Of a DNA stretch of 41,756 bases, positions 1 to 41,756 are shown one piece after another (position 1 is the first letter of the stretch; each line of letters opens with the position of its first letter). The translations under genes and the position numbers were made by a program. The notes beneath the pieces are model-generated. The model saw only the letters and a program-made list of their open reading frames with translations. It was not told the DNA's origin and did not search any database. The stretch is from Betaproteobacteria bacterium (GTDB taxonomy: Bacteria > Pseudomonadota > Gammaproteobacteria > Burkholderiales > Burkholderiaceae_C), in contig JANYKR010000153.1 of NCBI GenBank assembly GCA_025358155.1, forward strand, positions 1-41,756, written 5' to 3'.

Positions 1-83
1 GGCCACCAGGCCATCAGGGCATACGACAGCAGCGCATAGGCCATCAGGGCCGCAGCAGCGGCCACCACGCGCCAGTTGGGCAT
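1..83 (-). CDS. N-terminus of a small membrane protein (partial)
   Basis: An ATG at 83-81 opens a frame that runs off the left edge. It begins MPNWRVVAAAAALMAYAL and continues with Leu/Ala/Tyr/Trp residues, which looks like a first transmembrane helix. It starts 4 bp after the stop of the acyl carrier protein gene on the same strand, so the two are almost certainly cotranscribed. In aryl-polyene and related fatty-acid-like clusters an acyl carrier protein is often followed by a small COG4648-type membrane protein. That identity is an inference from position; only 27 codons are visible. Confidence 0.55.
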   Translation of the reverse strand, partial: MPNWRVVAAAAALMAYALLSYALMAWW

Positions 84-87
84 GGGG

Positions 88-390
88 CTATTTTTTGCGG
101 TGCTGGGCCACGTGCCTGGCCATGCTGCGCAGTGACTGGAAGATCTGGTGGTTGTTCTCATCGTCTGAGCGCAGCTCGAATCCGTAGCGGTGCGAGACCT
201 CGAGCGCCACTTCCAGGATGTCGATCGAGTCCAGCCCCAAGCCCTCGCCGAACAGCGGTGCCTCGGGGTCGATCTCGGCCGCTGGCGTGTCCAGGTTCAG
301 CGCTTGCACAAACAACTCGGCCAACTCACGTTCCAGCGCGGGCAAGTCGACGGTTCCAGCAGGGACGGGGATGGACGGCAACTCGGACAC
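88..390 (-). CDS. Acyl carrier protein (phosphopantetheine-binding)
   Basis: This 100-residue protein has the acyl-carrier fold signature. The motif LGLDSIDILE at residues 51-60 contains Ser55, the expected 4'-phosphopantetheine attachment site, and acidic helix II follows. It would carry acyl chains as thioesters in the cytoplasm. The start is a GTG at 390-388 preceded by AGAGGAAG about 5 bp upstream, a good ribosome binding site. The N-terminus is about 15 residues longer than the housekeeping AcpP and the helix-II sequence differs, so it is a specialised carrier. The next gene begins 4 bp downstream and encodes a membrane protein, which suits an aryl-polyene-type or other dedicated acyl cluster continuing to the left. 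The cluster type cannot be confirmed here. Confidence 0.88.
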   Translation of the reverse strand: MSELPSIPVPAGTVDLPALERELAELFVQALNLDTPAAEIDPEAPLFGEGLGLDSIDILEVALEVSHRYGFELRSDDENNHQIFQSLRSMARHVAQHRKK

Positions 391-791
391 AGCACTTCCT
401 CTGGCATACCGCAGCCTGTGGCCACAGCAAAACGATCAATTCTAAACGTCGCTGAATCGGGGGAGACCTGCGGGCGTGAGCCATCGACCGGGCCTCTGGC
501 ACCAGATTTTAGCTGGCGCAGACAGCCTCAGCGAGGCTGTCTGCGCCAGTGACTGGGTGGCGGTCCGCGCTGCAGCCTGTGGGCCCGCACCGGCTACCGG
601 TGTTGTCCGACACGCAGTCCCGCAGTGCGCTGACGACTCTCGGCTGCGTTGCTGACTAGCATGGATATTTCGAGGCGCTGCGCCACCGCACTCCGTGAAG
701 CACTGCCCCTGCCACCCGCCCCGGCTTGCCGCCCGTCGCTCTGTTCGTCCCCGTCCCGTCCCGCTGCGCCACCCCCCCCGAGGTCCTCACC
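391..791. other. Divergent intergenic region without a convincing gene
   Basis: About 400 bp separate the acyl carrier protein start (leftward) from the DUF2789 gene (rightward). The part next to the carrier protein, around 425-460, is A/T-richer than its surroundings and may hold that operon's promoter. The middle contains a perfect inverted repeat at 513-549. No open frame here has typical codon use or a recognisable product; frames crossing it run antisense to real genes. A C-run lies just before the DUF2789 start. Confidence 0.6.
513..549. repeat. Perfect 17-bp inverted repeat with 3-nt loop
   Basis: CTGGCGCAGACAGCCTC at 513-529 is exactly complementary to 533-549, with the loop AGC between. 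No T-run follows the stem on either strand, so it is not a standard intrinsic terminator. It stands between divergent genes, where a terminator is not expected. It could be a REP-like extragenic palindrome, a cruciform-forming site or a regulator target. Confidence 0.8.
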
Positions 792-1127
792 ATGAATCCA
801 GCACACCACACCATGCAGGACTTGTTTGCCCAGCTGGGTTTGCCAGACGACGACGCATCGATCGAGGCTTTCACCGAGCAGCACCGGCCCCTGCCGATGA
901 ATATCCGAATCTACGACGCGCCGTTCTGGTCGGTCTCGCAGGCCGCGTTGATTCGGGAGAAGTTGAACGAAGACGCCGACTGGTCGGTGCTGATCGACAC
1001 CCTCAACGTCCAGTTGCGTGACCACCCGGCGGGGGGTCAGCAGGTCGCGAACCCGTCCACGGCGGCGGTCATGGCCGATCCGGCAGTTGCGGCGGCCGTG
1101 GCGGCCGCCGTGGCCAGGCTGTCCTGA
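792..1127 (+). CDS. DUF2789 family protein
   Basis: A 111-residue protein whose first 75 residues match the DUF2789 pattern: a start MNPAHHTMQDLFAQLGLP, a PFW motif near residue 45, and a helical stretch with NEDADWSVLIDTL. The function of the family is unknown. Unlike compact members of about 75-80 residues, this one has an Ala/Val-rich C-terminal extension from about residue 80 (a run of AVAAAVAAAVARL). The start ATG was chosen because the conserved block begins there; the upstream sequence is C-rich and lacks a clear ribosome binding site. It stands alone, with the Crp-type regulator about 270 bp downstream. Confidence 0.8.
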   Translation: MNPAHHTMQDLFAQLGLPDDDASIEAFTEQHRPLPMNIRIYDAPFWSVSQAALIREKLNEDADWSVLIDTLNVQLRDHPAGGQQVANPSTAAVMADPAVAAAVAAAVARLS

Positions 1128-1398
1128 TCGCCATGACGCCGAACCGCGAACCCGCGCCGGTGCCAACGCCAGAGGATGGAGTGCTCACATGCCGTTGATC
1201 CAACGCAAGGTGAGCCGGCAGGGTCTGGCTGACAGTCGGGGCATCAGGAGAGCCGATTGCACCCCTCACGCACCCCCTGTCACTCGTCAGCCGACTCGCA
1301 TGGAACATCCTGTCCTCGCCCCGCTGGGTTCATCTGTTGCGCCCGACCGTTTTTCGGCCGTGCGGTCGTACGATTTTTCGGGTGCAAACCGCAGCCGA

Positions 1399-2097
1399 AT
1401 GCTGGGGTTCCCGGTCGTGCTTGATGCCGGCTTGTGGTTGACCTTGCTGGGCGGGGCTGCACTCGACGATGACGAAGTGCAGGCGCTGTGCGCGGTAGCG
1501 CAGACACGCCAGATCGCCGCAGGGCAGAGCGTGTTCGGCCGTGACACCCCTGCCGGCACGCTGGTCGCGTTGCGCAGCGGCGAAGTGGCGCTGGGGTTCC
1601 GCACGGCGGAGGGCAGTTTCCGCACCGAGCGCATCGTGCGCGGCCCGGCCTGGCTTGACCTGAGTTCTGCATGGCTGGCCGGCACCCATGCGATGGACGC
1701 CCAGGCGTTGGGCCCGGTGAACGTGATCGACCTGCCGTGTGAAGCGCTGGCCGACCGCCTGGCACAGCTGCCCGGTCTGGCGCAGCGTCTGATACACGGC
1801 CTGGCCCGCGAGGTGCAGGCACTGGCGGTCAATACCCACGAGCTGATGCACAAGGATGCGCCGGCCCGGTTGGCCCAGTGGTTGCACCAGCGCTGCGAGC
1901 CGGTGGCGGGTGCCGAGGGTCAGGCCATCGTCCGGCTGCATGAGCGCAAGCGCGATGTGGCCTCGCAACTGGCGATCACGCCCGAGACCTTGTCCCGGCT
2001 GATGCGCAGCTTCAGCCGCAAGGGCGTGATCGAGGTCAGCGGCTACAACCTGCGGGTGCTCGACCCGGCGGCGCTGGAACTGCTGGGTCGGGCCTGA
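1399..2097 (+). CDS. Crp/Fnr family transcriptional regulator
   Basis: The protein has an N-terminal cyclic-nucleotide-binding-like beta barrel (AAGQSVFGRDTPAGTLVALRSGEVAL) and a C-terminal winged helix-turn-helix (KRDVASQLAITPETLSRLMR). No cysteine cluster of the Fnr type is present, so oxygen sensing through an iron-sulfur cluster is unlikely; the effector is unknown. Start choice is uncertain. ATG 1399 gives 232 residues, the usual family length. ATG 1300 (265 aa) and ATG 1189 (302 aa, preceded by GGAG) are in frame, but codons upstream of 1399 (TCA, TCT, GTT, TTT, AGG, AGA) look non-coding. The last 55 bp overlap the end of convergent xdhC, so a role in xdh control is possible but unproven. 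Confidence 0.82.
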   Translation: MLGFPVVLDAGLWLTLLGGAALDDDEVQALCAVAQTRQIAAGQSVFGRDTPAGTLVALRSGEVALGFRTAEGSFRTERIVRGPAWLDLSSAWLAGTHAMDAQALGPVNVIDLPCEALADRLAQLPGLAQRLIHGLAREVQALAVNTHELMHKDAPARLAQWLHQRCEPVAGAEGQAIVRLHERKRDVASQLAITPETLSRLMRSFSRKGVIEVSGYNLRVLDPAALELLGRA

Positions 2098-2924
2098 GCC
2101 TGCGCTTTTGCCGCTGACTGGCAGCTGGCCGCCACCTGCAGCAACTGCGCCACCACGGCCAGCGCGATCAGCTCCGGCTGCTTGCCGGGGATGCCTGGCA
2201 CGCCGATCGGGCAGGTCAGCCGGGTCAATGCGTCGGCCGCCACGCCGCGCTGGGCTAGGCGAGCGAGGAACCTCGCTCGTTTGGTGGCCGACCCGATCAG
2301 GCCGAAAAAGCCGAAGTCGCCGCGCCGCAGCACCGCCTCGGTGATGCGCAGGTCCAGCTCGTGGCTGTGGGTCAGCACCAGGCAGAACGCGCCGGGCAGC
2401 GCCTGCTGCACCTCGGCTTCGACACCGTCCACGCACAGCCGCGTGATGTGTGGCGCGGACGGCGTGGCCGGAAACTCGGCCTCGCGCTCGTCGATCCACG
2501 ACACCCGGCATGGCACGGTGTCCAGCAGGTGGACGATGGCACGACCGACATGGCCGGCGCCGTAGAGCTGCAGGTCAAACAGGGATGCCTCGGCCGGCCA
2601 GTCGGCCAGGGCTGCGGCGTCCAGCGCCGCGGTTCGCAGCGTCAGGGCGCCGCCGCAGCATTGGCCCAGCGTGGGGCCCAGTGCGATGGCCTGGTCGTCG
2701 GGCTCCGCGCCTGCACCCGCGTCCAGCAGCGCCCGGGCGCGCTGTATCGCCTGCAACTCCAGGTGGCCGCCGCCGATGGTGCCGGCCACCGCATCGGCCG
2801 CCACCAGCATGCGGGTGCCGGCGCCACGGGGCACTGAGCCCCGGGCCGCCAGCACCTGCACCAGCATCGCCGGTCGGCCGGTGTCCAGCCAGGCCAGCGC
2901 GGTGAGCCGGTCGGCGTCGATCAT
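2043..2924 (-). CDS. xdhC: XdhC, xanthine dehydrogenase maturation factor
   Basis: XdhC binds molybdenum cofactor, helps its sulfuration and inserts it into XdhB; it is not part of the final enzyme. The 293-residue protein shows the family blocks: GSVPRGAGTRM (29-39), GTIGGGHLE (48-56), LGQCCGGAL (86-94), a Rossmann motif YGAGHVG (121-127), LTHSHELD (184-191), GFFGLIGSATKRARF (205-219) and CPIGVPGIPGKQPE (238-251). It is the third gene of xdhABC; its ATG overlaps the stop of xdhB by 4 bp (ATGA), suggesting coupled translation. After residue 265 the tail becomes Ala/Ser-rich, and its last 17 codons overlap the convergent Crp-type gene, so the tail may be a recent extension. Confidence 0.95.
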   Translation of the reverse strand: MIDADRLTALAWLDTGRPAMLVQVLAARGSVPRGAGTRMLVAADAVAGTIGGGHLELQAIQRARALLDAGAGAEPDDQAIALGPTLGQCCGGALTLRTAALDAAALADWPAEASLFDLQLYGAGHVGRAIVHLLDTVPCRVSWIDEREAEFPATPSAPHITRLCVDGVEAEVQQALPGAFCLVLTHSHELDLRITEAVLRRGDFGFFGLIGSATKRARFLARLAQRGVAADALTRLTCPIGVPGIPGKQPELIALAVVAQLLQVAASCQSAAKAQAQARPSSSSAAGSSTRRL

Positions 2925-5332
2925 GGGCCGCGGCCGGCGGGGCTGACCCCGGTTGCGCCGGCGACCAGGCGCACCGCGTCGATCGCATCCAGCACTGCCT
3001 CGGGCGTGGCTGGGGCGCGCAGCGGCGGGCAGGTCTGGTGGCCGCCCACTGCCGAGACCGCATCGCGGATCGCCAGCAACACCGAAAACGGCAGCAGCAG
3101 CGGCGGCTCGCCCACCGCCTTGCTGCGGTGGATGGTGTCGGCGGGGTTGGCCTGGCCGTACAGCCGCACGTCAAAGTGGGCCGGGCAGTCGTTGGCGGTC
3201 GGGATCTTGTAGGTGCTGGGCGCGTGGGTCATCAGCTTGCCGGCGTTTTTTGAGCCGTCCAGCGGCTGCCAGTACAGCGCTTCGCTGGTCAGCCAGCCCA
3301 TGCCCTGGATGAACGCACCCTCGACCTGGCCGATGTCGATGGCCGGGTTGAGCGAAGCGCCCACATCGTGCAGCACGTCGGCGCGCAGCAGCTTGTGCTC
3401 GCCGGTCAGGGTGTCCACCACCACCTCGCTGCAGGCTGCGCCGTAGGCAAAGTAGTGGAACGGCCGGCCCTTCAGCGTCGCCCGGTCCCAGTGCAGGCCG
3501 GGCGTGGCGTAAAAGCCGTCGCTCCAGAGCTGCACCCGGGCTTGGTAGGCCTGCATCACGAGCGCGTCGAAACCCAGGGTCAGCGCGCCGGCACTGACCT
3601 GGCCGTTCTCGAACCGCAGCGTGGCGGCATCCACGCCGTGCTGGCTGGCAAAAAACGCCGCCAGGCGCTCGCGGATCTGGCGCGCCGCATCCTGCGCCGC
3701 CTTGCCGTTCAGGTCGGCGCCGGTGGACGCGGCGGTGGCCGAGGTGTTGGCCACCTTGTGGGTGTCGGTGGCTGTCACCCGCACCCGCTCGAAGGCCACG
3801 CCCAGCTCATGGGCCACCACCTGCGCCACCTTGGTGTTGAGGCCCTGGCCCATCTCGCATCCGCCGTGGTTGACCAGCACCGAGCCATCGGCATAGACAT
3901 GCACCAGCGCGCCGGCCTGGTTGAAGTGCGCCACGTTGAACGAGATGCCGAACTTGACGGGCGTCAGCGCCAGCCCGCGTTTGAGCACCGGGCTGCGGGC
4001 GTTGTAGGCGTTGATCGCTGCCCGCCGGGCGGTGTAGTCGGCCTGGGCTTCGAGCTGGCCGACCAGCGCGCTGATGATGTTGTCCTCGACCACCTGCTCG
4101 TAGGGCGTGACGTTGTTGGACGTGGTGCCGTAGAAGTTGGCGCGCCGCACCGCCAGCGCATCCAGCCCCAGCCGTCGAGCCACGCTGTCGAGAATCATCT
4201 CGATCGCCAGCGCACCTTGCGGCCCGCCAAAACCGCGAAAAGCGGTGTTGCTCTGGGTGTTGGTGCGGGCGCAAAAGCCCTGCATCGCCACGTCGGGCAA
4301 CCAGTAGGCGTTGTCGAAGTGGCACAGCGCACGCGTCATGACGGGTGGCGACAGGTCGGCCGAGTGGCCGGCGTTGGCCACCATTTGCACGGTCACCCCG
4401 AGGATGCGGCCCTGCCCGTCATGGCCCACGTCCCACCCGTACTCGAAGCCGTGGCGCCGGCCGGTGATCAGCATGTCGTCGTCGCGGTCGGGCCGCAGCT
4501 TGACCGGCCGCTGCAAGCGCTGCGCCGCCAGCGCAGCAACGCAGGCAAACAGCGCGCTCTGGCTCTCCTTGCCACCAAAACCGCCGCCCATGCGCCGGCA
4601 GCTCACCTGCACCCGGTGCGAGGCCAGCTGCAGCGCATGCGCCACCAGGTGTTGCATCTCGCTGGGATGCTGGGTGCTGCAGTGCACCAGCAGGCCGCCG
4701 TCTTCTTGCGGGATGGCGTAGCTGATCTGGCCCTCCAGGTAGAACTGCTCCTGGCCGCCGAGTGAAAAACCGCCTTGGAAGCGGTGCGGTGCGGCGGCCA
4801 GCGCGGCCTCGGCGTCGCCGCGCGCCAGCTGCACAGGCGGCACCACGTACTGCTCGCGGGCGTGGGCATCGAGTGCGCTGAGCACTGCGGGCAGAGGTTC
4901 GAGCTGGATCGCTTTTGGGGCCAGTGCGGCGGCGCGGCGGGCGGCGTCGCGGCTGGTGGCGATCACCGCAAACACCGGCTGGCCGACGTGGCGCAGCTCG
5001 CCCTCGGCCAGGATCGGGTCGTCGTGCACGATCGGCCCGCAGTCGTTGGTGCCGGGCAGGTCGGCTGCGGTGTAGACCGCCACCACGCCGGGCTGGGCGC
5101 GCAGCAGGGCCAGGTCGATGGCCAACAGCCTGCCATGCGCCACCGGTGACAGACCGAGCGCGGCATGCAGCGTGCCGGCGATCTCGGGCAGGTCGTCGAT
5201 GTAGGGTGCGGCGCCGGCCACGTGCAGGTGGGCCGATTCATGCGGGCGGCTGATGCCGACCTGGGCGCCTGCCTGGATGTTGGGTTGGATGGCGGTCTCG
5301 GCGGCGCCCAAGGCTTCGCGGGGGGCGTTCAT
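2921..5332 (-). CDS. xdhB: Xanthine dehydrogenase molybdenum subunit XdhB
   Basis: The 803-residue catalytic subunit oxidises hypoxanthine to xanthine and xanthine to urate at a molybdopterin centre in the cytoplasm. Landmarks: LGGQEQFYLE (191-200) with a substrate-pocket Glu, GGGFGGKES (249-257) for cofactor binding, DRDDDMLITGRRH from 282, Arg366 in AFRGFGGPQG (364-373), and VGEPPLLLP from 740, whose Glu742 should be the base that activates the hydroxylating water. These match the two-subunit bacterial xanthine dehydrogenases typified by Rhodobacter capsulatus. Its ATG overlaps the xdhA stop by 4 bp, as does its own stop with xdhC. Retention of the Glu and Arg pocket residues argues for a purine rather than an aldehyde substrate. 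Confidence 0.96.
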   Translation of the reverse strand: MNAPREALGAAETAIQPNIQAGAQVGISRPHESAHLHVAGAAPYIDDLPEIAGTLHAALGLSPVAHGRLLAIDLALLRAQPGVVAVYTAADLPGTNDCGPIVHDDPILAEGELRHVGQPVFAVIATSRDAARRAAALAPKAIQLEPLPAVLSALDAHAREQYVVPPVQLARGDAEAALAAAPHRFQGGFSLGGQEQFYLEGQISYAIPQEDGGLLVHCSTQHPSEMQHLVAHALQLASHRVQVSCRRMGGGFGGKESQSALFACVAALAAQRLQRPVKLRPDRDDDMLITGRRHGFEYGWDVGHDGQGRILGVTVQMVANAGHSADLSPPVMTRALCHFDNAYWLPDVAMQGFCARTNTQSNTAFRGFGGPQGALAIEMILDSVARRLGLDALAVRRANFYGTTSNNVTPYEQVVEDNIISALVGQLEAQADYTARRAAINAYNARSPVLKRGLALTPVKFGISFNVAHFNQAGALVHVYADGSVLVNHGGCEMGQGLNTKVAQVVAHELGVAFERVRVTATDTHKVANTSATAASTGADLNGKAAQDAARQIRERLAAFFASQHGVDAATLRFENGQVSAGALTLGFDALVMQAYQARVQLWSDGFYATPGLHWDRATLKGRPFHYFAYGAACSEVVVDTLTGEHKLLRADVLHDVGASLNPAIDIGQVEGAFIQGMGWLTSEALYWQPLDGSKNAGKLMTHAPSTYKIPTANDCPAHFDVRLYGQANPADTIHRSKAVGEPPLLLPFSVLLAIRDAVSAVGGHQTCPPLRAPATPEAVLDAIDAVRLVAGATGVSPAGRGP

Positions 5333-6840
5333 GACAGGCTCCAGACCGAGGTTTCAGCCGCCGGCATGGGCGCGTCCGGCCGGGTCTCCAGCCACAAGCG
5401 CAGCAGCAGGTTGCGGGCGGCCCGGCGGCGGTAGTCGGCGGACGCGCGCACGTCCGACAAAGGCTGGAAGTCGCGGTCCAGCGCTGCCATGGCGGCCTGC
5501 ACCGTGGGCTCGGTCCAGGGCTGGCCCAGCACGGCGGCCTCGGCGCCTGCAGCGCGTTTGACGGTACCGGCCAGGCCGCCAAAGGCAAACCGCGCCGCCT
5601 GAACGGTGTTGCCCGCAAGCTGCAACCACAGGCCGGCCGACAAACCCGAGATGTCGCAGTCGAAGCGCTTGCTCAGTTTGTAGACCCGCAGCTGGTCGGC
5701 CGGCTGGGGCAGGGGCACCCGAAGCGATTCGACAAACTCGCCGGGCTGGAGCTGGTTTTTCATGTAGTCCAGGTAGAAATCCTGCAGCAAGAGCGTGCGT
5801 TGCGCCTCGCCCCGGCGCAGCACGATGCGAGCCCCCAGCGCCATCAGCACCGGCGCGCCGTCGCCGATCGGCGAGCCGTTGGCGATGTTGCCGCCCAGCG
5901 TGCCCGCCTCGCGGATCGGCAGCGACGCAAAACGCAGCCCCATCTGGCGTGCGGCAGGCCAGAGCGCGGCCAGTGCGGTCCAGGCTGCGTCGAGCGACGC
6001 GCCAGCGCCGATCTCCAGCCAGTCGCCTTCGGCGGTTCCGGTGAGTGTGGTGGTGATCGTCTTGAGCTCGGCCACCTCGCCCAGGTAGATCAACTCGCCC
6101 AGCTCGCGAAACTGCTTGTTGACCCACAGCCCGATGTCGGTACTGCCGGCCAGCAAGCGGGCCTCGGGCCTGGCCAGCCGCAAGGCCGCCAGGTCAGCCA
6201 GCGTGCGCGGCGCGTGCAAGGGCGTGGCGGCGGCGTAGTGCAGCGGCGGGTCGGCCCGCATGGCCAGCAGCGCTGCGCGCATGGCGGGGCTGTCCAGCAT
6301 TGGCCTGGGCAGGTCAAACATCTGTTGGCCGGCGTCCAGGATCGGTCGGTAGCCGGTGCAGCGGCACAGGTTGCCTGACAGGTCGTCGGCGAGTTGCTGG
6401 CGCGAGGCTGTTGTGCCGGCCGCGCCGTGGCGGTCCAGCGTAGCGGCCAGCGACACCACAAAGCCCGGTGTGCAAAAACCGCACTGCGAGCCGTGGCAGG
6501 CCACCATCGCTTGCTGCGCCGGATGCTGGCCGCCCAGGTCTTCAACCGTCAACAACGCCTTGCCGTCGAGCGTGGGCAAAAACTGGATGCAGCTGTTGAT
6601 CGGCTTGAAGCGCACCGAGCCCTCGGTCTGCAACTCACCCACCAGCACGGTGCAGGCGCCGCAGTCGCCTTCGTTGCAGCCCTCCTTGGTGCCGCTGCAG
6701 CGGGCATGCTCGCGCAGCCAACTGAGCACCGAGGTGGTCGATTCCAACCCTTGCACCGAGACGGTCTCGCCCCGGTGAAAAAAGCGGATGGGCCGGGCGA
6801 CTTCGACCGGGGCTGGGCTGGATTGGGGTGCCTGGGACAT
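5329..6840 (-). CDS. xdhA: Xanthine dehydrogenase FeS/FAD subunit XdhA
   Basis: This subunit passes electrons from the molybdenum centre through two [2Fe-2S] clusters to FAD and NAD+. With the ATG at 6840 it has 503 residues. A plant-type ferredoxin domain carries Cys55, 60, 63 and 84. An alpha-helical second cluster domain carries Cys120, 123, 159 and 161 (CGFCTPG, CRCTGYRP). An FAD domain follows with LLAGSTDIGLW and LGGNIANGSPIGD, then the CO-dehydrogenase-flavoprotein-type C-terminus. A further in-frame start 39 bp upstream would add residues with no homology, so the ATG at 6840 is preferred. First gene of xdhABC, divergent from the LysR regulator across about 76 bp. Confidence 0.95.
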   Translation of the reverse strand: MSQAPQSSPAPVEVARPIRFFHRGETVSVQGLESTTSVLSWLREHARCSGTKEGCNEGDCGACTVLVGELQTEGSVRFKPINSCIQFLPTLDGKALLTVEDLGGQHPAQQAMVACHGSQCGFCTPGFVVSLAATLDRHGAAGTTASRQQLADDLSGNLCRCTGYRPILDAGQQMFDLPRPMLDSPAMRAALLAMRADPPLHYAAATPLHAPRTLADLAALRLARPEARLLAGSTDIGLWVNKQFRELGELIYLGEVAELKTITTTLTGTAEGDWLEIGAGASLDAAWTALAALWPAARQMGLRFASLPIREAGTLGGNIANGSPIGDGAPVLMALGARIVLRRGEAQRTLLLQDFYLDYMKNQLQPGEFVESLRVPLPQPADQLRVYKLSKRFDCDISGLSAGLWLQLAGNTVQAARFAFGGLAGTVKRAAGAEAAVLGQPWTEPTVQAAMAALDRDFQPLSDVRASADYRRRAARNLLLRLWLETRPDAPMPAAETSVWSLS

Positions 6841-6916
6841 ACCCGTAAGGTAGCCGCTGCACGGCGCAGTGCTATACATTTTGAGACATATCCGCTATCG
6901 GGTTGGGCGTATCACA
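6841..6916. promoter_or_regulatory. Shared xdhA / lysR divergent control region
   Basis: Only 76 bp separate xdhA from the LysR start. Positions 6871-6896 are unusually A/T-rich for this window (TATACATTTTGAGACATATC) and contain ATA and TAT arms (6874-6876, 6889-6891) separated by 12 bp. This is loosely like an A/T-rich LysR-type site but is not a clean match to T-N11-A. Divergent LysR/target arrangement is the usual context for direct and autogenous control. No exact -35/-10 boxes are claimed. Confidence 0.45.
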
Positions 6917-7864
6917 GTGGCTTCGGCATTCGACAAGATCGAGCTCTCACTCATCCGGGCCTTTCACACCGTGATCACCGAGCGCAGTGTTTCGCGCGCC
7001 GCCCTGAAGCTGCGCACCACCCAGCCTGCACTGTCAGGCCAGTTGAAGCGCCTGCGTACCCTGATCGGTGACCCGCTGCTGGTGCGCGCCGGCAACGGCA
7101 TGGCGCCCACCACCGTGGCGCTGGGCCTGCTGCCGGCGGCAGCCCAGGTGTTGCAAGGAGCGCAGGCGCTGTTTGGCGGCCATGCCGCGGCCCAGGGTTT
7201 TGCACCGGCGCTGGCGACCCAGCACTTCCGCATTGCCGCCAGCGACTACCTCGACCCGCTCTTTTTGCCCGAGCTGGTGGCCCGGATGCGCAACCAAGCG
7301 CCGGGCGTCACGCTGGACCTGCTGCCGCTGACCCGCGACTACGACTACCGGGGCCATCTGGCCCGGGGCGAGGTGGACCTGGTGGTGGGCAACTGGCTGT
7401 CGCCGCCAGCCGAGTTGCATCTGGGCCGACTGGTCAGCGACGAGATCGTCTGCTTGGTGGGCCTGGACCACCTCGCGCTGCGCAACCCGCGCCAGTGGAC
7501 AGCCGAGCGCTACCTGGCCTGCGAGCACATCGCGCCCACGCCGTTGCATGCGGGCGGCGTGGGCGTGGTCGACGAGTTGTTGCAGGCGCAGGGCAACCAA
7601 CGCCGCATCGTGGTGCGCAGTGCGCATTTCGGCCTGGCGCCGGCGATGGTGGCGCGCTCGTCTTTGGTGCTGAGCACCGGCCGGCAGTTTTGCAGCCGCT
7701 ACATCGGCAGTCTGCCGGTGCGCATCGTGCCCTGTCCGATGGCGTTTCCGACGCTGACCTACTACCAGCTCTGGCATGAGCTGACCCATGCCTCGAACGC
7801 AGTGCGTTGGCTGCGTGAGCAGGTGCGCGACGTGGCACGCGAGTTGGCGGGGGGCCGGGCATGA
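6917..7864 (+). CDS. LysR family regulator of the purine locus
   Basis: LysR-type regulators bind DNA as tetramers and respond to a pathway metabolite. From GTG 6917 the protein has 315 residues. The winged helix-turn-helix occupies about 8-65 (LIRAFHTVITERSVSRAALK, then TTQPALSGQLKRL); the substrate-binding domain follows from about 95. The motif FDKIELSLIRAF at the start resembles the NodD-like subgroup. A GTG at 6869 is also in frame but would add 16 residues upstream of the fold. It is divergent from xdhA and its stop overlaps the guaD ATG (ATGA, 7861-7864), so it probably controls both arms of the purine locus. The effector, perhaps a purine or urate, is an inference. Confidence 0.85.
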   Translation: MASAFDKIELSLIRAFHTVITERSVSRAALKLRTTQPALSGQLKRLRTLIGDPLLVRAGNGMAPTTVALGLLPAAAQVLQGAQALFGGHAAAQGFAPALATQHFRIAASDYLDPLFLPELVARMRNQAPGVTLDLLPLTRDYDYRGHLARGEVDLVVGNWLSPPAELHLGRLVSDEIVCLVGLDHLALRNPRQWTAERYLACEHIAPTPLHAGGVGVVDELLQAQGNQRRIVVRSAHFGLAPAMVARSSLVLSTGRQFCSRYIGSLPVRIVPCPMAFPTLTYYQLWHELTHASNAVRWLREQVRDVARELAGGRA

Positions 7865-9198
7865 GCGCTGCCATGCCGGTCAAAGCGGCCATCCTGGCTG
7901 ATTTGCTCGACTTCACCGGCGACCCCGGCCAGAGCGACCGCCACAGCCCAGCGGTGCGCTGGCGGCCGGCACACTGGCTGCTGATCGACGCCGTCGGCCG
8001 CATCGCCGCAGTGCAGCCCGAGCCCCCCGGCGACGACTGGTTGAAGCTCGACCACAGCGGCCGCTTGCTGCTGCCAGGCTTCATCGACACCCATGTGCAC
8101 AGCCCGCAGATCGATGTGATCGCGTCCTGGGGCACCGAGTTGCTCGACTGGCTCAACACCTACACCTTCCCGGCCGAGGCGCGCCATGCCGATCCGGTGT
8201 TTGCCCAGGCCGCAGCCGACCTGTTTCTGGACGCGCTGCTGGCGCACGGCAGCACGGCAGCGGTGGTGTTCCCCACCGTGCACCCGACCAGCGCCGATGC
8301 GCTGTTCGCCGCCGCCCAGCAGCGGGGCATGCGCGTGATCGCCGGCAAGGTGCTGATGGACCGCCACGCGCCCGACAACCTGCGCGACGACGTGGCGCAG
8401 GCCCGCATCGATTGCACCGCCCTGATCGAGCGCTGGCACGGTCGGGGGCGGCTGGCCTATGCGGTGACACCGCGTTTTGCCGCCACCAGCAGCCCCGAGC
8501 AACTGGCGATGGCGGGCCAGCTGTTGGCCGACCACCCGGGGCTGTACCTGCAGACCCATGTGGCCGAAAACCGCGCCGAGGTGGCCTGGATCGCCGAGCT
8601 GTTTCCCGAGGCCCGCAGCTACCTTGATGTCTACGCCCGGCACGGCCTGCTCAGCGAGCGGGCGGTGCTGGCCCACGGCATCTGGCTCGACGACACCGAC
8701 CGGGCGCTGCTGCACGACAGCGGCGCGCAGATTGCGTTCTGCCCCTCGTCGAACCTGTTTCTGGGCAGCGGGCTGTTCGGCTGGCAGCAGGCGGCCGCTG
8801 CGGGGGTCAACGTCAGCCTGGCGTCGGACGTGGGCGGTGGCACCTCCTTGTCGATGTTGCGCACCCTGGCCGACGGCTACAAGGTGCAGGCGCTGGCCGG
8901 CAACCGGCTCACCGCCTGGGCCTTGCTGCATGCCGCCACCCGGGGCGCGGCGCAGGCCTTGCGGCTGGGCAGCGAGATCGGCAGGCTGGAGCCCGGCCTG
9001 ATGGCCGACCTCTGCATCTGGGACCGGGCCGTGGGCGCGGTGGCACAACGCCGCGACAGCCTGGCCCACGGTTTGCATGAACGCCTGTTTGCCTGGCTCA
9101 CGCTGGGCGACGAGCGCAACCTGGTCGAGGCCTGGGTCGGCGGCGTCTGCCGCAGCCGGCGGCCCGCCGCGGTGGCCCGCAGTGATGGCCTGACCTGA
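7861..9198 (+). CDS. guaD: Guanine deaminase
   Basis: Guanine deaminase hydrolyses guanine to xanthine and ammonia. The 445-residue amidohydrolase has the zinc motif PGFIDTHVHSPQ with His78 and His80. Further ligands are in QTHVAEN (His233) and LAHGIWL, and Asp323 is in SDVGGG. The stretch SPQIDVIASWGTELLDWLNTYTFPAE is diagnostic of guanine deaminase among amidohydrolases. Translation is coupled to the LysR gene through ATGA, and the nucleoside transporter starts 37 bp downstream. Its product xanthine is the substrate of the divergently encoded XdhAB, which strongly supports the assignment. Confidence 0.95.
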   Translation: MSAAMPVKAAILADLLDFTGDPGQSDRHSPAVRWRPAHWLLIDAVGRIAAVQPEPPGDDWLKLDHSGRLLLPGFIDTHVHSPQIDVIASWGTELLDWLNTYTFPAEARHADPVFAQAAADLFLDALLAHGSTAAVVFPTVHPTSADALFAAAQQRGMRVIAGKVLMDRHAPDNLRDDVAQARIDCTALIERWHGRGRLAYAVTPRFAATSSPEQLAMAGQLLADHPGLYLQTHVAENRAEVAWIAELFPEARSYLDVYARHGLLSERAVLAHGIWLDDTDRALLHDSGAQIAFCPSSNLFLGSGLFGWQQAAAAGVNVSLASDVGGGTSLSMLRTLADGYKVQALAGNRLTAWALLHAATRGAAQALRLGSEIGRLEPGLMADLCIWDRAVGAVAQRRDSLAHGLHERLFAWLTLGDERNLVEAWVGGVCRSRRPAAVARSDGLT

Positions 9199-9235
9199 TG
9201 CCCTGACCCGCTGCACTCAAAACAACGAGGACCCC

Positions 9236-10790
<1,555 letters not shown>

Positions 10791-10804
<14 letters not shown>

Positions 10805-11948
10805 AGCCCGACCCGCGCCGTCCCGGTTTTTTGCCTGGGCCTCGCCGGTGCTTTCGCTGTTGATCACCATCGCGGTGGCGACTCTGCTGTTCATCCTGCT
10901 CGGCAAAGACCCGGTGCGCAGCCTCACGGTGTTTCTGATCGAGCCGTTTCACGGCCTGCGCTCGATCACCGAACTGGGCCTCAAGGCCACGCCGCTAATC
11001 CTGTGCTCGCTGGGGCTGGCGCTGTGTTTCCGCAGCAACGTCTGGAACATCGGCGCCGAGGGCCAGTACCTGGCGGGCGCGATGCTGGCGGGTGGGCTGG
11101 CACTGTGGGTGACCGATGCCAACCTGGGCCTCAACCGCTGGGTGTTTTTGCCGCTGGCGATCATCGCTGGCGCGCTGGGCGGTGCGGCCTGGGCGTCGAT
11201 CGTGGCGCTGCTGCGCGACCGCTTCAACGCCAACGAGATCCTGGTCAGCCTGATGCTGGTCTACGTGGCCAACCTGCTGCTGAACTGGCTGGTGTTCGGC
11301 CCCTGGAAAGACCCCAAGGGCTTCAACTTTCCGCAAAGCGTGAGCTTTGCCGACGGTGCGGCAATCCCGCGCATCATCGCCGGCATGCGGCTGAACTGGG
11401 GTTTTGCGGTGGCGCTGCTGGCGGCAGTGGGCATGTGGCTGTTCATGTCGCGCTTCTACCTGGGCTTTGCGTTGCAGGTGGGTGGCCTGGCGCCGGCGGC
11501 GGCGCGCTACGCCGGGTTTTCAACCCGGTCGGCGCTCTGGACCTCGTTGCTGACCTCGGGTGCGCTGGCCGGTGTGGCGGGGGCTTTTGAGGTGGCCGGG
11601 CCGATGGGCCAGCTCACGCCGTATGTCTCCAACAACTACGGCTTCACCGCGATCATCGTGGCCTTTGTCGGCCGGCTGCATCCGCTGGGCTGTGTGTTCG
11701 GCAGCGTGCTGCTGTCGATGTTTTTGATCGGCGGTGAGCTGGCGCAGTCACGGGTCGGCCTGCCGTCCGCGCTCAGCGGCGTGTTCCAGGGCGTGTTGCT
11801 GTTTTCGCTGCTGGCCTGCGACACCTTGATCCACTACCGGCTACGCTGGTTAGACGCGGGGCGGACCGAGCGCCGGGCCGCCCCAAGCCGGCCCGCCATC
11901 CCCTTGGGGGATCGGTCGGCGTACTCGACGAACGAGGGGTCGAAATGA
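10791..11948 (+). CDS. ABC transporter permease 1, BMP/nucleoside type
   Basis: This inner-membrane permease has 385 residues and about nine hydrophobic segments, starting with one near residues 18-40. Conserved family stretches include LGLALCFRSNVWNIGAEGQ and, near the C-terminus, NNYGFTAIIVAFVGRLHPLG. The first matches the NIGAEGQ signature of nucleoside and branched-chain-type permeases. It starts inside the end of the ATPase gene and its stop overlaps the next permease ATG (ATGA), so the set is translationally coupled. The last 30 residues or so are polar, Arg/Pro-rich and unlike a permease tail; they are encoded by a hairpin-forming sequence (11881-11909). Confidence 0.92.
11881..11909 (+). 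repeat. REP-like hairpin inside the permease 3' end
   Basis: CCCCAAG at 11881-11887 pairs with CTTGGGG at 11903-11909 across a 15-nt loop that is rich in C and G. This kind of CCCCAAG...CTTGGGG palindrome resembles intergenic repeats known from Comamonadaceae-type genomes; that likeness is from memory and was not searched. Here it is translated as part of the non-conserved C-terminal tail of permease 1, and the next gene starts at 11945. Confidence 0.5.
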
Positions 11949-12865
11949 CCGAGACCGCACTGCTGATTGCCGCCATGCTGGCCTCGGGCACGCCGCTGGC
12001 GATTGCCGGCCTGGGCCTGTTGATCAACGAGAAAGTGGGCGTGCTCAACCTCGGTGCCGAGGGCATGCTGCTGGTGGGTGCGGTCACCGGCTTTGCGGTG
12101 TCGTTCCATACCGGCAGCACGGTATTGGCCATGCTGGCAGGGGCGGGTGCGGCGGCGCTGCTGGCGGCCATCTTCGGCTGGCTGGTGATCTGGATCAACG
12201 CCAACCAGTACGCCACCGGCTTGGCGGTCAGCCTTTTTGGTGGCGGTTTTTCGGCCTTTGTCGGTGTGCCCTACGTCGGCCAGAAGCTGGGCGCGCCGGT
12301 CAGCCATGCGATACCGCTGCTGGGTGACATCCCGTTTTTCGGCCCGGCGCTGTTCCGCCAGCATCCAATGGTCTACCTCAGCGTGATCGCGGTAGCGGTG
12401 GTGGCCTGGTTTTTCTACCGGACGCGCGCCGGACTGGTGTTGCGCGCGGTGGGCGAGTCGCCCGAGTCGGCGCATGCGCTGGGCTACAAGGTGCGCTTGC
12501 TGCGCTTGGCTGCGGTGCTGGCAGGCGGCGCGCTGTGCGGCGTGGCGGGTGCCTACCTGTCAACCGTCTACACCCCCTTGTGGGTCGAGGGCATGGTGGC
12601 CGGACGGGGCTGGATCGCGCTGGCGCTGACCGTGTTTGCCACCTGGCGACCGGCCCGGATCTTGCTGGGTGCTTATCTGTTCGGCGGCGTGACCATGTTG
12701 CAGTTGCACCTGCAAGGCCTGGGCGTGGAAGTACCCAGCCAATTCTTGAGCATGTTGCCGTATGTGGCTACCGTGGTGGTGCTGGTGCTGATCTCGCGCA
12801 ACCCGATCTGGCTGCGGGCTAACATGCCAGCGTCGCTTGGCAAACCGTTTTTCCCCGGCGGATAG
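11945..12865 (+). CDS. ABC transporter permease 2, BMP/nucleoside type
   Basis: The second inner-membrane permease has 306 residues and about eight hydrophobic segments. The block GLGLLINEKVGVLNLGAEGM near residues 22-41 is the hallmark of this half of nucleoside importers, pairing with NIGAEGQ in permease 1. AGRGWIALALTVFATWRP is the conserved C-terminal region. It starts within the stop of permease 1. A 97-bp gap with a hairpin and a palindrome separates it from the binding-lipoprotein gene. Confidence 0.92.
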   Translation: MTETALLIAAMLASGTPLAIAGLGLLINEKVGVLNLGAEGMLLVGAVTGFAVSFHTGSTVLAMLAGAGAAALLAAIFGWLVIWINANQYATGLAVSLFGGGFSAFVGVPYVGQKLGAPVSHAIPLLGDIPFFGPALFRQHPMVYLSVIAVAVVAWFFYRTRAGLVLRAVGESPESAHALGYKVRLLRLAAVLAGGALCGVAGAYLSTVYTPLWVEGMVAGRGWIALALTVFATWRPARILLGAYLFGGVTMLQLHLQGLGVEVPSQFLSMLPYVATVVVLVLISRNPIWLRANMPASLGKPFFPGG

Positions 12866-12870
12866 GTCGG

Positions 12871-12899
12871 GGGCTGGGGCCGTGTCACGGTGCCAGCCC
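12871..12899 (+). terminator. Hairpin between permease 2 and the binding lipoprotein
   Basis: GGGCTGG (12871-12877) pairs with CCAGCCC (12893-12899), and CCGT/ACGG pairs inside it with a GTC loop. There is no strong T-run after it. It may protect the 3' end of the upstream message or act as a partial terminator, adjusting the ratio of binding protein to permease. Confidence 0.45.
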
Positions 12900-12916
12900 G
12901 AACCTGTTCTAGAAGT

Positions 12917-12932
12917 CGCTCATGCATGAGCG
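12917..12932. promoter_or_regulatory. Perfect 16-bp palindrome upstream of the BMP lipoprotein
   Basis: CGCTCATGCATGAGCG reads identically on both strands with no spacer. It ends 30 bp before the ATG of the BMP lipoprotein gene and lies upstream of its ribosome binding site (GGAG). A dimeric repressor or activator site is a good guess. Which protein binds is unknown; it does not resemble the A/T-rich xdhA-lysR region. Confidence 0.5.
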
Positions 12933-12962
12933 TTGTGATATCAAAACCAAGTAGGAGTCCCG

Positions 12963-14117
<1,155 letters not shown>

Positions 14118-14124
14118 TCGCTTG

Positions 14125-14146
14125 GGCCCGGGTCTCGACCCGGGCC
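14125..14146 (+). other. Perfect hairpin just after the BMP lipoprotein gene
   Basis: GGCCCGGGTC (14125-14134) and GACCCGGGCC (14137-14146) are exact complements; in RNA this is a 9-bp stem with a CTCG loop. It begins 8 bp after the stop and has no T-run. Likely role: a 3' barrier that stabilises the lipoprotein message. Confidence 0.55.
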
Positions 14147-14156
14147 GGCTGAGTGG

Positions 14157-14190
14157 CGAGCCGTTCGGGGGCACCTGACCGGCTCGTTTT
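14157..14190 (+). terminator. Terminator-like hairpin with T-run
   Basis: CGAGCCG (14157-14163) pairs with CGGCTCG (14180-14186), followed directly by TTTT (14187-14190). The 16-nt loop makes it moderate in strength. It could be a leaky terminator that lowers expression of the Rieske and adenine deaminase genes relative to the transporter. Confidence 0.5.
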
Positions 14191-14193
14191 CAT

Positions 14194-14213
14194 GGTGCTG
14201 GGCGTGCAGCACC
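14194..14213 (+). other. Third hairpin before the Rieske oxygenase gene
   Basis: GGTGCTG (14194-14200) pairs with CAGCACC (14207-14213) across a 6-nt loop. It lies 35 bp upstream of the Rieske ATG and could affect the translation-initiation region or serve as an RNA processing site. No matching T-run. Confidence 0.4.
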
Positions 14214-14248
14214 CGGCGGGCTGAAATCCAGGCCCAACAAGGACCGAC

Positions 14249-15286
14249 ATGATCGAGCACAGCTGCTGGCACCCGGTGGCCCAGGCCATGGACCTGGGTA
14301 CCGCACCCTTGGGCGTGACCCTGCTGGGCCAGCGCCTGGTGCTGTGGCGCGGCGGTGACGGCGGCCACCTCCAGGCCTGGGACGACCGCTGCCCGCACCG
14401 CGGCGCCAGCCTGTCGCTGGGCTGTGTGCGGGCGGGGCCGGACGGCGCGCAACTGGAATGCGCCTACCACGGCTGGCGCTTTGGCGCCGGCGGCCAGGTC
14501 GTCAGCGTGCCGGCCTTGCCGGGCTTTGTGCCGCCCGCCGCGCACCGCGCCACAGCTTATGCGGTGGCCGAGTCCTACGGCCTGCTGTGGGTGTGTCTGC
14601 AGCCGGACGCCGACGCGGCTGCGCCTGCCGCCGCCATCCCCGCCATACCCGCCATCCCCGCTTTTGCTGCCGAGCTTGACGGCCGGCTGCGCAAAGTCAA
14701 CTGCGGCCCGTACCTGGTCGCCACCAGCGCGCCGCGCATCGTCGAGAACTTTCTCGACATGGCGCACTTCGGCTTTGTGCATGAACACTGGCTCGGCAGC
14801 CGCGAGCACACCGCCATTGCCGACTACACCGTGGTGGCGACACCCACCGGCCTGCTGGCCACCGGCTGCAAAGCCTGGCAGCCCCGATCCAGCGTGCATG
14901 CCGAGGGCGGCGCCGATGTGGAGTACACCTACGAGGTCAACGCCCCGTACACGGCGATACTGACGAAGATCCCTGATGCCAGCAGCGTCGCGCTGCAAGA
15001 CTTCCGCGAATCGATCGCGCTGTTCATCTGCCCGCTCACGCCCGAGACCAGCCAGGTCTGGTTCCGGCTGGCGATGAACGACTTCGACTCACCCGAAGCC
15101 AAGCTGCAGGCCTTCCAGCACACCATCTTCACCCAGGACCAGCCGGTGCTGGAGTCGCAGCGGCCGCGTTGCCTGCCGATCGGCGACAACGCACCGGTGC
15201 GCGAGCTGCACAGCGCCGCCGACCGCAGCGCCACCGCCTACCGCCGCTACCTGCGCGAGCGCGGCATCACTTTTGGAACCTGCTGA
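14249..15286 (+). CDS. Rieske non-heme iron oxygenase, HpxD/NdmA-like candidate
   Basis: The 345-residue oxygenase has a Rieske [2Fe-2S] site with Cys48, His50, Cys71 and His74 (CPHRG, CAYHGWRF). Its catalytic iron site is in NFLDMAHFGFVHEH: Asp170 bridges, His173 and His178 bind iron, and Asp297 in FTQDQPVLESQ should be the third ligand. This layout fits single-component-alpha (VanA, dicamba O-demethylase, NdmA) oxygenases rather than dioxygenases with a beta subunit. Rieske enzymes already known on purines are HpxD (hypoxanthine use in Klebsiella) and NdmA/B (methylxanthine N-demethylation). Its place between the purine receptor and adenine deaminase, 2 bp from the latter, points to a purine substrate. 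No reductase partner is in the window. AAGGA precedes the ATG. Confidence 0.88.
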   Translation: MIEHSCWHPVAQAMDLGTAPLGVTLLGQRLVLWRGGDGGHLQAWDDRCPHRGASLSLGCVRAGPDGAQLECAYHGWRFGAGGQVVSVPALPGFVPPAAHRATAYAVAESYGLLWVCLQPDADAAAPAAAIPAIPAIPAFAAELDGRLRKVNCGPYLVATSAPRIVENFLDMAHFGFVHEHWLGSREHTAIADYTVVATPTGLLATGCKAWQPRSSVHAEGGADVEYTYEVNAPYTAILTKIPDASSVALQDFRESIALFICPLTPETSQVWFRLAMNDFDSPEAKLQAFQHTIFTQDQPVLESQRPRCLPIGDNAPVRELHSAADRSATAYRRYLRERGITFGTC

Positions 15287-15288
15287 CC

Positions 15289-16371
15289 ATGATCCCACCC
15301 CCCACCGCCGACTTCAAAACCGTGCTCGACCGCATCCCCCGCAGCCGCCTGCCCGAGCTGCTGCGCAACGCGCCCAAGGCCGAGCTGCACATCCACATCG
15401 AGGGCTCGCTGGAGCCCGAGCTGATCTTCGCGCTGGCCCAGCGCAACGGCGTTCCGCTGGCCTACCCCAGCGTGGAGGCGCTGCGCGCGGCCTATGCCTT
15501 CAGCGACCTGCAAAGCTTTCTTGACATCTACTACGCCGGCGCCAGCGTGCTGCTGCAGGAGGACGACTTTCACGCGATGGCGATGGCCTACTTTGCACGG
15601 GCAGCGGCCGACCATGTGGTGCATGCCGAGCTGTTTTTTGACCCGCAAACCCACACCGACCGCGGCGTGCCGATGGCCCATGTGATCAACGGTCTGGCGC
15701 GGGCCTGCGCCGATGCGCGTAGCCAGCACGGCATCGACGCGTCGCTGATCCTGTGCTTCTTGCGTCATTTGTCTGAGGACGCCGCGCTCGCCACGCTGCA
15801 GGCCGCCCTGCCGTACCGCCAGCACTTCATCGGCGTCGGGCTGGACAGCAGCGAGCGGGGCCATCCGCCCGAGAAGTTTGCCCAGGTGTTTGCCCGCGCC
15901 CGTGCGCTCGGCCTGCACCGGGTGGCCCACGCCGGCGAAGAGGGGCCGCCGGCCTACATTGAGAGCGCGCTCGACGTGCTCAAGGTCGAACGCATCGACC
16001 ACGGCGTGCGCTGCGTCGAGAGCCCGGCGCTGGTGGCCCGCTTGGCGGCGTCGCGCATGCCGCTCACCGTCTGCCCGCTGTCCAACGTCAAGCTCTGCGT
16101 CTACCCGACGATGGCCGATCACCAGCTGCCGGCACTGCTGGACGCCGGCCTGTGCGCCACCGTCAACAGCGACGACCCGGCCTACTTTGGCGGCTACCTG
16201 AATGACAACTTCATCGCCACCTTCGACGCTCTGCCGCAGTTGGGCCCGCGCCAGGCCTGGCAGCTGATGCACAACAGCTTCGAAGCCAGTTTTGCCTCAG
16301 CCGAGGCCAAGGCCGGCTGGATGACCGCGCTGGACCGGGCATTTGCCGAGGCCGCCCCAGCGCTGCCCTGA
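15289..16371 (+). CDS. Adenine deaminase (adenosine-deaminase superfamily)
   Basis: This cytoplasmic zinc enzyme probably converts adenine to hypoxanthine and ammonia. The 360-residue protein has HIHIEGSLEPE with zinc ligands His34 and His36, then HAGEEGPPAY with the catalytic Glu, ERIDHGVR, and NSDDPAYFGGY. The stretches LQSFLDIYYAGA, FFDPQTHTDRG and GLDSSERGHPPEKF are typical of the adenine-specific bacterial/fungal group (PA0148 of Pseudomonas, yeast Aah1) rather than true adenosine deaminases. Automatic annotation often labels such proteins adenosine deaminase. It starts 2 bp after the Rieske stop without a clear ribosome binding site, so translation is likely coupled. Hypoxanthine made here would feed XdhAB. 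Confidence 0.92.
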   Translation: MIPPPTADFKTVLDRIPRSRLPELLRNAPKAELHIHIEGSLEPELIFALAQRNGVPLAYPSVEALRAAYAFSDLQSFLDIYYAGASVLLQEDDFHAMAMAYFARAAADHVVHAELFFDPQTHTDRGVPMAHVINGLARACADARSQHGIDASLILCFLRHLSEDAALATLQAALPYRQHFIGVGLDSSERGHPPEKFAQVFARARALGLHRVAHAGEEGPPAYIESALDVLKVERIDHGVRCVESPALVARLAASRMPLTVCPLSNVKLCVYPTMADHQLPALLDAGLCATVNSDDPAYFGGYLNDNFIATFDALPQLGPRQAWQLMHNSFEASFASAEAKAGWMTALDRAFAEAAPALP

Positions 16372-16398
16372 GATGAACCCCAACCGAGGAGAACCCCC

Positions 16399-16776
16399 AT
16401 GGACCATGACGAACGTGCAGTGATCGAGCAGACCCTCCAGACCTACTTTGACGGGCTCTACGAAGGCGACGCCGACAAGCTCGCCAGCATCTTTCACGAG
16501 GCCGCCGCGCTGACCTTTGAGCAAGACGGCCGCGTCACTGTGCTGCCCCTGGCGCAGTGGCTGAAGGCGGTGCGCGAACGGCCGGCACCCCGAGCCCGGG
16601 ATTTGGCGCGTGACGACGCGGTCTTGCTGATCGACCAGTCGGGCCCGACCACTGCCTTCGCCAAAGTGCGCTGCCAGATCCCGCCGCGCTACTTCACCGA
16701 CTACCTCAGCTTGCTGAAGGTCGATGACCGCTGGCTCGTGGTGCAGAAGGTGTTTGCCACGGTGGTCAAGCCCTGA
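16399..16776 (+). CDS. NTF2-like protein (putative lumazine-binding type)
   Basis: A 125-residue single-domain protein with the cone-shaped NTF2 fold pattern: two N-terminal helices (IEQTLQTYFDGLYEGDADKL), a loop with FHEAA, and curved strands ending DYLSLLKVDDRWLVVQKVF. It resembles the lumazine_bd_2/SnoaL group, which includes isomerases, hydrolases and binding proteins, so the reaction cannot be assigned. GAGGAG lies 8 bp upstream of the ATG. It starts 27 bp after adenine deaminase and is probably the last gene of the purine operon. A ligand related to purines is conceivable but is an inference. Confidence 0.8.
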   Translation: MDHDERAVIEQTLQTYFDGLYEGDADKLASIFHEAAALTFEQDGRVTVLPLAQWLKAVRERPAPRARDLARDDAVLLIDQSGPTTAFAKVRCQIPPRYFTDYLSLLKVDDRWLVVQKVFATVVKP

Positions 16777-16820
16777 GCGGCACGGCCAGCGCCAGGCGGC
16801 TGGTGCGACCCGCCTCAGCG

Positions 16821-17645
16821 TCATCCGCCCTGCGCCTTGGCAAACCGCCCATCGCGCCAGGCGATGGCCTCGCGCATGCCGCGCTCGCGTGCAATGTCCA
16901 TGAACGCTCGCTTGTCGGGTGAGCCGTGCGACTCGATCGTGTGGTCGATGTCGAGTGCCATCCGCAGTGCCGTCTGCAGGCCCTGGATGTCGTAGGTGCG
17001 GTTCAGCGCCTTCTTGGTTTCTGCGACCAGGTTCGGGTCCATCAGCGCGATGCCGCGCGCGGTGCGCAGCGCCTCGGTCAGATGCGTGCCCGGCGCGACG
17101 ACCCGGCTGACCAGCCCCATTGCCAGCGCGTCGCGCGCCGGGATCCGGTCGTCGGCCGACAGGATGATCCGCTTGGCGTGCTTGGGGCTGGTCATCCAGG
17201 GCAACAGCATCGTGACGATGCCGGCGCCGAACTTCAGCTCGGGCTCGCCGAACACGGCGCTTTCGTCGGCAATCGTGATGTCGCAGGCCATCGCCAGCTC
17301 AAACGCGCCGGCCAGGCAGGCTCCGTGCACCGCAGCGATGGTGGGCTTGGGGCTGTTCCAGAAGCGCATCGTGGTGTCGAAGTCGAGATCGAGGATCTCG
17401 CGCCAGAGCGCCGCGCCTTCAGGGCGCTGGTCCATCTGGGCCTTCAGGTCGAACCCCGACGAGAAAGCGCGCCCAGCGCCACTGACAACGATCACGCGCA
17501 CCTCGGCGTCGGCCTCGGCCAGGTCCATCGCCCGGTTGATTTCACCGAGCGAGGTCTTGTCGAGCGCGTTCAGGCGCTCGGGCCGGTTGAGCACCAGGTG
17601 CGCCACATGGTCGGACACGGTGAGGGTGATCAGCTCAAAGTTCAT
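16821..17645 (-). CDS. Enoyl-CoA hydratase/isomerase family protein
   Basis: This 274-residue crotonase-fold protein acts on acyl-CoA substrates. The oxyanion-hole regions are GRAFSSGFDLKAQ (about 58-70) and HGACLAGAFELAMACD (about 104-119). The region ESAVFGEPELKFGAGI follows and contains candidate catalytic acids. The likely reaction is hydration of an enoyl-CoA or a related crotonase reaction. It lies 27 bp downstream of the acyl-CoA ligase gene on the same strand, so the ligase product is probably channelled to it. It converges with the NTF2-like gene across 44 bp. Confidence 0.9.
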   Translation of the reverse strand: MNFELITLTVSDHVAHLVLNRPERLNALDKTSLGEINRAMDLAEADAEVRVIVVSGAGRAFSSGFDLKAQMDQRPEGAALWREILDLDFDTTMRFWNSPKPTIAAVHGACLAGAFELAMACDITIADESAVFGEPELKFGAGIVTMLLPWMTSPKHAKRIILSADDRIPARDALAMGLVSRVVAPGTHLTEALRTARGIALMDPNLVAETKKALNRTYDIQGLQTALRMALDIDHTIESHGSPDKRAFMDIARERGMREAIAWRDGRFAKAQGG

Positions 17646-17672
17646 GCGGCGTCCTGTAGGTTTCAGTGGGGT

Positions 17673-19190
17673 TCAGTCGAGCATCGGCGCGATCAGCGCG
17701 GCGCTCAGCTGCTGCTTGAACTGCGTGCGGTCTGCCTTGCCGGTGCGCCCGAGCGGCAGCGCCTCAGCGGTGTAGAACGCGTCCGGTTGCTTGTAGCGCT
17801 CCAGGCGCGGTGCCAGATGTTTTTTCAGGTCGGCCAGCGCCAGCGTGGTACCGGCTCGCGGCACCAGCAGCAGGTGGATGCGCTGGCCCAGCAGGGCGTC
17901 GTCCACACCCACCGCCATGGCAGCGGCCACGTCCGGATGCGAGCCGATGGCCTGTTCGATCTCGGCCGGTGTCACCTTGTTGCCGGCGCGGCTGATGACA
18001 TCCTTCTGCCGGCCCATCAGCTCGACCAGGTTGCCATCGGCACCCCCGCCACCGCCACCGCCACCGCCACCGCCACTGACAGCCCCGCCACTGACAGCCC
18101 CGCCACTGACAACGCGCCCGAGATCGCCGGTTCTAAACCAACCGTCGCAGTAGGCGGCCGCCGTGAGCTCGGGCTCGTCGAGGTAGCCCCGCATCAGGTA
18201 CGGGCTGCGCAACTGCAGTTCGCCGTCAGCAGCGATCCGGTACTGGACTTGTGGCGACGGTCGGCCGATGCAGCCCGGGTGCGCGGCGTAGTCGGCCGGA
18301 AAGGCGAAGAAGTCGCAAGTGGCGGTCTCGGTCAGGCCGTAGATGTCGACCAGCTCGGTGGCGCTGAAGCGGTCGCGGATGACCCGACCCAGCGACGGGC
18401 CCAGCGCCTCGCCGCCGATCCAGATCTGGCGCAAGTGCGCAGCGTTGTTGACCCGTGCGATGGCGCTGTCGTGCCGGGTGTCAGAAAACAGCACCCGCAT
18501 CATCGTCGGCACCAGGCCCACCCGGGTGATGCGCTGATCGACCAAGGTCCGCAAGAAGCTGTCGGGCTCGAACCGGCTGCACATCACCAGCGTGCCGCCT
18601 CTCAGCAGCGTCAACAGGCTGACCCACAGGCCGAAGCTGAAGTTGATGTTGAGCACCAGCAAGGTTCGATCCTCCTGGGCAAAGTGCAGCATCGAGTCGA
18701 TCTGCTCGATCTTGCCGTGGAACGCGTCATGCGCCACCACCACGCCCTTGGGTGCGCCGGTCGAGCCGGAGGTGAAGACGACCAGCGCGGCATGCCGGAG
18801 CAAGGCGCGTCGGGCGGGCGCCTTGGCCGCAAGCGCGATCAGCGACTGGCTGGCGGGGCGATCGGCTGCGAGGTCTAGCGCCCACCGGGCCCGGGTCCGG
18901 CGCGCAAAGCCGGCACTGACCTCAACCGGCGTGGTGCGGTGGATCGGCACCGCGACAGCGCCGGACAGCCAGACGCCGAGGAGGGCGGCAATGTCCAAGG
19001 GCTGGTTCGAGACTTGCACATGCACCGGCTCGTCGGCCTCGATGCCTGCTGCCAGCAGCGCGGCGCAGACGGCACGGGCCTGCTCATCGATGTCGCGGTA
19101 CTGGAGTTGTGAGGCGTCGCCAATGGCCGCGAGTTGCAGGGGTCTGGCGTGGCAGGCCTGGACCAATGCGTTGCTCAAAGCTCCGGACAT
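17673..19190 (-). CDS. AMP-forming acyl-CoA ligase with Gly-rich hinge insert
   Basis: An ANL-superfamily enzyme of 505 residues that activates an organic acid through an acyl-adenylate. It has the P-loop FTSGSTGAPKG (139-149), the GLTETATCDFF motif, TGDLGR at about 352-357, the hinge-region motif GRQKDVISRAGNKVTPAEIE, and the catalytic Lys485 in RTGKADR. Between the TGDLGR and GRQKD blocks lies a 20-residue expansion of VSGGA repeats and poly-Gly, encoded by tandem repeats at 18048-18110; family members normally have a short turn there. The ATG at 19190 is preceded by AAGGAAA; a start 30 bp upstream is less likely. It is followed by the enoyl-CoA hydratase. The substrate is unknown. Confidence 0.88.
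   Translation of the reverse strand: MSGALSNALVQACHARPLQLAAIGDASQLQYRDIDEQARAVCAALLAAGIEADEPVHVQVSNQPLDIAALLGVWLSGAVAVPIHRTTPVEVSAGFARRTRARWALDLAADRPASQSLIALAAKAPARRALLRHAALVVFTSGSTGAPKGVVVAHDAFHGKIEQIDSMLHFAQEDRTLLVLNINFSFGLWVSLLTLLRGGTLVMCSRFEPDSFLRTLVDQRITRVGLVPTMMRVLFSDTRHDSAIARVNNAAHLRQIWIGGEALGPSLGRVIRDRFSATELVDIYGLTETATCDFFAFPADYAAHPGCIGRPSPQVQYRIAADGELQLRSPYLMRGYLDEPELTAAAYCDGWFRTGDLGRVVSGGAVSGGAVSGGGGGGGGGGGADGNLVELMGRQKDVISRAGNKVTPAEIEQAIGSHPDVAAAMAVGVDDALLGQRIHLLLVPRAGTTLALADLKKHLAPRLERYKQPDAFYTAEALPLGRTGKADRTQFKQQLSAALIAPMLD
18048..18110. repeat. Hexamer and 15-bp tandem repeats inside the ligase gene
   Basis: Four copies of GCCACC (18048-18071) run into two full copies of GCCACTGACAGCCCC (18072-18086, 18087-18101) and a partial third (18102-18110). 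All units are multiples of three, so the reading frame survives copy-number change. On the coding strand they spell poly-Gly and VSGGA repeats. Confidence 0.9.
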
Positions 19191-19264
19191 CAATTTCCTT
19201 GCAGGTTTGCGCGGCTTCAAATCAGTATACGGACGCCTTGGCAGGCTGCTTGGCCGCTGCGGCC

Positions 19265-20464
19265 TCAGGGCCTGACCGTCGGCGTGTTGCGGCGCAGAAA
19301 ATCCAGCAGCAGCGGGTTCACCGCTTGGGGCTGTTCTTGTTGCACCCAGTGCCCGGCGCCTTGGATCAGGTGGCAGCCCTGCAGCTGGCTGCAGGCGCCG
19401 GCCTGCATGGCTTCAAAATCACCCGGCTTCTGGTAGGGTCCCCAATCACTTTGGCCGGCGATGAACAGCGCCGGCACGTCGATGCTGCGGCCTGAGAACA
19501 GCTGCAGTTCGGGCGGAAAGCGGCCATCGGTGCGGCAGCGGTACCAGTTCAAGCCACCCTGAAAGCCGGTGCGCTGGTACTCGCTGCTGTAGACCGCCAG
19601 CTCCTCCTCGGGCAGCCAGCGGCAGGCGGCGATCTGCCCGGCGCTGGGCATCTGCGGCGCCACCGTGTCGGCCATGCCCTGGGCCAGGTCCATCAGGTAG
19701 TAGCTGGGCATCAGTGCGAGCTGATCGGCGCGCCAGCCCAGCAGCGCATGCGGCTGGTTGCCAGGCCAGTCGGCGCTTTTGTGGTGGTAGTAGGCGCGCA
19801 GCAAGGCATGCAGGCCTTGCGGGCTGTGCATCAGGTCGGCATTGGCCCCCCGCGTGCTGTAGTGCCACTGGTAGTGCTTGCGCGGACGCGGCAGGGCGGC
19901 GAGCTGGGCATGGATGTCGGGCGCCGGTGTGTTGCCCTGGACTTCGCGGCCCGCTGCGGCCGTCGCGGTGTTGAAGGGCAGGGCCGGGGGCCCACCAAAA
20001 GGCGCGCTCATCAGCACCACCGATCGGAACACATCGGGCCGCACCAGGGCGCACCAGGCGGCCACCGGCGAGCCAAAGTCATGCCCGACCACGGCGGCGA
20101 CCTCGTGCAGGCCCAGTGCGGCCACCAGGGCCAGCGCATCGCGCACCAGATTCAGCATCCGGAAACTGCCCAGGTCGCCGTCGTAGTCGCCGTCCCAGCC
20201 GGTGCTGCGGCCATAGCCGCGTTGGTCGGGGGCGACGGCGTGGTAGCCCGCAGCGGCCAGCGCTGGCATCACCCGGCGCCAGCTGTACGCCAGCTCGGGG
20301 AACCCATGCAACAGCAGCACAACCGGCCGGCCGGGCGACCCGTGGCCGGCTTCGAGACAGTGCACCGTCATGCCGTTGATGTCGGGCAGGTAGCGGCTGC
20401 TCACGCCCGGTGGCAAGGGCAGTGGCGCCAGCGTGGCGGGTGTGACCAGGCTGGAGGCGGTCAT
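19265..20464 (-). CDS. Alpha/beta hydrolase, epoxide-hydrolase-like
   Basis: The 399-residue protein has the alpha/beta hydrolase core: HGFPE (53-57, oxyanion-hole HGxP), GYGRS, and the nucleophile elbow VVGHDFGSPVA with Asp129. An Asp nucleophile in GHDFG is typical of epoxide hydrolases and haloalkane dehalogenases. The C-terminal GAGHWVQQEQP supplies the catalytic His. The cap region is longer than in the usual enzyme of about 320 residues. The likely reaction is epoxide opening to a diol; the substrate is unknown. It lies between the ligase and thiolase genes on the same strand but with 74 and about 190 bp gaps, so cotranscription is possible, not certain. Confidence 0.85.
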   Translation of the reverse strand: MTASSLVTPATLAPLPLPPGVSSRYLPDINGMTVHCLEAGHGSPGRPVVLLLHGFPELAYSWRRVMPALAAAGYHAVAPDQRGYGRSTGWDGDYDGDLGSFRMLNLVRDALALVAALGLHEVAAVVGHDFGSPVAAWCALVRPDVFRSVVLMSAPFGGPPALPFNTATAAAGREVQGNTPAPDIHAQLAALPRPRKHYQWHYSTRGANADLMHSPQGLHALLRAYYHHKSADWPGNQPHALLGWRADQLALMPSYYLMDLAQGMADTVAPQMPSAGQIAACRWLPEEELAVYSSEYQRTGFQGGLNWYRCRTDGRFPPELQLFSGRSIDVPALFIAGQSDWGPYQKPGDFEAMQAGACSQLQGCHLIQGAGHWVQQEQPQAVNPLLLDFLRRNTPTVRP

Positions 20465-20499
20465 CCTGAGCGGGCTTTCAAGTGGGCAGCGGGGCTGCG

Positions 20500-20628
20500 T
20501 CAGCGGGTGATGGTTCTGCCCTCGGCAGCCGGGCCCACCCGCAGCGGCGACCGTGTGAAACCTACCGTGCCCGCGCCGGTCTTGCCGTCAACCGTGAGCC
20601 TTGCTGCGGTCTGGTTCGGGTTGTGCAT
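20500..20628 (-). pseudogene. Possible gene remnant or 42-residue small ORF
   Basis: Directly after the thiolase stop, in the same frame, the sequence stays open and reads codons with normal high-GC usage. It contains MHNPNQTAARLTVDG and GFTRSPLRVGP and ends with a TGA at 20500. No ribosome binding site precedes the ATG at 20628. It could be the 3' end of a lost gene that once lay here or a small unrecognised protein. I do not recognise the family. Confidence 0.3.
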
Positions 20629-20652
20629 GCCGTAGGGCGCCGATTCGTCGGG

Positions 20653-21813
20653 TCAGAAAACCTCGAACAAGCCGGCCCCGCCCATGCCGCCGCCGATGCA
20701 CATCGACACCACCACATGCTTGGCGCCGCGGCGTTTGCCCTCCATCAGCACATGGCCGGCCAGGCGGGCGCCGGTCATGCCGAAGGGGTGGCCGATGGCA
20801 ATCGAGCCGCCGTTGACGTTGTAGATCGACGGGTCAATGCCGAGGGTGTCGCGGCTGTACAGGCACTGGCTGGCAAAGGCTTCGTTGAGCTCCCACAAAT
20901 CGATGTCGCTCACCTTCAGTCCGTGGCGCTCCAGCAGGCGCGGGACGGCAAAGACCGGACCGATGCCCATCTCGTCGGGCTGGCAGCCGGCCACCGCCCA
21001 GCCCTTGAACGCGCCCAGCGGCTGCAGGCCTCGGCGCTCGGCCTCCCGGGCCTCCATCAGCACCAGGGCGGCGGCGCCGTCGGACAACTGGCTGGCGTTG
21101 CCGGCGGTGATGAACTTGTCGGGCCCGTTGATCGGTGCCAGCTTGGCCAGGCCGGCCAACGTGGTGTCGGCCCGGTTGCACTCGTCGCGGTCGACCACGG
21201 CATCCACCAAAGATTCTTCTTTGGTGAGCTTGTCGACCCGCTTCATGCGGGTGTTGACCTCGATGATCTCGTCCTTGAACTTGCCGGCGGACTGCGCAGC
21301 GGCCATGCGGCGCTGCGATTCGAGCGCGTATTCGTCCTGGACTTCGCGGCTGATCTTGTAGCGCTCGGCGACGATGTCGGCAGTCTCGATCATCGGCATC
21401 CAAAACGCGGGCAGCAGGTCGGTCAGCCGGCTGTCGCGCCCGCCGCCGCCGCCGCCCTGAAAGCTGATCGAGTCGACGCCGCAGCCGACCATGATGCTGG
21501 CGCCCTCTTCGACGATGTGGTGGGCCGCTGCGGCGATGGCGTTCAGCCCCGACGAGCAAGCCCGGTTCATCGTCATGCCTGAGGTGGTCACCGGCAGCCC
21601 GGCCAGCATGGCTGCGGCCCGTGCCACATTGCCCGAGGCGGCCACGCAACCGGCGATGACATCCTCGACCTCGGCTGGATCAACGCCCGAGCGCTGCACC
21701 GCATGCGCGATGGCATGGCCCAGGATGGTCATGTTGGGGGTGTTGTTGAAACCGCCGCGCCCGGCCTTGGCCAGGCCGGTGCGTGCATAGGAGACGATGA
21801 CGGCTTGTCGCAT
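20653..21813 (-). CDS. Thiolase (acetyl-CoA C-acyltransferase family)
   Basis: This 386-residue thiolase would cleave 3-ketoacyl-CoA or condense acyl-CoAs. The active-site nucleophile is Cys86 in [10 protein letters not shown]. The other conserved motifs are [17 protein letters not shown] with the catalytic His, and [13 protein letters not shown] with the second catalytic Cys. A short poly-Gly stretch ([12 protein letters not shown], around 136) stands where homologues have a variable loop. Together with the ligase and enoyl-CoA hydratase it gives three of the steps of a beta-oxidation-like route. No acyl-CoA or 3-hydroxyacyl-CoA dehydrogenase is in the window, so the route is incomplete here. 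Confidence 0.93.
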
Positions 21814-21881
21814 GGGGATTGCCTCTCAAAGGGGTTCAGTGAAAACGTTGCGCGGCAGTGGCTACGGCTTCAGGCCCGGCC

Positions 21882-22874
21882 TCAGGCCTTGGCCAGGCCT
21901 GCCTTCACCAGCATCGGCCGCACGCTGTTGAAGTACTGCTCGGCAAAGGCTTTGTACTCGCTGGGGTTCTTCTTCCACGGCACCTGGATGTAGCGGTCCA
22001 GCAGTTGCTGCAGGCCCGGGTCCTTGCCGGCCTCTTCAAACGCGTCGTACAGGCTTTGCACGATGGCGGGTGGCAGGTCCTTCGGGCCCACCAGGCCGTA
22101 GGGGCTCTGGCCGATGGCGTTGATGCCTCGCTCCTTGAGGGTGGGCACGTTGGGGTACTTGGGCAGGCGTTGCTCGGTCACCATGGCCAGGATACGGCAG
22201 CGGCCATCGTCCACAAACGGGCCCCACTGCGAGGCGTCGGCCAAGAAGTTGATCTGCCCGGCCAGCAGGGCCTGCATCCACTCGGCACCGCCCTTGTAGG
22301 GGATGTGGGTGTAGCGTGCACCGATCAGCTGCTCGATCTCGATCATCATCAAATGGCCCGAGCCACCGATGCCGCTGGTGCCGTAGGTGTACTTCTCAGG
22401 TTCGGCCTTGCCGGCGGCAAACAGGTCGTCCACCGTCTTCCACGGCGAATCGGCACGCACCACCAGCGCAAAGGTGTACGAGGACAGACCGGTGATGAAG
22501 CTGAAATCCTTGATGGGGTGCCAGTTGACGGGTTGGTAATGCGGGTAGCGCAGGCTGTTGATGGTGTAGCAGGCCAGGCTGTGGCCGTCGGATTTGGTCG
22601 CCATCAGCGCTGCCGGGGCCAGCGTGCCGGCGGCGCCCGCCCGGGCTTCGACCAGCACCGGCTGGCCCAGGATGCGACCCACCCGCTCACCCATGAAGCG
22701 CAAGTGCATGTCGGTGATGCCACCCACCGCAAACGGGTTGTAGAGGGTGATCGGGCGCTCGGGCTTCCAGCGTGTGGCCGGGGTTTGGGCGGTGGCCAGG
22801 CCGGGCGCGGCCAGCAGGCTGGCCAGGCCGGCGCTGACGCTGCGGCGGCGGAGATCGATGGGTGGACTGCTCAC
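21882..22874 (-). CDS. Bug/TctC-type solute-binding protein (first copy)
   Basis: A periplasmic receptor of the tripartite tricarboxylate transporter class, abundant in Burkholderiales. Its 330 residues start with a signal peptide containing RRRSVSAGLA, which could be a Tat signal, and a cleavage region near LATAQ. The mature part has the Bug fold signatures: RPITLYNPFAVGGITDMHLR, then LGQPVLVEARAGAAGT, and a later GTSGIGGSGHLMM. Most relatives bind small carboxylates through backbone contacts. No TctA/TctB permease is nearby, as is usual for these proteins. It follows the family-5 binding protein gene by 157 bp and precedes thiolase, so the ligand may be the acid used by the ligase. Confidence 0.9.
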   Translation of the reverse strand: MSSPPIDLRRRSVSAGLASLLAAPGLATAQTPATRWKPERPITLYNPFAVGGITDMHLRFMGERVGRILGQPVLVEARAGAAGTLAPAALMATKSDGHSLACYTINSLRYPHYQPVNWHPIKDFSFITGLSSYTFALVVRADSPWKTVDDLFAAGKAEPEKYTYGTSGIGGSGHLMMIEIEQLIGARYTHIPYKGGAEWMQALLAGQINFLADASQWGPFVDDGRCRILAMVTEQRLPKYPNVPTLKERGINAIGQSPYGLVGPKDLPPAIVQSLYDAFEEAGKDPGLQQLLDRYIQVPWKKNPSEYKAFAEQYFNSVRPMLVKAGLAKA

Positions 22875-23031
22875 AACGGGTACTCCAGCGGGTTTCGACG
22901 CTTGCCATCAAACCATCGGACCGACCGGCCCGCCATGCGGGTTCACCATCAATCCGGCCGGGGTGCGCCCGCTGTTTGCGCGCCTTGTCGCTCAGGCGTC
23001 AGGTCTTTGTGGGCGCCGTTTTCAGCCCTCG

Positions 23032-24678
23032 CTAGCGCAGCGTCACCCAGCGCAGCTCCACCGTGTCGTTGGGCCACATCGTCAGCTTGACCGGCTTGGC
23101 CATCGCCCAGTTGAGCTTGCGGCGGTACAGCGGCAGGTAAGGCAGGTCGTCGTTGACCATGCGCAAGGCCACGCCCACCCGGGCCCGGCGGCGGGTCAGA
23201 TCGGGCTCGGTGCGCACCGCGTCGATCAGCACGTCGAGTGCCGGGTTGCTGTAGCGCCCGGCGTTGAAGGCGCCGCCACCCTGCGGGTCCCAGGTCCGGA
23301 ACAGGCCGCTCAGCGTGCCCCAGGCCTCGGTGGTCGGGGTCCAGCCGTACTCGATGAAGCTGGCCGTGCCCTGGGTGATCTTGGGGAAGAACTGGTTGGT
23401 GGCCGAGCTGCGCAGCTGGGTGCGGATGCCGACCTGGGTCAGCATGGCGGTGGCGGCCTGGCACACGGCGTCGCGCCAGGCCACGTTGACGCAGTCCAGC
23501 GTCACGCCAAAGCCGTTGGGGTAGCCCGCCTCGGCCAGCAGCGCGCGCGCCTTGGCCGGGTCGTAGGGCGGGCGCTTGTCCAGCTCGGGCAGGTAGCCAT
23601 CGACCATCGGCGAGATGAACGAGCCGGTGGGTGTGCCCTGGCCGCGCAGCACCTTTTGCACGATCAGGTCGATGTTGAGCGCATGGGCCACCGCCCGGCG
23701 TACCCGCAGGTCCTTGAAGGGGTTGCGGCCCTTGACATCGCTGTTGAGCAGCTCGTCGCGCGCCTGATCGAAGGTGAAGTACTGGGTGCCCAGGTCACCG
23801 GTGGTGGTGACGCTGAGCTTGGGGTCGGTCTTGAGTCGCTCCACGTCCTGAAACGGCGGGTCCAGCACCAGATCGACCTCGCCCGAGGCCAGCGCCGCCA
23901 GCCGGGTGGCATCGCTCTTGATGCTGAGAAAAGTGACCGCCTGGACCTGACCGTTCCTGGGGTCAGCCGCGCCCCACCAGCCGTCAAAGCGCTGCAGCTG
24001 CACCCGCACGTCGGGCTCGTACTTGATCAGCTTGAACGGCCCGGTGCCGTTGGCATTGCGCACCGCAAAGGTCTCTTGTTTGCCGTTGTAGTCTTGTGCC
24101 CGCTCCACGCCGTGTTGCACGCACCAGGCCTTGTTCATGATCGGCACGTAGAGCAGTTTGTCGGGCAGCACCGCGTCGGGCGCGTTGAGCTTGAAGTCCA
24201 GCGTCAGCCCATCGACCTTGCTGATTGCGGCGATGCCCTTGAGCGTGAAGCTGCGCTGCGAGGTGGGGCCCATCGCGCGCTCGATCGAGAACAGCACATC
24301 GTCGGCGGTGAGCACCGCGCCATCGTGAAACTTGACTCCCGGCCGCAGCTTGAAGCGCCAGGTCGTAGGGCTGGTGTTTTGCCAGCTCAGCGCCAGCGCG
24401 GGCTCGATCTTGAAGGCCTGGTCGCGGTTCACCAGCGAGTCGTAGACCTGGTGGACGACGCGGGTGTGGTAAAGCAAGGCCACCGCATGAGGGTCGAGGG
24501 TCTGGGGGTCGAAAGCGCTGGCGATGCGCAAGGCGGCTGCATTTGTCGCGGTGGCCGGCGCGGCGGGCGCACCGTGGGCCGCAGGCAGCAGGGCTGCTTG
24601 CAGCAGGCCAGCGAGCAGGCCACCCCATAGATGCGTGGCCAAGCGCTTGGCCAAACCGACTCTCAAGAATTTGGGCAT
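23032..24678 (-). CDS. Family-5 ABC solute-binding protein (peptide/opine type)
   Basis: This 548-residue periplasmic receptor belongs to the SBP_bac_5 family that serves dipeptide, nickel, opine and similar importers. A signal peptide ends near AAHGA at about residue 36. The domain begins LRIASAFDPQTLDPH and includes TWRFKLRPGVKFHDGAVLTADDV, the family signature, at about 105-130, and the C-terminal half contains GYPNGFGVTLDC. No DppB/C/D/F-type permease or ATPase genes lie in the window, so it is an orphan receptor or works with a transporter encoded elsewhere. It is divergent from the SulP gene across 107 bp. Confidence 0.92.
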   Translation of the reverse strand: MPKFLRVGLAKRLATHLWGGLLAGLLQAALLPAAHGAPAAPATATNAAALRIASAFDPQTLDPHAVALLYHTRVVHQVYDSLVNRDQAFKIEPALALSWQNTSPTTWRFKLRPGVKFHDGAVLTADDVLFSIERAMGPTSQRSFTLKGIAAISKVDGLTLDFKLNAPDAVLPDKLLYVPIMNKAWCVQHGVERAQDYNGKQETFAVRNANGTGPFKLIKYEPDVRVQLQRFDGWWGAADPRNGQVQAVTFLSIKSDATRLAALASGEVDLVLDPPFQDVERLKTDPKLSVTTTGDLGTQYFTFDQARDELLNSDVKGRNPFKDLRVRRAVAHALNIDLIVQKVLRGQGTPTGSFISPMVDGYLPELDKRPPYDPAKARALLAEAGYPNGFGVTLDCVNVAWRDAVCQAATAMLTQVGIRTQLRSSATNQFFPKITQGTASFIEYGWTPTTEAWGTLSGLFRTWDPQGGGAFNAGRYSNPALDVLIDAVRTEPDLTRRRARVGVALRMVNDDLPYLPLYRRKLNWAMAKPVKLTMWPNDTVELRWVTLR

Positions 24679-24785
24679 CTCTCATCTCCAGGCGTTTCAG
24701 GCGAGCGGCTGGCCGGGCTGTGCTGCCTTGCCGGCCCCGCAGTGTGCCGCCAAGCGCAGCTGCGCGCCGCTGCTACGCTAGCAGC

Positions 24786-26666
24786 ATGCTGCAAGCCGCC
24801 CTGTCTGCCTCACCGCTGAACCGTTGGCTGGGCTCCTGGGTGCAAGAGGTGGACGGCCGCAGCCTGCGCGCCGACGGCTACGCCGGCCTGCTGGGTGCGC
24901 TGCTAGTGCTGCCGCAAGCGATTGCCTTTGCCGCGTTGGCCGGCTTGCCCACCGCGATGGGTCTGGCAGCCGCAGTGCTGCCGTGTGCGGTGGCGGCGCT
25001 GGCAGGATCGAGCCGGCATGTGCTGTCGGGCCCGACCAATGCCACCGCGCTGGCGCTGGGCGCGATGCTGGTGCCGCTGGCCGCGGGCGATGCCAGCCTG
25101 CTGGTGCCGCTGGCGCTGGCCCTGTCGCTGCTGGTCGGTTTGATGCAGCTGGGCCTTGCGCTGGCCCGGCTCGGGGCGCTGGCCAATTTCATCTCGCCCT
25201 CGGTGATGCTGGGGTTCACCAGCGGCGCGGCGGGGCTGATCGCCTGGTATGCCCTGGCCGGCTTGATGGGTGCGGCCGGCCGGGTTTCGCCGCTGCAGGC
25301 GCTGGCGGCGGGTGTGTCGGTCTCGTCGTTGGCAGTCGGCGGCCTGACGTTGCTGGTGGCACTGGCGGGGCGGCGCTGGTGGCGCGGCGGGCCTCATTTG
25401 CTGCTGGCACTGGCGGTGGGCATGGCGGCCTGCTGGGGCGTGAGCCAGCTGGCTGCCGACCCGGGCTGGTCGGCCTGGACCGGGCCCGAGCCGCTGCGGC
25501 TGGGCAGCCCGCCCTCGGCCTGGCCGCAGTGGCGCTGGCCGCTGGCGGACGCCGCGCGGCTCTCGCCACTGTGGTCGCAATTGCTGCCGGCTGCGGCCGC
25601 GCTGACCATCATCGCGCTCGGCCAGGCGATGTCGATTGCCAAGGCGCTGGCGGCCCGCAGTGGCCAGCATCTCGACGCCAACCGCGAGTGCCTGGGCCAA
25701 GGGCTGGCCAACCTGTGCGCGGCGCTGAGCTCGGGTTTTGTGGTCTGCGGCTCGCTCAACCGCTCCCTGCCCAACCTGGAGTCGGGTGCCCGCACGCCGC
25801 TGGCCGGCGTGGCAGCGGCGCTGTGGCTGGTGGGCCTGGTGGCACTGGCCGGGCCGTTGCTGGCCTGGATTCCGCTGGCCGGGGTGGCCGCGCTGCTGTT
25901 GGTGGTGGCCTGGGCGTTGATCGATCAGGCCGGCTGGCGCCGGGCCTGGCGGCTCGACCGCAGCGAGCTGGGTGTGGCGCTGGTGACCGCGCTGGCCACG
26001 CTGGCGCTGCGGCTGGAGGTGGCGGTGCTGGCCGGGGTGGTGCTGTCGCTGGTGGTCTACCTCTACCGCATGGCCCGGCCGGCGCTGCGCACGATGGGTT
26101 TTGACAGCCAGGCGCCGGGCCGGCCTTTTGTGGTGATGGATGGGGTGCCCGTCAGCCCGACCCTGGTGGCCGGCGTGGCCTCGGCCCCGCCCGAGAAATC
26201 CTGCAAGCCCCTGCCGACACAGTTGCCCGAATGCCCGCAGCTCAAGCTGCTGCGCATGGAGGGCTCGGTCTGGTTCGGCGCCGTGCCGCATGTGGCGGAC
26301 CGCTTGCGCGCGCTGCGCCAGCGCGCTGCCGCCTCCAGCCAGGGCCAGCGCCACCTGCTGGTGATGTGCAAGAGCATGAACACGATCGACCTGGCCGCGG
26401 CCGACCTCTGGGACGACGAGTTGCTGCGTCGCCGCGAGCTGGGCGGCGACCTGTACTTTCACCGACCCCGGCCGCAGGTGCTGGACTTTTGGCGTCGCAC
26501 CGGCTTTTTGCAGCGGCTGGGGCCGGGCCAGGTGTTCCCGGACAAGCAGCATGCGATTGCCAGCATCGTTCCCAGGCTGGACGCTGCGGTGTGTGCCGGC
26601 TGCCGGGTGCGCTTGTTCGACGAGTGTGCCAACCAGCCCGGCGCGCCGCTGGCGCCGATGATTTGA
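24786..26666 (+). CDS. SulP family anion transporter with STAS domain
   Basis: The inner-membrane transporter has 626 residues. The membrane part (about 30-430) has the SulP signature region GLLGALLVLPQAIAFAALAG, GSSRHVLSGPTNATALALG and NRECLGQGLANLCAALSSGF. A cytoplasmic STAS domain occupies about 475-590 (LKLLRMEGSVWFGAVPHV, then MNTIDLAAADLWDDE). Substrates in the family include sulfate, bicarbonate and dicarboxylates and cannot be told from sequence. The C-terminus carries the Cys-rich tail AAVCAGCRVRLFDECAN, three cysteines that could bind a metal or be redox active. The ATG at 24786 was chosen because the hydrophobic domain starts shortly after; no strong ribosome binding site is visible. 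Confidence 0.9.
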   Translation: MLQAALSASPLNRWLGSWVQEVDGRSLRADGYAGLLGALLVLPQAIAFAALAGLPTAMGLAAAVLPCAVAALAGSSRHVLSGPTNATALALGAMLVPLAAGDASLLVPLALALSLLVGLMQLGLALARLGALANFISPSVMLGFTSGAAGLIAWYALAGLMGAAGRVSPLQALAAGVSVSSLAVGGLTLLVALAGRRWWRGGPHLLLALAVGMAACWGVSQLAADPGWSAWTGPEPLRLGSPPSAWPQWRWPLADAARLSPLWSQLLPAAAALTIIALGQAMSIAKALAARSGQHLDANRECLGQGLANLCAALSSGFVVCGSLNRSLPNLESGARTPLAGVAAALWLVGLVALAGPLLAWIPLAGVAALLLVVAWALIDQAGWRRAWRLDRSELGVALVTALATLALRLEVAVLAGVVLSLVVYLYRMARPALRTMGFDSQAPGRPFVVMDGVPVSPTLVAGVASAPPEKSCKPLPTQLPECPQLKLLRMEGSVWFGAVPHVADRLRALRQRAAASSQGQRHLLVMCKSMNTIDLAAADLWDDELLRRRELGGDLYFHRPRPQVLDFWRRTGFLQRLGPGQVFPDKQHAIASIVPRLDAAVCAGCRVRLFDECANQPGAPLAPMI

Positions 26667-26673
26667 CGCGACG

Positions 26674-26693
26674 CTGGCAGGCTGGCCTGCCAG
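26674..26693. terminator. Perfect hairpin between converging genes
   Basis: CTGGCAGG (26674-26681) and CCTGCCAG (26686-26693) pair exactly across a CTGG loop, 7 bp after the SulP stop and 18 bp beyond the end of the oppositely oriented iron-sulfur subunit gene. No T-run follows on either strand. Position suggests a bidirectional transcript-end structure. Confidence 0.5.
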
Positions 26694-26711
26694 GCTGCAA
26701 GGCTGGTGGGC

Positions 26712-27179
26712 TCAGCCCGATGCAGCCAGCAGGTTCGCAGCCCGGTGGATGGCCGTGCGGATGCGCGGGTAGGTGCCGCAGCGGCACAGGTTGCCATTCA
26801 TCGCCGTGTCGATCTGCGCGTCGTCGGGCTGGGGCAAGGTCTTGAGCAGCGCGGCAGCGGCCACCAACTGTCCGCTTTGGCAGTAGCCGCATTGCACCAC
26901 GTCGATCTCGGTCCAGGCCTGGCGCAAGACCGTGATCTCGCGGCCTTGCAGGCCCTCGATCGTGGTCACCGCGCGCTGGCCCACGGCCGAGATCGGGGTG
27001 ACGCAGGCGCGGGCCGGCTCACCGTCGATCTGCACGGTGCAGGCGCCGCACAAGGCCATGCCGCAGCCGAACTTGGTGCCGGTCAGCTGCAGCTCACCGC
27101 GCAACACCCACAGCAGCGGGGTGTCGGGCTCGGCCGTCACGCTGACGGGTTTGTTGTTGATCGTGAGGGTGATGGTCAT
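26712..27179 (-). CDS. IorA-like [2Fe-2S] subunit of a molybdenum hydroxylase
   Basis: This 155-residue electron-transfer subunit has two [2Fe-2S] clusters. The ferredoxin-type cluster uses Cys39, 44, 47 and 59 (GCGMALCGACTV). The second uses Cys97, 100, 132 and 134 (CGYCQSGQ, LCRCGTY). The small size without an FAD domain, and the partner of the IorB type next door, match isoquinoline 1-oxidoreductase-like or aldehyde-oxidising periplasmic enzymes. The ATG at 27179 fits the conserved N-terminus. Unusually, the 50 bp upstream are a C/A-type tandem repeat on the coding strand with no Shine-Dalgarno sequence. It lies 56 bp downstream of the large subunit gene. Confidence 0.93.
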   Translation of the reverse strand: MTITLTINNKPVSVTAEPDTPLLWVLRGELQLTGTKFGCGMALCGACTVQIDGEPARACVTPISAVGQRAVTTIEGLQGREITVLRQAWTEIDVVQCGYCQSGQLVAAAALLKTLPQPDDAQIDTAMNGNLCRCGTYPRIRTAIHRAANLLAASG

Positions 27180-27187
27180 GACACGTC

Positions 27188-27226
27188 GGGGTGTAAGGGT
27201 GTGGGGGTGTAAGGGTGTAGGGGTGT
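27188..27226. repeat. 16-bp tandem repeat in the leader of the FeS subunit gene
   Basis: GGGGTGTAAGGGTGTG (27188-27203), GGGGTGTAAGGGTGTA (27204-27219) and a partial GGGGTGT (27220-27226); each unit is itself two near-identical 8-mers. It ends 8 bp upstream of the iron-sulfur subunit start and replaces the place where a ribosome binding site would stand. Confidence 0.9.
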
Positions 27227-27235
27227 CGAGGCCGA

Positions 27236-29512
27236 TCAGGCCAGCTTGAGGGGCAGGCTGCGCAGGCGCTGGCCGGTCAGCGCGAACAACGCATTGGCCA
27301 CGGCGGGCGCGATCGGCGGCGTGCCGGGCTCGCCCACGCCTTCGGGCGGCTCGGTGCTGGGCATGATGTGGGTATTGATCACCGGGCAATCGCTCAAGCG
27401 CAGCAACGCTTGCTGGTGGAAGTTGGTCTGCTGGACCTGGCCCTTGTCCAGCGTGATCTCGCCAGACAGCGCGGCGGTCAGGCCAAACACCACCGCGCTC
27501 TCCATCTGCTGGCTGATCCCGTTGGGATTGACCGCCATGCCGCAGTCGATGACGGCCACCACCCGGTGCACCCGGATGCGCTTGGGGTCTTTCGGGTCCA
27601 GCGAGACCTCGGCCACCTGGGCCACCACGCTGCCAAAGCTCGAATGCAGCGCGATGCCACGGGCCCGCTTGGCGCCGTCGGCGGCGGGTGCCAGCGGCTG
27701 GCCCCAGCCGGCCCGGTCAGCCGCACGCTGCAGCACCGCGCGGTGGCGTGGGTGGCGGGTCAGCAAGGCCAGGCGGAAGGCCAGCGGGTCTTGCCCGGTG
27801 GCGTGTGCCGCCTCGTCGACAAAACTCTCCTTGAAAAACGCCTGGTGCGAATGGCCCACCGAGCGCCAGAAGCCCACCGGCACCGGCAGCTCGACGATGG
27901 CGTGGCCGACGCGGGCGTTGGGCCACTCGTAGGCCTGGTCAAACGCACCCTCGGCGGTGGTCTTGTCCGGGCCGGCGCCTGGCAGGCCAAACTGCCGGCG
28001 CAAGAACTGCTGCACGATCGACGGCCCGGCGGACTTTGCCGCCCACGCCACCGGCTTGCCCTGGGCGTCAAAGCCGGCTTCGTAACGCGCCACGCAAGGT
28101 GGCCGGTACAGGTCGTGTGTCATGTCCTGCTCGCGGGTCCAGCCCGTCTGCACCGGCAAGCCGGGCAGGGCGCGGGCGATGGTGGCGGCCTGGGCGACAA
28201 AGTCCACGTCCAGCCGGCGGCCAAAGCCGCCGCCCAGCAGGGTGACTTTGACCTCGACCTGATCGCTGTCCAGGCCGAGTGCCTTGGCAGCGGCGTAGCG
28301 CGCCAGGCCGGGTACTTGCGTAGGCGCCCAGACCGTCGCCCGGCCGTCCAAGACCTGCACGGTGCAGTTCTGTGGCTCCAGCGTGGCATGCGCCAGCAGC
28401 GGCGCGCTGTACTCGGCACGCAAGGTCTTGGCGGCCTGCTGGAGTGCCGCTGCAACGTCGCCGTGGCGGTAGTAGCCAAAACCATCGCCGGCATCGAGCG
28501 CCTGGCCGAGTTGCCGGGTGATGCCGGCGCTCGACAGGGCCGCCGCCGGGCCGTGGTCCCAGGTGACGGCGACGGCCTTGGCCGCCTGCATCGCGTGCCA
28601 GGGCGTGTCGGCCACAGCCGCCACCGCGCCACTGCCGCCGTGCTGGCCGGGCACCGACAGCACCTTCTTGACCCCCGGCATCGCCTCGGCCGCCTTGGCG
28701 TCGAAACTGGCCACGCTGCCGCCCAGGGTCGGGCACATCACCACGCTGGCGTACAACATGCCGGGCAGCACGGTGTCGATGCCGAAGCGGGCACTGCCGT
28801 CCTGCTTGCCTGCCGCCTCGCGCCGCTTTTGCGGCTGGCCGATCAGTTTGAAGTCGGCGGCGGTCTTGAGCGTGACCGAGCCGGGCAGCGGCAGCGCGGC
28901 AGCCCGCTCGGTGAGCTCACCGAACTTGGCGCTGCGGCCCGACCCGGCATGGCTGACCACACCCTTGGCCACCCGGCACTCGGCCGCCGGCACACCCCAG
29001 CCCTGGGCCGCAGCGGCCACCAGCATGGCGCGGGCACTGGCGCCGGCCTCGCGCATCGGCAGCCACAGGTCCTTGATGCTGGACGAGCCGCCGGTGGCCA
29101 TCAGGCCGATCTCGCGCATGGTCTTGGCGGTCAGCCAGGCGGCCGTGCGCTTGACCAGGCCGTGCTCGTCGGGATGGAACGGCAGGCCGTCGGCAACGGT
29201 GGCGATGTTGTTGTAGATCGCGTCGATCGGCGGGTGCTCGGTGCGCAGCCGGTCCCAGTCGGCGTCGAGCTCATCGGCCAGCAGCATCGCCAGGCCGGTG
29301 GTCGCGCCCTGGCCCATCTCGCTCTTGGGCACCATCACTGTCACCACGTCGTCCGTGCCGATCTTGACCCAGCCATTGAAGGCTTTTTGCCCGGCTGCGA
29401 CCGGCAAAGGCTGGCTGCCGGTGAGGCGCTGGCGGGGCGGCAGCACACCCCAGCCCACCACCAGGGCGCCGGTGGCGGCCAGGCCGCCCAGAAGCAGATG
29501 TCGACGTTTCAT
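27236..29512 (-). CDS. IorB-like molybdopterin subunit of a molybdenum hydroxylase
   Basis: The 758-residue catalytic subunit belongs to the single-chain IorB group of the xanthine dehydrogenase family. An N-terminal Tat-like signal (MKRRHLLLGGLAATGALVVG) predicts export of the folded enzyme with its partner. Motifs: SEMGQGATTGLAML (64-77), GGGFGRRLDVDF for cofactor binding, GFWRSVGHSHQAFFKESFVDE for the substrate pocket, and VGEPGTPPIAPAVANAL near the C-terminus, carrying the catalytic Glu. Substrates in the group are N-heterocycles or aldehydes, and electrons usually go to a cytochrome c subunit. No cytochrome gene is in the window, so the electron acceptor is unknown. No XdhC-like chaperone is adjacent. 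Confidence 0.92.
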   Translation of the reverse strand: MKRRHLLLGGLAATGALVVGWGVLPPRQRLTGSQPLPVAAGQKAFNGWVKIGTDDVVTVMVPKSEMGQGATTGLAMLLADELDADWDRLRTEHPPIDAIYNNIATVADGLPFHPDEHGLVKRTAAWLTAKTMREIGLMATGGSSSIKDLWLPMREAGASARAMLVAAAAQGWGVPAAECRVAKGVVSHAGSGRSAKFGELTERAAALPLPGSVTLKTAADFKLIGQPQKRREAAGKQDGSARFGIDTVLPGMLYASVVMCPTLGGSVASFDAKAAEAMPGVKKVLSVPGQHGGSGAVAAVADTPWHAMQAAKAVAVTWDHGPAAALSSAGITRQLGQALDAGDGFGYYRHGDVAAALQQAAKTLRAEYSAPLLAHATLEPQNCTVQVLDGRATVWAPTQVPGLARYAAAKALGLDSDQVEVKVTLLGGGFGRRLDVDFVAQAATIARALPGLPVQTGWTREQDMTHDLYRPPCVARYEAGFDAQGKPVAWAAKSAGPSIVQQFLRRQFGLPGAGPDKTTAEGAFDQAYEWPNARVGHAIVELPVPVGFWRSVGHSHQAFFKESFVDEAAHATGQDPLAFRLALLTRHPRHRAVLQRAADRAGWGQPLAPAADGAKRARGIALHSSFGSVVAQVAEVSLDPKDPKRIRVHRVVAVIDCGMAVNPNGISQQMESAVVFGLTAALSGEITLDKGQVQQTNFHQQALLRLSDCPVINTHIMPSTEPPEGVGEPGTPPIAPAVANALFALTGQRLRSLPLKLA

Positions 29513-29748
29513 CAGGACGTACTCTCAGGCAGGTTGGGCGGCGGGCAAGCAGAGCGGGCACAGACAACGCCCAGCACGCAGACAGCGCGGCGGCCGTCAA
29601 GGCATCGGTGCGAACCCACAAAGGCTGAGAGCTTAAACGCAGCCGCCTTCCTTGGCGGGTCAGGTGGGGCGGCGCTGCTGCGCGGTCAACCGGGCCGCCC
29701 GGCGGCAAGACGGTGGCAGCACGGGCGGCTGAGCAGCCGGGCAGCCGC
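29513..29748. other. Intergenic stretch upstream of the IorB-like gene
   Basis: This 236-bp gap lies between the IorB-like start and the end of the second Bug receptor gene. It holds no frame with a recognisable product. The part at 29690-29750 is rich in short G/C inverted repeats (for example GGGCGGC and GCCGCTC-type arms) that could form an RNA hairpin after the Bug gene, without a T-run. Confidence 0.4.
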
Positions 29749-30741
29749 TCAGTCCAGCTTCAAGCCCAGCTTGCGGATCACAGCGCCCCAGCGCTCGTAC
29801 TGCTCCTTGACCGACACCGCATGCTCGGCCGCGCTGGAGGCCACGATCTCGCTGGCGCCGTCGGCGTAGGCCTTGGCCACCTCGGGGTCCTTCAGCGCGG
29901 TGGCCAGTGCGGCATTGATCTTGGCCAGCACCTCGGGCGGCAGGTTGCGCGGGCCAAAAAACTGCATGCCGCCGGTGACATCCACCCCGGGCACGCCGGC
30001 CTGCGCCATGTTGGGCAGGCTGCCCAGCGCGGCATAGGGCTTGGGGTCGGTGAAGGCCAGCATCTTCGCCTTGCCGCCCCGAGCGTTGGCCAGCGCGGTG
30101 GTGGGGCCGTCGAACAAGAAGTCCACCTGCCCGCCCATCAGCGCCATGCCGGCGTCGGCCGAGCCCTTGAACGGGATGTGCGTCATCTGCGTGCCGGTGG
30201 CCTGCTGCATCAGCTCGGCCACCAGGTGCGAGGTCGAGCCCAGCGAGTACGACGCGTAGTTCAGCTTGCCCGGGTTGGCCTTGGCAAACTTGACCAGGTC
30301 GGCCACGCTGTTGAACGGCGAGTTGGCCGGCACGGTGAGCACGGTGGACGAGCGCGCGGCAAACATCACCGGCGTCAGGTCTTTCAGCGGGTCGTAGGGC
30401 AGCTTGGTGAACAGGTGCGGGTTTTGCGCGGCGGTGACGCTGATGGTGTAAAGCAGCGTGTGGCCATCGGCCGGGGCGCGCACCACCTCCATCGTGCCCA
30501 GGATGCTGGACGCACCGGGCTTGTTGTCCACCAGCACGGTGACGCCCAGCGCAGGCTGCAGCTTGGCCGCCAGCAGCCGCGCCTGGATATCCGTCTGACC
30601 ACCGGCCGGGAAGGGCACCACGATGCGGATCGGCTTGCCCGGTGTGGGAAAGGCCTGCGCCAGCGCCGCTGCGGGCAGGCTGGCGAGTGCCAGCGGCAGT
30701 AGGCAGCGGGAGAGCATCGCAAAGACAGCGTGGATCGGCAT
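29749..30741 (-). CDS. Bug/TctC-type solute-binding protein (second copy)
   Basis: A second periplasmic receptor of the tripartite tricarboxylate class, 330 residues from ATG 30741; ATG 30717 (MLSRCLLPL) is an alternative. A Sec signal peptide ends near AAALAQAF. The mature protein shows the standard Bug blocks KPIRIVVPFPAGGQTDIQAR, then VLVDNKPGASSILG, the loop YASYSLGSTSHL, and VPGVDVTGGMQFFGP. It is clearly a different paralogue from the copy at 21882. The next gene downstream on this strand is the IorB-like subunit 236 bp away, so the ligand could be that enzyme's substrate, but this is an inference. No TctA/TctB genes are present. Confidence 0.92.
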   Translation of the reverse strand: MPIHAVFAMLSRCLLPLALASLPAAALAQAFPTPGKPIRIVVPFPAGGQTDIQARLLAAKLQPALGVTVLVDNKPGASSILGTMEVVRAPADGHTLLYTISVTAAQNPHLFTKLPYDPLKDLTPVMFAARSSTVLTVPANSPFNSVADLVKFAKANPGKLNYASYSLGSTSHLVAELMQQATGTQMTHIPFKGSADAGMALMGGQVDFLFDGPTTALANARGGKAKMLAFTDPKPYAALGSLPNMAQAGVPGVDVTGGMQFFGPRNLPPEVLAKINAALATALKDPEVAKAYADGASEIVASSAAEHAVSVKEQYERWGAVIRKLGLKLD

Positions 30742-30879
30742 CGGGTCAGCTCCAGTTTGGACAGGGCCATGCTGAGGCATGACTGCCCGCACCGGCACCC
30801 GGGGTTTTACTGTCAATCGGGCGACAGCACGGCGCACCGTCCGGTCATCTGCCAGCTCGATCTCCGTTAGCCTTGCGAC

Positions 30880-32130
30880 ATGACCCGCCTGATCGAAGAC
30901 CTCTACCGCCGCGAGGGCCGCCGCGTCTATTCCACCCTGGTGCGGCTGCTGGGCAGCATGGACGCGGCCGAAGAAGCGCTGCACGACGCGTTTGTCGCAG
31001 CCGCCGAGCAGTGGCCCTCGCACGGTGTGCCGGCCAACCCGGTGGCGTGGCTGGTCTCAGTGGGCCGGTTCAAGAGCATCGACAAGGCTCGTCGCCAGTC
31101 GCGCTTTGTCTCGATCGACGCGGCGCCCGGCGTGGCCGACGCCGCCGCAGCGGTGCCCGACGAGCAGGCGCCGGGCTGGGAGCAACTGTGGGATGCGCGC
31201 CACGACATCGAGGACGACCGGCTGCGCCTGATCTTTACCTGCTGCCACCCCAGCCTGGCCGAAACGGCCCGTATCGCATTGACGCTGCGAGAGGTCTGCG
31301 GCTTGCCGACCGAGGCCATCGCCTCGGCCTTTCTGATTGCCACCCCGGCGCTGGCGCAGCGGATCGTGCGCGCCAAGGCCAAGATCCTGGCGGCCGGTAT
31401 CCCCTACGAAGTGCCGGTCGGTGCCGAGCGCGCAGCCCGGCTGGCCAGCGTGCTGCGGGTGATCTACCTGGTTTTCAACGAGGGTTACTCGGCGCATGCC
31501 GGCGCGTCCGCACAGCACCTGGAGCTGGCTGATGAGGCGATCCGGCTGGCCCGCCTGCTGCTGAACCTGATGCCCGGTGAGCCCGAGGTGATGGGCCTGC
31601 TGGCGCTGATGCAACTGCACCACGCCCGCAGCGCTGCGCGCTGTACCGCAGAGGGCGACCTGGTGCCGCTGGACGAACAAGACCGCACGCGCTGGGACCA
31701 AAGCGCCATCGCAGAGGGTGCGGTGTTGGCTGAAGCCGCATTGCGCCAACGCGGCTTTGGCGCTTACGCGCTGCAGGCGGCGATCGCCGCCGTGCATGCC
31801 GAAGCGGCAGCAGCAACGGCTACCGACTGGCCGCAGATCGTGGGCCTGTACGACGCGCTGCTGCGCAGCGAGCCGAGCCCGGTGGTGGCGCTGAACCGGG
31901 CGGTGGCCGTGGCCATGCGCGACGGCCCCGAGGCCGGCCTGGCCCTGATCGGCCCGCTGCTGCCGCTGCTGCCCGACTACCACCTGGCCCCCGCCGCAAT
32001 GGCCGACTTGTGCCGCCGGGCTGGCCAGATCGAGGCCGCGCGCCAACACTACCGCGCCGCTGCAGCACTGGCGCAGCAGGCGCCCGAGCGCCGTTTTCTG
32101 ATGCGGCGGCTGGCTGAACTGGACGGTTGA
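30880..32130 (+). CDS. ECF42-type sigma factor with C-terminal extension
   Basis: This 416-residue alternative sigma factor directs RNA polymerase to a small regulon. Region 2 spans about 8-75 (STLVRLLGSMDAAEEALHDAF). Region 4 spans about 110-170 (LTLREVCGLPTEAIASAFLI). A long C-terminal helical, TPR-like extension runs from about 185, with the hallmark YLVFNEGYS (196-204) and LDEQDRTRWD (264-273). ECF42 proteins lack an anti-sigma factor; the extension controls activity, and their genes usually stand beside DGPF/YCII-domain genes, as here. The ATG follows CCTTGCGAC without a clear ribosome binding site. It is divergent from the Bug receptor across 138 bp. Confidence 0.92.
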   Translation: MTRLIEDLYRREGRRVYSTLVRLLGSMDAAEEALHDAFVAAAEQWPSHGVPANPVAWLVSVGRFKSIDKARRQSRFVSIDAAPGVADAAAAVPDEQAPGWEQLWDARHDIEDDRLRLIFTCCHPSLAETARIALTLREVCGLPTEAIASAFLIATPALAQRIVRAKAKILAAGIPYEVPVGAERAARLASVLRVIYLVFNEGYSAHAGASAQHLELADEAIRLARLLLNLMPGEPEVMGLLALMQLHHARSAARCTAEGDLVPLDEQDRTRWDQSAIAEGAVLAEAALRQRGFGAYALQAAIAAVHAEAAAATATDWPQIVGLYDALLRSEPSPVVALNRAVAVAMRDGPEAGLALIGPLLPLLPDYHLAPAAMADLCRRAGQIEAARQHYRAAAALAQQAPERRFLMRRLAELDG

Positions 32131-32146
32131 AATTTTTTGCCAAGGC

Positions 32147-32172
32147 TGTCGAAAGCCGCGTTGGCCGTTCGA
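32147..32172 (+). promoter_or_regulatory. Candidate ECF42-dependent promoter
   Basis: TGTCGA at 32147-32152 and CGA at 32170-32172 are 17 bp apart, 60 bp upstream of the VOC gene ATG. From memory, published work on ECF42 in Streptomyces venezuelae gave TGTCGA as the -35 and CGA/TC as the -10 element. The match is exact in the intergenic region directly after the sigma gene, the expected place for the target promoter. Confidence 0.65.
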
Positions 32173-32231
32173 TTACTCGGTGCAGGCCCGGCAAATTCAA
32201 ACCCTTTCAACCCTCTCTCCCGGAGAACCCC

Positions 32232-32663
32232 ATGGCCAAGCTCACCCCGTACCTCGGCTTCGACGGCAATTGCACCGAGGCGCTGCGTTTCTACGCAGCT
32301 GCCCTGGGCGGCAAGATCGAAATGACGCTGACCTTTGGTCAATCGCCGATGGCCGAGCAAATTCCGGCAGAACACCGCCACCGCGTGATGCATTCGGTCT
32401 TGAGCTTGCCGGGCAACGGCCAGCTCTTTGCGGCCGACAAGCCGCCGGGCACCGAGTGCAGCGGCCCTGTCGGGTCCAACGGCATTGGCCTGGCGCTGGA
32501 GTTCGACGAGCTTGCCGCCGGCGAAGCTGCATTCAAGGCCCTGAGCGAAGGGGGCAACATCTCGATGCCGATGGCCCCCGCCTTCTGGGTGGAACGCTTC
32601 GGCATGTTGACCGACCGCTACGGCGTGGGCTGGATGGTCAACGCCGGCCCGTCCAAGCTGTGA
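32232..32663 (+). CDS. VOC/PhnB-like protein
   Basis: A 143-residue member of the vicinal-oxygen-chelate fold, PhnB/3-demethylubiquinone-methyltransferase-like group. The N-terminus KLTPYLGFDGNCTEALRFYA and the C-terminal FWVERFGMLTDRYGVGWMVN are the two paired beta-alpha-beta-beta-beta modules. PhnB-type proteins have no firmly established reaction, so none is assigned. GGAG lies 8 bp before the ATG. First gene after the sigma factor and directly behind the candidate ECF42 promoter; the SRPBCC gene follows 35 bp later. Confidence 0.9.
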   Translation: MAKLTPYLGFDGNCTEALRFYAAALGGKIEMTLTFGQSPMAEQIPAEHRHRVMHSVLSLPGNGQLFAADKPPGTECSGPVGSNGIGLALEFDELAAGEAAFKALSEGGNISMPMAPAFWVERFGMLTDRYGVGWMVNAGPSKL

Positions 32664-32698
32664 ATCACACCGCCTTGCCAGCAACCGGCAACCTCACC

Positions 32699-33145
32699 AT
32701 GACCATCCGAGCCGTACACCTGCACCGCGTTTTGCGCACCCCACCTGAAAAGGTCTACCGCGCCTTTCTCGAACCCGGGGCCCTGAGCAAGTGGATGCCG
32801 CCCTACGGTTTCACCTGCACCGTGCACCAGCTGGAGGCGGTGGTTGGCGGCCGGTTCAAGCTGTCGTTCCACAACTTCGGCACGGGCCAGGCCCATGCGT
32901 TTGGCGGTGAGTATCTTGAGCTCAAGCCCAACGAGCTGATCCGCTACACCGATGTGTTTGATGACCCCAATCTGCCCGGGGTTCTGCAGGTCACGGTGAC
33001 CTTGCGGCCGGTGCTGTGCGGCACCGAGATCCGCATCGAGCAGAGCGGCCTCCCCGAGATGATTCCGCTGGAGATGTGTTATCTCGGCTGGCAAGAATCG
33101 CTGGCGCAACTGGCCACGCTGGTCGAGCCAGAAATCGCCGGCTGA
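32699..33145 (+). CDS. SRPBCC/AHSA1-like protein
   Basis: This 148-residue protein has the helix-grip (START-like) fold of the activator-of-Hsp90 C-terminal domain group. The first strand and helix pattern is VHLHRVLRTPPEKVYRAFLEPG, followed by the typical KWMPPYGF and a C-terminal long helix with CYLGWQESLAQLATLVEPE. Such proteins bind hydrophobic ligands and in ECF-linked operons are often found with YCII proteins; the ligand is unknown. Cotranscription with the VOC gene upstream and the YCII gene 26 bp downstream is likely. Confidence 0.9.
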   Translation: MTIRAVHLHRVLRTPPEKVYRAFLEPGALSKWMPPYGFTCTVHQLEAVVGGRFKLSFHNFGTGQAHAFGGEYLELKPNELIRYTDVFDDPNLPGVLQVTVTLRPVLCGTEIRIEQSGLPEMIPLEMCYLGWQESLAQLATLVEPEIAG

Positions 33146-33171
33146 CGACCCCCAACAAAGGGCAGACCCCC

Positions 33172-33507
33172 ATGAAGTACCTGTGCCTCGTCTACCTCGA
33201 TGCCGAACACTGGAACGCCTGCAGCGACCAGGTCTGCATGGACTACGTGCATGCGCTGCAAGCCAGCCAGCAACTCGTCGGCGGTGAGCCGCTGCACCCC
33301 ACGCACACGGCCACCACGGTGCGGGTGCGCGGCGGGCAGGTCACGCTGTACGACGGGCCGTTTGCCGAGACCAAGGAGATGCTGGCAGGCTTCTACCTGG
33401 TCGAGGCCAAAGACCTCAACGAAGCCATCCGCATCGCCAGCGGCATCCCGCCGGCCAAGTTCGGCAGCATCGAGGTGCGGCCGGTGCGAGCGCTGGACGC
33501 CGTCTGA
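33172..33507 (+). CDS. YCII/DGPF-domain protein
   Basis: A 111-residue protein with the YCII-related fold. It begins MKYLCLVYLDAEHW and contains the eponymous DGPF motif in LYDGPFAETKEML, followed by GFYLVEAKDLNEAI and a C-terminal GSIEVRPV. DGPF proteins are the conserved partners of ECF42 sigma factors. Their biochemical role is not established, although the fold is related to muconolactone-isomerase-like dimers. The gene closes the group sigma - VOC - SRPBCC - YCII and lies 54 bp before the beta-propeller gene. Confidence 0.93.
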   Translation: MKYLCLVYLDAEHWNACSDQVCMDYVHALQASQQLVGGEPLHPTHTATTVRVRGGQVTLYDGPFAETKEMLAGFYLVEAKDLNEAIRIASGIPPAKFGSIEVRPVRALDAV

Positions 33508-33561
33508 CGCTCAGACAACCGCAACGGGCTCCGAGTTGGCGCCTGTCCAGGAGAACCCCTG

Positions 33562-34755
33562 ATGATTGGATCTGCAACGCCCGCCCCGGCGTCCGGGCCC
33601 GCCGCAGCCCGTGGCAGCGCCACCGCGCCAACCCGCCTGGTGCTGCTGGCGGCAACCCGCAAGGGCGCGTGGCTGTTTCACAGTGACCCCCAACGCGAGA
33701 CCTGGACAGTGCAAGGCCCGCATTTCTTGGGGCACACCATCAGCCATCTGCAGCTCGATCCGCGCGACGGCAAAACGCTGCTGGCCGCCGCCAAGACCGG
33801 CCACCTCGGGCCCACGGTGCTGCGCTCGACCAACCTCGGCCGCACCTGGCAGGAGGCCAAGCAACCGCCGGCCTTTGCCAAGTCGACAGGCGACCTGCCC
33901 GGCCGCGCCGTCGACCACACCTTCTGGCTGACACCCGGGCACGCCAGTGAACCCGGCAGCTGGTATGCCGGCACCTCGCCGCAAGGCTTGTTCAGGTCCG
34001 ACGACGGGGGAGTCAGCTGGGCCCCGCTGGCGTCGGTCAACGACAACGCACAACTGCGCGAGTGGATGGGCTCAGCCCAGGACGGCACGCCCGATGGGCC
34101 CAAGCTGCATTCGATCCTGATCGATCCACGCGACCCGGCGCACCTGTACTTTGCGATGTCGGGCGGCGGCGTTCACGAGTCCCTGGATGCCGGTCGCAGC
34201 TGGACCACGCTGATCAAGGGCCTGGAGGTGGTCGAGGGCATGGACCCGGCCACCGTCACCTTCCACGACCCGCATTGCGTACGCCTGTGCCCAGGCAACC
34301 CCGACCGGCTCTACCAGCAGAACCACTGCGGCATCTACCGGCTCGACCGGCCCGGCGACACCTGGCAGCGCATCGGCCGCAAGATGCCCAAGCGGGTGGG
34401 CGACATCGGCTTCCCGATGGTCGTGCACCCGCGCGATGCCGACACCGCCTGGGTGTTCCCGATGGACGGCACCACGGTCTGGCCACGCACCAGCCCCGAT
34501 GGCCGTCCGGCGGCTTACGTCACCCGCAATGCCGGCAAGACGTGGCAGCGGCAGCACCAGGGCCTGCCCGACAGCCAGGCCTGGTGGACTTTGAAGCGCC
34601 AGGCGATGACGGTGGACACCCAGCCGACGCCGGCGCTCTACCTCGGCACCACCAGCGGTGAGCTGTGGATCGGTCATGACGAGGGTGCGCGCTGGTCGAA
34701 CATTGCGCGCCACCTGCCCGAGATCTACGCAGTCGAAGTGGCGGAGCTCGCATGA
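33562..34755 (+). CDS. BNR/Asp-box beta-propeller protein (sialidase-like)
   Basis: The 397-residue protein consists of WD40/YVTN/BNR-type beta-propeller repeats. Asp-box motifs are visible at several places: STNLGRTWQ, SDDGGVSWA, SLDAGRSWT and TRNAGKTWQ, each S-x-D-x-G-x-T-W-like. The first 25 residues are Ala/Pro/Gly-rich and do not look like a signal peptide, so it may act in the cytoplasm. Sialidase labels for such proteins come from the repeat only; the catalytic Tyr/Glu pair and Arg triad of sialidases are not evident. GGAG lies upstream of the ATG. The MoaD/ThiS-like gene begins 28 bp after its stop, a pairing I recall from other proteobacteria. Confidence 0.85.
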   Translation: MIGSATPAPASGPAAARGSATAPTRLVLLAATRKGAWLFHSDPQRETWTVQGPHFLGHTISHLQLDPRDGKTLLAAAKTGHLGPTVLRSTNLGRTWQEAKQPPAFAKSTGDLPGRAVDHTFWLTPGHASEPGSWYAGTSPQGLFRSDDGGVSWAPLASVNDNAQLREWMGSAQDGTPDGPKLHSILIDPRDPAHLYFAMSGGGVHESLDAGRSWTTLIKGLEVVEGMDPATVTFHDPHCVRLCPGNPDRLYQQNHCGIYRLDRPGDTWQRIGRKMPKRVGDIGFPMVVHPRDADTAWVFPMDGTTVWPRTSPDGRPAAYVTRNAGKTWQRQHQGLPDSQAWWTLKRQAMTVDTQPTPALYLGTTSGELWIGHDEGARWSNIARHLPEIYAVEVAELA

Positions 34756-34783
34756 GCGCCAGCCGCCCGGCCGAGGCTGCGCG

Positions 34784-35041
34784 ATGCAAGTGTTGATCCC
34801 CGGGGCGCTGCGGTCCTACACCCGGGCATCGCGGGTCGAGGCTGTCGGCGAGACCCTTGCCGCGCTGTTCCAGGACATCGACGCCCGCTACCCCGGCCTG
34901 CGTTTTCGTGTGGTCGATGAGCAAGACCGGCTGCGCCCCAACATGCGCATCTTCGTCAACGGCCTGGGCGTGCGCGATCTCGGCCATGCCCTGACCGAGC
35001 GCGACTTTGTGGCCATCGTGCTCGCGCTCAGCGGCGGCTGA
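34784..35041 (+). CDS. MoaD/ThiS-like ubiquitin-fold protein
   Basis: An 85-residue beta-grasp protein. It begins MQVLIPGALRSYT, has a helix VEAVGETLAALFQDIDARYPG, then MRIFVNG, and ends in ...LSGG. The C-terminal Gly-Gly is what MoaD and ThiS need to be adenylated and thiocarboxylated as sulfur carriers, or in ubiquitin-like modifiers to be conjugated. No MoeB/ThiF-type activating enzyme or MoaE is in the window, so it would share one encoded elsewhere. It is paired with the beta-propeller gene. The stop codon lies within a 11-bp tandem repeat. Confidence 0.85.
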   Translation: MQVLIPGALRSYTRASRVEAVGETLAALFQDIDARYPGLRFRVVDEQDRLRPNMRIFVNGLGVRDLGHALTERDFVAIVLALSGG

Positions 35042-35063
35042 TTGGCGGCTGATTGGCGGCTGA
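35033..35063. repeat. 11-bp tandem repeat spanning the MoaD-like stop codon
   Basis: GGCGGCTGATT at 35033-35043 and 35044-35054, with a third partial GGCGGCTGA to 35063. The first copy supplies the Gly-Gly and the TGA stop; the others repeat the same stop in the non-coding DNA. Confidence 0.85.
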
Positions 35064-35090
35064 CCGGGGGCTGTTCACCCGTTGCCCGGT

Positions 35091-36017
35091 TCAGCGCAGC
35101 TTGGCCCCGCCCAGCACCTGCTGGTTGACGGTCGTCTTGTCGGCGCTGCTGCCAGGCGCGTCAAACGTCACCCGCTGGTTGACACGGTGGTGCGGCCAGT
35201 AGTCGGCCACCGCGTAGTGCTGGGTCGAGCGGTTGTCCCAGATGGCGATGCCACCGGCCTCCCACTGGTGGTGCACCATGAACTCGGGCTTCTTCAGCCA
35301 TTCGAGCAGGAAGTTGAGGATGCCGCGGGCCTCGTGCCGGTCGATGCCGACGATGTTGCGGGTGAAGTCGGCATTGACAAACACGCACTTGCGGCCCGAG
35401 TCGGGGTTGGTGCGGATCACCGGGTGCCGCACCGGCTTGAAGGCCTTGATGGCGGCGATCAGCGCATCGTCGCCACGCGCACCCAGCGCCTCGCGGAAGC
35501 CCGACACCTCCCAGCTGTGCACGGCGCTCAGGCCTTCGAGATACTTTTTCAGACCCGGCGACAGCCAGTCGTAAGCCTTGCTGGTGCTGGTCCAGCAGGT
35601 GTTGCCACCGGCCGGTGGGGTGACGGTGATCTGGATCGCTGTGCCCAGCGGCGGCTCGGGCTTCCAGCTGATGTCGGTGTGCCAGTTGTCGATCGACGGC
35701 GGATGCTCCCGGTCGGAGACGATCATCTCCAGTTCGGGCGCACCGGGCTTGCGCTCGAAATACGAGCCCGACGATACCGGGCCGAACACCTTGGCCAGCG
35801 CCACATGCTGGGCCGGCGTGATGGTCTGCGGCCTGAAGAAGATCACCTCGAAGTCAAACAGCGCCTGGCGCAATTCGGCCTTGACCGGGTCGGTCAGGGG
35901 CTGGGTCAGGTCGACCCCTTCGATCCAGGCGGCGAAGTTGGGCATCCGCGGCTCGGGCCGGATGTGCTTGTAGCGGCGCTTGATGTTGATCAGCTTGAGG
36001 GCTTGGGTATTGGCCAT
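35091..36017 (-). CDS. TauD/TfdA-family Fe(II)/2-oxoglutarate dioxygenase
   Basis: The 308-residue enzyme would couple 2-oxoglutarate decarboxylation to hydroxylation of a small acidic substrate such as taurine, another sulfonate, or an aryloxyalkanoate. Iron ligands: His113 and Asp115 in WHTDISW and His267 in STQHYAVADYW. Arg278 or Arg282 would hold 2-oxoglutarate. GDP-like conserved stretches SDREHPPSIDNWHTD and GGIAIWDNRSTQHY are typical of the family. AAGGAGG lies 5-6 bp before the ATG, a strong ribosome binding site. A remnant of an ABC permease precedes it on the same strand, as expected for a former tau/ssu-type uptake operon. The substrate is not determined. Confidence 0.92.
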   Translation of the reverse strand: MANTQALKLINIKRRYKHIRPEPRMPNFAAWIEGVDLTQPLTDPVKAELRQALFDFEVIFFRPQTITPAQHVALAKVFGPVSSGSYFERKPGAPELEMIVSDREHPPSIDNWHTDISWKPEPPLGTAIQITVTPPAGGNTCWTSTSKAYDWLSPGLKKYLEGLSAVHSWEVSGFREALGARGDDALIAAIKAFKPVRHPVIRTNPDSGRKCVFVNADFTRNIVGIDRHEARGILNFLLEWLKKPEFMVHHQWEAGGIAIWDNRSTQHYAVADYWPHHRVNQRVTFDAPGSSADKTTVNQQVLGGAKLR

Positions 36018-36057
36018 GGGGTGCCTCCTTCGGGCAGGGGGGTGGTGGGGGGGGGGA

Positions 36058-36330
36058 CTATGGCCAGTGCAGCAGGCGCTTTTCGATCCAGGTCGTGTTG
36101 CGCACCATGCTGAAGCCCAGCAGGGCCAGCACCAGCAGCAAGGCCATCACGCCGTTGAGGTTGAAGGTGGAGCCCAGGCAGGCCAGTGGCTGGCCCAGGC
36201 CTTTTTCACTGGCGATGATCTCGCCACCGACCACCCCCAGCAGCGCGCAGATCAAGCCCAGCCGCAGGCCCGAGTACAACACCGGCACGGCGGCGGTGCA
36301 TCGCAAAACAGTGAATGAAGGCTTGATCAT
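36058..36330 (-). pseudogene. Remnant of a TauC/SsuC-type ABC permease
   Basis: Only the last 75 or so residues of a permease remain: VPVLYSGLRLGLICALLGVV, then GEIIASEKGLGQ, a hydrophobic helix, and a C-terminal IEKRLLHW. This is the C-terminal end of the inner-membrane subunit of nitrate/taurine/sulfonate ABC importers, which are normally about 250 residues. The part before residue 14 does not match the family, and a TGA lies just upstream of the first ATG. No ATPase or binding-protein gene is nearby. It is therefore a truncated gene, upstream of the TauD-family gene by 40 bp. A run of ten G (36047-36056) lies between them. Confidence 0.8.
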
Positions 36331-36413
36331 CTTGGGCTCTCAGTCGGAGGCGGCAGGGTGGGTTGGCGACAACTTGATGCTAGACAAGGCCTGGCGCGGG
36401 AATTTCCACCTAA

Positions 36414-36790
36414 GTGACAATCTCGGGGGCGACCCTGTCATCGCAATCCCCAAGCCTTGCCGACCTGCCTGTCTTGCCTGCCTGTCCCACCGCCGTGCCT
36501 GTCGTTGCGCGGCACAGCCCGTCGCAGGCCGGCGCAAGCTTTCAGGAGCGGCTGCAGGACCTGCCACCGGCGGTGGCCGAGCGATTGATGGCAGTCGGTG
36601 TCTGCCGCAAATGGCGGCGCGGCCAGACCCTGGTGCATCGGGGGGCGCGCAGCCAGGCCGGGGTGGCCTGCCTGCAGGGCCGGCCACCACCCTGCATGTG
36701 ACCCGGGAGTGGCAGGCGCAAGGCCGGGTCAGGCTGGGTTGCGGCGGGCTGACCTTGCATGAGGCGCCGCCTCAGCCCCTCTCGACCGGC
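36414..36790 (+). pseudogene. Internally deleted Crp/Fnr-type regulator
   Basis: From GTG 36414 a 95-codon frame encodes the start of a cyclic-nucleotide-binding domain (FQERLQDLPPAVAERLMAVG, then KWRRGQTLVHRGARS and ACLQG) and then stops. At about 36683, in another frame, the end of a Crp-type DNA-binding domain follows: TTLHVTREWQAQGRVRLGCG, then GLTLHE. The middle, roughly 110-130 residues including most of the sensor domain and the first part of the helix-turn-helix, is missing. A deletion with frameshift explains this. It lies between the truncated permease and the outer-membrane protein gene. Confidence 0.7.
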
Positions 36791-36843
36791 GGCCCTGGCT
36801 TACGCCGGCCAACCCAGGCCGATCACACCCATCCTGCGGTGGC

Positions 36844-38385
36844 TCACCAGGTTGGCAGCGAAAACAGGTAGTCGAAGCCCAGGCTCAGGCTGTTGGCCGA
36901 GAAGCGGTTGCCGGCCTTGCTGCGGGCCTCGATGTGGCCCACGGTCGTGCGCAACGCTGCGCGGTCCGTCAGGCCGTAGCGCAGTCCGGCGCCGGCCTTC
37001 AGGGCCAGGCCGTGGATGTTGGGGCCGGCCATCAGCTCGCCAAACGCCTGCAGGCGTTCACGCCCGCCGCCCAGGCTCTGCACGCCAATGCCTCCCAGCA
37101 GCTCGCCATAACCGGGGTAGCCGAGGTAGGTGCTGTAGGCCACCGAGGCCTGCAGCGGGACGTACCAGCGCTCATTGATGATGCCTTCGGCTTGTATCCC
37201 GATCAGCCTCAGGCTGCCGCGATCGACACCGATGAAGCGCAGCGACGACTCGGACTGCTGGAACAGGCTGACCCGAAAACCCTGGTATGACGGCGAGCCG
37301 GCGCTGTCGCTGGTGGCCGAGGGCTGATCGCCGGTGCGCAAGTGGCGGGTCAGTCCCAGCCCGACCGACAGGTTCTTGGACGAGCCCTTGGGTGCTATCA
37401 GGTAGCCGGCCGACAGCGACAGGCCCAGATCCTTGGTCAACGCGTATTCGCCCACCACCCTCGGGTACACCAGCAGCCCGGCATCGGTGTTGATCTTGTC
37501 GGGCGCGTAGCCGCCCGAGCCGATGCCGAGCTGACCGTACAGGGTAAAGCGCGGCGACAACTGAACCCGTTGCCCGAGCCCGCCCAGAACATGGTTGTAC
37601 AGCGGCATGCCGCGGTAGCCCACGCCCAGGCCGGCGTACCAGTAGGTGTCGCGGGCAAAGAACTGCGCAAATTGCAGGTCGGCGACGTTGAAGCTGCCCT
37701 TGAACGTGCCCTCGGGGCTGAGTTGCTTGAAGTTGTCGAGCACCACCGTCAACATCCGCTCGCTCGATGACGCTGCAACCTGGCTGGCGTCGGCCGGCGA
37801 CAGGCGCTGCCCGTCGCTGCCGAAAGGCCCGGTAAGGTAGTTGAACGGGACTTGCAAAAAGACGTTGGCCTGGGTGCCGTCGATGGCCGACCGCATGAAC
37901 TTCATCTTTGCCACATTCAGGCCGATCGAGTAGTTCCCCAGGTCGTAGCCCAGCCCGACAGAGGCTTTGTAGAAGCTGCCCGAGCCCGACAACGACTTGG
38001 CGTTTTCGGTGCTGCGGCCCCCGGCACCGCCTCCGAACGACAGGCCGGCCGTGGCAAACAACTGGGGCGTCAGGCGTCGCTGCAGGTTCGCACCGATGTC
38101 ATAGGCGGTGAAGCCGCCATACACCCCTTTGACCAGCGGCGCATACAGGCCGGCACCCAGGTACAGCCCGTCGGCAATCCGGTTGAGCACGTGGAAGCCC
38201 ATCAGGTCGATGGGGGCGTCGCCCGCCACACGCAGGACCTGGTAGTCCAGCACCACGAGCGCCTCGTTGAGGCGCAGCCCGGGGGCTTCCGGCGCAGGCG
38301 CATCCGACTTTTGCGCCACCGCGCCGGTGTTGGCGAGCAAGCCCGCCAAAAGCATGCCTGCCGAGAATTTAACGCTGGCTGCCAT
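36844..38385 (-). CDS. Outer-membrane protein with three repeated beta modules
   Basis: From ATG 38385 the protein has 513 residues. A Sec signal peptide ends near GAVAQ (residue 25). The rest is alternating hydrophobic/aromatic strands with Gly-rich turns and ends in FSLPTW, an aromatic C-terminus suited to BAM recognition. Three regions share a pattern: about 58-185 (LYLGAGLYAPL...YGGFTAYDIG, LTPQLFATAGLSFGGG), 230-348 (YWYAGLGVGYRG...LGGLGQRV, LSPRFTLYGQLGIGSGG, GEYALTKDLGLSLSAGY) and 390-510 (RWYVPLQASVAY...LLGGIGVQ, GAGLRYGLTDRAALRTTVGH). No known family was recognised. It could be a porin-like barrel or three fused small barrels. Confidence 0.75.
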   Translation of the reverse strand: MAASVKFSAGMLLAGLLANTGAVAQKSDAPAPEAPGLRLNEALVVLDYQVLRVAGDAPIDLMGFHVLNRIADGLYLGAGLYAPLVKGVYGGFTAYDIGANLQRRLTPQLFATAGLSFGGGAGGRSTENAKSLSGSGSFYKASVGLGYDLGNYSIGLNVAKMKFMRSAIDGTQANVFLQVPFNYLTGPFGSDGQRLSPADASQVAASSSERMLTVVLDNFKQLSPEGTFKGSFNVADLQFAQFFARDTYWYAGLGVGYRGMPLYNHVLGGLGQRVQLSPRFTLYGQLGIGSGGYAPDKINTDAGLLVYPRVVGEYALTKDLGLSLSAGYLIAPKGSSKNLSVGLGLTRHLRTGDQPSATSDSAGSPSYQGFRVSLFQQSESSLRFIGVDRGSLRLIGIQAEGIINERWYVPLQASVAYSTYLGYPGYGELLGGIGVQSLGGGRERLQAFGELMAGPNIHGLALKAGAGLRYGLTDRAALRTTVGHIEARSKAGNRFSANSLSLGFDYLFSLPTW

Positions 38386-38588
38386 CGGTGCTTGCTCGGT
38401 CGCTGTTGGGGGACACCCCGTGCCCGGCATTGCAAGGACACCGGGAGCAGGGCGGAATCAAAACTGAATTCTAGTGGCCGGTTGTGGCGGCCTGCCTGGC
38501 TTGCGGCGGCTCGGCGCCCTGGGCGGACCGCTCGGGCATTGACCCAGCCCAGGCCCAACTGCCAAGCTGGCACCCGGGCCACAGCCTG

Positions 38589-38873
38589 CTAACGCAGTTC
38601 GACCTCGACAAAGACGAACTCGTGTTCGTTGTCGTTGATGACGTTGTGCTCGACGCCCACCGACCGCGCATACGCGACGCCGGCAGTCAGCGGGCTGTGC
38701 ACCTCGCCTGTCGGCGTCTCGAGCAGCAGCGTACCGGTGGTCATCGGCACCACCACATAGTCCATGGCATGGCGGTGCCAGCCGGTTTCGGCACCGGGGG
38801 CAAAGCGCCATTCGGTCACTTTCATGCGTGCTTGGTCTATCTGCACGGTGGGCACGGCCTGCGGTCGCGTCAT
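38589..38873 (-). CDS. Cupin-domain protein
   Basis: A 94-residue single cupin. The first motif is RFAPGAETGWHRHAMDYVVV with the metal-binding His pair (HRH) and a hydrophobic acid-poor tail; the second is a shortened VGVEHNVIND with a His. The strand pattern fits a small beta-barrel that may bind a metal. AGGAAG lies 9 bp before the ATG at 38873; upstream in-frame codons belong to the tandem repeat and are not coding. It follows ghrA by about 100 bp on the same strand. Function unknown; it might act on a hydroxy-acid or 2-oxo acid handled by GhrA. Confidence 0.85.
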   Translation of the reverse strand: MTRPQAVPTVQIDQARMKVTEWRFAPGAETGWHRHAMDYVVVPMTTGTLLLETPTGEVHSPLTAGVAYARSVGVEHNVINDNEHEFVFVEVELR

Positions 38874-38927
38874 GGGAGACTTCCTTTCGAGAGCGGTGGG
38901 TGCCGGCTGGACCGGCGGCGGGTAAAA

Positions 38928-38987
38928 GGCGTCAGCAACCCCGGCGTCAGCAACCCCGGCATCAGCAACCCTGGGGTCAGTAACCCC
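38928..38987. repeat. Four copies of a 15-bp repeat over the ghrA stop codon
   Basis: GGCGTCAGCAACCCC at 38928-38942 and 38943-38957, GGCATCAGCAACCCT at 38958-38972 and GGGGTCAGTAACCCC at 38973-38987. Read on the ghrA strand, the last copy contains the final codons and TGA of ghrA (38979-38977), and each other copy repeats a TGA in the same frame. Confidence 0.9.
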
Positions 38988-39948
38988 GGCCAGTGTCGAC
39001 CGCACGGGGCGGGCTCAGACCGTGGTCGACCTGCGCCAGGTTCTCTAGCGTCTGCCCGGCAATGACGGCCAGGCTGGTGCGGGTGGCGATGTGCGGCGTG
39101 ACGGTGATGCGGCTGTCGTGCCAGAACGGGTGCCCTGGCGGCAGGGGCTCGGTGCTGAAGGCGTCGAGCGTGGCAGCGGCGATCTGGCCGGACGCAAGCG
39201 CATCGAGCAGGTCGCCCTCGACCAGGTGCGCGCCACGGCCGACGTTGATCACATGCGCGCCGTGCGGCAGCCGGGCAAAGCAGCGGGCGTCGAGAAAGCC
39301 TTCGGTTTCGGCCGTCAGCGGCAGCAGGCAGACCAGGGTGTTGCAGCCGCCCAGAAACTCGTCGAGCTGCGCTGCACCGTGGAAGGCCTGAACGCCGGCC
39401 GGCCCGCTGGACTTTGCGCTGCGGCTCCAGCCGCGCACCCGGTAACCGATGGCTGCCAGTGCGGTGGCGCAGGCCGTGCCCAAGTGGCCGAGACCGGCAA
39501 TGCCGACGGTGTGCTGCTCGGGCGACTGCGGATGGCGCGGCTCCCAGCGGGCCTGCGCCGCCAGCGCGCGGTAGTGGTCCATCGCCCGCTGGTGGCGGAT
39601 CACGGCGCCACACACAAAGGCGTTCATCCCGAGCGCCATGCCGCTGTCGACGATGCGGCACAGCGGCACCTGCGGCGGCAGGCTTGCGTCAGCGGTGATG
39701 TGCTCGACGCCAGCGGCGAGCGACTGCACCAGCCGCAGCCTCGGCATCTGTGCCAGCAGGCCGTGCGGCGGAAACCAGCAAACGGCAGCGTCGATCTGGT
39801 CGAGCGCGCCGAGCGCATCGACGTTGGTGCCGTGGCGCAGGTCGATGCCTGGGCAGGCGGCACGGAAGGCCGGCTCCAGGTAGCGCAGGTCGATCCGCTC
39901 GCTGAGCAGCGCGATGCACGGTGCACCGGTTGCGGTGGGGTTGCGCAT
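38977..39948 (-). CDS. ghrA: Glyoxylate/hydroxypyruvate reductase A type
   Basis: A D-isomer-specific 2-hydroxyacid dehydrogenase of 323 residues that reduces glyoxylate or hydroxypyruvate with NADPH. The nucleotide-binding motif is GIAGLGHLG (149-157), followed by WSRS, in which Arg would favour NADP(H). The catalytic residues are Arg238 in NVGRGAHLVE, Glu267 in STEPLPPGHPFW and His286 in TPHIATR. The layout and the LRLVQSLAAGVEHI segment match the GhrA subgroup rather than GhrB. AAGGAGAAG lies about 7 bp before the ATG at 39948, fixing the start. The stop is 32 bp before the molybdoenzyme gene's end upstream of it; the two may be an operon with the cupin. Confidence 0.88.
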   Translation of the reverse strand: MRNPTATGAPCIALLSERIDLRYLEPAFRAACPGIDLRHGTNVDALGALDQIDAAVCWFPPHGLLAQMPRLRLVQSLAAGVEHITADASLPPQVPLCRIVDSGMALGMNAFVCGAVIRHQRAMDHYRALAAQARWEPRHPQSPEQHTVGIAGLGHLGTACATALAAIGYRVRGWSRSAKSSGPAGVQAFHGAAQLDEFLGGCNTLVCLLPLTAETEGFLDARCFARLPHGAHVINVGRGAHLVEGDLLDALASGQIAAATLDAFSTEPLPPGHPFWHDSRITVTPHIATRTSLAVIAGQTLENLAQVDHGLSPPRAVDTGRGY

Positions 39949-39980
39949 CGGCGCTTCTCCTTCTTTCTGTATTTTGCGGT

Positions 39981-41756
39981 TCAGCCAGCGTAACCAGCCA
40001 CCGCCAGCAGTGCAACTTCGACCGCAGTGTCGTAGTAGGTTGCGCCGCGACCGATGTCGGTCAGCGCGCCCGAAGTGACGGCATTCGCGTTTTCGCCGTC
40101 GTCGCTCAACTTTTGCCACCAGATCGACGGCGCGACCACCACGCCGGTGCGTACCCGGTCCGAAACGCGGGCCACACAGGTGAAGGCGCCGCGGTCGTTG
40201 TGCACCCGCACCCGCATGCCGTCTGCGATGCTACGCGCCGCCGCATCGGCGGGGTGGATCTCGACGCTGGGCTCGCCGGTGTCGCGGCGCAGCGAGGCCA
40301 TCGACGAGAAGCTGGCGTTCAGGTAATGGCGCGAGGGTGGCGTCAGCAGCATCAGCGGAAAGCGTGCGGCGAGTGCGGCATTGCCCAGTGCCGACTCGCG
40401 CGGCGGCACAAACGCTGGCAGCGCATCAAGGCCTTGCTGCCGTGCCGTCTCGCTCTCGAACTCGCAGCGGCCCGACGGTGTCGGAAACTTGCCTTCGGCA
40501 AATGGTGTCCAGCGCTCGGGCAGGGCGAGCCGTTGCCAGCCTTCACGCTTGAGCAGGTCGAAGGCGAGCGTCGCATTGACCGGTGCGGCGCGGTCGTGCG
40601 CACCACGCGCCACTTCTTCATCGGTCTCGGTGAAACACGGCTCGGTAAAGCCCATGCGCGCGGCCAGGCGGCGGAACAGCTCGGCGTTTGAGCAGGCCTC
40701 GCCCAGCGGCGCGATCGCGGCCTCGTTCCACATCGTGTAGAGCGTGCCGTAGGGGCGGTGGATGTCGAGCTGTTCGAGCTGGGTCGTCGCCGGCAGCAGG
40801 ATGTCGGCGTAGTCGCAGGTGTCGGTCGGGAAGATCTCGTGCACCACCGTGAACAGGTCGGGCCGCATCAGCCCTTGCCGCACCCGGGTGTTGTCGGGCG
40901 CCACCGCCGCAGGGTTGGAGGCATAGACGATGAGCGCGCGGATCGGCGGATCTTTGAGGTTCAGCAGCGCATCACCGAGCTGCGCCATGCTGACGCTGCG
41001 CGGTGGCGGGTCGGGCAACAGGTGGCGTGCGTCGAGCCGCGGCTGGTCAACCGCGTGGACGCCGGTCTGGTCGAGCAGCACACCGCCAGCGGGCTCGCGC
41101 CAGGCGCCCGTCAGCGCCGGCAGGCAGGCGATGGCGCGCACCGCATTGCCACCGCCGGCATGGCGCTGCAGGCCGAAATTGACCCGAATCGCCGACGCAC
41201 GCTCGGCACCGTAGGCCTCGGCAAGCCGCACGATGTCGCTGGCAACCAGGCCGGTGATGGCCGCCACCCGCTCGGGCGGGTAGTCGGCGGCGCGGGCGGC
41301 CAACGCATCGAAACCCAGCGTGTAGCGGGCGATGTAGTCAGGGTCGATCAGCTTGCGCTTGATCAGCACCTGCATCAGCCCGAACGCCAGCGCGCCGTCG
41401 GTGCCGGGCAGCGGCGCGAGGTGCCAGTCGGATTTCTCGGCCGACAGTGAGCGGTACGGGTCGATCGCTATGACTTGTGCGCCTTTGCGCCGGGCTTGGG
41501 CGATGCGCGTCCACAGGTGCAGGTTGGAGCTGATCGGGTTGGTGCCCCACAGCACGATCAGCTTGGCGTCGGCAAAGGCGGTGATGTCGGTGCCGATCGG
41601 CGCGCCGACCACCAGGCTGTAGCCGGCTCGCCCGGCGCTGGAGCACAGCACACGCTCGGGCAGCGATGCACCGAGCTTGTGGAAAAAGCGCCTCGGCATG
41701 CCGAAGTTGTTGACCAGCCCGAGCGTGCCCGAATAGGCATACGGCAAGATCGCCTG
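39981..41756 (-). CDS. DMSO-reductase-family molybdopterin oxidoreductase (partial)
   Basis: The C-terminal 591 residues of a bis-MGD molybdoenzyme are visible; the start lies beyond the right edge. LIVLWGTNPISSNLH and GAQVIAIDPYRS are the nucleotide-type cofactor-binding segments, PLPGTDGALAFGLMQ is a family signature, and DYADILLPATTQLEQLDIHR lies in the middle domain. The dinucleotide-binding C-terminal domain runs from about FPLMLLTPPSRHYLNA to the end, with IHPADAAARSIADG and WWQKLSDDGENANA. The 4Fe-4S region, active-site residue and any signal peptide are not in the window. Substrate unknown; relatives act on oxyanions, formate or nitrogen/sulfur oxides. Probably upstream of ghrA in one operon. 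Confidence 0.9.
   Translation of the reverse strand, partial: QAILPYAYSGTLGLVNNFGMPRRFFHKLGASLPERVLCSSAGRAGYSLVVGAPIGTDITAFADAKLIVLWGTNPISSNLHLWTRIAQARRKGAQVIAIDPYRSLSAEKSDWHLAPLPGTDGALAFGLMQVLIKRKLIDPDYIARYTLGFDALAARAADYPPERVAAITGLVASDIVRLAEAYGAERASAIRVNFGLQRHAGGGNAVRAIACLPALTGAWREPAGGVLLDQTGVHAVDQPRLDARHLLPDPPPRSVSMAQLGDALLNLKDPPIRALIVYASNPAAVAPDNTRVRQGLMRPDLFTVVHEIFPTDTCDYADILLPATTQLEQLDIHRPYGTLYTMWNEAAIAPLGEACSNAELFRRLAARMGFTEPCFTETDEEVARGAHDRAAPVNATLAFDLLKREGWQRLALPERWTPFAEGKFPTPSGRCEFESETARQQGLDALPAFVPPRESALGNAALAARFPLMLLTPPSRHYLNASFSSMASLRRDTGEPSVEIHPADAAARSIADGMRVRVHNDRGAFTCVARVSDRVRTGVVVAPSIWWQKLSDDGENANAVTSGALTDIGRGATYYDTAVEVALLAVAGYAG

What the first reader, a model, noticed from the sequence alone, without database searches (positions are those of the whole stretch)
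14249..15286. Rieske oxygenase embedded in a purine uptake/deamination operon
A single-component-type Rieske oxygenase (Cys48, His50, Cys71, His74; His173, His178, Asp297) lies between the purine/nucleoside receptor and adenine deaminase and is translationally close to the latter. Rieske enzymes on purines are known for hypoxanthine use (HpxD with reductase HpxE, Klebsiella) and caffeine N-demethylation (NdmA/B with NdmD). XdhAB is encoded in the same locus, so a redundant hypoxanthine hydroxylase would be odd; a methylpurine or another modified purine is an attractive alternative. No dedicated reductase is present.
Basis: partly seen in the sequence, partly recalled or inferred. Interest (0 to 1): 0.75.

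Follow-up and report, generated by a model that had tools for sequence, protein, structure and literature searches.

The report
Single-chain purine Rieske oxygenase, NdmC sister
A bacterial iron enzyme set inside a purine uptake and breakdown operon turns out to be the one-piece cousin of the split enzyme that strips the last methyl group off caffeine, so it probably cleans up modified purines, though its exact substrate is untested.

Summary
Window 14249-15286 (+) encodes a complete 345-residue Rieske oxygenase, 131 bases after a BMP-type receptor gene and 2 bases before an adenine-deaminase-type gene, with guanine deaminase upstream and xdhABC divergent. It is not a one-off: of 158 hit genomes in an even sample of 399, 103 were followed; at about 45% identity or more, the deaminase gene follows within 400 bases in 79 of 100 and the receptor gene precedes within 600 bases in 78 of 100. 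By trees of both domains, profile scores and active-site letters it is not HpxD or NdmA/NdmB, and scores lowest on VanA-like rows. Its nearest annotated kin are NdmC (catalytic half) and the Rieske domain of NdmD: the split, GST-dependent 7-methylxanthine N7-demethylase of caffeine degraders. It is the single-chain counterpart, with no GST, dedicated reductase or formaldehyde genes found nearby. XDH is encoded beside it, and urate-oxidase and HIU-hydrolase families occur in all 22 carrier genomes tested, so ordinary purine breakdown should not need it. Best guess: N-demethylase of a natural methyl purine such as 7-methylguanine or 7-methylxanthine; C8 hydroxylation of an unmethylated purine is the main rival. 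Substrate and reaction are inferred.

The parts
14249..15286 (+). single-chain Rieske non-haem iron oxygenase (345 aa; Rieske domain about 1-117, catalytic domain about 118-345)
12963..14117 (+). BMP/PnrA-type receptor of the ABC importer
   Evidence: PF02608 E 2.2e-53; within 600 bases upstream in 78 of 100 relatives
15289..16371 (+). adenine-deaminase-type member of the adenosine deaminase family
   Evidence: within 400 bases downstream in 79 of 100 relatives
9236..10804 (+). ABC importer ATPase
   Evidence: gene order conserved
10791..11948 (+). ABC importer permease 1
11945..12865 (+). ABC importer permease 2
7861..9198 (+). guanine deaminase
   Evidence: TIGR02967 487.9 bits, cut-off 375.4
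6869..7864 (+). LysR-type regulator, likely of the island (inferred)
   Evidence: often between xdhA and the importer in relatives
5329..6879 (-). xanthine dehydrogenase small subunit XdhA, divergent
   Evidence: TIGR02963 609.7 bits, cut-off 467
2921..5332 (-). xanthine dehydrogenase molybdopterin subunit XdhB
   Evidence: TIGR02965 1262 bits, cut-off 849.5
2043..2924 (-). XdhC maturation protein
   Evidence: TIGR02964 277 bits, cut-off 161.6
14125..14146 (+). perfect 9-bp GC hairpin (loop of 4) just after the BMP stop codon, before the Rieske gene; no T run
   Evidence: read by eye; role unknown

Best explanation
The gene encodes a purine-acting Rieske monooxygenase of a single-chain clade for which I found no characterised member, sister to the split NdmC + NdmD-Rieske pair. 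A modified purine base enters by the BMP-type ABC importer, binds with its imidazole (N7/C8) edge towards the mononuclear iron, and electrons from NADH arrive through a non-dedicated VanB-type reductase encoded elsewhere. The most likely reaction is oxidative N-demethylation of a naturally occurring N-methylated purine (7-methylguanine or 7-methylxanthine first), giving formaldehyde and guanine or xanthine, which guanine deaminase and XDH then pass to urate. Shown here: gene, ligands, operon, its conservation, kinship with NdmC/NdmD, and urate-route families in carrier genomes. Inferred: substrate, reaction, reductase, binding orientation.
For: Catalytic-domain tree: a clade of the 32 window-clade rows, 14 NdmC-like rows and 3 other single-chain rows (93/88), apart from HpxD-like and NdmA/B rows. 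Rieske-domain tree: a clade with the Rieske domains of NdmD and of split subunits and 5 single-chain rows (90/83), again apart from both. Profile scores: NdmC-like 162-206 bits, HpxD-like 93-107, NdmA/B 64-87, VanA-like 26-36. Motif F289-Q290-xx-I293-F294-x-Q296-D297 (Q290 99%, I293 98%, F294 and Q296 100% of 131 rows) matches NdmC (FQxxIFxQD), not NdmA (FNxxVFxED), NdmB (FQxxVLxED) or HpxD (FNxxVFxED). Q290 and F294 align with the two residues changed in the NdmA 'QL' mutant; Q290 and I293 align with SxtT Tyr273 and Thr276, which touch its substrate (PMC7293229, passages; my count on the alignment). Operon position conserved. Urate-oxidase (PF06181) and HIU-hydrolase (PF00576) families in 22 of 22 carrier genomes that I chose. 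NdmCDE demethylates 7-methylxanthine (PMC4408171, passages).
Against: Formaldehyde genes (frmA, fghA) were found in none of 45 relatives' loci of at least 16 kb and none of 37 named loci of at least 18 kb, although the same queries find frmA in 4 of 9 NdmC-like loci shown (L095, L096, L097, L229). Differences from NdmC: A209 (100%) against F209 (100%), T239 (86%) against Y239 (100%), H321 (95%) against P321 (100%); at 209 and 239 the clade is nearer HpxD. Q290 and F294 also occur in the genome's own VanA-like paralogue, so the motif alone is not diagnostic. The fork that joins window clade and NdmC-like rows most directly has only 87/69 support; the Rieske tree rests on 111 columns. Some NdmC-like rows sit in purine operons with unknown reaction (L105, L240).
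Confidence: 0.42

Rival explanations
1. A molybdenum-independent C-hydroxylase of an unmethylated purine base, probably at C8 (guanine, adenine or hypoxanthine to the 8-oxo form), or XDH backup when molybdenum is short, as described for HpxDE.
For: HpxD-like rows score next after the NdmC-like and single-chain rows (93-107 bits), and hpxDE are reported to oxidise hypoxanthine and xanthine (PMC7373994, passages); small residues at 209 and 239 as in HpxD; no formaldehyde genes nearby; split relatives in Rhizobium sit with an 8-oxoguanine-deaminase-like gene, below that model's cut-off; a single-chain relative in Niallia taxi (174 bits) follows a permease gene under a purine riboswitch.
Against: XDH is encoded beside it here, in 35 of 44 named loci with about 10 kb upstream and in 27 of 43 family loci of at least 16 kb; trees and AU test place it away from HpxD; the annotated Pantoea hpxD has a reductase gene next to it, this clade has none found.
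Confidence: 0.27
2. An N6-dealkylase of modified adenines (N6-methyladenine or similar) that hands adenine to the coupled adenine deaminase.
For: Stop and start codons 2 bases apart and the deaminase gene next in 79 of 100 relatives.
Against: The nearest characterised kin acts at N7, another part of the ring; the deaminase is found in 307 of 399 family genomes, far more often than the Rieske gene, so the pair is not obligate; 5 of 80 named loci have a nucleosidase-family gene directly upstream of the Rieske gene and no deaminase gene next to it.
Confidence: 0.14
3. Oxidation of a 7-deazapurine or another purine-like compound (for example a queuosine-related base).
For: A single-chain relative (L088) lies directly before a gene that by eye is queC, and queE with queD lies downstream of the Rieske gene in 21 of 127 loci searched.
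Against: Of the 87 loci of at least 16 kb, queD and queE are near in 9 and queC in 1; queE/queD lie there with guaD (17 loci), not with the Rieske gene itself.
Confidence: 0.05
4. A VanA/DdmC-like demethylase of aromatic ethers that only happens to sit in the operon.
For: Pfam VanA_C match; AU test does not reject a clade with VanA (p 0.284).
Confidence: 0.04

Closest known systems
NdmC with the Rieske domain of NdmD (NdmCDE, 7-methylxanthine N7-demethylase, Pseudomonas putida CBB5)
   Same: Nearest annotated kin in trees of both domains and by profile score; FQxxIFxQD motif; C-terminal YRR(W/Y)L and a late G343; BMP-importer surroundings. Compared through NdmC/NdmD-like proteins, above all those of Paraburkholderia caffeinilytica (L229), not the CBB5 originals
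   Different: Here Rieske and catalytic domains are one chain; no NdmE-like GST, NdmD-type reductase or frmA/fghA found near; differences at 209, 239, 321
HpxD (with HpxE; molybdenum-independent xanthine/hypoxanthine hydroxylase)
   Same: Single-chain purine Rieske oxygenase of like length; about 35% identity to the annotated Pantoea HpxD
   Different: Other clade; adjacent reductase gene there; here XDH is encoded beside it
NdmA / NdmB (caffeine N1-/N3-demethylases)
   Different: Other clade; FN..VF.ED or FQ..VL.ED; NdmA/B lie with NdmD and formaldehyde genes (PMC4408171, passages)
SxtT / GxtA (guanidinium-alkaloid hydroxylases)
   Different: Tyr and Thr where this clade has Q290 and I293; biosynthetic

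Membership tests
Rieske non-haem iron oxygenase alpha subunit | CxH...CxxH Rieske motif, bridging Asp, 2-His-1-carboxylate triad | tested here: met
   C48 H50 C71 H74 D170 H173 H178 D297, invariant
NdmC (NdmCDE) | closest kinship of the catalytic domain with NdmC | tested here: met
   among the annotated groups compared: clade 93/88 with 3 further single-chain rows, direct fork only 87/69; profile scores
NdmC (NdmCDE) | catalytic subunit lacks its own Rieske domain, supplied by NdmD | tested here: not met
   Rieske domain on the same chain
NdmC (NdmCDE) | adjacent GST-like NdmE and NdmD reductase | tested here: not met
   not in the operon; found in none of 45 relatives' loci of at least 16 kb
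NdmC (NdmCDE) | N7-demethylation of 7-methylxanthine | not testable with these tools
   needs an enzyme assay
HpxD | groups with annotated HpxD | tested here: not met
   AU p 0.020 against it
HpxD | adjacent HpxE-type reductase | tested here: not met
   none in this operon nor found in relatives
NdmA/NdmB | groups with NdmA/NdmB | tested here: not met
   AU p 0.036
VanA/DdmC-type demethylases | groups with VanA | tested here: inconclusive
   lowest profile scores, but AU p 0.284; DdmC was compared by score and fold only

The most novel reading that the evidence does not exclude
A widespread single-chain branch of purine Rieske oxygenases, of which the split caffeine N7-demethylase NdmCDE is a derived, broken-apart relative, lets many Burkholderiales salvage N-methylated nucleobases (such as 7-methylguanine from RNA turnover) through their standard purine importer, using a shared reductase: a catabolic route for modified bases that I found described in no paper seen here.
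Probability: 0.35. Interest if true: 0.75.

Novelty: new variant of a known kind. Interest (0 to 1): 0.55.

Why it matters
[quoted passage not shown] The clade in this window gives an unsplit counterpart, in a purine operon of many Burkholderiales, and further arrangements exist (separate Rieske and catalytic subunits; catalytic domain fused to reductase). That makes the origin of the caffeine enzyme testable, and it offers a simple single-chain enzyme, perhaps with VanB, for N7-demethylation or C8 oxidation of purines. It also flags an unassigned step in purine catabolism; related genes on public plasmids are labelled only as aromatic ring-hydroxylating dioxygenase subunit alpha.

Tried and rejected
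Rejected: urate oxidation by the Rieske enzyme, because the urate-oxidase and HIU-hydrolase families are present in all 22 carrier genomes tested. Rejected: a substitute for missing XDH, because XDH is beside it. Rejected: a functional analogue in its place in Rieske-less genomes; the ORFs in 8 gaps inspected look unrelated by eye. HpxO as a guide to HpxD: the one HpxO over the cut-off (L214) had XDH and no Rieske gene beside it, and no Rieske motif was found in three further HpxO-like loci; an annotated Pantoea HpxD was used instead. The original Klebsiella HpxD and the CBB5 NdmC were not obtained. Riboswitch near the operon: no Rfam match in the window; in 8 comparator loci one match, the purine riboswitch of L231. 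Literature: in the listings (only 15 of 1,698 shown) I saw no paper on this clade; listed reviews PMC10380055 and PMC11855574 were not opened. PMC7373994 (passages) reports Rieske-type genes like hpxD under xanthine riboswitches, function not established. PMC8752792 and PMC12445004 were seen in passages. De la Riva 2008 was not held. Dropped before counts: 55 of the 158 hit genomes (low scores, and fragments such as G110, G061, G191, G277, G249, G310, G342). In the trees: four in five close orthologues and half of the rest; the NdmC-like gene of L232, which appears interrupted, and that of L099, whose row was merged with another hit.

Full report
What is there. The ORF at 14249-15286 (+) is a 345-residue protein with a Rieske domain and a VanA_C-type catalytic domain. 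It begins 131 bases after the stop codon of a BMP-type receptor gene, with a perfect 9-bp GC hairpin at 14125-14146 in between (read by eye), and ends 2 bases before the start codon of an adenine-deaminase-type gene. The operon runs guanine deaminase, ABC ATPase, two permeases, receptor, Rieske, deaminase; LysR precedes it and xdhABC is divergent. NCBIfam calls the deaminase an adenosine deaminase, but it is far nearer to 3ou8 (378 bits) and 3rys (356) than to all others (at most 131); that 3ou8 is the adenine deaminase PA0148 is recalled. The genome is of the same genus as Rubrivivax pictus: G011, 'same genus', and NZ_BJCL01000002.1 share a contig of 654,939 bases.

How common and how fixed. 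In an even sample of 399 family genomes, 158 have a match at E at most 1e-20. I followed 103 of these (bits over about 230; fragments dropped) with their surroundings. At about 45% identity or more, the deaminase gene lies within 400 bases downstream in 79 of 100 and within 6 kb in 10 more; the receptor gene lies within 600 bases upstream in 78 of 100; XDH genes are in 27 of 43 loci of at least 16 kb. In the best 80 named loci (of 477 relatives found) the deaminase gene is next in 50 of 77, the receptor gene within 900 bases upstream in 49 of 67, and XDH genes are within about 10 kb upstream in 35 of 44. Outside the family it is rare: 11 of 369 class genomes had a match at 1e-20, three of them in the family itself. 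The deaminase is more widespread (307 of 399 at E at most 1e-80). In 20 Rieske-less genomes that I picked, the receptor gene is directly before the deaminase gene in 7 and within 3 kb in 7 more. So the Rieske gene is an accessory of a standard purine operon. In 22 of 22 carrier genomes that I chose, the urate-oxidase family PF06181 (PuuD, recalled name) and the HIU-hydrolase family PF00576 are present.

Active site. The helix before the iron Asp reads F289-Q290-x-x-I293-F294-x-Q296-D297, nearly invariant in the clade, and equals the NdmC pattern rather than those of NdmA, NdmB or HpxD. Q290 and F294 align with the two residues changed in the NdmA 'QL' mutant structures (letters differ between chains; mutant named); Q290 and I293 align with SxtT Tyr273 and Thr276, which bind its substrate (PMC7293229, passages; counted by me from the iron ligand Asp280). 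So these are likely substrate positions. But Q290/F294 also occur in the genome's own VanA-like paralogue, so they are supportive, not diagnostic. Against identity with NdmC: A209/F209, T239/Y239 and H321/P321 differ in nearly all rows.

How it probably works. Shown: domains, ligands, operon, kinship. Inferred: the substrate is a purine base brought in by the importer; its N7/C8 edge faces the iron; a non-dedicated reductase feeds it. The genome has a VanB-like reductase gene (by motif and eye) beside a VanA-like oxygenase on another contig (L218) and 14 Fer2 matches in all, XdhA among them; SxtT/GxtA are assayed with VanB. The likeliest reaction is N-demethylation of a natural methyl purine, which would explain an oxygenase added to a purine operon that needs none for ordinary bases. 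Counter-evidence: no frmA/fghA, GST or NdmD/VanB-type reductase gene was found in 45 loci of at least 16 kb or 37 of at least 18 kb, whereas the same frmA query finds it in L095, L096, L097 and L229 but not in L040 (a short locus), L105, L233, L239, L240; an HpxD-like plasmid gene (L241) also has a formaldehyde dehydrogenase gene near. C8 hydroxylation therefore stays a serious rival.

Other architectures. Rhizobium leguminosarum (L240) and a genome of another family (L105) carry the split version in purine-importer operons: Rieske, catalytic, GST, an amidohydrolase nearest to 8-oxoguanine deaminase but below its cut-off, and a BMP importer. Variovorax L233 has a 228-residue Rieske protein and a 604-residue catalytic-plus-reductase fusion. 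A single-chain relative on a Niallia taxi megaplasmid, unresolved in the tree, follows a permease gene (named by eye) under a purine riboswitch (86.6 bits) whose core reads GACTAT, the C that I recall as the mark of guanine-type aptamers.

Verdict. A real, conserved, single-chain sister of the NdmC/NdmD pair; not HpxD, not NdmA/B, very unlikely VanA. Purine substrate about 85% likely in my judgement; the exact reaction is open.

Noticed in passing
L110:12316-14715 and further loci: queE downstream of the Rieske gene in 23 of 127 loci searched, with queD in 21 and guaD in 17 of these: queuosine precursor genes next to guanine deaminase.
   Followed up: partly
L231:5346-7963: Niallia taxi megaplasmid: purine riboswitch (C-type core) upstream of a permease and a single-chain Rieske oxygenase, guanine-deaminase-like gene (by eye) on the other strand.
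   Followed up: partly
L139:9356-10984; also L126, L135, L143, L168: A nucleosidase-family gene lies directly upstream of the Rieske gene in 5 of 80 named loci; in L135, L143 and L168 it lies between receptor and Rieske gene.
   Followed up: partly
L230:5367-10852 and L093:8185-13512: A related Rieske oxygenase sits in what looks like a small biosynthetic cluster (HpaB-like monooxygenase, diaminobutyrate-type aminotransferase, N-monooxygenase) in Mycetohabitans and, by eye, in a family genome.
   Followed up: no
L232:6818-7627: NdmC-like gene of P. putida pPp1290 appears interrupted (two hit pieces); an HpxD-like gene lies beside hpxO on the same plasmid.
   Followed up: no
window 14125-14146: Perfect 9-bp GC hairpin right after the receptor stop codon, without a T run; might set receptor expression apart from the downstream genes.
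   Followed up: no
window 27015-29512 (-): By eye a second molybdenum hydroxylase (ORF 27236-29512) with a Fer2 match at 27015-27164 lies in the same window.
   Followed up: no
L240:5977-13451: Rhizobial plasmid operon with split Rieske pair, GST, 8-oxoguanine-deaminase-like gene and BMP importer, without a reductase gene in the stretch; 129 Rhizobium and 66 Sinorhizobium plasmid records match the window protein.
   Followed up: partly
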